From Bacteroidales bacterium (lineage in GTDB: Bacteria; Bacteroidota; Bacteroidia; Bacteroidales; UBA932), in NCBI GenBank assembly GCA_017959005.1, contig JAGDBO010000019.1, forward strand, positions 62,001 to 126,000: DNA of 64,000 nucleotides. The letters run 5' to 3'. The notes below the pieces were generated by a model that saw only the letters and a program-made list of their open reading frames with translations, made no database searches and was not told where the DNA came from. The translations under genes were made by a program, and so were the position numbers. This document shows positions 1 through 64,000 of this stretch, one piece after another. The first letter of the stretch is position 1. Each line of letters begins with the position of its first letter.

Positions 1-1451
1 TCAATTTGCTGGCGAAATCTTGGAATTACAGAACCGTTGGAGCCCAGCACGTTACCAAATCTTGTAGTCACAAACTTGGTTCTTCCCTTAATCTGTCCCT
101 TCTCAACTGCAAGACCCAAAGACTGAACGTAAATCTCAGCCAGACGTTTAGAACAACCCATTATGTTTGTAGGGTTAACGGCCTTATCCGTAGAGATCAT
201 AACCATCTTCTCAACGTCATACTCAAGGCACTTGTCTGCAACGTTACGGCTTCCTCTTACATTCACCAGAACAGCCTCGCAAGGATTCTCCTCCATAAGC
301 GGAACGTGCTTATATGCAGCGGCGTGGAATACAACCTGAGGTCTGAACTTACGGAATGCGTAATCCAAACGCTCAATCTGACGCACGTCACCAATTACCG
401 GGACAAAGTATAAATCTTTAAACTTGTCTTCCAGTTCCAGACGGAGATTGTGCATAGGAGTCTCTCCGTTGTCAAAGAGAACAATCTGCTTTGGTGAGAA
501 GTTGGTCAACTGTCTTACAATCTCAGAACCAATGGAGCCGGCAGCTCCGGTAACCATAACAACCTTACCGGAGAAATATGATTTAATCTCATCCAATGAG
601 ATCTGAATCTCCTCTCTTCCCAGTAAATCCTCAACCTTCACGTCACGAGGACGGATAATTGACTTACCCTCTTCAACCTCGTCCACGTTAGGAAGTATCA
701 GAGTCTTAATTTTATTATTAAGGCAGAACTCTATAACTCCGTCACTCTCCCTCTGAGCGTCAACATCCTTAGCAAAGAGAACACCGTCTATGTCGTTACT
801 TTTTACAATTTTGGAGAGAGTGGCATCATCTTCAAAATTAAATACGGGACGCTGGTCCAAAAGCATTTTGGCCTTTCTGTCTGAACGCTCCAGAAAACCT
901 GTCACATAGTAGTGGGTAGAGGTCTGAAGACGTTTTAGGGTAGCCACGCTCTTGTTGGTGGTTCCATAGACCAAAATTTTCATCTTCTTCAGCCGCTGCT
1001 TATCTGCACTTTCATACCTGTTTGTGTAGATGTTATATCCCAGAATCATGAAGATTCTGACTCCCACAAGAAAGAAGAATGTTACCACAACATCAAACAC
1101 CACCTGCAACAGTATCCAGTTTATGAAACCGAATAGTATGAGCAGAATAATGAAAATGATAATACCCTTTAATAGTGAGACATAACCATACTGTAGCACA
1201 TCCTTGTAGCCAAAGTGACGGATGATGATTTTATAGGTCTTGAATATGAAGAAAAGAATAATGGAGGCACCTACAGATGAGGCAAAAAGAGATAATGTCA
1301 GATATGGGGTCTCAAACAAAGATTTTTGGATTAGGCTGATCTCAAAACCCACCGCCATAGTAGCAAAAGTGGAGAGCACCAAATCCATTATGAAGACTAG
1401 CTCTTCCCTTACAAAGGAATCCCTAAATCTTTTTAGCCAATTACCTGCCAT
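1..1451 (-). CDS. Nucleoside-diphosphate-sugar dehydratase/epimerase, FlaA1/CapD/WbpM type (partial, 3' end outside window)
   Basis: The frame is open from an ATG at 1449-1451 to the left edge, so 483 residues are visible and the C-terminus is missing. The first ~150 residues contain four hydrophobic segments, as in membrane-anchored WbpM-type proteins. A small nucleotide-binding region follows, then an extended SDR domain with the glycine motif VTGAAGSIGSE, a downstream DVRQIERLD stretch, HAAAYKHVPLME and, near the edge, RFGNVLGSNGSV. This family makes 4-keto-6-deoxy or epimerised UDP-sugars for surface polysaccharide at the inner membrane. The gene has its own promoter just upstream, so it can be expressed apart from the permease and mutase genes before it on the same strand. 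The family call is firm; the exact sugar product is not. Confidence 0.9.
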   Translation of the reverse strand, partial: MAGNWLKRFRDSFVREELVFIMDLVLSTFATMAVGFEISLIQKSLFETPYLTLSLFASSVGASIILFFIFKTYKIIIRHFGYKDVLQYGYVSLLKGIIIFIILLILFGFINWILLQVVFDVVVTFFFLVGVRIFMILGYNIYTNRYESADKQRLKKMKILVYGTTNKSVATLKRLQTSTHYYVTGFLERSDRKAKMLLDQRPVFNFEDDATLSKIVKSNDIDGVLFAKDVDAQRESDGVIEFCLNNKIKTLILPNVDEVEEGKSIIRPRDVKVEDLLGREEIQISLDEIKSYFSGKVVMVTGAAGSIGSEIVRQLTNFSPKQIVLFDNGETPMHNLRLELEDKFKDLYFVPVIGDVRQIERLDYAFRKFRPQVVFHAAAYKHVPLMEENPCEAVLVNVRGSRNVADKCLEYDVEKMVMISTDKAVNPTNIMGCSKRLAEIYVQSLGLAVEKGQIKGRTKFVTTRFGNVLGSNGSVIPRFRQQI

Positions 1452-1480
1452 AAGTTAACTTTTGGTCTGTTTAAATCACC

Positions 1481-1511
1481 CAAATTTAATTAAAATCTTG
1501 TAGTTATCAAA
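1481..1511 (-). promoter_or_regulatory. Bacteroidota-type promoter for the dehydratase/epimerase gene
   Basis: On the minus strand TTTG (1508-1511) is followed by a 19-base spacer and TAAATTTG (1481-1488). Both boxes match the -33/-7 consensus of the primary sigma factor in this phylum. The start codon lies about 30 bases downstream. Confidence 0.7.
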
Positions 1512-1521
1512 TTTTTAACTC

Positions 1522-2715
1522 CTAAATGGTTTTGTTGCGGATAATTGGTTTAGCCCAGAATCCTATAAAAATCATATAGAGTATAAAGATGAATACAAGG
1601 CACATTCCCACTCTCAAAGAGCCGACGGCATCCGCAAGAAGGCTCACCAATAGAGGGCCGATTGCTCCTCCAACTATCGCGGAGCAAAGGATTCCCGCAA
1701 AAGAGCCGTGATGCTTGCTAACTGAGTTGAGCGCAAGTGAGAAGATGATTGAGTACATAAGGGAGATGGCGAATCCCACTGCCGGCAGAGCAAGTTTTGC
1801 AACCGCCGCAGGGCCAAAGAGTCCAACCGCCAAAAGGGCCACTGAGAGATAACCGCTCCATTTGAGCAGAATGTTGGAATCTATCAGTTTCAAAAGTACC
1901 AAACCAACTACGCAGCCAATGAGCATTGAGCCCCAGAACCAAGCCACCGCACTCGCTCCAACCGTGTGAGGATCAAGGCCGTGGTACTTCTCCAGGAAGG
2001 TACTCAGGTAAACTGAAACGCCCTGCTCCGTACTTACGTAGCAGAAAATTCCCAGAGCAAAAAGCCACACCACCTTCTCTTTAAATAGCTCAAAATAAGA
2101 GGATTTGCTGCCGCTCTTCTCATCATCCTTAAGTTCAATCTTAGGGAACCTGCAGAAGAGAACCAGAATTAGCATAGCCACCAGTATGATGGCAAAGAGG
2201 AAGTAGAGAGATACCCACGGAAGGTTGTCCGGAGCAATGCTCATAGGATTTGCCACATAGTAGGAGTAAACCAAAGGACTCACGAATGAGGCGCAAGAGA
2301 ATACCAGCTGCCCCAACTCCGCCACAAAAGCGTAGTTCTCCTCACCGCCCACCGTTCTCTGCAGAGGATTCATAACTGTCTGAAGCATAGCCATTCCGAG
2401 CCCTATGATAAAGCAGGAGGTAAGTAAAACCGGATAGGTTGGAACAAAGGCAAAGAGCAGAGAGCCAACCAGCGGCATCACAAAACCAATAAAGAGCACA
2501 ACCTTCTCCCCCCACTTTTCTATCATGATTCCCGCAGGGATGCTCATGACGGCGTAGGCAACAAAGAAGGAGGTAGGAATAAAGCCCGCAAGGGCCAGTT
2601 TGCTGAGATTGAAGTTATCTATGATATCCGGAATAAGCGGCCCCAATATATTGGTTATAAAGGAGATAACAAACCAGAATATCATAATGACGGCAATGAG
2701 CCCAAATCTCTTCAT
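1522..2715 (-). CDS. MFS sugar permease (FucP/glucose-galactose permease-like)
   Basis: 397 residues with about twelve hydrophobic segments and a central charged loop (around 190-205), the usual plan of a major facilitator carrier. The N-half signatures (GPLIPDIIDNF, a loop with EKWGEK, and GLGMAMLQTVMNPLQ) resemble the fucose/glucose/galactose:H+ symporter branch. It probably imports a hexose across the inner membrane. The gene starts 8 bases after the stop of a phosphoglucomutase gene on the same strand, so the two are almost certainly one transcript, and that context supports a sugar substrate. The substrate itself cannot be read from the sequence. Confidence 0.8.
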   Translation of the reverse strand: MKRFGLIAVIMIFWFVISFITNILGPLIPDIIDNFNLSKLALAGFIPTSFFVAYAVMSIPAGIMIEKWGEKVVLFIGFVMPLVGSLLFAFVPTYPVLLTSCFIIGLGMAMLQTVMNPLQRTVGGEENYAFVAELGQLVFSCASFVSPLVYSYYVANPMSIAPDNLPWVSLYFLFAIILVAMLILVLFCRFPKIELKDDEKSGSKSSYFELFKEKVVWLFALGIFCYVSTEQGVSVYLSTFLEKYHGLDPHTVGASAVAWFWGSMLIGCVVGLVLLKLIDSNILLKWSGYLSVALLAVGLFGPAAVAKLALPAVGFAISLMYSIIFSLALNSVSKHHGSFAGILCSAIVGGAIGPLLVSLLADAVGSLRVGMCLVFIFILYMIFIGFWAKPIIRNKTI

Positions 2716-2723
2716 ATCTATAA

Positions 2724-4427
2724 TTATTTAATCTCAAACTGTTTGTCCAACTGGGCGGCCTTAACGTTCACATCTTCACCCTCTTTGCACTTGAGGCCAA
2801 AGTAGAACTTAATCTTAGGCTCTGTGCCTGAAGGCCTTAGAGAGACAACCGTACCGTCTTCTGAGATATACTGGAGCACATTGCTCTTAGCAAGCTCTAC
2901 CTCAGGAGCATAGTAAGTGTTGTTCTGGAAATCCTTCACCTCTACTACCGGGCTGCCTGCCAGCTCTTTAGGAGGGTTCAGGCGGTAGTTCTCAACAATG
3001 CCGTCTATCTTCTTCTTTCCCTCAATGCCCGGGAAGGTGTAAGAACGCAGCCAATCTTTTCTCTCTCCGAACTCGCGATAGATCATCTGCAGCAATCCCC
3101 AGAGAGTCATACCGTTATCCTTGCACCAGGCGGCACATTCACATATCAATGAGCAGGTTATTGGGGAGTCCTTGTCTCTTACGTACTCACCTGCAGCAAA
3201 ACCGAAGCTCTCCTCACCGCCGCAAATGAAAATCCCCTTCCCCTCATTTACTCTGATAACCTCCGCGATATTTTTGAAGCCGGTAAGAACGTTGTACCAC
3301 TTAACACCGAACCTCTCTGCAATATCACTGATAAGTGAGGTAGTCACTATTGTTTTTACGATGTAAGGGAATCTATCTGATTTCTGAATTTTGCCTGTAG
3401 CAGTCCATCTTCTTAACATATAGTAAGTTAGGATGGAGTTCATCTGGTTTCCGTTAAGCAGAACCATCTCTTTCTTATCATTTCTGATACCCATTCCACA
3501 GCGGTCCGCATCCGGGTCTGAAGCAATAACTAGATCTGCATTAACCTTGTCTGCCAACTCCAGAGCCATCTTCATTGCAGTTGGCTCCTCCGGGTTAGGA
3601 GACTGAACGGTTGGGAAATCTCCGCTTTTAACGCACTGCTCCTCAACAAGATGCACGTTTGTAAAGCCCATCTCCCTGAGGGCTCTTGGGATAAGTGTTA
3701 CGCCGCAACCGTGAAGCGGAGTGTAAACTATTCCAATGTCCGGATTTCTCTTAACACACTCCTCAGAGACGTGAAGAGTGGTGAGGTCTTTGAGGTAATC
3801 GTTATCCAACTCCTCGCCTACCATCTCTATAACTCCCTTGCAACCAGCCTCTTTCTCCCACTTAACCTGAGAGATGTCCGTAATCTTGTTAACCTCTGCT
3901 ATGATGTTTTTGTCATGAGGGGCTATAACCTGAGCTCCGTCCTCCCAATAAGCCTTATAGCCATTGTAGGCCTTAGGGTTGTGAGAGGCAGTTACCATAA
4001 CGCCGCCCTGGCATCCAAAGTGGCGGATGGCGTAACTGAGTTCCGGAGTAGGTCTCAGTTCCTTTGTAAGATAAACATAGAAACCGTTGGCTTCAAAGAT
4101 TTTAGCTACTATCTGAGAGAACTCCGCAGAGTGATTGCGGCAGTCATAAGAGATTGCCACCTTAATTTGAGGAAGGTCTTTGAAGCAGATTTTCAGATAG
4201 TTGGCAAAACCCTGTGTTGCCATTCCTACCGTGTATTTGTTCATACGGTTGGTACCCGCACCCATAATTCCTCTGAGACCTCCGGTACCGAACTCCAAAG
4301 TCTTATAGAAAGATTCCTCCAACTCCTTAGGATCTCCGTTTAGAAGAGCTCTAACCTCGTTTTTGGTTTGCTCATCATAACCATCTCCAAGCCAACGCTT
4401 TGCGGAGTCAATAATTCTTGAATCCAT
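2724..4427 (-). CDS. Phospho-sugar mutase (alpha-phosphoglucomutase/phosphomannomutase family)
   Basis: 567 residues, full length for the family. All four catalytic signatures are present: TASHNP at 146-151 with the phosphoserine at 148, the metal-binding DPDADR at 304-309, the sugar-binding GGEESFGF at 403-410 and the C-terminal phosphate-binding RPSGTEPK. The enzyme interconverts hexose 1-phosphate and 6-phosphate, linking nucleotide-sugar supply to glycolysis. It is the first gene of a two-gene unit with the hexose-type permease. Its promoter region is interleaved with that of the divergent purF-like gene. Whether glucose or mannose phosphate is preferred cannot be decided; length and motifs favour phosphoglucomutase. 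Confidence 0.92.
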   Translation of the reverse strand: MDSRIIDSAKRWLGDGYDEQTKNEVRALLNGDPKELEESFYKTLEFGTGGLRGIMGAGTNRMNKYTVGMATQGFANYLKICFKDLPQIKVAISYDCRNHSAEFSQIVAKIFEANGFYVYLTKELRPTPELSYAIRHFGCQGGVMVTASHNPKAYNGYKAYWEDGAQVIAPHDKNIIAEVNKITDISQVKWEKEAGCKGVIEMVGEELDNDYLKDLTTLHVSEECVKRNPDIGIVYTPLHGCGVTLIPRALREMGFTNVHLVEEQCVKSGDFPTVQSPNPEEPTAMKMALELADKVNADLVIASDPDADRCGMGIRNDKKEMVLLNGNQMNSILTYYMLRRWTATGKIQKSDRFPYIVKTIVTTSLISDIAERFGVKWYNVLTGFKNIAEVIRVNEGKGIFICGGEESFGFAAGEYVRDKDSPITCSLICECAAWCKDNGMTLWGLLQMIYREFGERKDWLRSYTFPGIEGKKKIDGIVENYRLNPPKELAGSPVVEVKDFQNNTYYAPEVELAKSNVLQYISEDGTVVSLRPSGTEPKIKFYFGLKCKEGEDVNVKAAQLDKQFEIK

Positions 4428-4470
4428 AAATGTTTATATTTTTGTTATTATCTGATTTCTTTTATATCCT

Positions 4471-4478
4471 CAAATTTA
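4471..4478 (-). promoter_or_regulatory. -7 box of the phosphoglucomutase promoter
   Basis: TAAATTTG on the minus strand matches the -7 consensus, about 44 bases before the start codon. A recognisable -33 element (CTTG) is 22 bases further upstream, slightly long. The box lies inside the region the divergent purF-like promoter must use. Confidence 0.55.
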
Positions 4479-4489
4479 CGAAAAAAAGG

Positions 4490-4497
4490 TACATTTG
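4490..4497 (+). promoter_or_regulatory. -7 box of the purF-like promoter
   Basis: TACATTTG matches the -7 consensus. The upstream -33 region is poor. A transcript starting about 7 bases downstream would begin at roughly 4504, which excludes the upstream in-frame ATG at 4430 and supports translation from 4517. Confidence 0.55.
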
Positions 4498-4516
4498 CCC
4501 AAGATTTTTATCATAT

Positions 4517-6448
4517 ATGAGCGATCAGATAAAACACGAATGCGGCGTTGTTCTTATACGCCTTCTTAAACCACTGGAATACTACAAGGAGAAGTACGGC
4601 ACCTATATGTGGGGGCTCAACAAGCTCTATCTGATGATGGAGAAGCAGCACAACCGCGGTCAGGAGGGAGCCGGACTGGCCTGCGTAAAGATAGATTCCA
4701 AGCCGGGCAACGAGTACATCTTCCGTCAGAGAGCATTGGGCAATACCGCTATCGCCGAGTGCTTTGCAAATGTCAACAAGGAGATTGAAGAGGCAAGAAA
4801 GGGAGCGCTCTATGATAAAGATCTTCCTTATGTAGGAGAGGTTTACATTGGTCACCTGCGTTACTCCACCACCGGCCGCAGCGGCATGAGTTACGTTCAT
4901 CCGTTCCTTAGAAGAAACAACTGGAGAAACAGAAACCTCTGTCTTGCAGGCAATTTCAACATCACAAACGAGAGCGAACTCTTCAACCTTATGGTCTCCG
5001 GCCAGGGTCAGCATCCAAGAAGTGATGCAGATACTTTCCTCATTCTGGAGCAGATGGGAGCGCTGTTGGACGAGAACCACTCCGCACTCTACCGCAAATA
5101 CAAGAAACTGGGACTGAAGGGAGAGGCCTTAAACGCTAAGATTGAGGAGAATATAGACGTTGAGGGTGTTATAAGCGAGGCCTCAAAAGAGTGGGACGGC
5201 GGCTTCTGTATTGTGGGCTCCACCGGCAGCGGAGAGAGCTTTGTATTCAGAGACCGTTGGGGAATCCGCCCTTGCTTCTACTACATAGATAAGGAGGTTG
5301 TGGTTGCGGCATCAGAAAGAGCTGCTATTCAGACCTGTATGAACGTCAAGTTTGACAAGGTTCAGATACTCCAGCCGGGTGAGGCCATCACAATTCACAG
5401 AGACGGAAGGTACAACATCAGCTGCCTTGTAAAGCCGGCCAATCCTCGCCCTTGCTCGTTTGAGAGAATCTACTTCTCCAGAGGTAGTGACGCAGAGATT
5501 TACAATGAGAGAAAGATGCTGGGTAAACTCCTTATCCCTCAAATACTTAAGAATCATCCGAACTTGGATGACACGGTATTCTCATTCATTCCTAATACCG
5601 CGGAGGTGGCCTTCTTTGGAATGCTTGAGGGGCTTAACGAGTATCTCAATGATCTTAAATTCCAGAAGATTATAAAGGTTCCAACCTCCACAAAAGAGGA
5701 AGACCGCAAGACCATACGTGAGATTCTATCCCATAAGATACGCAGTGAGAAGCTGGCTATCAAGGATATAAAGATGAGAACCTTCATTGCTGAGGGCAGC
5801 ACCAGAAACGATATGGCAGCCCACGTTTATGACATTACATACAACAGCATAACTCCAAAGAAGGATTCAATTGCCGTCATAGATGACAGTATTGTTAGAG
5901 GTACAACCCTCAAACAGAGTATCATAAAGATTCTGAGCCGTTTGGAGCCAAAGGAGATTGTCATCATATCCTCCTCACCACAAATACGTTACCCGGACTG
6001 CTACGGTATAGATATGAGCCGTATGGGGGAATTCATTGCCTTCAACGCCGCAGTATCTCTCTTAAAGGAGAGAGGAATGGAGAAAGTTCTGGCGGATGTC
6101 TACAAAAAGTGCAAGAAGGCGGAGAGTATGCCGTTGGAGGAGTTTACAAGCACCTCCCCGAGCAAGAAAAAGCCAACCATTGAGAACTATGTAAAAGAGA
6201 TTTACGCTCCTTTTACAGAGGATGAGATTTCTAAGAAAATTGCTGAGTTAGTTACCCCTGAGGGGATTTCTTCAAAGGTCAAAGTCATTTTCCAAAGCAT
6301 AGAGAATCTCCACAAAGCCTGCCCTAACAACAAGGGAGATTGGTACTTTAGCGGAGACTACCCTACTCCGGGCGGAACTCGCACAGCCATAAGGGCATAC
6401 ATCAATTATTACGAGGGGAATCCTTATAAGAGAGGCTACAGCCGCTAA
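4517..6448 (+). CDS. Amidophosphoribosyltransferase-like protein, long form
   Basis: 643 residues from the ATG at 4517; an in-frame ATG at 4430 is upstream of the likely transcription start. The N-terminal Ntn amidotransferase domain has a short leader before the likely nucleophile Cys9 (HECGVV), then NRGQEGAG, HLRYSTTG and GNFNITNES. The C-terminal half has the PRPP-binding motif VIDDSIVRGTTLK. These are PurF hallmarks: glutamine plus PRPP gives phosphoribosylamine, the first committed purine step. Ordinary PurF has roughly 460-510 residues; this one carries extra sequence between the domains and a C-terminal extension. Similar long paralogues occur in Bacteroidales, where a canonical PurF is usually also present, so activity on the standard substrates is an inference. 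Confidence 0.82.
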   Translation: MSDQIKHECGVVLIRLLKPLEYYKEKYGTYMWGLNKLYLMMEKQHNRGQEGAGLACVKIDSKPGNEYIFRQRALGNTAIAECFANVNKEIEEARKGALYDKDLPYVGEVYIGHLRYSTTGRSGMSYVHPFLRRNNWRNRNLCLAGNFNITNESELFNLMVSGQGQHPRSDADTFLILEQMGALLDENHSALYRKYKKLGLKGEALNAKIEENIDVEGVISEASKEWDGGFCIVGSTGSGESFVFRDRWGIRPCFYYIDKEVVVAASERAAIQTCMNVKFDKVQILQPGEAITIHRDGRYNISCLVKPANPRPCSFERIYFSRGSDAEIYNERKMLGKLLIPQILKNHPNLDDTVFSFIPNTAEVAFFGMLEGLNEYLNDLKFQKIIKVPTSTKEEDRKTIREILSHKIRSEKLAIKDIKMRTFIAEGSTRNDMAAHVYDITYNSITPKKDSIAVIDDSIVRGTTLKQSIIKILSRLEPKEIVIISSSPQIRYPDCYGIDMSRMGEFIAFNAAVSLLKERGMEKVLADVYKKCKKAESMPLEEFTSTSPSKKKPTIENYVKEIYAPFTEDEISKKIAELVTPEGISSKVKVIFQSIENLHKACPNNKGDWYFSGDYPTPGGTRTAIRAYINYYEGNPYKRGYSR

Positions 6449-6479
6449 TTTGTTTATTGGATTATTTTAGTTAGTTTTG
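6449..6479 (+). promoter_or_regulatory. Promoter of the RRM gene
   Basis: TTTG (6449-6452), a 19-base spacer and TAGTTTTG (6472-6479) match the Bacteroidota consensus. The box begins right after the stop codon of the upstream gene, so the RRM gene is transcribed independently. The leader is about 20 bases. Confidence 0.65.
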
Positions 6480-6507
6480 CAGTGCGAACTAATTATTATA
6501 ACATTCT

Positions 6508-6819
6508 ATGAACATTTTTGTTTCCAGTCTGAACTTCAAGACCAGGAAGGAGGACCTTGAAAAGCTATTTGCACCTTACGGTGAAGTATTAACCAGCAGA
6601 ATTATAACAGACAAAATGAGACATCGTTCAAAAGGCTACGGTTTTGTAGAGATGAATGATGAGGCGGGACAGAAAGCCATTGAAGCCCTCAACGGAACAG
6701 AGTTTATGGGAAGAACAATCAATGTAGCTCTCTCCACCTCATCATCAAAGAAAACTCATCCGTCAAAAGAAACTTCAGATTTTCCGCCACTTAAGTCTCC
6801 TACATTTGAGGAGCTATAA
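6508..6819 (+). CDS. Small RNA-binding protein with one RRM domain
   Basis: 103 residues. One RNA recognition motif fills residues 1-75, with RNP-2 (IFVSSL) at 3-8 and RNP-1 (KGYGFVEM) at about 43-50. The tail is a Ser/Lys/Pro-rich region of about 25 residues that looks disordered. Small RRM proteins of this shape are common in Bacteroidota, which lack Hfq, and are thought to act in RNA binding and post-transcriptional control. The gene stands alone, with its own promoter and a strong terminator. Confidence 0.9.
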   Translation: MNIFVSSLNFKTRKEDLEKLFAPYGEVLTSRIITDKMRHRSKGYGFVEMNDEAGQKAIEALNGTEFMGRTINVALSTSSSKKTHPSKETSDFPPLKSPTFEEL

Positions 6820-6840
6820 TCTCTAAAGGTGAAACAGAAA

Positions 6841-6871
6841 AGGGATGGCCAAACGGTCATCCCTTCTTTTT
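6841..6871 (+). terminator. Intrinsic terminator after the RRM gene
   Basis: A 10-bp stem (6841-6850 with 6855-6864, one G-T pair) closes an AAAC loop and is followed by TCTTTTT. An A-rich run on the other side suggests it may also stop transcripts of the convergent gyrA-TPR unit. Confidence 0.85.
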
Positions 6872-6889
6872 CAGTCACGTTCAGTAACG

Positions 6890-8200
6890 TTATTCTTTTG
6901 TTGAGTGCTCCTCAACAAAAGTGTTGTACTTCTCGTAGTTAGCCTGATTCTCAGCGCTCTCCTCACGGAAACGGAAGAAGATCTGCTTCAGATACTGAGC
7001 GCAAGCAGTCTTAATCTCTGCATCCTCAGCAATATTGAAAGCTCTCTCAAATGGCTCAATAGCCTTCTTAAGACAGTCATTCATCTGATTCTGAAGCTCG
7101 TCATACTTCTTGTCATCCAACTCAGCGTTAGCCTTGTCCTGGAGGTCAAGAGCCATCTGATAGTAGAGGTCACCCTCGTTGAAAGGAGCGTAAACGTAGT
7201 TAGGATTGAGCTCTGCAGACTTACGATAGAGAGCAATAGCCTTTTCGTAATCCTTCATGTTCTTATAAAGGTTACCCTCTGCATAGAAGAGTGAAGCGTT
7301 TGTAGGCTCGTTCTCCTGTGCCTTGTGAATAACGGTGATAATCTTGTTAGGATCATCGTTGGTCTCAAGGTAAGTGTTGATGAGTGATACCAGAATACCC
7401 TGGTTTGTAGGGAATTTCTCAAAGCCCTCGTTAAGGAGTTCCTTGCACTTTACGGTGTCACCCTCAGCCTTGTAACTATCTGCCAGGTAAGCATATACAT
7501 CACCATCGAGGATGTCAAGTTTGCGGCATCTCTCAAAAATCTCAATGGCCTTCTTGCTCTCCTTTGCCAATACTGCAGCAAAACCTGCATAGATAAGAGC
7601 GTCCCTATCCATCTCGTTTACCATAGGGTGCTGTTTGCAGTTGAAAGATTTCTCAAATGCAGCGCAAGCATCTTTGTAATCTCCAAGAGCATAAGCACTC
7701 ATAGCACTCTGCCAATATCTCTGAGCAGCAGCGTTGATGAGAGGTTTCATATCCTTCTCAAGTGCGCCCTTATCAATTGCAGTGTTGTAACACTCCATTG
7801 CCCTGTCCAGAAGATCCTCTCCCGGAACCAGTGGTTTGGTAAGTTTGAAACCTACAACGGTGTTCTGAGGTCCGTAGTAAACGTTCTTGTCCAAGTATTT
7901 GTCTACGTTAAACTGCTTTCCGTTAAGCTCTTCCTGCTCGCTGCTAAGAACAACCTGTCCCTTCATAAGCATACGAGACTGATCATGAGTGTTACCAAGG
8001 AAGATTCCAAAAATGGAACCGTCAAAACCTTCTGAGTAAGCGTTTCCCAGCTTGATATAAGAAGCGGCATCACCCTTCTTTTCTACAGCTGCCTTTGCCT
8101 TCTCAATCTCTTTGAGAGCCTTTTGAGCTTCTTTTGACTGTGCATTTATCTGTGGAATAGAGATAAGCACAACAGCTAAAGCGATAAATAATCTTTTCAT
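6890..8200 (-). CDS. Exported tetratricopeptide repeat protein
   Basis: 436 residues. Residues 1-20 are a signal peptide (hydrophobic core ending in NAQ), so the protein is periplasmic or envelope-associated. Repeated 34-residue TPR-like helices run through the rest, clearest around residues 155-350 (for example EGNLYKNMKDYEKAIALYRKS and YAPFNEGDLYYQMAL). It starts 21 bases after the gyrA stop on the same strand and is probably co-transcribed. TPR proteins scaffold protein complexes, but no partner or function can be named here. Confidence 0.85.
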   Translation of the reverse strand: MKRLFIALAVVLISIPQINAQSKEAQKALKEIEKAKAAVEKKGDAASYIKLGNAYSEGFDGSIFGIFLGNTHDQSRMLMKGQVVLSSEQEELNGKQFNVDKYLDKNVYYGPQNTVVGFKLTKPLVPGEDLLDRAMECYNTAIDKGALEKDMKPLINAAAQRYWQSAMSAYALGDYKDACAAFEKSFNCKQHPMVNEMDRDALIYAGFAAVLAKESKKAIEIFERCRKLDILDGDVYAYLADSYKAEGDTVKCKELLNEGFEKFPTNQGILVSLINTYLETNDDPNKIITVIHKAQENEPTNASLFYAEGNLYKNMKDYEKAIALYRKSAELNPNYVYAPFNEGDLYYQMALDLQDKANAELDDKKYDELQNQMNDCLKKAIEPFERAFNIAEDAEIKTACAQYLKQIFFRFREESAENQANYEKYNTFVEEHSTKE

Positions 8201-8221
8201 AATGTATTTAATTTAGTTTGT

Positions 8222-10768
8222 TTATTCTTGTTCCTTTACTTCTTCATCTTCTGCAGCCTCCTGAGCCTTAAGGTCTTCACTCTTCGGAACCACACATACT
8301 GCAGCAATGCTGTCCGTCTCCTTGATGTTAATCAGTTTGACACCCTGTGTAGCTCTTCCGGCCACTTTAATTGTTGAGGCGGCAACCCTTATGGTAATGC
8401 CTGAACGGTTAATGATCATAAGGTCTTTGTCATCTGTAACAGCCTTAAGAGCAATCAGTTCTCCGGTCTTATCCGTAATGTTGATTGTCTTAACTCCCTT
8501 ACATCCGCGGCTGGTTATGCGGTAGTCATCCAGCATAGACCTCTTGCCGAATCCGTTCTCACTTACAACAAGGATTGTCTTCTCGTTGTTATCCGGTTCT
8601 ACACAAATCATACCGATAACCTCATTCTTATCTGAAATCTCAATACCGCGCACTCCCGTACCGGTTCTCCCGATGGATCTAACGGCAGTTTCATCAAACC
8701 TTACGCACTTGCCCTCCTTGGAAGCGAGCATGATATGGCTGTTACCGTCTGTAAGTATTGCCTCAATGAGCTCGTCACCCTCTCTAACGTTAACGGCAAT
8801 CACACCGTTTGTTCTAGGACGTGAGTAAGCCTCAAGTGTAGTCTTCTTAACAACGCCCTTCTTGGTTGCAAGAACAACGTAGTGGTTGTTGACATACTCC
8901 TCATCCTTGAGGGTAGGAACGTTTATGTATGCACAAACGCTCTCACCCTGAGCAATGCTGAGCACGTTCTGAATTGCTCTTCCCTTGTTGACTTTGCTTC
9001 CCTCAGGAATCTGGTAAACCTTAAGCCAGAAGCACTTACCGGAGTTGGTAAAGAAGAGCATAGTGCTGTGCATATTGGCAACATATATGTGCTCAATGAA
9101 GTCTTCATCTCTTGTGCTGCTGCCCTTGCTTCCCTTACCTCCGCGGTTCTGCAGACGGTACTCAACCAGAGGAGTTCTCTTAATGTAACCCAGGTGTGAT
9201 ATTGTAATCACAACATCGTCATCTGCAATTGTATCCTCGTAATTAAACTCACTCTCAGAAGGTTGGATCTGAGTCTTTCTCTCATCTCCAAATCTCTTCT
9301 TAACGTCCAGAAGTTCCTCTTTAATTATATTCATCTGAAGCTCAAGGCTTCCGAGTATCTCCTCAATCTTTTTGATGAGAGCAAGAAGTTCATCAAGTTC
9401 ATCAGAGATCTTCTTCTTCTCCATTCTGGCCAGCTGACGCAGACGGATCTCAACAATGCTGGATGCCTGAATATCATCCAGTCCAAAGCGCTCGCAGAGA
9501 GTCTTCTTTGCCTGATCTACGGTGTCAGACTCTCTGATAATCTTAATTACCTCGTCTACATTATCCAGCGCAATCAACAGACCCTTAAGGATATGCACTC
9601 TGTCCTTGGCCTTCTTCAGATCAAAGTTCAGACGTCTCAGTACAACTTCATGTCTGTGACGGACGTAGTACTTGATTATATCCTTGAGAGTAAGCTGTCT
9701 AGGGCGGCCGTCTACCAGTGCGACGCTATTTACAGGGAAGCTGCTCTGAAGTTCCGTATGCTTGTACAGGTTGTTCAGAACTACCTGAGATACAGCGCCT
9801 ATCTTGAGTTTAACCACCAGACGCATTCCGCTGCGGCGGTCACTCTCGTCATTGACGTAAACAATATCCTCTATCTTTTTGGTCTCTGCAAGAAGCGATA
9901 TCTGCTTGAGCAACTCGTTCTTGTTCACCATGTAAGGGATCTCTTTTATCACGATGGTCTCCCTACCGCTCTTCTCGTTCACCTCAATATCAGTGGTACC
10001 TCTTACCACCACTCTGCCCTTTCCCGTCTCGTAGGCATCCTTAATTCCCTGCAGACCCAGGATTGTTCCACCTGTCGGGAAATCAGGACCTTTGATGTAC
10101 TGCATCAGCTCGTCCGTGGTGATGTCGTTGTTATCTATGTAGGCAATGATACCGTCACAAACCTCGTTCAGATTGTGAGGCGGCATGTTGGTTGCCATAC
10201 CCACAGCAATACCGTTGGTGCCGTTGAGAAGAAGGAGAGGCAGTTTTGCAGGCAGCACGGTCGGCTCCATGTGCTCACCGTCAAAATTCGGTACAAAATC
10301 TACCGTATCCTTATCCAGATCTTTGAGGACCTCCTCTCCGTGAGGAGTTAGTTTAACCTCCGTATATCTCTGAGCTGCAGGAGGATCACCGCCAACAGAA
10401 CCAAAGTTTCCCTGTCCGAACACCAGAGTGTAGCGCATGCTCCAACTCTGAGCCATTCTCACCATTGCGTCATAAACGCTGGCGTCACCGTGTGGGTGGA
10501 ACTTACCGAGCACATCACCAACAACACGGGCGGACTTTTTTGTCTGACCTCCCGATGTGATATTGAGCTCCTTACCCATATCGTATAAAATCCTGCGATG
10601 AACAGGCTTCAGACCGTCTCTTACATCAGGAAGAGCTCTCGCCACAATCACACTCATAGAATAATCTATGTATGCGGTTTTCATCTGATCCTCAATGTTT
10701 ATCTTTTGGATCAGTCCGTCTCCCTCCTGCGGTACCTGAGTACCATTCAAATCCTTAATTTCATCCAT
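8222..10768 (-). CDS. gyrA: DNA gyrase subunit A
   Basis: 848 residues, full length. The catalytic tyrosine is Tyr135 ([10 protein letters not shown]). The breakage-reunion domain fills the first ~500 residues. The C-terminal DNA-wrapping beta-pinwheel includes the gyrase-specific GyrA box (QNRGGKG), which separates it from ParC, and an acidic tail ends the protein. It forms A2B2 gyrase with GyrB, encoded at 54.2 kb. In the quinolone-determining region ([10 protein letters not shown]) Ala96 occupies the place of E. coli Ser83, while Asp100 (E. coli Asp87) is kept. A good promoter precedes the gene and a TPR gene follows it. Confidence 0.97.
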
Positions 10769-10792
10769 CTTTTTCTTCTTTCATTTAACCTT

Positions 10793-10824
10793 CAAATTTA
10801 CGTATTTTTTCTAAGATAGACAAA
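10793..10824 (-). promoter_or_regulatory. Promoter of gyrA
   Basis: On the minus strand TTTG (10821-10824), 20 bases and TAAATTTG (10793-10800) form an excellent match to the Bacteroidota consensus. The leader to the start codon is about 20 bases. Confidence 0.75.
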
Positions 10825-10838
10825 GAAATACCCTTTTA

Positions 10839-10870
10839 TTTGGGTCTGAAATGAATAATTCGTAACTTGT
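10839..10870 (+). promoter_or_regulatory. Possible promoter of clpC
   Basis: TTTG (10839-10842), a 20-base spacer and TAACTTGT (10863-10870), the latter an imperfect -7 box. It is the best candidate ahead of clpC and diverges from the gyrA promoter. No HrcA/CIRCE-type inverted repeat was seen. Confidence 0.4.
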
Positions 10871-10894
10871 GGCCGATTATAACTAAGCGGCGCA

Positions 10895-13441
10895 ATGTAT
10901 ATAGAAATACCGGAAATACTCAACGCCATTATTGCCTATGCAAAAGAGGAGGCAATGAGGCTAGGAAGCTATGTTCTTACGACAGACCATCTTGTGCTTG
11001 GTATGATAAGACATTCGGACAATGCGGCAATCTCACGCCTTATTGAACTGGGTATAGATATCCAGGATATGAAGCGGGTTATTGAGGGGGTAATAGGAAG
11101 AGACCAGCCGGTTCCGGAGTCCAAGTCTGATGAGATAGCCCTTTCAACAGCAAGCAGCAACGCACTTAAAATCATGTACTTGGAAGCAAGAAGCGTAAAG
11201 GCCGCAGCCCCAAGTTCCATACATCTTCTGCTTGCCATTATGAGGAGCCGCACCTCCGCCGCAATAGATTACCTCCACGTACAGGGTATCCACTACTCCA
11301 CCGTAAAGAACTTCGGAGTAGAGGATAACAATGAGGAGACCCCTACCCAGGAGGCACCGAATCAGCAACTTGATACAGGAAACATAATGAACCGGGAGAG
11401 TTCTGAAGAGGAGGAACCGGATACCAGAAGAGCCACAGAATTGGATTCAACCCCTTCATCCGAGCCGGCTTTGCAGAGGACACCCTCCAGAACACCGGTT
11501 TTGGACTCCTTTGGTTTTGATCTTACAAAGGCCGCAGCGGCAAACGAGTTGGACCCGGTAGTGGGCAGAGATAAAGAGATTGAGAGAGTTGCACAGATTC
11601 TGGGGCGCAGAAAAAAGAACAACCCTATACTCATCGGGGAGCCGGGAGTTGGTAAGAGTGCCATTGCAGAAGGACTTGCAAACAAGATTGCTGCAAAGGA
11701 GGTACCATACTCATTATCAGATAAAAGGATTATATCACTGGATATCGGCAGCATAGTTGCCGGCACAAAATACAGAGGTCAGTTTGAGGAGAGAATGAAG
11801 TCCATTCTGAACGAACTCAAGAAAAATGATGATGTGATTCTCTTCATAGACGAGCTGCACACCCTGGTTGGTGCGGGCGGCGCTTCCGGTTCTCTTGATG
11901 CCGCCAATATGCTCAAGCCGGCGCTGGCAAGAGGTGAAATTCAGTGCATTGGAGCTACCACCCTGGATGAGTTCAGAGAGGTGATTGAGAAGGACGGTGC
12001 ATTGGAAAGAAGATTCCAGAAGGTGATGGTTGAGCCAACGGATTTTGACAAGACACTGCTCATTCTTCAGAACATAAAGCCCAGGTATGAAGCACACCAT
12101 AACGTCTCATACACAGACGAGGCGCTCAAGTGCTGTATATCCCTGAGCCAGAGATACATATCAGACAGATGTCTGCCGGATAAGGCGGTAGATATTATGG
12201 ATGAGGCGGGAAGCCGCGCCCATATCAAACACCTTAAAGTTCCAAAGAACATCAGCGAACTGGAAAGCGCCCTCTCCGTTCTTAGGACGGAAAAGAGCAA
12301 AGCCGTTAGAGACAAGGACTTTAAGAAGGGCTCTATGCTGCGTGATGTTATCAAACTCAAAGAGGAGGAGTTGGAGGCGGCTCGCAAAAAGTGGAAAGTT
12401 AAGATTGAGGGCAACCCGGTAATCGTTGATAAAGAGGATATTGAGGCGGTTCTGAGTATGACCACCAAGATTCCTATTCAAAAGCTTGCACAGAGCGAGA
12501 GCAACCGCCTTATGAATATGAGCAAGACTCTGAAGGAGAGCGTGATTGGGCAAGATGAAGCAATTGAGAAGGTTACAAGGGCTATACTCCGCAACCGCGC
12601 CGGGTTGAAAGACCCTAATAAACCTATCGGGACATTCCTCTTCTTGGGCCCTACCGGAGTTGGTAAGACACAGCTTGCCAAAGTGCTGGCCAGCAACCTC
12701 TTTGACACGGAAGATGCACTCATCAGAATAGATATGAGCGAGTTTATGGAGAAGTTCTCCGTTAGCCGTCTGATTGGTGCGCCTCCCGGCTATGTTGGTT
12801 ATAATGAGGGGGGGGAGCTCTCTGAGAAGGTCAGAAGAAAACCATACAGCGTGGTACTTTTGGACGAGGTTGAGAAGGCCCATCCGGACATCTTCAACCT
12901 GCTGCTGCAAGTGCTTGACGAGGGCCGTCTTACAGACAGCAACGGACGCAACATAGACTTCCGCAACACCATCCTCATTCTTACCTCCAACACCGGCACC
13001 AAGGAACTCAAGGACTTTGGAAGCGGAGTTGGTTATGCAACTGCCACCAAACTGGATGTTCAGAGCAAGAATAAGAGCATAATAGACAAGGCAATAAAGA
13101 AGACCTTCTCACCTGAGTTCCTCAACCGTCTGGACGAGCAGATTCTCTTCAACCCTCTCACTAAGGAGGATATTGAGAAGATCATAGATATTGAACTCAA
13201 GGGAGTTTACCGCAGAGTTGAGCAGATTGGTTTCAAACTCAAGGTCTCTTCAGCCGCCAAGAAGTTTGTTGCTCAGGCCGGATATGACCCTCAGTACGGT
13301 GCAAGACCTCTCAAGAGAGCTATCCAGAAACTGATAGAAGACCCTGTTTCAGAAGCTATTATCTCCAACAAGGTAAAACCAGGTGAGACAATTGAAGTAA
13401 CCTGCACCGCCGGCAAGATTTCCATAAAGGAAAAGAAGTAG
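10895..13441 (+). CDS. clpC: Clp protease ATPase subunit ClpC
   Basis: 848 residues. Order: two N-terminal Clp_N repeats (about 1-140), a charged linker (145-205), AAA+ domain 1 with Walker A GEPGVGKS at about 248-255, a middle region with a UVR-like coiled segment (about 435-510), AAA+ domain 2 with Walker A GPTGVGKT, then the Clp D2-small domain. The UVR segment between the ATPase domains marks ClpC rather than ClpB. It unfolds substrates for ClpP in the cytoplasm; no clpP is in the window. The final residues are Lys-rich. A bidirectional terminator follows. Confidence 0.94.
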   Translation: MYIEIPEILNAIIAYAKEEAMRLGSYVLTTDHLVLGMIRHSDNAAISRLIELGIDIQDMKRVIEGVIGRDQPVPESKSDEIALSTASSNALKIMYLEARSVKAAAPSSIHLLLAIMRSRTSAAIDYLHVQGIHYSTVKNFGVEDNNEETPTQEAPNQQLDTGNIMNRESSEEEEPDTRRATELDSTPSSEPALQRTPSRTPVLDSFGFDLTKAAAANELDPVVGRDKEIERVAQILGRRKKNNPILIGEPGVGKSAIAEGLANKIAAKEVPYSLSDKRIISLDIGSIVAGTKYRGQFEERMKSILNELKKNDDVILFIDELHTLVGAGGASGSLDAANMLKPALARGEIQCIGATTLDEFREVIEKDGALERRFQKVMVEPTDFDKTLLILQNIKPRYEAHHNVSYTDEALKCCISLSQRYISDRCLPDKAVDIMDEAGSRAHIKHLKVPKNISELESALSVLRTEKSKAVRDKDFKKGSMLRDVIKLKEEELEAARKKWKVKIEGNPVIVDKEDIEAVLSMTTKIPIQKLAQSESNRLMNMSKTLKESVIGQDEAIEKVTRAILRNRAGLKDPNKPIGTFLFLGPTGVGKTQLAKVLASNLFDTEDALIRIDMSEFMEKFSVSRLIGAPPGYVGYNEGGELSEKVRRKPYSVVLLDEVEKAHPDIFNLLLQVLDEGRLTDSNGRNIDFRNTILILTSNTGTKELKDFGSGVGYATATKLDVQSKNKSIIDKAIKKTFSPEFLNRLDEQILFNPLTKEDIEKIIDIELKGVYRRVEQIGFKLKVSSAAKKFVAQAGYDPQYGARPLKRAIQKLIEDPVSEAIISNKVKPGETIEVTCTAGKISIKEKK

Positions 13442-13478
13442 AGAGAAAAAAGGATAGAACAAGGTATAAACACAAAAA

Positions 13479-13500
13479 GGAAGACCATGTCTTCCTTTTT
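13479..13500 (+). terminator. Bidirectional terminator between clpC and tRNA-Lys
   Basis: Seven-bp stem GGAAGAC/GTCTTCC with a CAT loop, flanked by five A on the left and five T on the right. It can end clpC on the plus strand and the tRNA-Lys transcript on the minus strand. Confidence 0.8.
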
Positions 13501-13501
13501 G

Positions 13502-13574
13502 TGACCCGCTCGGGGCTCGAACCCGAGACCCCAACATTAAAAGTGTTGTGCTCTACCAACTGAGCTAGCGGATC
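13502..13574 (-). tRNA. tRNA-Lys (anticodon UUU)
   Basis: Cloverleaf read on the minus strand: acceptor GATCCGC pairs with GCGGGTC, the D arm contains AGCTCAGTTGGTAGAGC, the anticodon loop is CTTTTAA in a CAACA/TGTTG stem, and the T arm contains GGTTCGAGCC. It is 73 bases without an encoded CCA. Confidence 0.95.
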
Positions 13575-13624
13575 AAACAACCAACGGCTGTTAGGGCTGC
13601 AAAAGTATAGATTTATATTTTCTT

Positions 13625-14455
13625 ATGCAAATTTTCTTTCCAGAGAGCATTGAGGAGTTCCTAAGGGCTAATTCCATCCCCTTTCACCGCCGTGGAAACA
13701 CTATAACTTTTGACGCCCCAAACCATCCGACACTGATACTCGTTCCCCTCTCTGAATCTGCCGCAAACTCAACCCCTACCGGATTAGGCAACACCCTTTA
13801 TTTGTATGAAGACCGCTGGAGAAGCAACCCACAGATAACGGGTAAAAGACTGTTGGCACATCTTGGTCATTTTCAGAGGATTCACGCCCGTCTGTGCAAG
13901 GTCATAACGCTGGAAAACTGCAAGAGGTTCTCAATAACCCCCACTCAGTTTAAGGAAAAGGTGCGCACATTCCTCAACAAATATCACCCTTACGGCTATC
14001 TTAAGTGTGATTTCCCATACGCACTAACATACAAGGAGAGTATTGTTGCAGCAGGCTCATTCTCAACCACCAGGAAGGGAGCATTTGAGTGGACCCGTCA
14101 CGCCACCCTGCCGGAGGTAAGGATTCCGGGAGGTATGGGCAAAGCGCTGAAGGCCTTTGTCCAAAACCGCAAAAAGGAGGGAACACTCACCTTTGAAGTA
14201 ATGAGTTACTCAGACAACGAATGGAGCAACGGAGAGGTTTATAAAACACTGGGTTTCACAGAGGAAGAGGGCCTTCCGCCTATAACCTACCACGTAGATT
14301 CAAGCAACTTCCAACGCCTCAACTACCGCCGGTGGCAACAGGCTATAGGTAAATCAGCAACAGAGGATCAGAAGGGAATTAATGGTAATGCTTTCATCAC
14401 AATAAAGAACAGAGGGAGCAGGAAGTGGAAAAAATACTTTAACTTTACGGTATGA
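13625..14455 (+). CDS. Conserved Bacteroidales hypothetical protein
   Basis: 276 residues, no signal peptide or membrane segment. It resembles a family I know only as conserved hypothetical in Bacteroidales: an N-terminal ~80-residue part with YEDRW, a central part with HPYGYLKCDFPYAL, and a C-terminal part with IPGGMGKALKAF and MSYSDNEWSNGEVYKTLGF. The last signature also appears in phage-encoded proteins and recalls an acetyltransferase-like fold, but that is a guess. The stop overlaps the start of the purine permease gene by 4 bases, so the two are translationally coupled. No function is assigned. Confidence 0.75.
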   Translation: MQIFFPESIEEFLRANSIPFHRRGNTITFDAPNHPTLILVPLSESAANSTPTGLGNTLYLYEDRWRSNPQITGKRLLAHLGHFQRIHARLCKVITLENCKRFSITPTQFKEKVRTFLNKYHPYGYLKCDFPYALTYKESIVAAGSFSTTRKGAFEWTRHATLPEVRIPGGMGKALKAFVQNRKKEGTLTFEVMSYSDNEWSNGEVYKTLGFTEEEGLPPITYHVDSSNFQRLNYRRWQQAIGKSATEDQKGINGNAFITIKNRGSRKWKKYFNFTV

Positions 14456-15765
14456 AAGAGAGACTGTTAGCACTTACCGGCTTTGATAAGTCACAAAACA
14501 ATATTCGCACGGAGTTGCTGGGCGGCCTAACCACCTTTGTAACCATGTGCTATGTACTCGTAGTAAACCCTGCAATCTTAAGCGGTTGCGGAATGGACAA
14601 AGAGACTGTCTTCTTTGCTACCGCCATCACCGCTACACTGGCAACATTGATAATGGCCTTCTGGGGAAAGAAACCGTTTGCTTATGCTCCTGATATTGCT
14701 GTAATTGCACTCTTTGCATTTACTATTGTAAGTCAGATGGGACACTCCTGGCAGACCGCACTTGCAGTTATGTTGGTAGTTGGAGTTGCCTACACTTTGA
14801 TTGTACTGCTCAACATCCAGAAGTATATACTTAAGGCAGTACCGGAAAACTTCAAACACGCAATTCCTGTTGGAGTGGGAATCTTTATTGCCTTTATAGG
14901 ATTGGAGAACTCCGGCCTCATTGTTGGAAACAAGGATACACTGGTAACCCTCTCCCCTTTCAACAACAAAAACATAATTGCATACATTGGTATAATCCTC
15001 AGTGCCATATTGCTTTACAAAAAAGTACGCGGAGGGCTGTTCATAAGTATAATTGTCTGCACCATAATTGGTATCCCTATGGGTGTGACAACCATTCCGG
15101 AGAACTTTACACTTATCTCTCTGCCCTCTCACGTAGAGCCAACCGCCAAGTTTTTGGACTTCTCCCATCTGCTGGATACAGATCTGATTATACTGATGTT
15201 CACACTGCTTCTCATCTGCATATTCGATACAATGGGAACTCTTCTTGGGCTTGCGGAAAAGACTGGCATTAAGAATATTACAAAGGATACTAAGACCGTT
15301 AAGGTGGGCTTTTTAAGCGCCTCAATTTCTACGGCAATAGGTTCTCTTTTAGGAACCGGAGCACTGTGTGCCTTCTCAGAGAGCGCATCAGGAATTGCAG
15401 AGGGCGGAAGAACCGGACTTACCGCATTAACCACTGCCATTCTCTTCCTTTTGGCACTCTTCCTCGCTCCTCTATTTTTGATTATCCCAATGACTGCAAC
15501 CACCGGAGCACTTGTAATGGTGGGAGTTATGATGATGGGACAGGCCAAAAAGATAGACTTTTCAGACTACACGGAGGCACTGCCGGCATTCATCACGGTA
15601 ATTATGATACCGCTCGCATACTCTATAGGTGAGGGACTTATGATTGGTCTGCTTACCTACGTTGTAATTAAATTGATTAGCGGAAAATTTAAGGACCTCA
15701 ATATTGCAATCTGCATTCTTGCGGCATTGATTGCGGCAAAGTACGTTATAGCTTACCTGTCCTAA
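14452..15765 (+). CDS. NCS2-family purine permease (AzgA/PbuG-like)
   Basis: 437 residues with about 12-13 hydrophobic segments. Family signatures are GGLTTFVTMCYVLVVNP near residues 24-40, FDTMGTLLGLAEKTG in the middle and a conserved SESASGIAEGGRTGL loop. The AzgA-like branch takes up adenine, guanine or hypoxanthine by proton symport at the inner membrane. It is translationally coupled to the preceding hypothetical gene through an ATGA overlap. Its stop codon abuts the stop of the convergent glycosyltransferase gene with no spacer, so no separate terminator fits between them. Confidence 0.88.
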   Translation: MKERLLALTGFDKSQNNIRTELLGGLTTFVTMCYVLVVNPAILSGCGMDKETVFFATAITATLATLIMAFWGKKPFAYAPDIAVIALFAFTIVSQMGHSWQTALAVMLVVGVAYTLIVLLNIQKYILKAVPENFKHAIPVGVGIFIAFIGLENSGLIVGNKDTLVTLSPFNNKNIIAYIGIILSAILLYKKVRGGLFISIIVCTIIGIPMGVTTIPENFTLISLPSHVEPTAKFLDFSHLLDTDLIILMFTLLLICIFDTMGTLLGLAEKTGIKNITKDTKTVKVGFLSASISTAIGSLLGTGALCAFSESASGIAEGGRTGLTALTTAILFLLALFLAPLFLIIPMTATTGALVMVGVMMMGQAKKIDFSDYTEALPAFITVIMIPLAYSIGEGLMIGLLTYVVIKLISGKFKDLNIAICILAALIAAKYVIAYLS

Positions 15766-16716
15766 CTAGCTCTTTTTCAGATAGACCAGAATTGAACGCC
15801 AGAAGGAGCCGTAAAAGATAACAGAGGGGTCCGCCTTCAGTGTTACCCGGAGTCTCTTCAGGTACTCACCCTTTGCAAGTTTAGCAGTATGACGCAGAAC
15901 TTTCAGAAGAAAGAGTCTCTTAGCACCCTTAATGTAGTGCTTGCTTTTCTGCAATTTATCTATAAAACGGAGACGTGTATTGAGTGATGATTCCTGGAAA
16001 CTTATCTGCTTTTGAATATCTTCAGAACGGCTTACGCTCTCCTGCAAATCTCTATAAGCCAATGACTTTACTCTGCAACCATAAAACTTACCATACTGAG
16101 AGAGGAATAGCCAGAGAGGAAGATCCTGAGTGGAATCCTCCACAGTTGCAAACTCTTCCAGATACTTTTGCAAAAAGTCAGTTCTGTAGGTTGCCCCGCC
16201 CGCAACAATGGTGTTGTTTTTAACGAGCAGGCTTTTTGTACTGATGTTCAGATCTTTGTAGCAGCCACAGCTTTGAGGGGAAGGATTGAGTTCATTAAAT
16301 TTTGCTCTGGCTAAGGCAAGGTCTTCCTTCTCGTTGATTAGGAAGAAACCGCTGGTTGCAACCTGCGCTTTTTCCTCGTTTTCCAGGAAAGAGATTTGCC
16401 TGGAAAGGAAATTCTCGTCTGCAAGAATGTCATCACAATCTATCTGAGAGATATATTTAACTCCCATATCCAGAGCATGTTTCAGGCAGTAAAGGTAGTT
16501 GCCTACAACTCCTCTGTGCTCTCCGTCTGTTATATCTTCTACATTACTGTAACGCTCTGCGTAGGTGCGACAGAGGACGGCGCTGGAATCTGTGGAGCAG
16601 TCATCTGAGAGTATTACAACAAAGGGAAAGGAACACTTTTGTGTAAGCACGCTCTGAAGGCAGGCGTCAAAATAATTCTCTTTGTTATAAACTGTTATGA
16701 TTATTGCGCTTTCCAT
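15766..16716 (-). CDS. Family 2 glycosyltransferase
   Basis: 316 residues. The N-terminal GT-A fold shows SAIIITVYNKENYFDACL, SDDCSTDSS and the metal-binding SQIDCDDIL. The C-terminal third is basic and lacks transmembrane segments. It transfers a sugar from a nucleotide donor, most likely onto a lipid-linked glycan on the cytoplasmic face. Its start overlaps the end of the flippase gene by 16 bases, so the two belong to one surface-polysaccharide unit. Donor and acceptor are unknown. Confidence 0.88.
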   Translation of the reverse strand: MESAIIITVYNKENYFDACLQSVLTQKCSFPFVVILSDDCSTDSSAVLCRTYAERYSNVEDITDGEHRGVVGNYLYCLKHALDMGVKYISQIDCDDILADENFLSRQISFLENEEKAQVATSGFFLINEKEDLALARAKFNELNPSPQSCGCYKDLNISTKSLLVKNNTIVAGGATYRTDFLQKYLEEFATVEDSTQDLPLWLFLSQYGKFYGCRVKSLAYRDLQESVSRSEDIQKQISFQESSLNTRLRFIDKLQKSKHYIKGAKRLFLLKVLRHTAKLAKGEYLKRLRVTLKADPSVIFYGSFWRSILVYLKKS

Positions 16717-18188
16717 ACGGATATGAGGTTCTTAATCTCATCTATCTCCTTGCGTGGGAAGAGTTTATAAACAATCAGCATTACAAGAGCGCCAAGCAGT
16801 GTGGCAACTGCAACAGCAGCAAGGTTTGTCCAGGTAATGTCATACCATCCCAGAGTTTTGCAGAGATAGACAAAAAGAGCTGCAATAATTCCCATAAAGA
16901 TTGAGACCATAAATCCAATCAGGAACATAGGAACCAAATCCGTCAGTTGCTCTCTTGTGGTGTAGCCAATGCTCTTTCCTGAGAAATAGGCATTTATAAT
17001 GAGCGTAAGTATTGAGGCGGCCACCATTCCCCATAGCAGAATGTTAAGGCTCTTAAAGAGAATTCCTATTACAATTGATACTGCCATCAAAACTTTCTTC
17101 AGAATATCCAGCGTTAGGTAGAGACGCATCTTAGCCTTCACCTGAAGTATGTTCTGATAGAGGTAATGGGCTGGGTAAAAAGCTCCTGCAAGAACGGCAA
17201 TGGAGAGAATGTTTGCAGCCGGCGCCCACTTTTCTCCGACCAGTCCAATAATCAGAGGATAGGAAACTGCAGAGAGCCAGAAGGCAAGCAGTACGGAGAC
17301 AGCCATTGTAACCTTTAGAATGGTTCTGAAGGCGTTCTTAAGACGCGTGTCATCATCCTGCACTTTGGAGAGCACAGGAAAACTCACTCTCTGAACCACT
17401 TGTGAGAGATTATTGGAGGTGACGTTGCTGAACTTCTCTGCACTGGTGTACTGGCCTAAGGTTGCAGTTCCAAAGCCCTTACCTATTACCGGGAAGTAGA
17501 TATTTCTGAAAAGCGTATCCAAAAGTCCCGTTACCAAGACATTTGAACCGTAGGAGAATAGTTCTTTGAAACTCTGCTTTGAGAAGTTGAAACTCATTCT
17601 CCAACGCCCTATTATCCACAGCATTACAGTGTTTACCAACTGCTTGGAGAGTTGCTGAAAAACAAGGCTCCACACTCCGTATCCCTTAAAGGCCATCCAG
17701 ATACCTACAACTCCGCTTGCTACGGATGAAGTGAGTGAGCACTTTGTAAGACTCTTAAAGTCTACGTTCTTTACAAGCAATACTCTCTGAATGATAGATA
17801 CTGCATTAATTATCAGAACAAAAGAGAGTACCCTAAGCAGCACCTTAAGTTGCGGCTCATCAAAGTATGAGGCAACCAGCGGAGCTGCCAGTTGAAGTAT
17901 TGCAAAGCAGACGAGACTTATAACAAGGTTGGTGACAAAAGTGGTGGAGAGATCCTTTTCAGTTGGGTTGGGTTTCTTAATTATTGCAGCGGAGAAACCG
18001 TTATCTATCAGAGAGATAGATATTGCAATAAAGATTGCCAAATCCCCTATCAATCCATACTCCTTTGGGGAGAGGAACCATCTCTGGAGCACAAAGGCAA
18101 CAATAAAGGTGACCGCCAAAGATGAGAGGTTCTCAATGAACCCCCACCTTGCGCCCTTCACAGCTGTATGCTTCAGATTATCTGCCAC
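16701..18188 (-). CDS. Polysaccharide flippase (Wzx-like, MOP superfamily)
   Basis: 495 residues with about 12-14 hydrophobic segments and the N-terminal NLKHTAVKGARWGFIENL typical of oligosaccharide flippases. The start appears to be a GTG: no ATG lies at the right place, and the codon follows the talC stop after 13 bases. Members move undecaprenyl-linked oligosaccharides to the periplasmic side. It sits between talC and a glycosyltransferase in one transcription unit. No polymerase or other glycan genes are nearby, so this is a small satellite locus rather than a full capsule cluster. Confidence 0.88.
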   Translation of the reverse strand: MADNLKHTAVKGARWGFIENLSSLAVTFIVAFVLQRWFLSPKEYGLIGDLAIFIAISISLIDNGFSAAIIKKPNPTEKDLSTTFVTNLVISLVCFAILQLAAPLVASYFDEPQLKVLLRVLSFVLIINAVSIIQRVLLVKNVDFKSLTKCSLTSSVASGVVGIWMAFKGYGVWSLVFQQLSKQLVNTVMLWIIGRWRMSFNFSKQSFKELFSYGSNVLVTGLLDTLFRNIYFPVIGKGFGTATLGQYTSAEKFSNVTSNNLSQVVQRVSFPVLSKVQDDDTRLKNAFRTILKVTMAVSVLLAFWLSAVSYPLIIGLVGEKWAPAANILSIAVLAGAFYPAHYLYQNILQVKAKMRLYLTLDILKKVLMAVSIVIGILFKSLNILLWGMVAASILTLIINAYFSGKSIGYTTREQLTDLVPMFLIGFMVSIFMGIIAALFVYLCKTLGWYDITWTNLAAVAVATLLGALVMLIVYKLFPRKEIDEIKNLISVWKAQ

Positions 18189-18201
18189 TTTTATGCCCGT
18201 A

Positions 18202-18861
18202 TTACTCCTTCATGGAAGCTGCAGCCTGGTTGAAGATATCCAAACCCTTGGTTGTGAGCGGATGATCTATCAAACTCAGGATAGGTTTGAGAGGGCAGGT
18301 TGCTACATCTGCACCCACCTCAATGCACTTAAGAATATGGTTGGTATGTCTTATTGACGCTGCAAGAACCTGAGTTCCAAAGCCGTAGTACTGATACATA
18401 TTTACAATGTCACGTATCAGAGAGATACCGTCTTCACAGATATCGTCCAAACGGCCAACAAACGGAGAGCAATAAGTTGCACCGGCCTTAGCTGCCAGAA
18501 GTGCCTGGCCTACAGTAAATACCAGCGTGCAGTTGGTTCTGTAGCCCTTGTCTGCAAAATATTTAACCGCTCTGATACCATCCTCCGTGCAAGGGAGTTT
18601 GATGGTAATCTTGTTAGGATCTATGGCATAGAGTTCCTCACCCTCCTTAATCATTCCCTCGTAATCCGTTGCAAAAACCTCTGCGCTTACGGGTCCGTTC
18701 ACTATATCACAGATTGCCTTATAGTGCTTGAAAATCTGCTCTTTACCCTTTACGCCCTCTTTAGCCATAAGAGAAGGATTGGTTGTTACACCGTCTAGAA
18801 TACCCAAAGACTGGGCCCTTGAGATCTGCTCAAGATTTGCTGTGTCAATAAAGAATTTCAT
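18202..18861 (-). CDS. Fructose-6-phosphate aldolase / small transaldolase (TalC/MipB family)
   Basis: 219 residues from the ATG at 18861; the frame stays open upstream but the protein then begins with the family N-terminus MKFFIDTANLEQI. The Schiff-base lysine is Lys88 in TIKLPCTEDG. SPFVGRLDD and a C-terminal helix complete the single TIM-barrel domain, matching the usual 214-220 residues. The family either cleaves fructose 6-phosphate or transfers dihydroxyacetone in the pentose-phosphate pathway; sequence alone does not decide. It is the first gene of a unit with the flippase and glycosyltransferase, an arrangement with no obvious metabolic logic. Confidence 0.92.
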   Translation of the reverse strand: MKFFIDTANLEQISRAQSLGILDGVTTNPSLMAKEGVKGKEQIFKHYKAICDIVNGPVSAEVFATDYEGMIKEGEELYAIDPNKITIKLPCTEDGIRAVKYFADKGYRTNCTLVFTVGQALLAAKAGATYCSPFVGRLDDICEDGISLIRDIVNMYQYYGFGTQVLAASIRHTNHILKCIEVGADVATCPLKPILSLIDHPLTTKGLDIFNQAAASMKE

Positions 18862-18946
18862 CGGATGGTCTCTTTTTTTATTAAATTTGTTTACTAGGAA
18901 CAGCACAAAATTAGTAAAATCATACGTAAAACAGAGAACAACATAT

Positions 18947-19732
18947 ATGAAAAGTATCAAATCACTCATTATTCTTGCAGCCTTTTCTCTATCCGCTCTT
19001 GTAACCTCCTGTGGTACATTGAATACGGAAGCTCTGCTTGCAGGCGGAAGCCAGGCTCTCCAAGCGGCAACCCTCACAGATGCTCAGGTTCAGGAATATG
19101 TAAAGGAGTACATTCAGTACACGGATAAGGAGAACGTTGTCTGCGCAGATAACGACCCTTACACCAAGAGACTCAAAAAGCTCACCGCCGGCATTACCAA
19201 CGTAGATGGTATTCCGCTGAACTTCAAGGTCTACAAGACCAACCAGGTGAACGCATTCGCCTGCGCAGACGGCAGCGTCAGAGTCTATTCCGGACTGATG
19301 GATCTAATGAGTGATGACGAGGTACTTGGAGTTCTGGGCCATGAGATTGGCCACGTTGGACTTAGGCACACCCGTAAGCAGTTCCAGCAGGCGCTGCTTA
19401 CAACTGCACTCCGTTACGGTATCTACTCAATGGGAGGAACAGTTGGAGCACTCTCCGCCTCACAGTTGGGCGCTCTGGGACAGAACCTTGCAAGTAGCTC
19501 ATACTCAAGGAGACAGGAGAGTGAGGCAGATGATTATGGCTATGATTTCCTGGTTAAGAACAGCAAGAACCCTTACCTTATGGTGATGGCTTTTGAGAAG
19601 CTGCAGTCCTTGGAAAACCAGAGCGGTACTTCCAACGCCGCCAAGAGTCTCTTCTCCTCTCATCCTGATACGGCCAAGCGCATAGCCGCAATGAAAGCCC
19701 GTGCCGAGAAGGACGGCTATAAACGGCCGTAG
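18947..19732 (+). CDS. M48-family metalloprotease lipoprotein
   Basis: 261 residues from the ATG at 18947; an upstream in-frame start would place the signal peptide internally. Residues 1-21 form a lipoprotein signal with Cys22 (LVTSCG). The zinc site is HEIGH at 132-136, with the third ligand in RRQESEADDYGYDFL. This soluble, single-anchor M48 type resembles the LoiP/BepA-like group that acts in outer-membrane quality control, so an inner-leaflet outer-membrane location is likely. It diverges from talC. The gene is followed by two tandem palindromic repeats. Confidence 0.9.
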   Translation: MKSIKSLIILAAFSLSALVTSCGTLNTEALLAGGSQALQAATLTDAQVQEYVKEYIQYTDKENVVCADNDPYTKRLKKLTAGITNVDGIPLNFKVYKTNQVNAFACADGSVRVYSGLMDLMSDDEVLGVLGHEIGHVGLRHTRKQFQQALLTTALRYGIYSMGGTVGALSASQLGALGQNLASSSYSRRQESEADDYGYDFLVKNSKNPYLMVMAFEKLQSLENQSGTSNAAKSLFSSHPDTAKRIAAMKARAEKDGYKRP

Positions 19733-19748
19733 TACGCCCCCCGGCTTT

Positions 19749-19852
19749 ACCCGCCAAAACGTGCAAGGTGTCCCACTTTGAGCACCACCTTGCACATTCT
19801 ACCCACCAAAACGTGCAAGGTGTCCCACTTTGAGCACCACCTTGCACACTTC
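19749..19852. repeat. Two tandem 52-bp units, each containing a palindrome
   Basis: Units begin at 19749 and 19801 and are identical over 45 bases, with one difference in the leading segment. Each holds GTGCAAGGTG and CACCTTGCAC as a perfect 10-bp inverted repeat around a 15-base loop. No T run follows either hairpin. The pair lies between the M48 gene and the tRNA-Val promoter. Confidence 0.85.
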
Positions 19853-19874
19853 AAAAAAGATTTTTGTTAGAAAA

Positions 19875-19905
19875 CTTGCAGGTTAAAAAATTTGTTATAC
19901 CTTTG
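19875..19905 (+). promoter_or_regulatory. Promoter of tRNA-Val
   Basis: CTTG (19875-19878), a 19-base spacer and TACCTTTG (19898-19905) match the consensus. The mature tRNA begins 34 bases downstream, leaving a short 5' leader. Confidence 0.75.
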
Positions 19906-19938
19906 CACTCCGCAATTCGGCCGTAGTGGCCACGATTC

Positions 19939-20013
19939 GGGAGCATAGCTCAGTTGGTTTAGAGCATCTGCCTTACAAGCAGAGGGTCATAGGTTCGACT
20001 CCTATTGCTCCCA
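19939..20013 (+). tRNA. tRNA-Val (anticodon UAC)
   Basis: Acceptor GGGAGCA pairs with TGCTCCC. The anticodon stem CTGCC/AGCAG region encloses the loop CTTACAA with anticodon TAC, and the T arm contains GGTTCGACTCC. It is 75 bases with no encoded CCA. Promoter and terminator both flank it closely, so it is a single-gene unit. Confidence 0.95.
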
Positions 20014-20020
20014 CTAAAAA

Positions 20021-20047
20021 GAGAGACCAAACGGTCTCTCTTTTTTT
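20021..20047 (+). terminator. Intrinsic terminator after tRNA-Val
   Basis: Eight-bp stem GAGAGACC/GGTCTCTC with an AAAC loop, extended by A-T pairs, and seven T at 20041-20047. It has the same loop as the terminator at 6841. Confidence 0.85.
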
Positions 20048-20061
20048 GTGATATCTTCACT

Positions 20062-20145
20062 CCCTCCAGGGGGATGCGGCACTCCGTGCCGGCCGCTAAA
20101 GCGGCTTGTTATCGTCCTTCAGGACAGCATCTTACAGGGCCCCTG
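20062..20145. repeat. Row of five mini-hairpins between tRNA-Val and folC
   Basis: Five short inverted repeats follow one another in 84 bases: 20062-20071 (CCCT/AGGG), 20077-20091 (CGGCAC/GTGCCG), 20092-20105 (GCCGC/GCGGC), 20114-20125 (GTCCT/AGGAC) and 20135-20145 (CAGG/CCTG). Loops are 2-4 bases. The last ends one base before the folC stop codon. They differ in sequence but share the layout. Confidence 0.7.
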
Positions 20146-21588
20146 CTAGGACCACACTGCGAGGACTTCTGCCACTACGTAAGAGCTGCCACCTATAAAT
20201 ATAAAGTCTTCCGGGGCGGCTATCTTCTTGATGTATTCTATGGTGGCAGGAATGTTACCGGCAGCAGTAGATGTTGCGGAGACTGACTCTGGAGCAACCT
20301 CACCTGTGAAGCCGTAGAAGGTCATCTTTTCCTTTAATTCGTTGGCAGGAAGGGCTCTTGGAGAGGAGGCTGCAACATACAGGTAGTTAGCATCTTTGGG
20401 AAGGTACTCTACCTCTGCAGAGAGGTCTTTGTCTCTCATTATACCAAAGCAGATGAAGAACCTTCCGCCGTGCTCTTTTGCAGTCCTTATTACCTGAGGC
20501 ATAAGGAGTTTCATGCCGTGGGAGTTATGACCTATATCGCAGATAATGAGTGGTTTTGTGGAAAGAGTTTCCCACCTGCCTCTTAATCCTGTAAGGTGAG
20601 CGGCATTTTCTATTGCACTTACCATATCTGATATATTCCTCTCCGTCAGCTCATTCTGGCTCTCCTCCACAAGTTTGCGGCAGATTACAGAGAGTGCCAT
20701 TGAAACGGTCTTGAGGTTTTTCTTCTGGCACTCTCCTTTAAGATCCATTCGGGTAAGAGAGACGCTTGCTAGGATGGAGGTTGCAAGTGACTGAACTGAT
20801 TTGAGTTGTTCCTCTGTCTGCATTTTTGGATTGCGGGAGAAAGAGCGGAATACTCCATCTGCAAACGGGTTGTAAGGATTGAGATTCTCTGCAAAGTAAA
20901 TATCTGTATTGCATGCATTTGCTCTCTCCACAAAAACTCTCTCCACGCTAATCTCATCATCTTTTGCGGGCTCCCCCTTCTCTCCAATTACCACTGGGAC
21001 AGATGGTTTTATGATGCCGGCCTTCTCTGATGCTATCTCAGGCAGGGTGTTTCCAAGATACTGGCAGTGGTCAAAGCCAATGTTTGTAATGACTGAAACA
21101 ATCGGAGTTATGATATTGGTGGAGTCAAGTCTGCCTCCCAGACCGCACTCCATAACGGCTATATCTACCTTACAATCTGCAAAGTAGGTAAATGCCATAG
21201 CGGTTGTAATCTCAAAGAAGGAGGCGCCTGTATCTTCAAACAGAGGGGTGTTTCTCTTAAGGAAATCATAAACCCACTTCTTTGGAATCATCTCACCGTC
21301 AACCTTTATGCGTTCACGGAAATCCACAAGATGAGGAGAGGTGTAAAGCCCTACCTTCAAGCCATTAAGGGACATTAGGGCGGAGGCTATCATGTGGCTG
21401 GTGGAGCCTTTGCCGTTGGTGCCTGCAACGTGGACACTCTTAAAGCGTTTGGAAGGATATCCCAAGGCCTTGTCTATCTCTGTCATATTCTCCAGGCCGG
21501 GCTTAAATGCTCTATCCCCAACAACCTGAAAGGAAGGAAACTTCACAAATATCTCCTCCAAAAGTTTATTGTATTCTAAATCATTCAT
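20146..21588 (-). CDS. folC: Bifunctional folylpolyglutamate synthase / dihydrofolate synthase
   Basis: 480 residues from the ATG at 21588; an upstream in-frame TTG exists but the family usually begins near this Met. Mur-ligase ATP site HVAGTNGKGSTSHM lies near residues 45-58, followed by TSPHLVDFRERI, GLGGRLDSTN and the C-terminal ICDIGHNSHGM. The enzyme adds glutamate to dihydropteroate and folates. It is longer than many FolC proteins because of an extra segment around residues 255-320. It diverges from purL, a plausible pairing since purine synthesis needs formyl-folate. Confidence 0.92.
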   Translation of the reverse strand: MNDLEYNKLLEEIFVKFPSFQVVGDRAFKPGLENMTEIDKALGYPSKRFKSVHVAGTNGKGSTSHMIASALMSLNGLKVGLYTSPHLVDFRERIKVDGEMIPKKWVYDFLKRNTPLFEDTGASFFEITTAMAFTYFADCKVDIAVMECGLGGRLDSTNIITPIVSVITNIGFDHCQYLGNTLPEIASEKAGIIKPSVPVVIGEKGEPAKDDEISVERVFVERANACNTDIYFAENLNPYNPFADGVFRSFSRNPKMQTEEQLKSVQSLATSILASVSLTRMDLKGECQKKNLKTVSMALSVICRKLVEESQNELTERNISDMVSAIENAAHLTGLRGRWETLSTKPLIICDIGHNSHGMKLLMPQVIRTAKEHGGRFFICFGIMRDKDLSAEVEYLPKDANYLYVAASSPRALPANELKEKMTFYGFTGEVAPESVSATSTAAGNIPATIEYIKKIAAPEDFIFIGGSSYVVAEVLAVWS

Positions 21589-21717
21589 TGCTCTATCCGG
21601 AAATAAAAAATTTATCAACAATTGGCAGTTGATAAAAAGCGCTTTCTACCGCACTTCAAAGTTAGAAAATAATAAAGTTTATGAGTAAATTCGCACGATA
21701 TATTTTAAACACGGAAT

Positions 21718-24700
21718 ATGATTTTATTCTTCAAATCTAAGGCCGGCAGCGTGATTGCAGTTAAGAGTGCAACAAAGCTGAAGGCAGATGATATAAAGGC
21801 GTTGTCCTGGCTGTTGGGCAATGCAAAACTGCTGAAGTCTGAGAGCGTTTCAGGTCATTTCACAGGACCTAGAAGGGAGATGATAACTCCTTGGAGTACA
21901 ACGGCTGTGGAGATTACCCAGAACATGAACATTAAGGGTGTGGAGAGAATGGAGGAGTACTTCCCTACCGAGTATAAGAAGGAGGGAAACAAGAGCGTTG
22001 CCGTATATGACAAGATGCTCCAGAGACTCTATGAAGGACTTGATCAGCAGATATTTACAGTTAATAAGAAGCCGGATGAGATAGTCTATATTAAGGACTT
22101 TGAGAAGTACAATCTCAAAGAGGGACTGGCTCTGAGCAAGGATGAGATTAAGTATCTGGAGAACCTGAGCAAGAAGATTGGGCGTCCGCTTACGGACAGC
22201 GAGGTGTTCGGATTCTCTCAGGTTAACAGCGAGCACTGCCGTCACAAGATCTTCAACGGCACCTTCATCATTGACGGCAAGGAGAAGGAGTCCTCTCTCT
22301 TTAAGATGATTAAGAAGACCTCCAACCTTAATCCAAATCTCATAATAAGCGCATACAAAGACAACTGCGCATTCCTTCAGGGACCAAAGATTAAGATGTT
22401 CTACCCTGCCAGCGCAGATAAACCTTCTCTCTTTAAGACCAAGGAGAGAGAGACTGTAATCAGCTTAAAGGCAGAGACTCACAACTTCCCGACAACCGTT
22501 GAGCCGTTTAACGGAGCGGCTACAGGAACGGGAGGAGAGATCAGAGACCGTATGGCCGGAGGAAAAGGCTCTTTCCCTATTGCGGGAACGGCAGTCTATA
22601 TGACCTCATATCCAAGTTTCAGCGCAAAGAGCAAACCTCGTAAATGGCTGTACCAGAGCCCTGAGGAGATACTTACCAAGGCCTCTAACGGAGCGAGTGA
22701 CTTTGGAAACAAGTTTGGTCAGACCATAATCTGCGGCTCTCTTCTCACCTTTGAACATGCTGAGAAACAGAAGGGTGTGGAGAAGGAGAATCCTAAGTTC
22801 GGATATGATAAAGTTATAATGCTGGCCGGCGGAATTGGTTACGCCAAGAAGGTAGATGCAGCAAAGGAGACACCGGAGAATGGAGACAAGATTGTGCTGC
22901 TTGGCGGAGACAACTACCGCATTGGTATGGGCGGAGGTGCCGTAAGTTCCGTTAACACCGGACAGTACGGCAATGAGATAGAACTCAATGCTATTCAGAG
23001 AGCAAACGCTGAGATGCAGAAGAGAGACTATAACGCCATAAGAGGTCTGGCGGAGATGGACAAAAATCCAATTATCTCCGTTCACGATCACGGTGCAGGC
23101 GGTCACCTCAACTGTCTCTCTGAGCTTGTGGAAGAGACTGGCGGTAAGATAGATATAAGCAAACTGCCTATCGGGGACCCAACCCTTTCACTTAAGGAGA
23201 TTATAGGAAACGAGAGCCAGGAGAGAATGGGACTGGCACTAAAAGATAAGGATGTTGCTCTTTTGAAGAGGATTGCAGAGAGGGAGAGAGCTCCTTTCTA
23301 TGAGATTGGACAAGTAACTTCAGATCACCGCTTTACGCTGAAGGATGAGAAGTCCGGAAAGGCTGCAATTGACCTTCAGATGAGTGATATGTTCGGCAGC
23401 GCTCCTAAGACATTTATGGAGGACGTTACTGCTCCTTACAAGTTTAACCCTCTGAAGTTCAGCGCAGAGAAGTTCACGGAGTATCTGAAACAGGTTCTGG
23501 CTCTGGAGAGCGTGGCCTGCAAGGACTGGCTGACCAACAAGGTAGACCGCTCAGTTACAGGACTTATCGCACTCCAACAGTGCTGCGGAGAGATTCAGCT
23601 TCCGCTCAACAACCTGGCAGTAACAGCCATTGGATATGACAACAAGGAGGGTATTGCCACCTCAATAGGTCACGCTCCGGTAGCGGCTCTGATAGACTCC
23701 GCTGCAGGTAGCAGACTGGCTATAGCAGAGGCACTTACAAACATCGTATGGACTCCTGTTAAGGGTGGTCTTAAGGGCGTTTCACTGAGTGCCAACTGGA
23801 TGTGGCCGTCCAGAAACAGGGGCGAGGATGCACGTCTTTACAACGCAGTAGAGGCAGCTAGTGACTTTGCCTGCGCTCTGGGAATCAACATCCCTACCGG
23901 CAAGGACTCTATGAGTATGACTCAGAGTTATCCGGATGGTACAAAGGTACTTGCTCCTGGTACCGTAATCATCTCTGCTGCAGCACCTACCAAGGATGTA
24001 TCTAAGACTCTCTCCCCTACTCTGAAGGCAGACAAGGGAGGCGTAATTCTCTACATACCGTTCACAGAGTCCGCTCCTGAACTGGGCGGAAGCGCATTTG
24101 CTCAGGTGCTTGGACAGATTGGAAACAAGGCTCCTGATGTATCTGACCCTAAGTACTTTGCTAAATGCTTTGAGGCGGTTCAGAAGGTTGTGGAGGATGA
24201 CCTTGCGGTTGCAGGACATGATGTTTCTGCCGGCGGTCTTATCACCTCAGTTCTGGAGATGTGCTTTGCTACAACCAAGGGAGGCATTGCACTGGACGGC
24301 ATCCAACTCCCTATGACTGAGTTCCTTTTCTCAGAAAGACCGGGCGTAATACTCCAGGTTCCTTCAAAGAATCTCAAGGCAGTTAAACAGATTGCAAAAG
24401 AGATTAAGGTGATGGAGATTGGTAAGGTTGTCTCTAAGAGAAAGGTATCTATACTCGGCCGCATCAACCTCAATGTTGAGAAACTCAGAGACGTCTGGTT
24501 TTCAACCTCTTATCTGATGGAAACACGTCAGACTGAGAAGAAGTGCGCTAAGGAGAGATTCACAAACTACAAGAAACAGCCTCTGAAGTTCAAGTTCCCT
24601 AAGAACTTCAACGGAAAGTTCACTCCTGTTAAAGACGAGGAGAGAAAGAATGCACCTATTGCTGCAATCATCAGAGAGAAAGGTAGTAACGGAGACCGTG

Positions 24701-25449
24701 AGATGGCCTGGTGCCTCTATATGGCCGGCTTCCGTGTTAAGGATGTTCACATGACAGACCTTACCAGCGGAAGAGAGAACCTTAAGGATGTTCAGATGAT
24801 TGTATTCGTTGGAGGATTCTCCAATGCAGATACACTGGGTTCAGCTAAGGGATGGGCAGGTGCCTTCCTCTATAACGAGAAGGCTAACAAGGCATTAAAT
24901 GATTTCTACACACGCAAGGATACACTGAGTTTGGGTATCTGCAACGGCTGTCAGTTGATGGCTGAGCTGGGACTCATTACTCCTTCTCATAGAGACAGAT
25001 CTCCTAAGATGCTCCACAACCTCTCACACAAGTTTGAGAGCGAGTTTGTAGGAGTGGAGATTCCAAAGAGCAGTTCCATCCTTCTTAAATCTCTGGAAGG
25101 AAGTAAGTTGGGAATATGGGTTGCTCACGGAGAGGGACGCTTCTCATTCCCTGCAGGCAACCTCAAAAAGAGTGGTAAGATAGAGACTGAGGGCAAGACG
25201 GATATGGAGATAGCAGTAAAGTATAACTATCGGGAGTATCCTGCAAACCCTAACGGTTCTCCGCTTGGCATTGCGGGTGTTTGCAGTGCAGACGGGCGTC
25301 ACCTTGCAATGATGCCTCACCCGGAGAGGTGTATAAGACCTTGGAACTGGGCATATTACCCGGACGCTCGCAGAGCAGTGGACCAGACAACTCCTTGGAT
25401 TGAGATGTTCAAGAACGCACTCAAGTGGTGCAAGAAAAAAGCAAAATAG
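21718..25449 (+). CDS. purL: Phosphoribosylformylglycinamidine synthase, single-chain type
   Basis: 1243 residues, the large single-chain form that fuses PurS-like, two AIRS-like and glutamine amidotransferase parts. Visible marks are QVNSEHCRHKIFNG (about residue 170), THNFPTTVEPFNGAATGTGGE, a second ATP-grasp-like half, then a class I amidotransferase domain from about 985 with nucleophile Cys in GICNGCQLMAELG and catalytic His/Glu in MPHPERCIRPWNW. It converts FGAR, ATP and glutamine to FGAM, the fourth purine step. The PIN-PhoH gene follows after 22 bases on the same strand and is probably co-transcribed. Confidence 0.95.
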   Translation: MILFFKSKAGSVIAVKSATKLKADDIKALSWLLGNAKLLKSESVSGHFTGPRREMITPWSTTAVEITQNMNIKGVERMEEYFPTEYKKEGNKSVAVYDKMLQRLYEGLDQQIFTVNKKPDEIVYIKDFEKYNLKEGLALSKDEIKYLENLSKKIGRPLTDSEVFGFSQVNSEHCRHKIFNGTFIIDGKEKESSLFKMIKKTSNLNPNLIISAYKDNCAFLQGPKIKMFYPASADKPSLFKTKERETVISLKAETHNFPTTVEPFNGAATGTGGEIRDRMAGGKGSFPIAGTAVYMTSYPSFSAKSKPRKWLYQSPEEILTKASNGASDFGNKFGQTIICGSLLTFEHAEKQKGVEKENPKFGYDKVIMLAGGIGYAKKVDAAKETPENGDKIVLLGGDNYRIGMGGGAVSSVNTGQYGNEIELNAIQRANAEMQKRDYNAIRGLAEMDKNPIISVHDHGAGGHLNCLSELVEETGGKIDISKLPIGDPTLSLKEIIGNESQERMGLALKDKDVALLKRIAERERAPFYEIGQVTSDHRFTLKDEKSGKAAIDLQMSDMFGSAPKTFMEDVTAPYKFNPLKFSAEKFTEYLKQVLALESVACKDWLTNKVDRSVTGLIALQQCCGEIQLPLNNLAVTAIGYDNKEGIATSIGHAPVAALIDSAAGSRLAIAEALTNIVWTPVKGGLKGVSLSANWMWPSRNRGEDARLYNAVEAASDFACALGINIPTGKDSMSMTQSYPDGTKVLAPGTVIISAAAPTKDVSKTLSPTLKADKGGVILYIPFTESAPELGGSAFAQVLGQIGNKAPDVSDPKYFAKCFEAVQKVVEDDLAVAGHDVSAGGLITSVLEMCFATTKGGIALDGIQLPMTEFLFSERPGVILQVPSKNLKAVKQIAKEIKVMEIGKVVSKRKVSILGRINLNVEKLRDVWFSTSYLMETRQTEKKCAKERFTNYKKQPLKFKFPKNFNGKFTPVKDEERKNAPIAAIIREKGSNGDREMAWCLYMAGFRVKDVHMTDLTSGRENLKDVQMIVFVGGFSNADTLGSAKGWAGAFLYNEKANKALNDFYTRKDTLSLGICNGCQLMAELGLITPSHRDRSPKMLHNLSHKFESEFVGVEIPKSSSILLKSLEGSKLGIWVAHGEGRFSFPAGNLKKSGKIETEGKTDMEIAVKYNYREYPANPNGSPLGIAGVCSADGRHLAMMPHPERCIRPWNWAYYPDARRAVDQTTPWIEMFKNALKWCKKKAK

Positions 25450-25471
25450 TACGGACATATAAAACAAATAT

Positions 25472-27001
25472 ATGAGAGAACGTAAAACCGAGAGAAAAAA
25501 GACTACGACCTCCAAAGCTAAAACCACTAAGAAAAGTACAAGAGGTAGTAAAAAGCAAAACGTTAGTCTTGAGCAAGTTATAAAGACAAAGACCAAGCTT
25601 CCAAAGATCTTTGTACTGGACACCAACGTCCTTCTGCATGATTGGAAATCTATCTTCAAATTCCAGGAGAATGACCTTATCATTCCGCTTGCAGTGATTG
25701 AGGAGTTGGACAAGTTCAAAAAGGGAGACGGAACCATAAATTACAACGCCAGAGAGTTTGTAAGAAAGGCGGATGAGATTACAGAGCAGCGCCTCTATGA
25801 TCCTGATAAGGGATTCTCTCTGGGACCGGGAATGGGAACCATTAAGGTCTCTCTAAACAGGCCGTTCCCAAAGGATTACGCAGATTGCTTTACCACAGAT
25901 ACTCCGGACCACAGAATACTTGCAACGGCCATCTGGTACCGTGCAAAATTCCCGGATAGAGTTGTCTGCCTGGTAACAAAGGATGTCAACCTCCGTCTTA
26001 AAGCAAAGGCTCTTGGTATGTTCACTCAGGACTACTTGAATGACCATATTAAGGAGGAGAAATTTGTTCAGGATTATGACAGAGTTATTCCTATAAGCAA
26101 GGCTCCGCTCAGAGCAATCAACGCCCTACTTGCCGGTGACTCAATAGATTACAAGGAACTTAAACTCACAGACAAACCTGCATTTAACCAGCTATTCCGC
26201 ATCACTACGGAGCACGTGGATGTAGATACCAGCGAGGGTGAGGATGCATACCTGAACATGAACGGAGAGGACAGAGATCCTATCAGAAACTTTGTAATTC
26301 TGGCCCGCTTTGACAGCCGTACTTCTCGCATTGTAAGAGTCTTGCCTACAACGCAATACGGCATCTCCCCAAGAAACGAGGAGCAGGTATTCGCGATGGA
26401 TGCCGTAATGAACAAGGATGTGGAACTTGTCTCCCTGACTGGTACGGCGGGAACAGGTAAAACTCTTATTGCAGTTGCAGGTGCTATTGCGCAGGAGCGT
26501 GATTATGAGCAGATTCTGGTGGCAAGACCGGTTATAACTCTGCAGAATGAGGAACTGGGATTCATCCCGGGCAGCGTGGAGGAGAAACTTGCTCCATTTA
26601 TGCAGCCTCTCTATGACAACATTGCTGTCATTAAGAAAAACTTTGGCCTCTCCTCAAAGGAGAATGTCAGAATTGAAGAGATGCTAAGAACCAAGAAACT
26701 TGAGATTACCCCTCTGGCATACATCAGAGGACGCTCACTCTCAAAGACTTTCTTCATCATTGACGAGGCGCAGAACCTTACTCCTCACGAGGTTAAGACC
26801 ATCATCACCCGTGCGGGAGAAGGAACCAAGATTGTATTTACCGGAGACGTTCAGCAAATAGACCAGCCGTATTTGGACAAGTATTCCAACGGCCTCACCC
26901 ACATAGGTGACAAACTCTACGGAGAGAAACTCTTTGAGCACGTCAACCTGGTTATGGGAGAACGCAGCCGCCTCTCAGAACTCGCCGGCAAAAAGCTGTA
27001 A
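25472..27001 (+). CDS. PIN-domain PhoH-family ATPase (YlaK-like)
   Basis: 509 residues. The first ~40 are Lys/Thr-rich and basic. A PIN-type nuclease domain follows (KIFVLDTNVLLHDW, VIEELDKFKKG, LVTKDVNLRLKAK), with the acidic residues needed for metal binding. A PhoH domain fills the C-terminal half, with Walker A TGTAGTGKTLIA and Walker B FFIIDEAQNLT, then IVFTGDVQQID. PIN-PhoH proteins are thought to be ATP-dependent RNA helicase-nucleases. It is likely co-transcribed with purL and ends at a strong terminator. Confidence 0.92.
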   Translation: MRERKTERKKTTTSKAKTTKKSTRGSKKQNVSLEQVIKTKTKLPKIFVLDTNVLLHDWKSIFKFQENDLIIPLAVIEELDKFKKGDGTINYNAREFVRKADEITEQRLYDPDKGFSLGPGMGTIKVSLNRPFPKDYADCFTTDTPDHRILATAIWYRAKFPDRVVCLVTKDVNLRLKAKALGMFTQDYLNDHIKEEKFVQDYDRVIPISKAPLRAINALLAGDSIDYKELKLTDKPAFNQLFRITTEHVDVDTSEGEDAYLNMNGEDRDPIRNFVILARFDSRTSRIVRVLPTTQYGISPRNEEQVFAMDAVMNKDVELVSLTGTAGTGKTLIAVAGAIAQERDYEQILVARPVITLQNEELGFIPGSVEEKLAPFMQPLYDNIAVIKKNFGLSSKENVRIEEMLRTKKLEITPLAYIRGRSLSKTFFIIDEAQNLTPHEVKTIITRAGEGTKIVFTGDVQQIDQPYLDKYSNGLTHIGDKLYGEKLFEHVNLVMGERSRLSELAGKKL

Positions 27002-27026
27002 AAGAGCACAACACAACAAAAAAAAA

Positions 27027-27055
27027 GAAGGATGAGCAATTCATCCTTCTTTTTT
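27027..27055 (+). terminator. Intrinsic terminator after the phoH-like gene
   Basis: Nine-bp stem GAAGGATGA/TCATCCTTC with loop GCAAT, followed by six or more T. The A-rich left flank may let it also stop the convergent ppdK transcript. Confidence 0.85.
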
Positions 27056-27096
27056 CTTAATAAGCCAGCCGCAAACGCGGGCTAAAAGTCAACTGA

Positions 27097-29811
27097 TTAT
27101 TCAGCCTTGATAGCGGCCTGAGCGGCTGCAAGACGAGCAATTGGAACTCTGAACGGTGAGCATGAAACGTAGTTAACTCCAATTGCATGGAAGAACTCTA
27201 CGGATGCAGGGTCACCGCCGTGCTCTCCGCAGACACCGCACTTTAGAGTTGGGTTGGTAGAACGTCCACCCTTAACACCCATCTCAACGAGCTTACCTAC
27301 AGAGTCTTTATCTATGCTCTGGAACGGATCTGCAGCAATAATCTTCTTGTTGATGTAATCCTGCATGAATGCTCCAACGTCATCTCTTGAGAAACCGAAT
27401 GTCATCTGAGTAAGGTCATTGGTTCCGAATGAGAAGAACTGAGCGGTACGAGCCATTCTGTCAGACATGATGGCTGCTCTAGGAATCTCAATCATAGTAC
27501 CGAATGTGTACTTAATCTCAACACCTGTCTTCTTGTATACCTCGTCGTAAGCCTCTTCACAAATAGCCTTCTGGTTGTTAAGCTCTCTGTAGGAGATAGT
27601 TACAGGGATCATAATTTCTGGCCTAGGGTTACGACCCTCAGAAATCAACTGAGCGGTAGCAGTGAAGATTGCTCTGAACTGCATCTTTGAAATCTCAGGA
27701 TAAGAGATACCGAGACGTACTCCGCGGTGTCCCATCATAGGGTTAACCTCATGGAGTGCCTCGCCTCTATTCTCAACATCCTTCATAGAGATGTTCAACT
27801 CTTTTGCAAGCTCCTGTCTCTTCTCCTGGCTCTGAGGAACGAACTCATGCAAAGGTGGGTCCAACAGTCTGAATGTTACAGGCTTACCGTCCATAACCTT
27901 CATAGTTGCCTTTACAGACTCAATAACGTATGGCTCCAACTCGTCAAGTGCCATTCTTCTCTCTGCAGTAGTGTTGGAGAGAATCATCTTTCTCAGTTTA
28001 GAAAGCGGCTCCTCAGAGTTCTTTCCGTAGAACATATGCTCAATACGGAACAGACCAATTCCCTCAGCACCAAAGTTGAGAGCTGTCTGAGCGTCATCCG
28101 GGTTATCTGCGTTGGTTCTGACACCAAGTTTTCTGTACTTGTCAACTATCTTCATGTACTCAACAAAGCTCTTGTTCTCAGAAGCGTTAACGGTTGGAAC
28201 CGGCTGATCATAAACCAGTCCGCGGCTTCCGTTGAGTGAGAATACGTCACCCTCTTTGTATGCCTTGTCCCCGATAGTCATAGTCTTGGTGAGCATGTTG
28301 ATATGCACTGCATCGCAACCAACAATACAGCACTTACCCCAACCTCTGGCAACAAGCGCAGCGTGTGAAGTCATACCACCTCTTGCGGTAAGCAGACCGT
28401 CTGCTGCTCTCATACCCTCAACATCCTCAGGGTTAGTCTCTTCTCTGACGAGAATCACTTTCTCCTTTCTTGCTGCTGCCTCAACTGCTGCCTCCGGGGT
28501 GAATACTATCTTCCCGACAGATCCACCAGGGCCTGCAGGAAGTCCCTGAGCTATAGGAGTAAACTTCTTCTCAGCTGTAGAATCCAATACCGGGTGAAGA
28601 ATCTCATCCAACTGTTTAGGTGCAACTCTGAGCACTGCAGTCTTCTCATCTATAAGGCCTTCACCAAGCATATCCATTGCCATATTCAAAGCAGCAAGAC
28701 CAGTTCTCTTACCAACACGGCACTGGAGCATCCAGAGTTTGCCGTCCTGAATTGTGAACTCAAGATCCTGCATATCACGGAAGTGCTTCTCCAGATTCTG
28801 CTGAATTGTATTAAGCTGATTATAAACCTCAGGCATAGCCTTCTCCAGAGAGAGGAGGTTCTGGTTATGCTCGTTCTTAGTTGCATCGTTAAGAGGGTTA
28901 GGAGTTCTGATACCTGCTACAACGTCCTCGCCCTGAGCGTTAATCAGCCACTCACCGTAGAATTTGTTCTCTCCGGTTGCAGGGTTACGGGAAAATGCAA
29001 CACCTGTTGCTGAGTTCTCACCCATATTACCGAATACCATACTCTGTACGGAAACTGCTGTTCCCCAAGTATCCGGAATGCCCTCTATCTTTCTGTAAGC
29101 CACAGCTCTCTTACCGTTCCAGGATTTGAACACGGCTGCAATACCGCCCCAAAGCTGATCCATTGCGTTATCCGGGAATGGCTTGCCGAGCTCCTGCTTT
29201 ACTCTAACTTTGAAGTCCTCGCAAAGAGCCTTGAGGTCTTCCTCTGTAAGATCTGTATCTGAAGCATAACCCTTATCCTTCTTAACCTTTGCAAGCATTC
29301 TGTCCAACTGAACGCGGATTCCGTTACCGTCCTCAGGCTCAATGCCTTCTGCCTTCTCCATTACAACGTCTGAATACATCATAATAAGACGGCGGTATGC
29401 ATCATATACAAAACGAGGATTCTTTGTTGCCTCAATAAGTCCAGGGATTGTCTCGGAGCAGAGACCAATGTTCAAAACGGTCTCCATCATACCAGGCATA
29501 GAACTTCTGGCACCGCTACGGCAAGAAACTAAGAGAGGATTCTTTGGATCTCCAAACTTTCTACCCATTATCTCCTCAGTAGCCTTAAGAGCTGCATTAA
29601 CCTCAGCCTCAAGACCTTCTGGAAACTTACATCCAAGATCATAATACTCGTTGCAAGTATCTGTGGTGATAGTGAATCCTGCAGGTACAGGAATTCCCAA
29701 CTTACACATCTCAGCCAGGTTGGCACCCTTGCCACCCAACTCATTTCTCATAGAGCCGTCACCATCGGCATTCACACCGCCAAAGCGGTAAACTCTTTTA
29801 ATTTCTGCCAT
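27097..29811 (-). CDS. ppdK: Pyruvate, phosphate dikinase
   Basis: 904 residues, standard for the family. The N-terminal ATP-grasp part begins with ELGGKGANLAEM. The swivelling phosphohistidine domain has GGMTSHAALVARGWGKCC, with the catalytic His around residue 455. The C-terminal PEP/pyruvate barrel includes GAEGIGLFRIEHMF, GTMIEIPRAA and CGVCGEHGGDP. It interconverts PEP, AMP and PPi with pyruvate, ATP and phosphate; in anaerobic Bacteroidota it commonly serves PPi-linked glycolysis. No PPDK regulatory kinase gene is near. It stands alone with a good promoter and a leader of about 55 bases. Confidence 0.97.
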   Translation of the reverse strand: MAEIKRVYRFGGVNADGDGSMRNELGGKGANLAEMCKLGIPVPAGFTITTDTCNEYYDLGCKFPEGLEAEVNAALKATEEIMGRKFGDPKNPLLVSCRSGARSSMPGMMETVLNIGLCSETIPGLIEATKNPRFVYDAYRRLIMMYSDVVMEKAEGIEPEDGNGIRVQLDRMLAKVKKDKGYASDTDLTEEDLKALCEDFKVRVKQELGKPFPDNAMDQLWGGIAAVFKSWNGKRAVAYRKIEGIPDTWGTAVSVQSMVFGNMGENSATGVAFSRNPATGENKFYGEWLINAQGEDVVAGIRTPNPLNDATKNEHNQNLLSLEKAMPEVYNQLNTIQQNLEKHFRDMQDLEFTIQDGKLWMLQCRVGKRTGLAALNMAMDMLGEGLIDEKTAVLRVAPKQLDEILHPVLDSTAEKKFTPIAQGLPAGPGGSVGKIVFTPEAAVEAAARKEKVILVREETNPEDVEGMRAADGLLTARGGMTSHAALVARGWGKCCIVGCDAVHINMLTKTMTIGDKAYKEGDVFSLNGSRGLVYDQPVPTVNASENKSFVEYMKIVDKYRKLGVRTNADNPDDAQTALNFGAEGIGLFRIEHMFYGKNSEEPLSKLRKMILSNTTAERRMALDELEPYVIESVKATMKVMDGKPVTFRLLDPPLHEFVPQSQEKRQELAKELNISMKDVENRGEALHEVNPMMGHRGVRLGISYPEISKMQFRAIFTATAQLISEGRNPRPEIMIPVTISYRELNNQKAICEEAYDEVYKKTGVEIKYTFGTMIEIPRAAIMSDRMARTAQFFSFGTNDLTQMTFGFSRDDVGAFMQDYINKKIIAADPFQSIDKDSVGKLVEMGVKGGRSTNPTLKCGVCGEHGGDPASVEFFHAIGVNYVSCSPFRVPIARLAAAQAAIKAE

Positions 29812-29871
29812 TGTTATTTTAGTTAGTATTAATAATCAAACCCAAGCCAACCATCATCAGCCGGCGAATCA

Positions 29872-29904
29872 CAAAAATATAAAAAATTCCCTGAAAATTG
29901 CAAA
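29872..29904 (-). promoter_or_regulatory. Promoter of ppdK
   Basis: On the minus strand TTTG (29901-29904), a 21-base spacer and TATTTTTG (29872-29879). The spacer is one to two bases longer than usual. Confidence 0.6.
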
Positions 29905-29927
29905 AATCAGAAGCCCTACCCCTCAAT

Positions 29928-30644
29928 TTATATCTTATCGTAACCCTTAGTGAACTTAACCCAATAGTATTTAAGTGGATTAGTGTACTTCAGAAGTTTC
30001 CACGGGCGGCTGCTGTGCGGCCTGTGAATCACCTTCAGAGAGGTAAACAGGTAGTTCTTAAAACCCTTATTTAAAGACTCGTGTGATATTGTAACGTCAT
30101 ACCAGTTCTTAGTCTCATCAAGCTCATGGAAATCAAAGGCAGCAAGAAATGCCGGAGTAAGCAGAGAGCAGCAGAAACTGCAATGTTTCTTACTCTCAAA
30201 AACACCCTCCTTCATCTTCTTGGCATAGAGATACGGGTAGTTAACCTCACCCTGGTCATCCACGGTAACCGCCGCAGCAATACCGCAGTCTGTACGCTCA
30301 GAAGCCCCGTTAAACAACTCCTGCAGAGTGTTCCTCTCCACCACTACGTCAGACTCTACAATCTCCAGTCCGTAATCCGCAGCTAGCGCCTCCTGCTGAG
30401 AGTGTTGCAGCACCAGCAGATAGTTTGGAGAAGGATGAGATGTCATAGATGAAAGGTTAATCAACTCAAAACCCAACTCCTTGGATGCCTCTTCCAACCG
30501 AGCTGTATTTTCCGGCGTACTGAAGTCATTGTAAACCACATACTTAAACGGTACACTAATTTCAGACTCCATAACCGCCTTAATGGTCTGCAAAGTCAGT
30601 TCAATAGAATCCTTAACTGGAGTTATAATCCTTAAACCTTTCAT
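29928..30644 (-). CDS. Family 2-like glycosyltransferase
   Basis: 238 residues with a GT-A-like N-terminus (RIITPVKDSIELTLQTI, YVVYNDFSTPENT) and an acidic ESDVVVE motif in the place of the DxD signature. A CSFCC cysteine cluster is near residue 157. There is no signal peptide or membrane anchor. It follows the MORN-repeat gene after 13 bases on the same strand. The sugar and acceptor cannot be predicted; the atypical DxD means catalytic activity is likely but not certain. Confidence 0.75.
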   Translation of the reverse strand: MKGLRIITPVKDSIELTLQTIKAVMESEISVPFKYVVYNDFSTPENTARLEEASKELGFELINLSSMTSHPSPNYLLVLQHSQQEALAADYGLEIVESDVVVERNTLQELFNGASERTDCGIAAAVTVDDQGEVNYPYLYAKKMKEGVFESKKHCSFCCSLLTPAFLAAFDFHELDETKNWYDVTISHESLNKGFKNYLFTSLKVIHRPHSSRPWKLLKYTNPLKYYWVKFTKGYDKI

Positions 30645-30657
30645 AAAAACAAATTTA

Positions 30658-31974
30658 CTATTTCTTCTCTACCTCCACATCATTCTTAAACTCAACGGAT
30701 TTAGACGTGCCGTCCTTATAGTACCACACAGCAAAACCCTCTTTTACTCCGTTCACATAGTTAGCAAGCAACTTTCTACCGTCCTTATAGAAGTACGTTC
30801 CGGGACCGTTAGCCTTACTATCTTTCATCTCTCCCTCATATCTATCTCCGTTAGCAAACTTTATAATTCCAAAACCGTGAATATGTCCGTTTTTCCATTC
30901 ACCATCGTAAGAAGAGCCATCCGGAGAAGATGCTATGCCTTTGCCGTTTGGCATATCCTCTTTCCACTCTCCCACATACTTTTTGCTATCCGGGAACCAG
31001 CAAGTACCCTGCCCATCTCTCTTATCATTCTTCCACTCTCCCTCATACTTGCCGCCGTCTCCATACTGGCACACTCCGTATCCATCTCTCAGATCTGCCT
31101 TCCACTGACCGTCATAGTGACCTCCGTCTATAAAGTGAGCAATGCCCTTCCCCTCTCTGCAACCGTTAGCCCACTCGCCCTCATATACATAACCGTTTGT
31201 CTTAGTGAGAGTTCCAACGCCGTGCTTAACATCGTTCTTATACTCTCCCACATATTTGTTTCCGTCATTGTAGAAGGTAGTTCCTACACCCTCTCTATTT
31301 CCATCTTTCCACTCACCCTCATATCTCTCTCCATCTGAGAATTTATATACTCCATATCCAGTCCTCTTATTGTTAACCCATTCACCCTCATAAATATCTC
31401 CGTTATGGAACTTGTAAACTCCCTTTCCGTTCTTAAGGTCAAACGCCCAATCTCCCTCATACATATCTCCGTTCGTATAGAAGAACTTTCCCTTTCCGCT
31501 GATAAAATGTTTACTCCACTCTCCCTCATACCTGTTACCGTCTGCATAGTAATATATTCCAAAACCGTCTCTTAGCCCATCCTTAAACTCACCCTCATAT
31601 CTGTCTTTGTTTGCATAATAAAAGATACCCTTACCGCAGACCTCATCATCCTTCCACTCACCCACATACTTACCGCCGTCATCATATGTATAGGTACCCA
31701 TACCGTTCTTCATATTGCTTCTCCATTCTCCGTCATACTGATTATCTCTCTTCCCCTCATAAAAAACACCGTGCCCATCCTTTAAGACTATACCGTTCAC
31801 AATCTTAACCTGACCTACATAAGTTCCTGCCTCCTCGTGGATTATAGTATCCTTAGGAGTCTGAGCCATTGCCAAAGATGGCATAGCTACAGAGAACAAA
31901 ACAAACGCAACAGCAAACAGAGCCAAAGAAAAACCTCTTCTGCTCAAACGGATTTTATAAGAATAATTATTCAT
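30658..31974 (-). CDS. Exported MORN-repeat protein
   Basis: 438 residues from the ATG at 31974; the longer frame starts at a TTG. Residues 1-38 form a signal peptide ending SLAMAQ. After a short lead the chain is 14 consecutive 23-residue MORN repeats of the form YEGEWKDG..GxGxxxxxDG, then a degenerate fifteenth and a charged tail. MORN repeats fold as elongated beta-hairpin stacks and often bind lipid or protein. In this phylum exported versions are usually of unknown role. It lies between hydF and a glycosyltransferase on the same strand. Confidence 0.92.
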   Translation of the reverse strand: MNNYSYKIRLSRRGFSLALFAVAFVLFSVAMPSLAMAQTPKDTIIHEEAGTYVGQVKIVNGIVLKDGHGVFYEGKRDNQYDGEWRSNMKNGMGTYTYDDGGKYVGEWKDDEVCGKGIFYYANKDRYEGEFKDGLRDGFGIYYYADGNRYEGEWSKHFISGKGKFFYTNGDMYEGDWAFDLKNGKGVYKFHNGDIYEGEWVNNKRTGYGVYKFSDGERYEGEWKDGNREGVGTTFYNDGNKYVGEYKNDVKHGVGTLTKTNGYVYEGEWANGCREGKGIAHFIDGGHYDGQWKADLRDGYGVCQYGDGGKYEGEWKNDKRDGQGTCWFPDSKKYVGEWKEDMPNGKGIASSPDGSSYDGEWKNGHIHGFGIIKFANGDRYEGEMKDSKANGPGTYFYKDGRKLLANYVNGVKEGFAVWYYKDGTSKSVEFKNDVEVEKK

Positions 31975-32022
31975 ATCAAAAATATATTCAATAAAACACC
32001 CCAAAAAGGGCTTGTAAAAATA

Positions 32023-33249
32023 CTAAAAATTAGTCAAAAGCCTCAAAAAACGCTTAAACCCCTCAACCGTAAACAGCCCGTTCATATAGGCCAGTGCCAG
32101 CCCGTAGTTTGTAACAGGCACCCCCTTCTCCACAAACGGCCTCAGTCTCTCTCTTATAACTCTCGATGTCACAACGCATCCCCCGCATTGCACCACCAGC
32201 GCATATCTGCTACCGTTCTCCCCATCTTCTACAACTCCCTCAATGTTATCAACACCACTCACAAACTCAAACTCCAACTTTTTTCCCGTCACCTTTCTCA
32301 TCAGCGCCGGTATCTTTACCCTCCCGATATCTTCACAAGTTGATCTGTGAGAGCAAGATTCCAATATCAACACTCTGTCTCCATCTGAAAGTGATGCAAT
32401 CTTTTCTACTCCCGATAGATACATCTCAAACGGCCCTTTCAACCTTGCCAACAATATACTGAAACTGCCAAGCGGAACATCAGAAGGCACTACAGAAGCA
32501 ACCTCCTTAAAGGCCTGGCTGTCACACACTACCAGCTTAAACCCATACTCATTCTTCCCCATTGGAAACATCCCGGAAACCTCCAACGGTTGGCACACCG
32601 TTACAACACCCCTATTATCCAACACGCTCCTAATTCCCATAACCTCAGGCAGTATCAGCCTCCCCTCCGGAGCCTCTCCATCTATAGGACATACAAACAG
32701 CACCCTATCCCCTTCATTCACAATCCCATCCAACAGTCCCTTACTTTTATGAAGTTTGTTTAGTTCTTCCGCTATTAATCCCAATAACTCATCAACATTC
32801 CCTCCAATTGTGCAGGAAAAACGCACAACAGAGCAGCCACACTCTTCCGCTAAAGCAGCCAACACGTCATCGCTCAATGACTCAATATCTTCCTGATTAT
32901 GAACCAGTATAAACGGCACACGTTTCTCCTTAAGGACCTTAATCAACCTCCTGTCATCTTCCGTCAACCCGCCTCCTGTAAACACCACCAGCGCCAGGTC
33001 CGCATAACCTGCTGCAGAAAGACTCTTCTCCACGCGCAATACACCCAACTCCCCAACATCATCAATACCCGCAGTATCAATTACATTGCACGGTCCTACC
33101 CCAAAAATTTCCATCCTCTTACGCACAGGATCCGCCGTTGTTCCCGCCACATCAGAAACAATAGCCACCTTCTGTCCAACCAGCATATTAACTAATGAAC
33201 TCTTCCCCACATTCCTTCTCCCCACCACCACAATATTCTTAACTTCCAT
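32023..33249 (-). CDS. hydF: [FeFe]-hydrogenase maturation GTPase HydF
   Basis: 408 residues, usual length. The GTPase domain has G1 GRRNVGKSS at 10-18, an effector loop SDVAGTTADPV and G3 DTAGIDD. A central dimerisation part follows. The C-terminal iron-sulfur region has Cys299-x-His301 and, 52 residues on, QCGGC at 354-358. The family motif is CxH followed by HCxxC, so the usual His before the Cys pair is Gln354 here. HydF is the scaffold that delivers the 2Fe subcluster to HydA. HydE, HydG and the hydrogenase are not in the window. The MORN gene follows after 48 bases. Confidence 0.9.
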   Translation of the reverse strand: MEVKNIVVVGRRNVGKSSLVNMLVGQKVAIVSDVAGTTADPVRKRMEIFGVGPCNVIDTAGIDDVGELGVLRVEKSLSAAGYADLALVVFTGGGLTEDDRRLIKVLKEKRVPFILVHNQEDIESLSDDVLAALAEECGCSVVRFSCTIGGNVDELLGLIAEELNKLHKSKGLLDGIVNEGDRVLFVCPIDGEAPEGRLILPEVMGIRSVLDNRGVVTVCQPLEVSGMFPMGKNEYGFKLVVCDSQAFKEVASVVPSDVPLGSFSILLARLKGPFEMYLSGVEKIASLSDGDRVLILESCSHRSTCEDIGRVKIPALMRKVTGKKLEFEFVSGVDNIEGVVEDGENGSRYALVVQCGGCVVTSRVIRERLRPFVEKGVPVTNYGLALAYMNGLFTVEGFKRFLRLLTNF

Positions 33250-33336
33250 AACGCAAAACCATTATCTTTTCATTTCTTTCCACAAAGATGCAGATTTTGC
33301 TCCAGATAAAAAACTTGTATCTTTTCACAGTATGTA

Positions 33337-33891
33337 TTACATTTGCTCCCAGAAAGGCATGTTACTTGGAAGAGCGGAAAGGTCTGCCGCCGACCCGTAT
33401 ACGGGAGAAAGTATGAGGAGCTGGCCGTCCTCACGAGTAGCTTGCCTTTTCATTTTTTCTAAACCCTCTTGATCTATCTGCCTCCATCCAACTACTTCGA
33501 TATGTTCTCTTATTTGGTATAAATCAATTACAACAACAGAATTCAACTCTCCAGTATGAATTGCAACTTTATAATCTGGATGAGTTATCGGCTGTGTAGC
33601 CCCGTGCATATTAGGTGTATACAAGGCCTGTTTTAGTATATTACGACTGCTTTCCGGAGAGAGTTCTGGATGGCTTTTCATATTCTTGATAAAGATGTTT
33701 TTCTTTATTATCAGAGGTCTATTATTTGCTCCGATTGCTTTATCAAGAATTCTGGAAATGGGAGGTAACTCCACGTTTCTCTTACCGAAACGGAATTCAT
33801 CATCCACTATTTCATCTATACTTCTTATTTTTTCAATTATAAGATTACCATATTCATCTATTGGATTTCCCTGATTATCTTCAAGTACCAT
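33337..33891 (-). CDS. PBECR-type (barnase/EndoU/colicin-like) nuclease-domain protein
   Basis: 184 residues, no signal peptide. Residues ~45-170 resemble the nuclease-like domains found at the ends of giant polyvalent proteins of Bacteroides phages and conjugative elements: FIKNMKSHPELSPESSRNIL, then HPDYKVAIHTGE, then IEVVGWRQIDQEGLEKMKRQA and EDGQLLILSP. Here the domain is in a small free-standing protein. It lies 30 bases downstream of the first 52-residue membrane-protein gene on the same strand. The family placement is from memory of the pattern; RNase activity is an inference, and no immunity gene of known type is adjacent. Confidence 0.6.
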   Translation of the reverse strand: MVLEDNQGNPIDEYGNLIIEKIRSIDEIVDDEFRFGKRNVELPPISRILDKAIGANNRPLIIKKNIFIKNMKSHPELSPESSRNILKQALYTPNMHGATQPITHPDYKVAIHTGELNSVVVIDLYQIREHIEVVGWRQIDQEGLEKMKRQATREDGQLLILSPVYGSAADLSALPSNMPFWEQM

Positions 33892-33921
33892 AATTATTTG
33901 AGTTATCTATCATCACATCAC

Positions 33922-34080
33922 CTATCCCTGATATCCGCTCCTAAATCCTTCCATAAACGCCCCCCAGTTAGAGATCACCTCCATCACAAACCAAGTAAAC
34001 GCTGCAACAACTAGTAGAATAATGAGTTTCCACTTGTTCTCCTTCACAAAAGAGAGAACCTTTTTCATCATTTCTTTCAT
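33922..34080 (-). CDS. 52-residue single-pass membrane protein, copy 1
   Basis: Too short for many gene callers. It begins MKEMMKKVLSF, has a basic N-terminus, one transmembrane helix at about 19-36 (LIILLVVAAFTWFVMEV) and ends WGAFMEGFRSGYQG. A canonical Shine-Dalgarno GGAGGA lies 10 bases upstream, unusual in this window. A near-identical copy is at 34756-34914; conservation of frame, length and both ends in the two copies supports a real gene. It is predicted to sit in the inner membrane with an N-in topology. Function unknown. Confidence 0.75.
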   Translation of the reverse strand: MKEMMKKVLSFVKENKWKLIILLVVAAFTWFVMEVISNWGAFMEGFRSGYQG

Positions 34081-34093
34081 CTTTCTTTCCTCC
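33947..34093. repeat. Direct repeat, copy 1 (147 bp)
   Basis: Covers most of the copy 1 membrane-protein gene plus its ribosome-binding site. It matches 34781-34926 with only four substitutions and a one-base deletion. Homology stops just outside, within the gene's last codons and just beyond the ribosome-binding site. Confidence 0.9.
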
Positions 34094-34168
34094 AATAATT
34101 TAGGTTATTAATAGTTTTAAACTTCATTCAGATTCATCCAATAATTTTTTCCTTTATCATAGGATTTC

Positions 34169-34772
34169 TCAACTCCTTTTAATAACTTTGCAAACAGAAG
34201 TTGTAAGGGAGTTCATGCGGGTTTGTGAAGTTGTGCCGCATTGTTCTTCACGGAGCGATTCCTTAGCAGTTTCGGCAGACTGTTTAACTGTAGTATGGCG
34301 GTTATACACTTCTTTTTTATTAGCACCGTAGGATGTTTTAAAAACTCCTGCGGTGTTAATGTTCCAGAGGGTCCCATCTCCCGAAAGTTCAATCATTAAT
34401 GTATTGTTGTGCTCATCTTTGAGTTGTAGCATATATGTTTGATTGCCATCTCGTATCTTTCCCTCCTTAATGACTTCGTAATTCTTTGCCACAGCCTCAA
34501 CAAACAGAATAACAGAGTCATAACCGGCGTCTCTTATCTCATCTCCGTGCCTTGCCTCAATATGCAACAAACCGTAACCTTCTTTAGTCTTCGGATTGAT
34601 AATAAGACCTTCACTGAGATAGATTGGTGATTGGTGCAGCCGTAAGTCCCGTGTCCTGAGTGATTTCTCCAAAAGCAATGCTCCCGTCGGACGCAAGCAC
34701 AAATTGCCGTCCGTTCTCATCTACTTCATCAGACAACTTGTAGGAGCATCCAAAATTACCTTCCGTATCCAT
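34169..34772 (-). pseudogene. Frameshifted PBECR-like/polyvalent-domain protein
   Basis: An ATG at 34772, inside the end of the copy 2 membrane-protein gene, opens a frame (MDTEGNFGCSYKLSDEVD...) that stops at 34611 after 53 residues. The rest of the domain continues in another frame to 34169. The frames part at a tandem 7-base duplication, GATTGGT twice at 34622-34635. Removing one copy gives a clean 198-residue protein reading GLTAAPIYLSEGLI across the join. The restored protein (HIEARHGDEIRDAGY, YMLQLKDEHNNTLMIELSGDG, WNINTAGVFKTSYG) resembles a domain common in Bacteroides mobile-element polyvalent proteins, often annotated as a putative endoribonuclease. Confidence 0.8.
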
Positions 34773-34914
34773 TATTAAACCCTTCCATAAACGCCCCCCA
34801 GTTAGAGATAACCTCCATCACAAACCAAGTAAACACTGCAACAATCAGTAGAATAATGAGTTTCCACTTGTTCTCCTTCACAAAAGAGAGAACCTTTTTC
34901 ATCATTTCTTTCAT
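34756..34914 (-). CDS. 52-residue single-pass membrane protein, copy 2
   Basis: Same length and design as copy 1: MKEMMKKVLSF, a helix with LIILLIVAVFTW, and an end WGAFMEGFNNGYGR. It differs at a few residues in the helix and at the C-terminus. GGAGGA precedes the ATG by 9 bases. It has a good promoter at 34949-34980 and overlaps the start of the frameshifted nuclease-like gene by 17 bases, so the two were made as a coupled pair. Function unknown. Confidence 0.75.
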   Translation of the reverse strand: MKEMMKKVLSFVKENKWKLIILLIVAVFTWFVMEVISNWGAFMEGFNNGYGR

Positions 34915-34926
34915 CTTTCTTCCTCC
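34781..34926. repeat. Direct repeat, copy 2 (146 bp)
   Basis: Partner of 33947-34093, offset by 834 bases. It covers the copy 2 membrane-protein gene and its ribosome-binding site. Flanking sequences are unrelated to those of copy 1. Confidence 0.9.
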
Positions 34927-34948
34927 CGATAGTAAAATTTAAATCGGC

Positions 34949-34980
34949 CAAATATAACGCACAACTCCCTGCCCACCAAG
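34949..34980 (-). promoter_or_regulatory. Promoter of the two-cassette unit
   Basis: On the minus strand CTTG (34977-34980), a 20-base spacer and TATATTTG (34949-34956). The leader to the copy 2 start is about 30 bases. No clear promoter was seen ahead of copy 1, which may be read from this one. Confidence 0.6.
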
Positions 34981-35083
34981 CATTTGCGTACATTTGACTC
35001 TATTGTATGAAAGATTTGTACAATCCTCAAATTGTACCGTATGATTTACCGGAATGCCAGTGCAGATTGTTCAATTTGATGCA

Positions 35084-35121
35084 TAAAAAGAGCTCGGCAC
35101 TTTATGGTACCGAGCACTCTT
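35084..35121 (-). terminator. Possible second terminator downstream of the fimbrillin-like gene
   Basis: A hairpin with AAGAG/CTCTT and CTCGG/CCGAG pairing (35088-35121, 2-base bulge) is followed on the minus strand by a run of five T. It lies 44 bases beyond the stronger terminator. The 308 bases between the cassette and the fimbrillin-like gene (34915-35222) otherwise hold only the cassette promoter. Confidence 0.5.
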
Positions 35122-35164
35122 CTTTCTGTTGGATTTTTAGTTTACTCTTTGTCTCCCCGATAGA

Positions 35165-35200
35165 TAAAAAAAGCAGCAACCCTCAAATGAGAGTTGCTGC
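35165..35200 (-). terminator. Intrinsic terminator of the fimbrillin-like gene
   Basis: Minus-strand hairpin GCAGCAAC/GTTGCTGC (arms 35193-35200 and 35173-35180) with an inner CTC/GAG pairing, followed by seven T. It lies 22 bases past the stop codon. Confidence 0.85.
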
Positions 35201-35222
35201 AAAATAGTATAAAATGAAACCT

Positions 35223-37712
35223 CTATTCAATGTGAATAGAACCCATTGCAGTATTAGTACTTGTTGCTTTCGTGGTTAAGATCAGTTTTATGTAACGATA
35301 GTAGGAATTTATCGAGCTTGTTGAGGTATATGTATTTGTTCCTGAGGCAATTGTAAATGCCTGGATATCGCTATATGAAGAACCGTCTACAGAGCCTTGA
35401 AGTGTAACTACATTACCATTTGCTGTGCCGTTACATTTTCCCTGGAATGAAACAGTGGTAGCAGATGAGGCTATCCTCACAACAATATAGTGAGAATTAG
35501 CTGTTTGGAACTTAACCTTAGGAGAAGATGCATAATCACTTCCTGCTGAAATTGTCATATTAGAAGTACCGTCACTCTTTCCACCATCCCAATTAAATGG
35601 GAGAGCTTCACCTGAAGTGGCTGAAGCCTGTTTAACAGTTACTGTTGTATTTACAGAAGGATTATCTGATTCTTTAATGATAAGTGTACCCAGAGAAGAC
35701 TCAGAAGCACCTCCATCTCCTGTCGCTGTAAGAGTAAATACATTTCCGTTACGCGTTACTGTGAAACCACTGCCAGTTGTCGAGTAAGTTACTTCATAGT
35801 CAGCTGTTGCCGTAACATTAACAAAATTATCGACGGACCCTCCTATAACAGCTGGATTAGGAGTAGCAGAGACGCTGTGCGTTGACTCTTTTACAAGGAA
35901 ATTCTTAATCTGCCATCTTCCTGGATTCGAACTAGTTGCAAGATATTTAAATCTGAATTGAACAACATTGCCACAATAAGGATCAAGCGGCACAGCTGTA
36001 TGAACAGCAGTATTGCTCATTGAAGCTGGATATGTAGGAATAACCAAATTTGTCCATGCTCCATCGCCAACTTTAATTTGAAGAGTAGCTTGAGTCTGAG
36101 CGGTAGCAACATCAGCAAAGAAATTTGTGGTATGATCAAATGATAGAGTTGCGTATGTAACTCCGTTAAGATCAATAGATGGTGAAACAAGATATGATTC
36201 TACATCAGACGTAGTACCATATGCACTTGCCTGTACTCCGTATGAGGTGTTAGTCCATATGTCAGTAAGACTTCCGGTACTAATATTTGTCACGGTGAAA
36301 TCAGTATGACTATCTATCAGTGTATTATTGTACGGAAGTGCCTTTGGAGTTACTGGTGGAACATAAGTACCTTCTTCAATTAAAACGTTATTAACATAGG
36401 CTCGTTTTGCAGAAGTTGCAATTGTTACCTTAGATTTTGCGGTTGCGGCTGGAATATTAAAGATATACGCCTTATAGGAAGCTCCAAGAGATGAACCATC
36501 ATTGGTTGCCTCAATAGGTTCCCCGCCATCTACAGATACCCATATCTTAGCATTGTCACTTCCATATTGTTTTGCATTTACAGTAATATGGGATGCGGCA
36601 CTCAAATTAATTCCTAGAGTAGTCAAGTAACCTGGGTTACTACTGGTGCCAATGCGAATTTCTCCAGATGTAGTGGTTGTATATATTCGTTCACATGTGC
36701 TATATTTAGAACTAGGAAGCGCAGGTGTAGAAGACCCGTTGATTAATGTACCATTTTCAGCAGTTCCATCCTGCCAAGAATAATCATCAGCGAAAGGAAG
36801 ATTAAGGGCTGCATCATCCTCAACATTTGCATCATTAATATTTACCTTCATAGTAGTTATTTTTCCTGGTGCTAGTTTAATACCGCCCGCAGGAATTGTC
36901 ACTGTTTTTGAAATAGCATAAGATTCTGTATTAGCAACAAATGTTAAACTGGAACTTTCTGCAAGTGTTTGAGGATAAACAATGATGTATGCACCATTAG
37001 TTCCATCTATAGCAAACCAAGTACTAGGGATAAAGTTTGCATTAACGGTCTTTGATTGGTTACCATATAAGGCACCAACCGTCTGATTTGTTACATCCAA
37101 ATAGACACGCCCTACAAGATTCTCTGTCGCAGTAATAGAAACTAAATTAGGATGTTGTCCAGTAATTTTTGATGTTCCAGTAGCATCCACAAAAACGACT
37201 TTTAGAATAGCACCAGCTCTAGCAAACTCAAGATTATTAACGGTAGTACTAGCCGGGGAAACATTGAATTTCTTTGAAAACATGATATCTGCTGCTCCAT
37301 CAAAAGAACTTGCAGTAGGATTTTGATTTACTGGTATTTCTACTTTAGCTCCAGAAGCACTAACACCGAGAGTATTATAGGGATAATACGCATATAAATC
37401 ATCTGATACAGATGTTGTTCCAGTGAAAGAAGCAGTAGTTGCCGGACTAGAAATACCCGTTGTAAACTTATAATTAGTGGAAGTGCCATTTGTTACACCA
37501 ATAGCATCACCTACTGACCAATACGGAGTGGTACCTGACATTTCTGTCTTAGTATCAGACTTTGGAGTAGGATTACCAGCAATTATTGTAACATCTACCA
37601 AGTCTTTATCTTTTGGTTCAATTGTTAACGAACCATTCGTATCCTTGCTACATGAGGATATGATAGAAGCAGCAAATAGTACTGCAAAAAGGGATTTAAA
37701 AAACTTCTTCAT
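35223..37712 (-). CDS. Fimbrillin-like surface lipoprotein with adhesin-type C-terminal domains
   Basis: 829 residues. A lipoprotein signal ends at SSCSK (Cys21). Residues ~40-290 look like a fimbrillin (Mfa-like) domain: TKTEMSGTTPYWSVGDAIGV, YAYYPYN, LEFARAGAILKV and a closing LAPGKITTMKVNI. Next comes a beta-rich segment, then a choice-of-anchor/cleaved-adhesin-like jelly roll (about 440-620, SFDHTTNFFADV, GRWQIKNFLV). A BACON-like Ig domain follows (SATPNPAVIGG, VKQASA), and a last beta-domain to the end. It is probably exposed at the cell surface in adhesion. Composition is Thr/Ser/Asn-rich and the DNA looks more AT-rich than its neighbours. It forms an operon with the 49-residue gene upstream. 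Confidence 0.82.
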   Translation of the reverse strand: MKKFFKSLFAVLFAASIISSCSKDTNGSLTIEPKDKDLVDVTIIAGNPTPKSDTKTEMSGTTPYWSVGDAIGVTNGTSTNYKFTTGISSPATTASFTGTTSVSDDLYAYYPYNTLGVSASGAKVEIPVNQNPTASSFDGAADIMFSKKFNVSPASTTVNNLEFARAGAILKVVFVDATGTSKITGQHPNLVSITATENLVGRVYLDVTNQTVGALYGNQSKTVNANFIPSTWFAIDGTNGAYIIVYPQTLAESSSLTFVANTESYAISKTVTIPAGGIKLAPGKITTMKVNINDANVEDDAALNLPFADDYSWQDGTAENGTLINGSSTPALPSSKYSTCERIYTTTTSGEIRIGTSSNPGYLTTLGINLSAASHITVNAKQYGSDNAKIWVSVDGGEPIEATNDGSSLGASYKAYIFNIPAATAKSKVTIATSAKRAYVNNVLIEEGTYVPPVTPKALPYNNTLIDSHTDFTVTNISTGSLTDIWTNTSYGVQASAYGTTSDVESYLVSPSIDLNGVTYATLSFDHTTNFFADVATAQTQATLQIKVGDGAWTNLVIPTYPASMSNTAVHTAVPLDPYCGNVVQFRFKYLATSSNPGRWQIKNFLVKESTHSVSATPNPAVIGGSVDNFVNVTATADYEVTYSTTGSGFTVTRNGNVFTLTATGDGGASESSLGTLIIKESDNPSVNTTVTVKQASATSGEALPFNWDGGKSDGTSNMTISAGSDYASSPKVKFQTANSHYIVVRIASSATTVSFQGKCNGTANGNVVTLQGSVDGSSYSDIQAFTIASGTNTYTSTSSINSYYRYIKLILTTKATSTNTAMGSIHIE

Positions 37713-37723
37713 ATCGTAAAGGA

Positions 37724-37873
37724 TTAAATAAAGTTAAACTCACCACCATCACCTAAACCACCGCCAGGTTCGCCAGGATTTCCAAAAAGAAGGTCACTTG
37801 TACAGATGACGCCTTCAGGGCGAATGAGGAAGACGTCCACCTCAGGAGAGGTGTAAAATTGTTTTTTGATCAT
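37724..37873 (-). CDS. 49-residue peptide gene ahead of the fimbrillin-like lipoprotein
   Basis: A short frame MIKKQFYTSPEVDVFLI... with GVICTSD and a Gly-rich end (GEPGGGLGDGGEFNFI), stopping 11 bases before the lipoprotein start. An in-frame ATG six bases further upstream (37879) is also possible. Small proteins with the pattern K..Y..PEVEV......GVLC.S are widespread in Bacteroidales next to surface lipoprotein genes and are usually unannotated. There is no signal peptide or membrane helix. Function unknown; the repeated genomic pairing suggests a role with the surface protein or its expression. Confidence 0.7.
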   Translation of the reverse strand: MIKKQFYTSPEVDVFLIRPEGVICTSDLLFGNPGEPGGGLGDGGEFNFI

Positions 37874-37948
37874 AAGCATATTGTTTTTTGGTTTATAAAT
37901 ATCGTGAGTTTATTTATCGTGTTTTATGCTTGGTTCAATTTGGGAGTA

Positions 37949-37979
37949 TAAAGATAGGGAGAATGGCAATAGGAAGCAA
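37949..37979 (-). promoter_or_regulatory. Possible promoter of the 49-residue gene and fimbrillin-like operon
   Basis: On the minus strand TTG (37977-37979), 20 bases and TATCTTTA (37949-37956), an imperfect -7 box. The leader would be about 70 bases. The 353-base gap 37874-38226 contains this site and the divergent lruC-gene promoter; nothing else was recognised in it. Confidence 0.4.
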
Positions 37980-38123
37980 GGTAAATTTTATCGCAGTTTT
38001 CCACATTTTTTTCAACAACAATCTGTTATTTAGGGATCTTTATAGGGTTGTGACGGAAAATTGGAGGGTTTGGAAGAATGATTGGTCTTTTTAGGAACTA
38101 TCTGCAATATATAAGTGTATATG

Positions 38124-38155
38124 TTTGTTTGAGAGGGTGATAATGGTTACATTTG
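38124..38155 (+). promoter_or_regulatory. Promoter of the LruC-domain gene
   Basis: TTTG (38124-38127), a 20-base spacer and TACATTTG (38148-38155) match the consensus fully. The leader is about 65 bases. Confidence 0.75.
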
Positions 38156-38226
38156 CCCGAAATATTGGTTCCTGCGGAGAGACCAGTTATATGAGGAAAT
38201 AATCAAATATAAATTATACGCATAAT

Positions 38227-39840
38227 ATGAAGAAAATCATTGCATTAGCAAGTTCAACTTTGGTATTGTTTGCATTAGCAACAAATTGCGGAAAGAGCAC
38301 AGGTCCTGCTGCTATCGTTGAACCGGACAATGGTGATGTTACAACCGTAACTACTTATTCAGGAACTGCTGAAATCTCAGTTCCTTGCGGTACTAAGGTT
38401 GTTTATGTTCATTACAAAGCGAAGAGTGGCGATAAGGTTATAGAAGTTCCTGTAACCCCATCAATTACAAAGCCTTCCAATGGTCGTGCTTTGGAGCCTT
38501 TCGGGATTGTAAAGTTAACATTTGAGGCACCAACCCCTACTGCAGTTAGCGTTTCCTTTAAGAGTCATCAGAAGGGTGATGATTACTACTGCCTGGAGAA
38601 TTTTGCGGTAACTACTCCTAATACAAAGAATCCTGCTTCAAATACTTGGACATCAGTACCTAATGCAAAAGTTAATTTGCCTGAGCCTGCATCTTACGTT
38701 ACAGCAGATGGTGGCAGAACAAACTATCACTCAAGCGGTTGTGTAATGTTTGAGGATAGCTGGCCTACTAACAACCGTACTGCAGCAGGTGCTTATGACA
38801 CTGATTTCAATGACTGTGTTGTAGATTACGACCTTGAGGCTAGCGTAGTAGATGATGATAAACTTGCAGCTGAGGGCTGGAGAGAGCAAGTTAAGGTTGT
38901 TCTTCATGTTAGAGTAGTTGGTGGTTCAGATCCTTGCCGTGTAGGTTTGATTCTTGAGGACTTCAATATGAACAACGTTGAGTCTATTGAGGTATATAAG
39001 ACTTTGGATAGTTACAACAACCCTCACGGAGAACTTCCTGAGTTTACAAAGGTTACACTCCAGGAGAACTCACTCCACTATGATCCGCTTCCAGACACTG
39101 AGTTCAAGTCAACCAACCCTACTCGTCCTGCAGTTGAGATTGGTAGAATGAACATTTTGAATGACAAGACTCGCGGTGCAGGTACAGAAACTTACACTTA
39201 CACCAACGGAGCGTTTAGCAATACTACAGTATTCAATCCTAATGTAAATAAATACTGGCCGACTCCTCATACAGAACAGTATGACCCAGAGCTTGAAAAC
39301 CTTTACAAGACTAACACAAAGTGGACATTGAGTTATGTTCAGAATCAGGGATTTTACAATGCTCTTCCTGGTTATGTTAACGTAGCCGGCGGTCTTTACA
39401 CTTACACAGTTATCTATCACATGAAGGCTCGTGCTGAGATGACAGCTGCTGAGAGTGCTGCTGTTAAGGCTAATATGATTCAAACTGTTAACAACACTAC
39501 TAAACAGAACTTCTATATCATTAACAAGAACTACTATCCTGTTCACCTTAGCGGATATTATCCTGGAGACTTTACTCCTAAGACTTCAGTAGTTTACGCA
39601 ACCAAGTACGAACAGGTTAAGGCTGCTAATGCAGATAAGTTGGATCCATCTGTTCCTTACCTTTCTAAGGACGGTCTTGTATGGGGAGTTAAGTGCCCTG
39701 TTAACACAAAGCACGTATGGAACAAGCTTAACTTCAGTGAGGCTTATCCTGACTTCTTCAAGTGGCTGGATGCAAACGGAGAGCAGTATCAAGACTGGTA
39801 CATGAATCCTGTTGGAAAATATGTATCTTGCTGGTGGTAA
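38227..39840 (+). CDS. LruC-domain (DUF4842-like) exported protein
   Basis: 537 residues. A signal peptide of ~20 residues ends at ATNCGK, a plausible but imperfect lipobox. Residues ~40-125 form a beta-domain. Then comes the LruC signature MFEDSWPTNN...AYDTDFNDCVVDYDLEA (about 175-210), whose acidic DxDFND loop suggests calcium binding. The long C-terminal region is rich in Tyr/Asn/Pro and ends CWW. LruC-domain proteins are surface or periplasmic lipoproteins of Bacteroidota with unknown function. The gene is divergent from the fimbrillin-like operon and ends at a strong terminator, so it is monocistronic. Confidence 0.82.
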   Translation: MKKIIALASSTLVLFALATNCGKSTGPAAIVEPDNGDVTTVTTYSGTAEISVPCGTKVVYVHYKAKSGDKVIEVPVTPSITKPSNGRALEPFGIVKLTFEAPTPTAVSVSFKSHQKGDDYYCLENFAVTTPNTKNPASNTWTSVPNAKVNLPEPASYVTADGGRTNYHSSGCVMFEDSWPTNNRTAAGAYDTDFNDCVVDYDLEASVVDDDKLAAEGWREQVKVVLHVRVVGGSDPCRVGLILEDFNMNNVESIEVYKTLDSYNNPHGELPEFTKVTLQENSLHYDPLPDTEFKSTNPTRPAVEIGRMNILNDKTRGAGTETYTYTNGAFSNTTVFNPNVNKYWPTPHTEQYDPELENLYKTNTKWTLSYVQNQGFYNALPGYVNVAGGLYTYTVIYHMKARAEMTAAESAAVKANMIQTVNNTTKQNFYIINKNYYPVHLSGYYPGDFTPKTSVVYATKYEQVKAANADKLDPSVPYLSKDGLVWGVKCPVNTKHVWNKLNFSEAYPDFFKWLDANGEQYQDWYMNPVGKYVSCWW

Positions 39841-39864
39841 CAGTTTGATTTGAAGTTGAAAAAA

Positions 39865-39891
39865 GAGCATCCAAATGGATGCTCTTTTTTT
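39865..39891 (+). terminator. Intrinsic terminator of the LruC-domain gene
   Basis: Eight-bp stem GAGCATCC/GGATGCTC, loop AAAT, then seven T. An A run precedes it, so it may also end the minus-strand tRNA-Arg transcript. Confidence 0.85.
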
Positions 39892-39911
39892 GTTTCTTTT
39901 TGTTTTGCTTG

Positions 39912-39983
39912 TAGCCCCGGGCGGAATCGAACCGCCATCTAAGGTTTAGGAAACCTCCATTCTATCCGTTGAACTACAGGGCC
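39912..39983 (-). tRNA. tRNA-Arg (anticodon CCU)
   Basis: Read on the minus strand: acceptor GGCCCTG pairs with CGGGGCT using wobble at the ends, the anticodon loop is TTCCTAA with anticodon CCT, and the T arm contains GGTTCGATTCC. It is 72 bases with no encoded CCA. It lies 31 bases downstream of fabH on the same strand and could be processed from that transcript. Confidence 0.93.
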
Positions 39984-40014
39984 ATGCCTTTATGGCTTTT
40001 GGTTTATGGTTGGC

Positions 40015-41010
40015 TTAGTAAGCCCACCTGTAGAAGATTGCACCCCAGGTAAAACCGGCACCGAATGCGGAGAAGATGAGGTTGTCACCCTTCTTGAACT
40101 TGTTCTTGAAATACCAGATAGCCAACGGAATGGATGTTCCGGCGGTGTTACCGAATTTATCAATGTTAATCAGAACCTTGTCCTTCTCCAGACCCATTCT
40201 TCTGGCTGTGGCGTCAATGATTCTGAGGTTTGCCTGGTGAGGCACGAGGTATGCAATATCCTCAGCCTTAAGGTTGTGGCGCTTCATCATCTCCTCAGAG
40301 ACATCCGCCATACCAACAACTGCGTGTTTGAAGACCTGCTGGCCCTCCTGGTGGATGAAGTGGAGACGCTTTGCAACTGTGTCTTCTCTAGCAGGATACA
40401 GAGATCCGCCGGCACTCTGATAGAGGTATCTTCTACCTATACCGTCTACGTGGAGGATGGAGTCTTGGAAACCAAGAGAATCATCCTCAGAAGGCTCAAT
40501 CATAAGAGCAACTGCCGCATCTCCAAAGAGTGGACAGGTTGAACGGTCCTGATAATCAACAATACCGCTCATTCTCTCACCGCAGACAAGAACAATCTTC
40601 TTGTATTCTCCTGTCTCTATGAATCTTCTGATGGTCTCAAATGTGAAAAGGAAACCGCTGCATCCGGCGTTGGTGTCATAACCCCAGGCGTTTTTAATAC
40701 CAACCTTATCTGAGATGATATTAGCTGTTGCAGGAAACTGCATATCGGGCGTAACACAGTGACAGAGAAGCATCTGAACCTCAGATGGATCTGTATGTGT
40801 AGCCTTCAGCAGTCTCTCTACAGCTATTGCTCCCATGTAGGAGGTTCCCAGACCGTCTTCCTTGAGGATGTGTCTCTCTTTGATACCGACTCTGGACATA
40901 ATCCATTCGTCAGAGGTATCAACCATTGTTGAGAGCTCATCGTTGGTAAGGACGTAATCCGGGATGTAGGCCTCAATGCCGGTAATTACGGCTCTTGGTT
41001 TGCTATGCAT
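40015..41010 (-). CDS. fabH: Beta-ketoacyl-ACP synthase III
   Basis: 331 residues. The catalytic triad is visible: Cys117 in DTNAGCSGF, His in VPHQANLRI and Asn in GNTAGTSIPL. It condenses acetyl-CoA (or a branched primer) with malonyl-ACP to start fatty-acid synthesis. The start overlaps the end of rpmF by 8 bases, and yceD precedes rpmF. This yceD-rpmF-fabH order is a conserved bacterial arrangement, which supports the call. Branched-primer preference cannot be read by eye. Confidence 0.96.
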   Translation of the reverse strand: MHSKPRAVITGIEAYIPDYVLTNDELSTMVDTSDEWIMSRVGIKERHILKEDGLGTSYMGAIAVERLLKATHTDPSEVQMLLCHCVTPDMQFPATANIISDKVGIKNAWGYDTNAGCSGFLFTFETIRRFIETGEYKKIVLVCGERMSGIVDYQDRSTCPLFGDAAVALMIEPSEDDSLGFQDSILHVDGIGRRYLYQSAGGSLYPAREDTVAKRLHFIHQEGQQVFKHAVVGMADVSEEMMKRHNLKAEDIAYLVPHQANLRIIDATARRMGLEKDKVLINIDKFGNTAGTSIPLAIWYFKNKFKKGDNLIFSAFGAGFTWGAIFYRWAY

Positions 41011-41185
41011 TTTCCTTTGCTATGATCAAACGTCCACGGTAGTAGCCACACTCAGGGCAAACGTGATGATACATAACAGTAGCACCGCAATTAGAACATG
41101 TAGACAGGGTTGGAAGTGCAGCCTTGTCATGAGTTCTTCTCTTGTCTCTCCTTTGCTTGGAGATCTTGTGTTTAGGATGTGCCAT
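41003..41185 (-). CDS. rpmF: Ribosomal protein L32
   Basis: 60 residues, starting MAHPKHKISKQRRDKRRTH. A zinc-ribbon is present as CSNCG and CPECG, so this is the zinc-binding paralogue type. It lies between yceD and fabH and overlaps fabH by 8 bases. Confidence 0.97.
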   Translation of the reverse strand: MAHPKHKISKQRRDKRRTHDKAALPTLSTCSNCGATVMYHHVCPECGYYRGRLIIAKENA

Positions 41186-41210
41186 ATTTAATAATTTAAA
41201 TTTGTTTGTT

Positions 41211-41747
41211 CTATTTATTCCTCTTTTTGCTCTGATTTATAAGGTCTTTCAGAGCGCTGAAAGGAGAATATACGTCACTGTCTTCTTTTCCTTTACCCTC
41301 CTCAGCCTTAAGGCTTTGGAGCTTTTTAACCATCTCAGGGTTGCATTTGCCCTCCGGATGGACTCTCTTAAGCGGCATATTTACGCAGATGGAGTCATAA
41401 ATGAACTGCTTAAGGTCTACTTCCGCCTCGGATGGATCCACAATAATAAACTCGTCGCTTGTCTCCGTCTCCTCACCCAACTTTGCGGTTCTTATGGCCA
41501 GATTGGCGGAAAATTCCACCGGCAGTTTGATTTCCTCCAGACATCTGTCACACTCTGTTGTAACGGTGCCATTTCCGCTGCAAACAGCATTCATCCAGCC
41601 ACTTCCCTTCTCCAGAGTCACCTTCACCAGAACATCGCAGTCCGATACCTGAGTGTTGCCGAACTCTCTGAACAGCTCCCCGCCCACCTTGAAGTCATAA
41701 TCATACTTACCGCCGGCAAGTCCGCTTATGTGAATCTTGTAATCCAT
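41211..41747 (-). CDS. yceD: YceD/DUF177-family protein
   Basis: 178 residues from the ATG at 41747. A longer frame from a GTG at 41768 is excluded because the -7 box covers it. The central CDRCLEEIKLPVE with its paired cysteines (an upstream Cys is in NAVCSGNG) and the acidic EFIIVDPSEAEVDLKQFIYDSI are typical. YceD homologues are linked to 23S rRNA metabolism and L32 expression. It precedes rpmF by 25 bases. The transcript is almost leaderless. Confidence 0.88.
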   Translation of the reverse strand: MDYKIHISGLAGGKYDYDFKVGGELFREFGNTQVSDCDVLVKVTLEKGSGWMNAVCSGNGTVTTECDRCLEEIKLPVEFSANLAIRTAKLGEETETSDEFIIVDPSEAEVDLKQFIYDSICVNMPLKRVHPEGKCNPEMVKKLQSLKAEEGKGKEDSDVYSPFSALKDLINQSKKRNK

Positions 41748-41755
41748 AGGGGGCG

Positions 41756-41785
41756 CAAATATAGTCACTTTTTATTAAAAAGCAA
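41756..41785 (-). promoter_or_regulatory. Promoter of yceD-rpmF-fabH
   Basis: On the minus strand TTG (41783-41785), a 19-base spacer and TATATTTG (41756-41763). The -33 element lies next to the typA stop codon. The -7 box ends only 8 bases before the start codon. Confidence 0.65.
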
Positions 41786-41789
41786 TATT

Positions 41790-43595
41790 TTAGGACTGCA
41801 TCTTATGTCTCTTCCTCTCGTTTTCATCCAGATAGATCTTGCGGATGCGCAGGTGCTGCGGTGTAACCTCCACAAGTTCATCATCTTGAATGTATTCCAG
41901 CATCTCCTCCAGCGTGAACTGCATAGGCGGAGGAAGTACAGCCTTCTCGTCTGAACCGGAGGCTCTGACGTTGGTAAGTTTCTTCTTTATGCAAACGTTC
42001 ACGTTCAGATCCATAGCTCTGGTGTACTCGCCCACAACCTGCCCGGCGTAAACCTCCTCACCCGGGTTGATAATCCAGCGGCCGCGGTCCAGGAGTTTCC
42101 ACATAGAGTAAGCAATGGCAGTACCGGTCTCCAGCGCCACCAGAGAACCGTTGGTTCTCTTTTCAATCTCCCCTTTGTAAGGCTCATAGCCCTTAAAACG
42201 GTGAGCCATAATGGCCTCTCCGCTTGTTGCGGTAATGAGGTTGCTTCTAAGACCAATGATACCTCTGGAAGGGATGTCAAAGTCCAGATGGACACGATCT
42301 CCGCGGTGATCCATATGGAGAAGAGCTCCTTTCCTTCTGGTAGTCATCTCAATAGCCCTACCAACAAACTCCTCCGGCACATCTATGATGAGGTGCTCAA
42401 TAGGCTCACACCTTACACCGTTTATGTTCTTATCTATAACCTTAGGCTGGCCAATCTGGAGCTCAAATCCCTCCCTTCTCATTGTCTCTATGAGAATAGA
42501 GAGGTGCAGCACGCCTCTGCCGTATACTATAAAGGAGTCAGAAGTCTTGCCAGGTTTAACCCTCAGAGCCAGGTTCTTCTCCAATTCTTTCTCCAAACGC
42601 TCTTTTAAGTGTCTGGAAGTAACGTATTTACCATCCTTACCAAAGAACGGAGAATCGTTAATGCAGAAGAGCATACTCATTGTAGGCTCATCTATGGTAA
42701 TAGGAGGCAGCGGCTCCGGATTCTCATAATCTGCAATGGTATCTCCAATCTCAAACCCCTCAATGCCCACAACTGCGCATATATCACCACTTTCCACGCT
42801 CTCAGCCTTGCTCTTCTCAATGCCGGTGAATACCATAAGATCCTTAATGCGCTGTTTTACAAGTGTTCCATCTCTGTGGCACAGGGTAATGTCTTGCCCC
42901 GGCTTCAGTATACCCCTCTTTACTCTTCCCACTGCAATTCTGCCAACGTAAGGAGAGTATTCCAAAGAGGAGATAAGCATCTGAGGCGTTCCCTCAAGAT
43001 CCTGCTCAGGGCCCGGAATCTCACTGATAATCAAATCCATCAGCGGAGTGAGGTCTGTGGTAGGCTTTTTCCAGTCCAGGCTCATCCATCCCTGCTTTGC
43101 ACAGCCGTAAACGGTCTTGAAGTCCAGCTGCTCGTCTGTAGCGTTGAGATTGAACATCAGTTCAAATACCTGATCATTAACCTCTTCCGGACGGCAGTTC
43201 TGCTTGTCCACCTTGTTTATGACAACCAGCGGCTTCTTTCCCAGTTCCAGAGCCTTCTGGAGCACAAAACGGGTCTGAGGCATACATCCCTCAAAAGCGT
43301 CCACCAAAAGAAGCACTCCGTCTGCCATATTGAGGACTCTCTCCACCTCACCGCCAAAATCTGCGTGGCCCGGAGTATCTATAATGTTGATTTTGTAACC
43401 TTTGTAAGGTACGCTCACGTTCTTTGAGAGGATGGTTATACCGCGCTCTCTCTCAAGGTCATTGTTATCCAGGATGAGCTGGCCGTTGGTCTCCGTTTGG
43501 CGGGTAACCTTAGCCTGCATAATCATCTTGTCCACCAGCGTTGTCTTGCCGTGGTCTACGTGAGCCACAATTGCTATATTTCTAATCTTCTGCAT
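41790..43595 (-). CDS. typA: Ribosome-associated GTPase TypA/BipA
   Basis: 601 residues from the ATG at 43595. A TTG four codons upstream lies inside the likely -7 box, so it is not the start. GTPase motifs are AHVDHGKTT at 11-19, [15 protein letters not shown] and NKVDK. Two beta-barrel/EF-G-like domains and the TypA-specific C-terminal domain ([19 protein letters not shown]) follow. It acts on the ribosome in assembly and stress adaptation. It diverges from guaA with only 56 bases between start codons. Confidence 0.95.
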
Positions 43596-43604
43596 AACTG
43601 GCCG

Positions 43605-43612
43605 CAAAAGTA
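43605..43612 (-). promoter_or_regulatory. -7 box of typA
   Basis: TACTTTTG on the minus strand, 9 bases before the typA ATG, so the transcript is nearly leaderless. The -33 region (TTAG, 20 bases upstream) is weak. Confidence 0.5.
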
Positions 43613-43620
43613 AAAAAAAT

Positions 43621-43628
43621 TATATTTG
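43621..43628 (+). promoter_or_regulatory. -7 box of guaA
   Basis: TATATTTG on the plus strand, 23 bases before the guaA ATG. The -33 region is poor. It lies 8 bases from the typA -7 box, so the two divergent promoters overlap. Confidence 0.55.
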
Positions 43629-43651
43629 CAGTCTAATATCACAGATGATTT

Positions 43652-45268
43652 ATGGAGAGAATTATTATCCTCGATTTCGGTTCTCAGGTAACTCAGGTTA
43701 TCGGCCGCAGAGTCAGAGAACTCAACGTCTATTGTGAAATCTTCCCGTTTAACAAATTCCCGTTTGAGAATGCTGAGACTAAGAGCATTCCAAAGGACGT
43801 TAAGGGAGTAATTTTCTCCGGAAGCCCCTACTCCGTAAGAGATGCCGGGAGCCCCTTTGCAGATGTAAATGATTTTGTTGGCAAACTCCCAATCCTGGGA
43901 ATCTGCTACGGCGCACAGCTCATTGCACAGAACGGCGGAGGTCTTGTAGAGGCTTCACAGACAAGAGAGTACGGAAGAGCGGAACTCACCGTAGCCAACC
44001 CTTCAGAGGCTATCTTCAAAGATGTTCCTCAGAAGTCACAGGTCTGGATGAGCCACGGAGACTCCATAACCCGCCTGCCTGAGGGAGCGGAGTTAATTGC
44101 CTCCACACCAACCGTTAAGAATGCAGCCTACAAGATTCCGAGCCGCGGAATCTACGCCTTCCAGTTCCATCCGGAGGTCTTCCACACCCAGTTCGGCGGC
44201 ATAATGCTCCGTAACTTTGTGATGGGCGTCTGCGGCTGCAAGGGAGACTGGACAACGGAGTCCTTCATTGAGACCACCGTTAAACAGTTAAAAGAGAAGT
44301 TGGGAGAGGATGAGGTAATCCTCGGCCTGAGCGGCGGAGTTGACTCCTCAGTTGCCGCCGTACTTTTGAACAAGGCTATAGGTCAAAGACTTCACTGCAT
44401 ATTTGTAGATAACGGCCTATTGCGCAAGAACGAGTTTGAGGATGTGATGGCCCAGTATAAAGGCATGGGACTCAACGTTATAGGAGTAAGAGCCGCAGAC
44501 CGCTTCCTTGAGGCCCTCAAGGGGATCAGCGAGCCTGAGAAAAAACGCAAAGCTATAGGTAAAACGTTCATAGAGGTCTTTGATGCTGAAGCCCAGAAGA
44601 TTACCAACGCCAAATGGCTGGCTCAGGGAACCATCTACCCGGATGTCATTGAATCCAGCAGCGTTAAGGGACCTTCCGCCACCATCAAATCTCACCACAA
44701 TGTTGGCGGTCTGCCTGAGAAGATGAACCTCAAGATTGTAGAGCCGCTGCGTTCACTCTTCAAAGATGAAGTAAGAAGAACCGGCAGAGCGTTGGGCATT
44801 AAGAGAGAACTCATCTCACGCCATCCGTTCCCGGGTCCAGGTCTGGGAATCAGAGTATTGGGAGAAGTAACAGCAGAGAAGCTCCAAATCCTCAAAGAGG
44901 CGGATGCAATCTTTATCAACAACCTCAGAACCTACATGACGGAACTTCCTCCCGCTTCAAACGGCTATGCAGCAGAGGAGTACACTGGCAGCAAGAACCT
45001 CATACCTCTCTATGACGCTATCTGGCAGGCTGGTACAATCCTCCTTCCTGTCCGCAGTGTAGGCGTTATGGGAGACGAGAGAACCTATGAGTACACCATA
45101 GCACTCCGCGCCGTTGTCTCAAATGACGGTATGACAGCAGATTGGGTTCACCTACCATATGACTTCCTTGCAAAAGTTTCCAATGAAATCATAAACAAAG
45201 TGAAGGGAGTCAACAGAGTCTGCTATGACATCTCCTCCAAACCACCTGCAACAATTGAATGGGAATAG
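43652..45268 (+). CDS. guaA: GMP synthase (glutamine-hydrolysing)
   Basis: 538 residues. The class I amidotransferase domain has Cys85 ([11 protein letters not shown]) and [10 protein letters not shown]. The ATP-pyrophosphatase domain has the P-loop LSGGVDSS near 225, and the dimerisation domain ends [17 protein letters not shown]. It aminates XMP to GMP. The stop codon is inside the first of three 14-bp tandem repeats that run up to the start of the next gene. Confidence 0.96.
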
Positions 45269-45294
45269 TGGAATGGGAATAGTGGAATGGGAAT
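45255..45294. repeat. Three 14-bp tandem repeats at the guaA/AsmA-like junction
   Basis: Unit TGGAATGGGAATAG: copy 1 (45255-45268, one mismatch) holds the last guaA codons and its stop, copy 2 is exact, and copy 3 (from 45283) runs into the start codons of the next gene. Confidence 0.85.
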
Positions 45295-46912
45295 GAAAAA
45301 CAAGAAGAGGCTTTATAAAATCCTGGGCATTGCAGCTGCGTGCATTGCCCTGATTATCTTTTTCCTTTGGAGATATGCAGACAGTATGGTAACAAAATTT
45401 GCAGATACCAAACTGCAAGAGCTCTCCGCCAACTCAGACTCTTTTAAATTCAGCTATTCCAAACTGGATATCAGTTTTGTGAAAGGAACCATAAAGCTCT
45501 CTGATGTAACTTTTTCCAAAGACAGCATCAGCGCATCTGCCAAAAGAGTGATGTGTGGAGGTTTACATCCTCTGAAGGCTTGGAGAAGCCGCAAACTTCT
45601 TCTGGATTATGTAAGGGCAGACGGGGTAAAGTTAAGAGCCTGCCTGATTGAAAAAGCCAAATCAGACTCACTTTCAGTTGATTCTGTATCTTCTTCAAGG
45701 GGCGGATTACAAAAGTATCTGGATACCATCGGGATAAGCAAAGCCATTATAAACGGAGAGGAGATCTCTGTTAAAAGGCTGAAAGACAGCTTGAAAATAG
45801 AGTTGGGTAAAATCAATGCAAAAGCGTTTGGTTTGGGATATAGCGTTGCCTCTTCCAAAATTTCATTCTGTGATTCCCTCTATGATTTGACACTGAAAGG
45901 AGTTGCCTTCACAAACTCCAATGGCCTATATGCCATCAATTTGGATACACTCTCTACCAGAAATTCCGGGAGCGTCTCTATTAAGAATTTCCACGGCAGA
46001 AACACAGTTGCCAAGAAAGAACTATCCTCCAGGAAAGGAAATGTTCCGGTTACTTGGACAAATCTAAAAATCAAAGAATTACATACATCAAACGTAAATC
46101 TGATAAGAGTAATCCAAGAGAAGAAGATTGAGATAGACAGTGTGTTTATAACAGGAGATCAGGTAAATACATTCAGAGATTCCCGTCATTATCCAAAAGT
46201 TCCCTTCAAGATGCCTCAAGAGTCTCTGGCCTCTATTTCAATACCTATCCATGTTGGAGGCGTCAAACTCACTATGCCTTATTTCAAAATGGAGGTTATG
46301 CCAATGAGCGGAAGCGGAGGAGTTGGAGCCTTTAATTTCCACGATGTGGATGCAACTATCAGTAACATAACAAATAAGGTAGACAGCACAATTAAAGTGC
46401 ATATGCGTCCTCGTCTTGGAAAGGGTAAAGGAGATTTGCACCTGAACCTTACATTGGACAAGAACAGCACATTTACGGCAAAAGCTGTGATTAATAATAT
46501 AAACGGCTCTGATCTAGAGACTTTCCTCCATCCGGTTTTTGGAGTGAAAATGGCTGTGAATATCTCAAAACTGAATACTTCATTAAAGGGAAACAAAAAC
46601 TCCATTGGAGGCAGTTTCTGTATGCAGTATACCGGATTGCAGGTTAAAATAGACAAGGATAAGGCTCCTAAAAAACTTGAGGGAAAGGCAGGTCTTATAA
46701 ATACCTTCTCCGGTGCCGCAATATTTAAGGAGAATCCTCGTGAAAATCAGTCAGAACCATATACCTGCACCATTTCCGTCAAGAGAAATCCAATGAAGAA
46801 TTACGGTTCATATATGGTATCCGCTATGCTGGACGGAGTAGAGAAAACAGTTCTCAGAAAGCTGGCTCTCAAAGAGGTTAGCAAGATGTCAGCCAAGGGC
46901 AAGAAAAATTAA
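45287..46912 (+). CDS. AsmA-like envelope protein
   Basis: 541 residues; ATG at 45287 or 45293. One N-terminal transmembrane helix (about 13-30) follows a basic start, then a long periplasmic region rich in alternating hydrophobic residues. It has the AsmA-type opening (KLDISFVKGTIKLSDVTFSKDS) and repeats of short beta-strand motifs. AsmA-like proteins form beta-groove structures implicated in lipid transport between membranes. The assignment rests on layout, not on a diagnostic motif. It follows guaA by 18 bases and ends convergently with xerD, overlapping by 4 bases. Confidence 0.6.
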   Translation: MGMKNKKRLYKILGIAAACIALIIFFLWRYADSMVTKFADTKLQELSANSDSFKFSYSKLDISFVKGTIKLSDVTFSKDSISASAKRVMCGGLHPLKAWRSRKLLLDYVRADGVKLRACLIEKAKSDSLSVDSVSSSRGGLQKYLDTIGISKAIINGEEISVKRLKDSLKIELGKINAKAFGLGYSVASSKISFCDSLYDLTLKGVAFTNSNGLYAINLDTLSTRNSGSVSIKNFHGRNTVAKKELSSRKGNVPVTWTNLKIKELHTSNVNLIRVIQEKKIEIDSVFITGDQVNTFRDSRHYPKVPFKMPQESLASISIPIHVGGVKLTMPYFKMEVMPMSGSGGVGAFNFHDVDATISNITNKVDSTIKVHMRPRLGKGKGDLHLNLTLDKNSTFTAKAVINNINGSDLETFLHPVFGVKMAVNISKLNTSLKGNKNSIGGSFCMQYTGLQVKIDKDKAPKKLEGKAGLINTFSGAAIFKENPRENQSEPYTCTISVKRNPMKNYGSYMVSAMLDGVEKTVLRKLALKEVSKMSAKGKKN

Positions 46913-47859
46913 CGCTCTGGATGGTGGTCAAGGATGTTTTTCATCCATTGGCGGGTGCTGACGTGAGTGTAAATCTCTGTGGTTAAGATACTTTCATGGC
47001 CAAGCATATCCTGGACGGCTCTGAGGTCAGCTCCTTTTTCTACAAGATGGGTTGCAAATGAATGGCGGAAGGTGTGAGGGTGAACCTCTTTATCTATCTG
47101 GGCCTCTTTGACTTGCTTTTTAATTATCATAAAGATCATCTCACGTGTAAGGCGTCCGCCCCTGCGGTTTAAAAAGAGAGTATTCTCCGCCTCCGAGAGT
47201 TTTTCACTCTTTTTATGCTTACCTAAAGTGGCTCCCGTTCCCCTATCCTTTGCCTGAGAGAGGAATTTCTCCCTTACTGGCAACCAGTTATTTACAGCCG
47301 CAATGGCAAACTCTCCAACAGGAATGAGTCTCTGTTTGTTGCCTTTTCCCACAACCCTTACAAACTGCTCTTTGAAGAAGAGGTCTGAGATTTTAAGTGA
47401 GATAAGTTCACTTACTCTGAGTCCACAGGAGTAGAGCAGTTCTATTATGGCTCTGTTTCTAACTCCCTCATCTGTAGAGAGATTTACAGAGTCTATGATT
47501 TTGGTTACCTCCTCCACGGAGAGAACATCCGGCAATGTGCGTGTAAGTTTTGGAGTGTCTATACGCTCCATTGGGTTCTCCTGCTTCCCGTTCTCTATGT
47601 GGTTGAACTTGTAGAAGGCTTTCAGAGAACTGATTATACGGCTCTGTGTTCTTTTGCTTGTTGTAGAGAATCTTGCAGAAAGGTAGTCATCTACATCCTG
47701 GGGAGTTGCCTCAGAGAAAGAGTTCTTTCCCGTTTGGCTCAGATAGAGTGCAAACTGATTAAGATCCTGAGTGTAAGCCAATACGGTATTCTTGGAGAGA
47801 GAACGCTCCAATTTAAGATAGAGTGCAAAGGCATTTATTTCACTCTCAAATTTTGACAT
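46909..47859 (-). CDS. xerD: Tyrosine recombinase XerD-like
   Basis: 316 residues from the ATG at 47859, which shares one base with the nth stop (TGATG). The N-terminal SAM-like domain starts with FALYLKLERSLSKNT. The catalytic domain has Arg in YSCGLRVSEL, HTFRHSFATHL, GHES and the nucleophile Tyr in TEIYTHVS. A Lys-rich insertion (about 200-225) is longer than in E. coli. It most likely resolves chromosome dimers at dif with a XerC partner, not in the window. An integron or phage role is unlikely given the housekeeping setting. Confidence 0.9.
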   Translation of the reverse strand: MSKFESEINAFALYLKLERSLSKNTVLAYTQDLNQFALYLSQTGKNSFSEATPQDVDDYLSARFSTTSKRTQSRIISSLKAFYKFNHIENGKQENPMERIDTPKLTRTLPDVLSVEEVTKIIDSVNLSTDEGVRNRAIIELLYSCGLRVSELISLKISDLFFKEQFVRVVGKGNKQRLIPVGEFAIAAVNNWLPVREKFLSQAKDRGTGATLGKHKKSEKLSEAENTLFLNRRGGRLTREMIFMIIKKQVKEAQIDKEVHPHTFRHSFATHLVEKGADLRAVQDMLGHESILTTEIYTHVSTRQWMKNILDHHPER

Positions 47860-48521
47860 CACTTTGCCAGTTTACTGTTTTCTAAGAGTTTAGGGCAGAG
47901 ATGGTTTACTCCGCAGGTATTGCACTTTGGCTTTTGGGCGGTGCAGACATATCTTCCGTGAAGTATCAGCCAGTGGTGGGCTTTGCCTCTTTCCTTCTCA
48001 TCTATAAGCTTTTCCAGGTCCTTTTCAACATCATACGGGGTATCTCCCTTTGAGAGTCCCAGGCGGTGGGCAACTCTGAAAACGTGAGTGTCTACCGCAA
48101 TGACCGGTTTGTCAAAGCAGATGGAAGCCACCACGTTAGCAGTCTTACGGCCAACGCCTGGAAGGCGCATCAAATCATCTACTTCAGTTGGAACTATGCC
48201 GTTGAACTCCTTTACCAACATCTGAGACATCTGAACGAGATGTGCGCTCTTACTGTTAGGATAGGAGACGGATTTAACGAATTGATAAACCTCTTCTGAA
48301 GTTGCCTTGGCCATCTTTTGAGGCGTAGGGTATTTCTTTAGCAGAGCGGGAGTTACAAGGTTTACACGTTTATCTGTGCACTGCGCTGAAAGGATGACGG
48401 CAACAATCAGTGTAAACGGGTCTTTGTACTGCAGTTCACTCTTTGCACCCGCGGCGTTCTCTCTGAACCAATCTATTATTGCAGAGGCTGTTGATTTGGT
48501 TTTGGCTTTTTGGGCGCTCAT
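47859..48521 (-). CDS. nth: Endonuclease III (DNA glycosylase/AP lyase)
   Basis: 220 residues from the ATG at 48521; a longer frame would overlap ftsE. The helix-hairpin-helix LPGVGRKTANVV contains the catalytic Lys126, and Asp144 is in AVDTHVFRV. The 4Fe-4S cluster ligands are present near the C-terminus (C-x6-C-x2-C-x5-C). It removes oxidised pyrimidines in base-excision repair. It lies 10 bases downstream of ftsE and overlaps xerD by one base. Confidence 0.95.
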   Translation of the reverse strand: MSAQKAKTKSTASAIIDWFRENAAGAKSELQYKDPFTLIVAVILSAQCTDKRVNLVTPALLKKYPTPQKMAKATSEEVYQFVKSVSYPNSKSAHLVQMSQMLVKEFNGIVPTEVDDLMRLPGVGRKTANVVASICFDKPVIAVDTHVFRVAHRLGLSKGDTPYDVEKDLEKLIDEKERGKAHHWLILHGRYVCTAQKPKCNTCGVNHLCPKLLENSKLAK

Positions 48522-48531
48522 TACAGTGGGG

Positions 48532-49293
48532 TTAAGCTGGCATGTCACCATCCGGGTTCTCGGTGAAGTTGGAGGTGAGTTCATCTGTCACCTCTTTGCA
48601 ATTACCTCCGCTGCAGAGCAGTACGCGGCCCGGGAACTTATCCAGTATGGTGCGGTTGTGAGTAACGATTATGATGGCGGGCTTGTAATCGTGATGAATC
48701 TTCATAAGGAGGTTCATAATGCCCTCTGCCGTCTCTGCATCCAGGTTGCCGGTTGGCTCGTCTGCAAGAATTACGGACGGGGAGTTGAGAAGGGCGCGGG
48801 CAATGGCAACTCTCTGCTGCTCTCCTCCGCTGAGCTGGTGAGGCATCTTATGGGCTTTGGTACTAAGGCCCACCATATCAAGGACTTGGTTGCATCTGAA
48901 CTCCATCTTGGTTTCATCCTTCCAGCCGGTTGAACGGAGCACAAAGAGAAGGTTCTCCATAACGGTTCTCTCTGTAAGGAGTTGGAAATCCTGGAATACC
49001 ACGCCCAGGTTGCGCCTAAGGTATGGAATCTGTTTTTTGCGGATCTTGATGAGGTCATAGTCCCCTACCCTTACAACCTTACCCTCCGCAGGGAGTTCTG
49101 CGGTGAGGGTTTTAATGATAGAACTCTTGCCGCTTCCCACTCTTCCCACAATGTAGAGAAGTTCTCCGCTTTTGACGGTAAAGGATACGTCTGAGAGGAT
49201 TAGGTTACCCTCATTTTTGATATCGGCTCCCTGAAGTTCTACCAAAGGTAGAGCGGATGCCGTAATAAATCCGTTTTCTCTATTTTGTGGCAT
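48532..49293 (-). CDS. ftsE: ABC transporter ATPase FtsE-like
   Basis: 253 residues. Walker [10 protein letters not shown], signature [15 protein letters not shown], Walker [13 protein letters not shown] and the H-loop IIVTHN are intact. The sequence around [16 protein letters not shown] is typical of FtsE. With FtsX it couples septal peptidoglycan hydrolysis to division. No ftsX is adjacent; in Bacteroidota the two are often separate. A generic MacB/LolD-type ATPase is the main alternative. It heads the ftsE-nth-xerD unit. Confidence 0.85.
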
Positions 49294-49347
49294 AATTTTC
49301 TCAGCAAAAAATTGAATTTTTACAAAGTTAAACTTTTTTGGACAGAT

Positions 49348-52242
49348 ATGCGTACAACCAGATATGTTAAGGGGATTTTAAGCCTTTTTGCCGCTCTTTT
49401 GCTGTGCGGCTCAACACTCTTAGCTCAAGGGTATGGGGAGAGCCTCAATGAGGCCATGCAGCTCTACCGCAACAAGATGTACCAGAACGCACTGGCATCT
49501 TTCAATAAAACTATCGGGATAATGGAGAAGGAGGGGGCCGTCTCTCAGCTGGATAAAGCGCTGGGGTACAAGCTGCTCTGTCAGATTTATTTAAAACATC
49601 AGAATCTGGAGAGACAGATTGAGGAGTATCTTCAGAAGTACCCTTCCTCTACGGTTGCCTCCAGCGTTCGGCTTAAAGGAGCCTCATATATCTCAGACAA
49701 AGGAGATTACAACGGTGCTCTGAAACTGCTTGAGGGGATGGAATCTTCAGACATTGAAAAGCAGGAGAGGGACGAGTTCTACTACCGTAAGGGTGTCTGT
49801 CTTATGAAAGTGCCTGAGTATGACATGGCTATGGAGAATCTCTCCAAGGTTGGCAGGGGCAGCGAGTATTACTATGAGAGCCGCTATTTTATGGGTTACA
49901 ATGAGTACACGGTAAAGGAGTTTGAGGAGGCTATTCCTTACTTTACGGAGAGTTCCAGAAGCGGTAAGTTTGCTCTGAGCAGCCAGTCTTATATTCTTCA
50001 GTGCCGCTTTATGCTCAAGGATTACAAGTACGTAACAGAGTATGGGCCTGCGCTTTACAACAAACTGGACGGAGAGGAGAAGATACGTATTGCAAGAATA
50101 ATCTCCGAGTCTTACTATGCTCTTGGAGAGAGCGCTCTGGCTGAGAAATACTTTAAAAATTACTCTAACGCACTCAAGGGAGAGAGCCGCACGGATACCT
50201 TCTACTCTGCTCTAATATCCTACTCCTTAAAGAATTACAATGATGCATTGGAGAAGTTTGAGAGGATGCTTAAGGGTGGAGTCAAAGACTCTCTGGCTCA
50301 GAACGCCTACTACCGTCTGGCTAAGTGTTATCTGGAGAGGAAGGACAAAGTCTCAGCATACGAGGCGTTTGAGAAGGCCTCTGCAATGAACTGGAATCCG
50401 GGTATTAAGGAAGATGCAGCATTCAACAGCGCAAAGCTTGCCTTTGATCTCTACGGAAAGGGAAACAAGCTATACGATTACATTGCAACATATAACGTGG
50501 CAGCTGAAAAGAAGGATGAGGTTTACAGTTACATTGCAACTAACTCCCTCGTAGACCGTAAGTACGAGAAGGCCATTGAGGCACTCTTGAAAATATCCAA
50601 CCCTACATCATCAGACCTGGGAAACCTTAAGAAGGCCTACTTCTTCCGCGGAGTTGAACTGCTGGAGGAGGGACGCTATCCCCTTGCAGAAGAGTATCTT
50701 GGAAACGCTACAGATGACCGTGACGTTAACCGCCAGCTGAGCAACCTGGCAAGTTTTTACCTTGCGGAGGCGCTATTCCGCCAGGAGAAATACTCTCAGT
50801 CTCTGGGAATTCTGGAGCAGGTTCAATCTGACGGCCGCTTTAAGACATCTGCCGAGTACCCTGTTTCTTTCTTTAATTCCGGGTACGATAACTTCAGATT
50901 AAAGCAGTTGGACAAGGCCGTTAGGGACTTTGAAAAGTACCTTACACTTACCTCATCCAATGGGGATTACGCACTGGAGAGCAAACTGAGAATTGCAGAC
51001 TGCAAGTTTATGCAGAGAGACTTTAAGGCGGCCTCTTCTCTCTATGACGAGGTGGCAAAATATACCTCTTCACACTCTTTGTATGCACCTCTGCAATCCG
51101 CTATTGCACAGGGACTTTTACAGAATAACAAAAAGAAGATAGAGATATTGAGCGGTATGACCTCAGTAAATTACAGTTCTGCAGAGCATTACACTGAGGC
51201 ACTGTATGAGTTGGGGCGTACCTATCTTCAGACTCAGAACAACTCTTTGGCAAAGACAACCTTTAAGAGACTGATCAACGACGCTCCGGATAACAGGTTC
51301 TACTACAAGGCGTTGCTGGAACTGGGAATGATGGCTTCCAATGAGAAGAACTTCTCAGAGGCTAAAGATTACTACAAAAAAGTTGTGGAGCAGAGTCCTG
51401 TGAAGGAGGAGCAGCAGACCGCGCTTAACGCTCTGGAGAATATCTACCAGGCGGAGAACAAGCCTGAAGAGTTTTTGGCATACGCTGCAGATAAGGATGT
51501 TACGGGAGAGACAGAGGAGGAGAAGGAGAGGTTCATTTTCAACTCTGCGGAGCAGATTTACCTCTCTGAGAAGTATGAGGCGGCTGCGTCAGCTCTGGAG
51601 AAATTTATGGAGCGGTTCCCGGAGAGCAAGAATATGGAGAGAGCAATCTACTACCTGGCAGACAGTTACACCAAGTGCGGAGAGTATCAGAAGGCGGCCA
51701 ATATCTATGGAATGTTGGAGACTCTTGCTACGGATATTGCTCAGAAAGAGAGTTTTGCAATGCGTAAGATAGAACTGCTTTACAAGGCGGAAGAGTTCAA
51801 CAAAACCGTTTTGGAAGCGTCATCATTTATAGAGAAATACTCCAATGAGGAGGGCAGAAGAAAGGCACTCTACTACAAGGGTAAGTCTCTCTGGGAAGAG
51901 GGAGAGAGAAAAGATGCAGTTGAGGCTCTGGGAGATGTGGCAGAAAACCCTAAGGATGAGATGGGTGCAGAGGCCGCCTACCTGCTCATAAAGGATGCTT
52001 TTGACAGCGGAAACTTTGACAAGGTGGAGACTCTGGTATTTGCTCTGAGCGAGCAGAAGACGGGCGAAAGGTTCTATCTGGCAAAGAGTTACCTGCTGCT
52101 GGGAGACTCCTACCTGGAGAAGGGAGACAAAGAGGGTGCAAAGCAGGTTTACCAGAGCATCTACAAGTCCTACAACGGACTGGGAGACATAAAAGCCATA
52201 GCAAAATCAAAAATGGATGCTATCGGGAAGAAAAATAAATAA
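49348..52242 (+). CDS. Large exported TPR protein
   Basis: 964 residues from the ATG at 49348; the longer frame would bury the signal peptide. Residues 1-26 form a signal peptide (SLFAALLLCGSTLLAQ). The whole remainder is TPR-like helix pairs, many of the outer-membrane-assembly type (YYRKGVCLMKVPEYDMAMENL, AIYYLADSYTKCGEYQKAANIYG). The protein is periplasmic or outer-membrane-facing. The next gene, a beta-barrel, starts 10 bases after the stop, so the two probably form one complex. The function is unknown. Confidence 0.85.
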   Translation: MRTTRYVKGILSLFAALLLCGSTLLAQGYGESLNEAMQLYRNKMYQNALASFNKTIGIMEKEGAVSQLDKALGYKLLCQIYLKHQNLERQIEEYLQKYPSSTVASSVRLKGASYISDKGDYNGALKLLEGMESSDIEKQERDEFYYRKGVCLMKVPEYDMAMENLSKVGRGSEYYYESRYFMGYNEYTVKEFEEAIPYFTESSRSGKFALSSQSYILQCRFMLKDYKYVTEYGPALYNKLDGEEKIRIARIISESYYALGESALAEKYFKNYSNALKGESRTDTFYSALISYSLKNYNDALEKFERMLKGGVKDSLAQNAYYRLAKCYLERKDKVSAYEAFEKASAMNWNPGIKEDAAFNSAKLAFDLYGKGNKLYDYIATYNVAAEKKDEVYSYIATNSLVDRKYEKAIEALLKISNPTSSDLGNLKKAYFFRGVELLEEGRYPLAEEYLGNATDDRDVNRQLSNLASFYLAEALFRQEKYSQSLGILEQVQSDGRFKTSAEYPVSFFNSGYDNFRLKQLDKAVRDFEKYLTLTSSNGDYALESKLRIADCKFMQRDFKAASSLYDEVAKYTSSHSLYAPLQSAIAQGLLQNNKKKIEILSGMTSVNYSSAEHYTEALYELGRTYLQTQNNSLAKTTFKRLINDAPDNRFYYKALLELGMMASNEKNFSEAKDYYKKVVEQSPVKEEQQTALNALENIYQAENKPEEFLAYAADKDVTGETEEEKERFIFNSAEQIYLSEKYEAAASALEKFMERFPESKNMERAIYYLADSYTKCGEYQKAANIYGMLETLATDIAQKESFAMRKIELLYKAEEFNKTVLEASSFIEKYSNEEGRRKALYYKGKSLWEEGERKDAVEALGDVAENPKDEMGAEAAYLLIKDAFDSGNFDKVETLVFALSEQKTGERFYLAKSYLLLGDSYLEKGDKEGAKQVYQSIYKSYNGLGDIKAIAKSKMDAIGKKNK

Positions 52243-52252
52243 GACATACAAT

Positions 52253-54127
52253 ATGAAAAACAGAAGATTAACCAAAGTGACAAGAATTGCAGGAGGGCTT
52301 CTGCTTCTCCTTTTGACCGCAGGAGCGGGTTACTCACAAAGCGGCAGAGTTGAGGTTACCAAAGACTTTAACACGGATCTTACCGGTGCGAAAAAGGGAA
52401 CAATGAAGATAGATTTCTCAGACACGCTGAGAAACTTCAACCTCAATATGAAGTACAAGATTTTGGAGAGGCAGATGAGGGACCTCTACTCCTTCACCCC
52501 TACCCCTTCTGCAAATATCTCATCTACAAAGGCTGCACAGACTCCGGAGTTTGCCGCCAAGATTGGAATGGGTATCCCGATGGCTCCCTCTTTCGGATTC
52601 TACTACCAGCCAACCTTTGCCTCGCTTAACACAGATGCCACCAAGCTATTGACTCTCAAGGCAAACTATGACGGCTACTTTGGGAAGGCCCGCCTTGCAG
52701 GAACGGAAGATAACGGCATGGTTCACACGTACAAGGATAAGGTAAAGGCTTACAGCAACAAGGCTGGAGTGAGCGCCGCTTATACCACCCTTTGGACTGA
52801 CGGCCAGGTAGATGCGGAGGCCTTCTACAACCGCGGCCACTACACCTATTACGGAGTTAACTGGTCTTATTATGCCAATGATTTAAATGCGGCAGAGAAT
52901 CTTGCTCTGCTAAGCAGCAAGAGTTATCTTAAAGAGAACCAGTCTCACACATACAACCAGGTGGGAGTAAAGGTGGAGGCAAAGTCTTCAGACTCTGATA
53001 AATATGAGGGAAAGTTCAGATATGACGCAAAACTCTCCTTAACCTATACGGGAGATGATGCAAAGTTCGGAGTGCTGGGAACAGGTATAACAAACTACAA
53101 TTTTGACAGAAAGGAGAGCCTGATTAAGGCAAGCGTTGAGGCGGGTCCTACCATTGGAAAATACTCTATGGTTACCGTTGGTATAAACTCTGAGAGTTCT
53201 TTATACTCAGGCAATTTTGGAGAGAAATATAACTTCTCTCTGTTGGATGGTTCTATAGTTTACAGACTCAGAAGAGAGAAACTCTCTATGGATTTGGGAG
53301 CAAAAGTCAGCTTCAACTTCAACAACAAGAGCGGCACGGACAAGTACCACCACTACCTATTCCCTAAGGTCTCAATACTTTATGAGATGACAGAGGGTGC
53401 TACCTGGGCCTATCTTAACGCAGACGGCGGAAATGACATTAACAGTTACGCCTCTCTTTTGGAAAGATGCCCTTATATTTACCCGCTTATAGATATTAGG
53501 GAGAGCAGTACCCCTGTTGAGGTAAAAGCCGGAATTAAGGGCATTGAAGGGGGAAATTTCAGCTATAATTTCTATTTGGGAGGAGCATACCGCAAGGGAC
53601 TGCTGCAATTCTACGGAAATCCTATCAATGCAGTCTACTCTAATCACATGGAGTTTAACCTCGGTTTCCAGACAGATTACAAGATTCGCGGATTTGCAGC
53701 GGGAGCCGGAGCCAAATACTCCTTCTACTCAGACGGAAAGATGTACCGCGGTTTTGTGCAGGGTTTGGACGGAACGGAGATAGAGGGAATGCTGGTGGAA
53801 AACAGCGTTGCAAAGAGCAAACCTGCGGGCTATCCGCCGTTTGAAGCAAACCTCTATGCAGAGTGGAATTGGGATGAGAAATTATTCATAGGTGCAACCC
53901 TCTACGGAAGGAGCAAAACCATGGCCACTCCGTTCACCCAGTGGGCAGGCAGAATACAGAAGTATAAAGCATACGCAAATCTCTCATTATACGCACAATA
54001 CGCTATAAACGACAACATCACCGCATACGCCTTTGCAGGTAACCTTCTCAACAAGGATATCATCAACTACGGAATGTATGTAGAAAAGGGTATAAACGGG
54101 GGTCTGGGAGTCTTGATTAAGTTCTGA
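52253..54127 (+). CDS. Outer-membrane beta-barrel protein paired with the TPR protein
   Basis: 624 residues from the ATG at 52253. A signal peptide runs to about residue 29 (GAGYSQ). The body is rich in alternating aromatic/polar strands (for example YFGKARLAGTED, YSFYSDGKMYRGFVQG), and the last residue is Phe (GVLIKF), as in BamA-assembled barrels. No plug or TonB box was seen, so it is not a classical TonB-dependent receptor. It is probably a 16- to 22-stranded barrel, though this is a rough reading. It is co-transcribed with the large TPR gene. Confidence 0.75.
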   Translation: MKNRRLTKVTRIAGGLLLLLLTAGAGYSQSGRVEVTKDFNTDLTGAKKGTMKIDFSDTLRNFNLNMKYKILERQMRDLYSFTPTPSANISSTKAAQTPEFAAKIGMGIPMAPSFGFYYQPTFASLNTDATKLLTLKANYDGYFGKARLAGTEDNGMVHTYKDKVKAYSNKAGVSAAYTTLWTDGQVDAEAFYNRGHYTYYGVNWSYYANDLNAAENLALLSSKSYLKENQSHTYNQVGVKVEAKSSDSDKYEGKFRYDAKLSLTYTGDDAKFGVLGTGITNYNFDRKESLIKASVEAGPTIGKYSMVTVGINSESSLYSGNFGEKYNFSLLDGSIVYRLRREKLSMDLGAKVSFNFNNKSGTDKYHHYLFPKVSILYEMTEGATWAYLNADGGNDINSYASLLERCPYIYPLIDIRESSTPVEVKAGIKGIEGGNFSYNFYLGGAYRKGLLQFYGNPINAVYSNHMEFNLGFQTDYKIRGFAAGAGAKYSFYSDGKMYRGFVQGLDGTEIEGMLVENSVAKSKPAGYPPFEANLYAEWNWDEKLFIGATLYGRSKTMATPFTQWAGRIQKYKAYANLSLYAQYAINDNITAYAFAGNLLNKDIINYGMYVEKGINGGLGVLIKF

Positions 54128-54143
54128 TTTTTTCTTAAATTTG
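54112..54143 (+). promoter_or_regulatory. Promoter of the gyrB operon
   Basis: CTTG (54112-54115), a 20-base spacer and TAAATTTG (54136-54143). The -33 box lies inside the end of the preceding barrel gene. The leader is about 17 bases. Confidence 0.7.
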
Positions 54144-54154
54144 CTAGGATTTAA

Positions 54155-57323
<3,169 letters not shown>

Positions 57324-57350
57324 AAAGATAAACAGTTAAAATACAACGCA

Positions 57351-58607
57351 ATGGACATTTTTGAAAGAATACAACAGAACGAGGGCGGTCCTCTGGGGCA
57401 GTATCGTAAAAGAGCTAAAGGCTACTTCATGTTCCCTAAATTGGAGGGTGAAATTCAGCCTTATATGACATTCCAGGGTAAGAAGATGCTTACCTGGACA
57501 TTCAACAACTATCTGGGGCTTGCAAACGATCCTGAAGTTAGAAAAGCAGATGCAGAGGCTGCTGCTAAGTGGGGACTCGCATATCCAATGGGCGCTAGAA
57601 TGATGAGCGGCCACACCTCACTCCATGAGCAGCTGGAGAGAGAATTGGCTGAGTTTGAGTGCAAAGAGGATGCTTTCCTCTTCAACTTCGGATATCAGGG
57701 AATGATCTCCACACTGGATGCTCTCCTTACCAGAAGAGACGTTGTTGTATATGATGAAGAGTGCCATGCCTGCATTATGGACGGACTGAGACTTCACATG
57801 GGTTACAGAATGAAGTATGCTCACAACGATATTGCAGACTGCGAGAAGGTTCTCAACCGCGCAACAAAGCGTGCTGAGGAGCAGGGAGGCGGCGTACTCC
57901 TTGTAACTGAGGGAGTTTACGGAATGACCGGTGCTCTGGGAATTCTGGATAAGATTGTTGAGCTCAAGAAAAAATATAAGTTCAGAGTTCTTATTGATGA
58001 CGCTCACGGATTCGGAGTTATGGGCGCTCACGGAAGAGGAACAAGTGAGGAGCTTCACTGCATGGACGGCATTGACCTCTACTTTGGTGCATTTGCTAAG
58101 GCAATGGCTTCTATAGGAGGCTTTGTTGCAGGCCCTAAGGATATCATCAACTACCTCAGATACAACCTTAGAAGTCAGATATATGCAAAGAGTCTTCCTA
58201 TGCCTTTCGTAGAGGGTAACCTCAAGAGACTGGACCTCATCCGCAAGGGTGATGAGAGAAGAAAGCACCTCTTTGACGTTGCACGCGCACTGCAGAACGG
58301 CCTGAGAAAGATGGGCTATGACATTGGTCCTGCAGAGGCTTGCATCACTCCGGTATTTATCCACGGTACGGTTCCTGAGGCAACCAACATATTGGTAGAC
58401 CTGAGAGAGAACTACAACATCTTCTGCTCTGTAGTTGTTTATCCTGTTGTTCCTCAAGGCGTTATCATGTTCCGTCTCATCTGCACCCAGATGCACCAGA
58501 TGGAGCACGTAGAGTACACACTCAAGGCATTTGCAGAGATTAAGGAGAAACATGCAAAGGGACTCTACAGCGGAAGCACAGACATTCAGGACAGAGCCAT
58601 TGACTAA
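57351..58607 (+). CDS. Alpha-oxoamine synthase, likely serine palmitoyltransferase
   Basis: 418 residues of the PLP-dependent KBL/BioF/SPT family. Lys250 (FGAFAKAMASIGG) binds PLP, Asp/His are in IDDAHGFG (D216-H219), and His139 lies in ECHACIMDG. The N-terminal MDIFERIQQNEG and GARMMSG sequence is the Bacteroidota branch that includes serine palmitoyltransferases. Adjacency to an SDR whose start overlaps its stop (TAATG) favours SPT (serine plus acyl-CoA to 3-ketosphinganine). 2-amino-3-ketobutyrate ligase is the main alternative. It is the third gene of the gyrB operon. Confidence 0.8.
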   Translation: MDIFERIQQNEGGPLGQYRKRAKGYFMFPKLEGEIQPYMTFQGKKMLTWTFNNYLGLANDPEVRKADAEAAAKWGLAYPMGARMMSGHTSLHEQLERELAEFECKEDAFLFNFGYQGMISTLDALLTRRDVVVYDEECHACIMDGLRLHMGYRMKYAHNDIADCEKVLNRATKRAEEQGGGVLLVTEGVYGMTGALGILDKIVELKKKYKFRVLIDDAHGFGVMGAHGRGTSEELHCMDGIDLYFGAFAKAMASIGGFVAGPKDIINYLRYNLRSQIYAKSLPMPFVEGNLKRLDLIRKGDERRKHLFDVARALQNGLRKMGYDIGPAEACITPVFIHGTVPEATNILVDLRENYNIFCSVVVYPVVPQGVIMFRLICTQMHQMEHVEYTLKAFAEIKEKHAKGLYSGSTDIQDRAID

Positions 58608-59431
58608 TGGGACGTTTTGACAATAAAGTAGTTATAGTGACGGGGGCCAGTTCGGGAATCGGACTGGCCGCTGCGCGTCAGTTTGCAAGTGAAGGAGCAA
58701 GCGTTGTTCTTGCAGCCAGAAGTGCAGACAAGCTGAAGCAGACCTTCTGTGAACTCTCTCATAAAGGACAGCAGGCCAACCGTTTCCTTGCCGTCCCTAC
58801 AGACGTTACCAAAGAGGAGGATTGCAAGAGACTGATAGAGGCTACAATGCAGAAGTTTGGAAAGATAGACGTTCTTGTAAACAACGCCGGCATCTCAATG
58901 AGAGCCATGTTCAAGGATTTGGATCTCTCCGTCATCAAATCTCTGATGGATGTAAACTTCTGGGGAACAGTTTACTGCACCAAGTACGCCCTTCCTCATC
59001 TACTTGAAACCAAGGGAACCGTTGTGGGAGTCATATCCATTGCGGGCTTTAAGGGACTCCCTGCAAGAACCGGTTACTCCTCATCCAAGTTTGCAATCTA
59101 CGGATTCCTGGATACCCTTAGAGTTGAGCACCTTAAAGACGGTCTCAACGTCCTGGTATTTGCTCCGGGATTCACCGCATCCAACGTCCGTTTTGCCGCC
59201 CTTACGGCAGACGGAACCCCTCAGGGTCAGACCCCTAGAGAGGAGGGCAAGATGATGAGTGCAGAAACCTGCGCCAAGAAACTCACCAACGCAGTCTACA
59301 AGAGGAAGTCCCAGGTGATCCTCACCCCTATCGGCAAACTAACAGTTTACCTCAACAAATTCTTCCCACGTCTTGTAGACCGCCTGGAATACAACTACAT
59401 GAAAAAGGAACCCGATTCCCCTTTGAAATAA
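58607..59431 (+). CDS. Short-chain dehydrogenase, candidate 3-ketosphinganine reductase
   Basis: 274 residues. The cofactor motif GASSGIG is at 13-19, NNAG follows in LVNNAGIS, and the catalytic YxxxK is in GYSSSKFAIYG with the Ser upstream in SIAGF. The C-terminus has basic and aromatic residues (about 240-265, KLTVYLNKFFPRLVDRL) that could contact the membrane. It is translationally coupled to the SPT-like gene, so the reduction of 3-ketosphinganine to sphinganine is the natural hypothesis. Generic SDR activity remains possible. The unit ends at a clear terminator. Confidence 0.8.
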   Translation: MGRFDNKVVIVTGASSGIGLAAARQFASEGASVVLAARSADKLKQTFCELSHKGQQANRFLAVPTDVTKEEDCKRLIEATMQKFGKIDVLVNNAGISMRAMFKDLDLSVIKSLMDVNFWGTVYCTKYALPHLLETKGTVVGVISIAGFKGLPARTGYSSSKFAIYGFLDTLRVEHLKDGLNVLVFAPGFTASNVRFAALTADGTPQGQTPREEGKMMSAETCAKKLTNAVYKRKSQVILTPIGKLTVYLNKFFPRLVDRLEYNYMKKEPDSPLK

Positions 59432-59451
59432 AAGTTATTTCAATACCTTTG
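59422..59451 (+). promoter_or_regulatory. Possible promoter of a short transcript after the SDR gene
   Basis: TTTG (59422-59425), an 18-base spacer and TACCTTTG (59444-59451). The -7 box is perfect, the spacer one base short. It overlaps the SDR stop and points at the terminator 30-60 bases downstream. Confidence 0.4.
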
Positions 59452-59480
59452 TGGCGAAAAGTTTGTGAAATTTTAGTTTC

Positions 59481-59513
59481 AAACGGGCGGCAATAGTCGC
59501 CCGTTTATTTTTT
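59481..59513 (+). terminator. Intrinsic terminator of the gyrB-M23-SPT-SDR operon
   Basis: Nine-bp stem AAACGGGCG/CGCCCGTTT with an 8-base loop and a T-rich tail. A weaker hairpin (59461-59484) overlaps its left edge. Confidence 0.8.
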
Positions 59514-59583
59514 AACCGAGGTAAAGGCGCACAAGCGAGTTTACAATGGGAAAGTTGTAAATCTTCTCTATCCCCTCGGTAAC

Positions 59584-59627
59584 GGGAGCCGGGTAATTCA
59601 ATGAGAATTGATTACTCGGCTCCTTCA
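59584..59627. repeat. 44-bp hairpin repeat, copy 1
   Basis: A long hairpin, GGAGCCG...CGGCTCC, with a GAGA loop and one unpaired base. It matches 60052-60095 at 42 of 44 positions, in the same orientation. Confidence 0.85.
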
Positions 59628-59667
59628 TTGTTACATATAGTGCGGATAGTATACTATACATCCCAAC

Positions 59668-59904
59668 TCACAAAAATTTTTTGTGAGTTCGTTCTTTATT
59701 AAGCTCGCTTTCTGAATAAACCTGACCTATATGATAGCTTATATCTTGTTGTGATGCATCAAATAGTTCCATAATCTGATCTACCGTTAACCACACATCC
59801 TCACCCTCAAACCTCACATTTACCCGAGAGATACCATTATCATCTTGGTAGATTAAGAACGCCTGATTTCTTGTTACTTGTTGATTATTGTCTTTTTTAG
59901 CCAT
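59668..59904 (-). pseudogene. Truncated RhuM-family protein
   Basis: 78 residues that match the N-terminus of RhuM/virulence-type proteins: AFLIYQDDNGISRVNVRFEGEDVWLTVDQIMELF, then QQDISYHI and ESELNKE...KKFL. Full-length members have about 330 residues; here a stop falls right after KKFL, within a 25-bp inverted repeat (59665-59689). It lies between two copies of a hairpin repeat, so it reads as a remnant of a mobile or toxin-related gene. RhuM proteins are often found near restriction-modification or toxin-antitoxin genes; none is here. Confidence 0.8.
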
Positions 59905-60051
59905 ACGCTTCCTTCTATTATCAAATCATCACTATTCACTATTGATAAAACCCTTTGAATAAAGATTTTATTAGTACAATCACAAATATACAAATTTCAA
60001 CTAACCGAACCTATCTTGGAAGTACGATTTTAGGAAAGGCTGGAGAAAAAT

Positions 60052-60095
60052 GGGTGCCGGGTAACTCAATGAGAATTGATTACTCGGCTCCTTCA
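60052..60095. repeat. 44-bp hairpin repeat, copy 2
   Basis: Matches 59584-59627 apart from two substitutions, one of which breaks a pair in the outer stem. On the minus strand it lies just past the tfoX-like stop and could act as its terminator. Confidence 0.85.
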
Positions 60096-60098
60096 ATA

Positions 60099-60416
60099 TT
60101 ATTTAAACTTAATCTTTGGTGGTGGGAGGGCTGGCAGGGTTGCCCGGATAAGTTCTACCAGGTAGTCACTGTCATCTACATCGCTGATATAGAAGTAGTT
60201 TTTGGCTCCGGGATACGGCGGGCGGAGGTCAATCTCTTTGAGAACTGCTCTGCCGGGTTCCGTTACTTTAACGTAGAGGTTGCTATCACAGATAAGTCCA
60301 AAGATGATACCGTCACAGTAGATGCAGTAGTCTCCCATCATCTTTCTGACAGCAATATCTCCGGCACGGGAGCACTGATCTACAATATATTGAACAAAGT
60401 CTGCGTTGCTGGCCAT
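60099..60416 (-). CDS. TfoX N-terminal-domain protein
   Basis: 105 residues forming one TfoX_N domain: VRKMMGDYCIYCDGIIFGLICD, LYVKVTEPGRA and PPYPGAKNYFYISD. There is no C-terminal TfoX domain. In Proteobacteria TfoX/Sxy controls competence, but single-domain homologues are widespread and their role in Bacteroidota is unknown. It follows the macro-like gene after 3 bases, the last gene of the unit. Confidence 0.88.
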   Translation of the reverse strand: MASNADFVQYIVDQCSRAGDIAVRKMMGDYCIYCDGIIFGLICDSNLYVKVTEPGRAVLKEIDLRPPYPGAKNYFYISDVDDSDYLVELIRATLPALPPPKIKFK

Positions 60417-60419
60417 TAG

Positions 60420-60806
60420 TTACTGTAAGAATTTCATAAAGGAGCCGGGGAGGAGAATGTTCTCTACCTCCAAGGCTTTCTTAAAGAGCGGAGCAATCTC
60501 CTCATCTGTGAAGCCTGCAATTCCGCAGCCTATGCGGGTTACAAGGAAAGTAAGCTCTTTGTGCTGCTTGGCAAACTTAATAAACTCATCTACATAGGGT
60601 TTGATGGTCTCCACTCCGCCCTGCATAGTAGGAATGGCGTAGGTCTGGCCGTGGAGTCCAACACCCTCACCCCATACAGCTCCAAAGTTCTGGTAGGCAT
60701 ACCAGGCTGCACCGCCACCGTGCTTTCCTGAAAGGTTGCTTCCAAATACGAATATCTCATTGGGTTTCAACTCTTTGATGGAGTTGGGAGAGCATTTCTT
60801 ACTCAT
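60420..60806 (-). CDS. Macro-domain-like protein (A1S_2505-type)
   Basis: 128 residues. IFVFGSNLSGKHGGGAAWYAY near the start and VTRIGCGIAGFTDEEIAPLF near the end give a macro-domain-like layout, including the glycine-rich loop. I recall similar proteins labelled A1S_2505-type or hypothetical in many bacteria and phages. ADP-ribose or nucleotide binding is possible. It overlaps the dehydrogenase gene by 4 bases. Confidence 0.65.
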   Translation of the reverse strand: MSKKCSPNSIKELKPNEIFVFGSNLSGKHGGGAAWYAYQNFGAVWGEGVGLHGQTYAIPTMQGGVETIKPYVDEFIKFAKQHKELTFLVTRIGCGIAGFTDEEIAPLFKKALEVENILLPGSFMKFLQ

Positions 60807-61744
60807 AACGCAGTGGTTTTAATGTTCTCTGCTATCTTCTTAACCAGCAGAATGCGAGCCTCTTTGCTTGTCCATCCAATATGAGGGAGAAGCACAGCCT
60901 TTGTCTTATCCTTTATCTTCAGGTATGGAGATGATTCAGGGATTGGTTCCTTAGAGAACACATCTATGCCTATCCCCTCTATAATGTTGTCATTCAACGC
61001 CTTTACAAGGTCTTCCTCATTTATAATTCCGCCTCTTCCAATGTTTATAACCTTAGCTGTCTTCTTGCAAAGCGCTAATTTATCGTATGTTATAAGGTTC
61101 TTTGTATTCTCGTTTAACGGAGCGTGAACTGAGATGAAATCTGATGTAGAAAGTAATTCATTTAACGTCAGATGTTTATACTTGTCTGAATGAGGCTTTC
61201 CTGAGGTGGAGTAGTAATATACTTCCATTCCAAAGCACTCGGCAAGCTGAGCCACCCTGCTTCCAATGGTTCCAAGTCCCACAATTCCAAGGCGTTGTCC
61301 TTTGAGTTCTCCCCAGTAACGGGAAACATCGGAAACAACGTTTCCACGGCTGTACTCTCCGCTCTTTACCAAGTTGTCATAATAACCTATATGACAGGCC
61401 AATGAGAGAATCATAGCCATTGTTACCTGAGATACGCTTTCTGTTGAGTAACCTGCAACGTTCTTTACCGGAATGCCTTTGCTCTCTGCGTAAACCAAAT
61501 CTACGTTGTTGGTTCCGGTTGCCGCAATACAGATGAGTTTAAGATTTTTTGCAGCATCTATCTGATCTTTACCTATCTGTACCTTATTGATAATAAGTAC
61601 ATCACAGTCTGCAACTCTTTCAAAAACCTCTTCCGGTTTTGTAAAAGGATAAGTAACCAACTCTCCAAGGGCGGCAATTGAATCCAATGAAACATCGTCA
61701 CCAATTGAGGCGGCATCCAAAAAGACAATTTTAACTTTTCCCAT
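60803..61744 (-). CDS. D-2-hydroxyacid dehydrogenase (glycerate dehydrogenase-like)
   Basis: 313 residues. The NAD site is GLGTIGSRVAQLAECFG (about 148-164), and the catalytic Arg, Glu and His are placed in the usual order (INIGRGG, then LLPHIGWTS). The N-terminus and VAGYSTESVSQVTMAMIL match the hydroxypyruvate/glycerate dehydrogenase group. Substrate is uncertain (hydroxypyruvate, glyoxylate or pyruvate are candidates). It follows a ROK kinase by 11 bases in the same operon. Confidence 0.85.
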   Translation of the reverse strand: MGKVKIVFLDAASIGDDVSLDSIAALGELVTYPFTKPEEVFERVADCDVLIINKVQIGKDQIDAAKNLKLICIAATGTNNVDLVYAESKGIPVKNVAGYSTESVSQVTMAMILSLACHIGYYDNLVKSGEYSRGNVVSDVSRYWGELKGQRLGIVGLGTIGSRVAQLAECFGMEVYYYSTSGKPHSDKYKHLTLNELLSTSDFISVHAPLNENTKNLITYDKLALCKKTAKVINIGRGGIINEEDLVKALNDNIIEGIGIDVFSKEPIPESSPYLKIKDKTKAVLLPHIGWTSKEARILLVKKIAENIKTTAL

Positions 61745-61755
61745 TGTTCAATGAT

Positions 61756-62706
61756 TTACCAAGCAAGAGCGCTGGCTCCCAAAATGGCTGCATCGGACTC
61801 GTTGAGCGCACTTACGAGTACCTTTACCTTGCCCTTCCAGAGGAATACAACGTTCTCATTCATAGCGTCTACCAGGTACTCCATAAAGTAATCCTTTGCA
61901 TGAGTGAGACCTCCGAAGAGAATGATTGCCTCAGGTGCGGAGAATGGGATAAAGTCTGCAAACTTCTCACCCATTACCTTTCCTGTATATTCAAAAATCT
62001 CCTTAGCCATCTCGTCTCCCTTCTCTGCTGCATCAAACACATCCTTTGATGTAATATCCTTATATTCACGCAGTAAGCTAGGTCTGTCACTCTTCTCCAA
62101 CATCTCTTTTGCAGTACGCGCAACTCCTGTAGCAGAGCAGTATGCCTCAAGACATCCCTTCTGTCCGCAGCCGCAGGCTCTTCCGTTTTTGATTGCACAG
62201 GTATGTCCCAACTCTCCCGCAAAACCATCGTGGCCGTAAACAAGTTTGCCGTCAACTACAATACCGCTTCCCACTCCGGTTCCGAGTGTAATCTCAATGA
62301 AGTTCTTCATCTTCTTTGCGGCACCGTATTTCATCTCTCCAATAGCTGCGGCATTGGCATCGTTGGTTATAGTAACAGGCTGTCCACCAAGCATTTTGGA
62401 GAGCTCGTTAGCAAAGTGAACGGTCTTTCCTTTTGCCCACATAAGGTTGGTTGCCTCAACAATATCTCCGGTGTAATAGTTTCCGTCCGGAGCGCCAACT
62501 CCCACGCCGTTAATATCATCCATTACTATTCCGGCATCCGTAGCCATCTCTCTTATGGTCTTGCTCAAAAGAGTAATGAACTCGTTAGCATCTTCAAACT
62601 TGGTGGAAATCACCTTTCTGGCAAGGATATCACCCTTTTTGTTTACGATACCTATCTTGGCTGTCTGGCCTCCGATATCTACGCCTACTACATAATCTTT
62701 ACTCAT
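61756..62706 (-). CDS. ROK-family sugar kinase (glucokinase-like)
   Basis: 316 residues. ATP site VDIGGQTAKIGIV, the catalytic region NDANAAAIGE, GTGVGSGIVVDG and the zinc-binding CGCGQKGCLE of the ROK family are all present. It has no DNA-binding domain, so it is a kinase rather than an NagC-type repressor. Glucose is the most common substrate, but N-acetyl sugars or fructose are possible. It is in an operon with cls and a hydroxyacid dehydrogenase. Confidence 0.9.
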   Translation of the reverse strand: MSKDYVVGVDIGGQTAKIGIVNKKGDILARKVISTKFEDANEFITLLSKTIREMATDAGIVMDDINGVGVGAPDGNYYTGDIVEATNLMWAKGKTVHFANELSKMLGGQPVTITNDANAAAIGEMKYGAAKKMKNFIEITLGTGVGSGIVVDGKLVYGHDGFAGELGHTCAIKNGRACGCGQKGCLEAYCSATGVARTAKEMLEKSDRPSLLREYKDITSKDVFDAAEKGDEMAKEIFEYTGKVMGEKFADFIPFSAPEAIILFGGLTHAKDYFMEYLVDAMNENVVFLWKGKVKVLVSALNESDAAILGASALAW

Positions 62707-62732
62707 AATATTTCTATTTAATTAACAATTCA

Positions 62733-64000
62733 TTATAGCAACGGAGAGATGAGACGGAAAATACTCTCCTTAATCTTCTGTCCTATGCTTCTCTTCTTCC
62801 AACTCTCAAGTTCAACCTGGCGGCAGAGTTCTATATCCTTTTTGAATCTCTTTTCAAAGGTAACGGCACACTCTCTGTCATATAATACGCTCAGTATCTC
62901 AAAGTTATGCTCAAAACTTCTGGCATCCATATTTGCAGAACCAATGATGCACATCCTGCCGTCCACGCTTATGGCCTTGGAATGGTTGAACCCTTCTTTG
63001 AAGAAGTAAATCTTTACTCCAGCCTCAAGTAACTCAGTAACAAAGGAGTGAGTGCTGTATCTTGCCATCATTGAATCTCCCTGCTCCGGCAGCATCAGAC
63101 GAACGTCTATGTTTCCAAGAGCCGCAGTCTTTATGGCATTGAGGATGGTCTCGTTAGGAGTGAAGTACGGAGTCTCAATGTAAATATGTGACTGAGCGGA
63201 AGTTATGGCGGTAAAGTAGCACTGCATAATTCCTGCCCAATCGCTGTCAGGACCGGAGGAGATTATCTGCGCATAGACATCCTGCATCTTTCCCGTCAGA
63301 GACATTTTTCCCATTTCAATGTGAGGATAGTACTTGCGGCTTATGTGAAGTTTGTGATTTTGAACAAAATAGCGGTCCAGAAGGAAACTGGCCTGGAATG
63401 AGAAGACGCTCTCTCCCGTTACCTTAATCTGGGTATCACGCCACTCGCCGTTAAAGATTCCGTAATAGTATCTGTCTGCAATATTGACGCCTCCTATGAA
63501 ACCCACAGCCCCGTCAACTACCAATATTTTACGGTGGTTGCGATAGTTGATCTTAGACATAGGCATAAAGATCTTCACAGGTGAGAAGACCAGAACCTCA
63601 ATGCCGTCCTCCTGCATCTGCTTAACCAACTTCTTCTTAATGTGGTGACTTCCAACGTCATCATACATCAGCCTGACCTCAACTCCCTCCTTTGCCTTCT
63701 TTCTCAAAAGATCTATAAACTTACTCCCGATTCTGTCATTTTCCAGTATGTAGGTCTGAAGGTGGATGTGGCTCTTTGCCTCTGCAATCTGCTCATACAT
63801 AGCGTCCAGCGCATCCTTGCCGGTGAAGTAGAACTCTATGTCGTTGTTGTAGTCCAACAGTGAGTAACTGTTACGCATATTCTGGCAGATGAGCTTCTTA
63901 TAGGCCTCCAGATCTCCTGTAAGAATCTCAGGGCAGGACTCCAACGCCTTACTCTCCTCTGCGGAGAGTTCCTGTTTGATTCTGTAGTCTGCCAAACCCT
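62733..64000 (-). CDS. cls: Cardiolipin synthase (phospholipase D family), 5' end outside window
   Basis: The frame is open to the right edge. The first possible start inside the window is a TTG near 63995, but that would lie in the middle of a family-typical GLADYRIKQEL segment, and the N-terminal transmembrane helices of cardiolipin synthases are missing. So the gene is cut by the edge, with about 421 residues visible. Both HKD motifs are intact: NHRKILVVD with FIGGVN, and NHSKAISVD with IIGSANMD. It joins two phosphatidylglycerols into cardiolipin at the inner membrane. It leads the operon that continues to the TfoX-type gene. Confidence 0.92.
   Translation of the reverse strand, partial: GLADYRIKQELSAEESKALESCPEILTGDLEAYKKLICQNMRNSYSLLDYNNDIEFYFTGKDALDAMYEQIAEAKSHIHLQTYILENDRIGSKFIDLLRKKAKEGVEVRLMYDDVGSHHIKKKLVKQMQEDGIEVLVFSPVKIFMPMSKINYRNHRKILVVDGAVGFIGGVNIADRYYYGIFNGEWRDTQIKVTGESVFSFQASFLLDRYFVQNHKLHISRKYYPHIEMGKMSLTGKMQDVYAQIISSGPDSDWAGIMQCYFTAITSAQSHIYIETPYFTPNETILNAIKTAALGNIDVRLMLPEQGDSMMARYSTHSFVTELLEAGVKIYFFKEGFNHSKAISVDGRMCIIGSANMDARSFEHNFEILSVLYDRECAVTFEKRFKKDIELCRQVELESWKKRSIGQKIKESIFRLISPLL

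Follow-up and report, generated by a model that had tools for sequence, protein, structure and literature searches.

Phage polyvalent-protein domains behind a duplicated small membrane-protein gene at the hydF locus of a Bacteroidales genome

In a Bacteroidales genome, we found two copies of a gene for a 52-residue membrane protein, each followed by a different gene that matches or resembles a domain of the giant polyvalent proteins of phages. (We will refer to the whole stretch of DNA that was analyzed, which is 64,000 nucleotides long, as the window.) The gene directly beyond both units, which the original prediction from this sequence did not mention, is hydF, and across related genomes the small gene goes with hydF and not with nucleases. 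We think it rather likely that the small gene is a resident of the hydF neighborhood that was re-oriented and later duplicated, and that PBECR-like and LPD13 domains of phage polyvalent proteins settled between it and hydF. The relatives that have names are Bacteroidales or Bacteroidia assemblies, several of them labelled rumen or omasum, and from these labels we infer that the bacterium of the window comes from the rumen.

On the minus strand, the order of the genes is small1, the PBECR-like gene (34,772-34,169, in two frames), small2, LPD13, and hydF. The two small genes, small1 (34756..34914) and small2 (33922..34080; both coordinates include the stop codon), were recognized as open reading frames; small1 also matches the family profile. 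Inspection of their leaders revealed strong Shine-Dalgarno-like sequences on the same strand (GGGAGG at 34922..34927 for small1 and GGAGG at 34089..34093 for small2). The two copies are 96% identical over 152 bp (34,776-34,926 versus 33,942-34,093), with an offset of 834 bp from start to start, and their proteins are 88% identical. The repeat takes in the leader, and a comparison of 33,200-35,300 to itself at E values up to 1 gave no further direct repeat between the two units, so the homology ends near the edges of the small genes. Thus, the original description of two near-identical copies at an 834-bp offset, each encoding a one-helix membrane protein with a ribosome-binding site, and with homology that stops at the edges of the small gene, was accurate. 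We rejected a tandem duplication of the entire small-LPD13-PBECR unit with complementary losses, as the self-comparison shows no other shared sequence. small1 and small2 are the only convincing copies in this genome (the third match has E = 0.33).

Judging from substitution rates, the small genes evolve under constraint: dN/dS is 0.21 between small1 and small2, which is based on few changes, and ranges from 0.12 to 0.22 over seven pairs, window copies included. (An eighth pair, window versus G258, was left out of this range, as its silent sites are saturated.) In the family of small proteins, G45, F46, and G49, which come after the helix, are nearly invariant. We found no relative of the small-protein alignment in the viral contigs of IMG/VR. 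Weak matches to a 1TM effector of PADLOC (E = 0.0011), in NCBIfam (E = 0.0083, far under the cut-off), and in PHROGs (E = 0.023) were set aside, as they are low-scoring and cover the membrane helix.

The neighboring hydF (32023..33249, minus strand) encodes the [FeFe]-hydrogenase maturation GTPase (TIGR03918, E = 8.1e-125). To its downstream side directly lies an open reading frame of 448 amino acids (30658-32004) with many similar repeats of the form YxGEWKxxxxxGxG, which by eye we take to be MORN-like. A search of 299 genomes from the family with the 52-residue protein gave 32 matches at E of 0.01 or better, and at least two of these (L029 and L031) are chance matches inside long open reading frames. 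We then ran a profile of 27 small-protein sequences (A1) against 39 genomes of the genus. Of the 42 rows, 10 were excluded because they lie in frames of 222-429 amino acids, which left 32 places, five of them weak (E from 4e-5 to 4e-4), in 31 genomes. The small gene is divergent from hydF at 25 of the 32 places and co-directional with it at three (both window copies and the one in G237); three more places are in genomes without a HydF match, and for the last, in G252, the HydF domain match is on another contig, but the N-terminal part of hydF lies divergently beside the small gene. Counted by genome, this gives 26 with the divergent arrangement, two that are co-directional (the window's genome and G237), and three without a HydF match. 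Of the eight genomes of the genus that lack an accepted small gene, five have a HydF match. Across the order, the profile matched 16 of 295 genomes at 1e-3, while HydF was found in 179 of the 295. Besides the window's genome, one of the 16 (G010, from the same family) has the small gene beside its own hydF; among the other 14, nine matches were discarded as they lie in frames of 258-726 amino acids, and the remaining five are in short frames. Two of these five, short membrane-type open reading frames in other families of the order (L106 in G479 and L109 in G480), share the C-terminal pattern of the small protein wholly or partly, and a wider class of such small proteins is possible; in G480, the short frame and the HydF match are on different contigs.

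On the far side of the small genes lies tRNA-Arg (CCT; 39911..39983, minus strand), and beyond it, in an order that is kept in relatives, a gene (40015..41010, minus strand) that was found by homology among the loci and that we take from its sequence to be fabH-like. In three genomes without a HydF match (L033, L034, and L035, from G003, G233, and G190), the small gene is still present on the downstream side of fabH and tRNA-Arg, which means that HydF is not necessarily required for its function. Overall, the small gene has the look of a long-established resident, rather than that of a toxin's dedicated partner.

We compared the flanks in 20 genomes and found tRNA-Arg(CCT) in 15 of them, together with the small gene in 14. 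The distance between the two is 29-153 bp in eight genomes and 1.3-5.0 kb in six (G158, G097, G003, G233, G190, and the window). The content of the interval varies: in the window, it holds an open reading frame of 829 amino acids (35223..37712, minus strand) from the ORF list, without a Pfam match and presumably lipoprotein-like by eye, and a DUF4842 protein (38227..39840, plus strand; PF16130, E = 1.2e-16), while G003 and G190 have other frames, which we assume from their sequences to be glycosyltransferase-like. Elsewhere, a PBECR fragment in G218 lies about 190 bp from tRNA-Arg, and the PBECR gene of G262 ends against tRNA-Lys. The interval between tRNA-Arg and the small gene may be an insertion hot spot. 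We found no attachment-site repeat: the end of the window's own tRNA matches only itself, with no copy among the repeats of the interval, which counts against a hot spot. (The tRNA end from relatives also had no match in the window, and this is a poor test.)

The PBECR-like gene behind small1 is broken near 34,630, within a short repeated stretch, into two overlapping frames on the minus strand: a first piece of 53 amino acids (34611..34772) and a second piece (34169..34720) that keeps a HIExxH motif. The second piece matches Pfam's PBECR1 (PF18809) with E = 3.7e-5 and 24.6 bits, versus a curated cut-off of 27.6 bits, so we call the gene PBECR-like and not a member of PBECR1. The PBECR protein of G237 has no Pfam family at E of 0.01. 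The PBECR-like frame starts inside the 3' end of small1, with 17 nt in common if the stop codon is included, and the corresponding frames overlap in G237 as well, which suggests coupled translation. The start of the gene is closest to PBECR-a of G237 (76% identical DNA over 99 bp, compared to 66-69% for the genes of G262 and G119). For the rest, the best matches are PBECR-b of G262, at 69% over 376 bp, and a remnant of PBECR-b in G237, at 84% for the 127 bp of overlap. At the DNA level, two types seem to have been joined in this gene, with the frame broken where they meet.

Passages of Iyer et al. 2017 (PMC5512222) describe PBECR domains as predicted RNases with solo versions. The domain at hand is predicted to have a BECR-like fold, and four residues (H60, H65, T114, and S120 in the numbering of the G237 protein) are invariant in the 10 aligned PBECR-like rows and are candidate catalytic residues. 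Its product is most likely a BECR-fold endoribonuclease, which some species would have kept as a solo effector and which is broken in the window. PBECR had no match in PADLOC or NCBIfam, a sequence search of the PDB gave nothing relevant, and the G237 protein had a single weak match in PHROGs (E = 0.046) and none in the plasmid and phage collections.

Behind small2 is a gene for a solo LPD13 domain of 184 amino acids (33337..33891, minus strand), which is intact across the whole domain (PF18825, E = 4e-41; 140.6 bits versus a cut-off of 27, profile positions 6-139 of 139). LPD13 is a phage polyvalent-protein domain without an assigned activity. The portion of Iyer et al. 2017 (PMC5512222) on these domains gives no precise function for LPD1 through LPD40, and LPD13 is not one of the seven that it names as potentially enzymatic. 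A structure predicted with AF2 (pLDDT 80), from an alignment of 8 of the 9 available sequences (L115 was omitted as a near copy of L114), shows a weak and ambiguous resemblance to folds of the RelE/colicin D type, and the LPD13 and PBECR-like profiles do not align with each other. LPD13 had no match in PADLOC, NCBIfam, PHROGs, or the plasmid and phage collections, the search of the PDB by sequence gave nothing relevant, the domain alone had no relative in IMG/VR, and a narrow literature search by name returned no on-topic paper. The original prediction had each small gene followed by a different gene of the mobile-element polyvalent type, with both products nuclease-like. This stands for the origin of the domains and for the predicted fold of the PBECR-like one, but the PBECR-like gene is not intact and falls under the PBECR1 cut-off, and no activity is assigned to LPD13.

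A PBECR-like profile (A4) matched 14 places in 11 of 298 genomes of the family, and Pfam's PBECR1 was found in 2 of the 39 genomes of the genus. Solo PBECR-like frames of 189-223 amino acids are present in G119, G262, G267, G184, and G134, and in G047 (L134:4797-6338) the domain forms an in-frame C-terminal extension of a complete homoserine O-succinyltransferase (HTS, metA), giving a protein of 514 amino acids. The PBECR gene in G262 (L133, 6,371-6,910) starts directly at the stop codon of a gene for a DUF4493/DUF6359 protein. There are further solo Pfam PBECR1 genes on contigs C20 and C13 of the window's genome (L044 and L045) and in G108 (L043); the last has an N-terminal match to a Cro/C1-type HTH that is just under the cut-off. 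On contigs from IMG/VR, PBECR-like and LPD13 domains occur inside open frames of 2,188-4,182 amino acids. A frame of 532 amino acids in G532 (L082:655-2253), which has LPD13 and then a PBECR-like domain, matched six loci in IMG/VR. It is preceded on the same strand by a frame for a membrane protein of 60 amino acids, which the small-protein profile does not match.

How did the locus arise? In G237, a single small gene is co-directional with hydF and is followed by PBECR-a and the PBECR-b remnant, while those in the window are followed by a PBECR-b-type gene and LPD13. The DNA upstream of small1 and the start of PBECR are common to G237 (79% identical over 34,630-35,050), which is not so for small2, and small2 is nearer to small1 (96%) than to the G237 gene (90%). 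This suggests that small1 is in the older place and that small2 is a later duplicate, and on these sequence comparisons we take small1 as ancestral. We propose that the small gene was a resident of this bacterial family beside hydF, at a varying distance from tRNA-Arg(CCT), and that domains of giant phage polyvalent proteins, which also occur as solo genes, in some cases settled between it and hydF. Before the window and G237 diverged, the small gene would have been turned to the opposite orientation in their ancestor and have had a strong ribosome-binding site: all three re-oriented small genes have GGGAGG or GGAGG before the start, and each of the 25 other copies inspected lacks it, two having AGGA. 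(Allowing one mismatch, the window contains five occurrences of CTATCGGGAGG, a part of the small1 leader, at 25227, 32320, 32408, 34922, and 52220, versus 0.8 expected.) In the same ancestor, a PBECR gene would have been placed on the 3' end of the small gene; the overlap of the frames is visible in the sequence, and coupled translation would follow from it. A PBECR tandem then probably collapsed in part, leaving the broken a-type/b-type join in the window and one intact gene plus one remnant in G237. After the two lineages split, the small gene would have been duplicated in the window's lineage, with LPD13 behind the second copy. At this locus, the small protein would play the part of an upstream leader. 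The function of the protein itself would belong with its native place and be independent of the effector.

Alternatively, PBECR and LPD13 could be leftovers of a decayed mobile element and have no function now, which we consider less probable. The window's PBECR frame is broken, LPD13 is sporadic (2 of 39 genomes in the genus and 2 of 295 in the order), and 5 of the 12 PBECR-like places outside the window are partial or interrupted: the one in G051, the one in G218, which has stops inside, the second place in G134, and two pieces in G110, both at the end of a contig, which the assembly may have split from a single gene. However, the LPD13 frame is intact over the full domain, with dN/dS of 0.25 between the window and G258, and intact solo PBECR genes at unrelated loci have dN/dS of 0.18 (G237/G119) and 0.11 (G184/G267), with dS above 1 in all of these comparisons.

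The original prediction suggested something akin to polymorphic-toxin loci, in which the small membrane protein would be the constant partner for immunity, anchoring, or delivery, and the nuclease-like gene behind it would be exchanged. In Iyer et al. 2017 (PMC5512222), small open reading frames near polyvalent genes are said to recall polymorphic-toxin cassettes. In the two-genome clade formed by the window and G237, PBECR-a, PBECR-b, or LPD13 stands behind the same small gene, the frames of the small gene and PBECR overlap in both genomes, and the duplicate small gene seems constrained, albeit from few changes. But among the genomes compared, a change of these domains behind the small gene was seen in that clade only. 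We carried out the suggested check of whether the small gene lies beside varied nuclease-like genes elsewhere, and the cassette idea fails: PBECR or LPD13, which were the effectors sought, were found behind the small gene in 2 of 31 genomes of the genus and not in the other 29, although G178 and G240, which are among the 29, have less than 250 bp of contig left beside the small gene, so that whatever follows it is unseen. Conversely, the PBECR-like sequences of nine other genomes of the family are not preceded by the small gene where the upstream side is visible (it is off the contig for the fragment in G218 and for one of the G110 pieces, which begin right at the contig's end). Across 11 loci around these sequences, the small-protein profile matched in G267 only, where the small gene adjoins hydF at a distance of about 4 kb from PBECR and does not precede it. 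Also, the LPD13 and PBECR frames extend little beyond the domain and have no other Pfam domain over the cut-off, so Pfam gives no trafficking or delivery domain on either product, and the small protein was absent from the scan of viral contigs. We regard the toxin-cassette explanation as improbable.

It is very hard to believe that the tandem copy or the frame break is a metagenome-assembly error, even though the window's genome is an incomplete draft (86% complete, 22 contigs) and the break is in a short repeated stretch, as the small genes differ at 4% of positions with silent sites changing faster, different genes lie behind each, and the separate assembly of G237 has the same re-oriented arrangement with one copy.

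If the small gene is a re-oriented resident behind which phage domains settled, then the locus illustrates a route by which parts of giant phage proteins can turn into independent genes on the chromosome of a gut-type bacterium. A bolder extension, which we offer as a speculation that is probably wrong in at least some part, is that rumen Bacteroidales carry roving solo RNase domains of the BECR type. Once freed from the giant polyvalent proteins of phages, these would attach to resident genes at the 3' end and borrow their translation, whether by overlapping the small gene, by abutting a lipoprotein-like gene as in G262, or by fusion to metA as in G047. At hydF, the membrane-protein gene would have been inverted, given a strong ribosome-binding site, and doubled, with one leader per docked domain; such a leader could position the effector at the membrane or hold it in check there, and LPD13 would be a further BECR-like nuclease. 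The intact-looking solo genes (in G237, G119, G262, G267, G184, and G134) form a set for testing RNase activity and service to the host, such as against phages.

Among known systems, the window's hydF is itself ordinary for Bacteroidales (TIGR03918), but the divergent small gene was seen in this family only among the genomes searched, aside from the two short look-alike frames. A narrow literature test with hydF, Bacteroid, and "small membrane protein" found no paper, and a small membrane-protein gene that accompanies this hydrogenase-maturation gene in one bacterial family is now described. Compared to the BECR toxin domain of CdiA-CT BWH57 (PDB 7M5F), as presented in part of PMC8616854, the PBECR-like domain is 18% identical, and we recognized no CdiA-like delivery protein or CdiI-like immunity gene at the window's locus. 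Compared to known PBECR domains, sequences of the window's type are poorly recognized by the Pfam model or not at all. No phage or T4SS gene was recognized among the few neighbors in the window that were run through Pfam. The domains come from the same stock as the solo versions of PBECR and LPD that PMC5512222 describes for the polyvalent proteins of phages and conjugative elements, but those in the window follow a duplicated resident gene on the chromosome of a host. Such solo domains are known in kind; within our narrow search of the literature, their pairing with a duplicated resident gene appears to be new.
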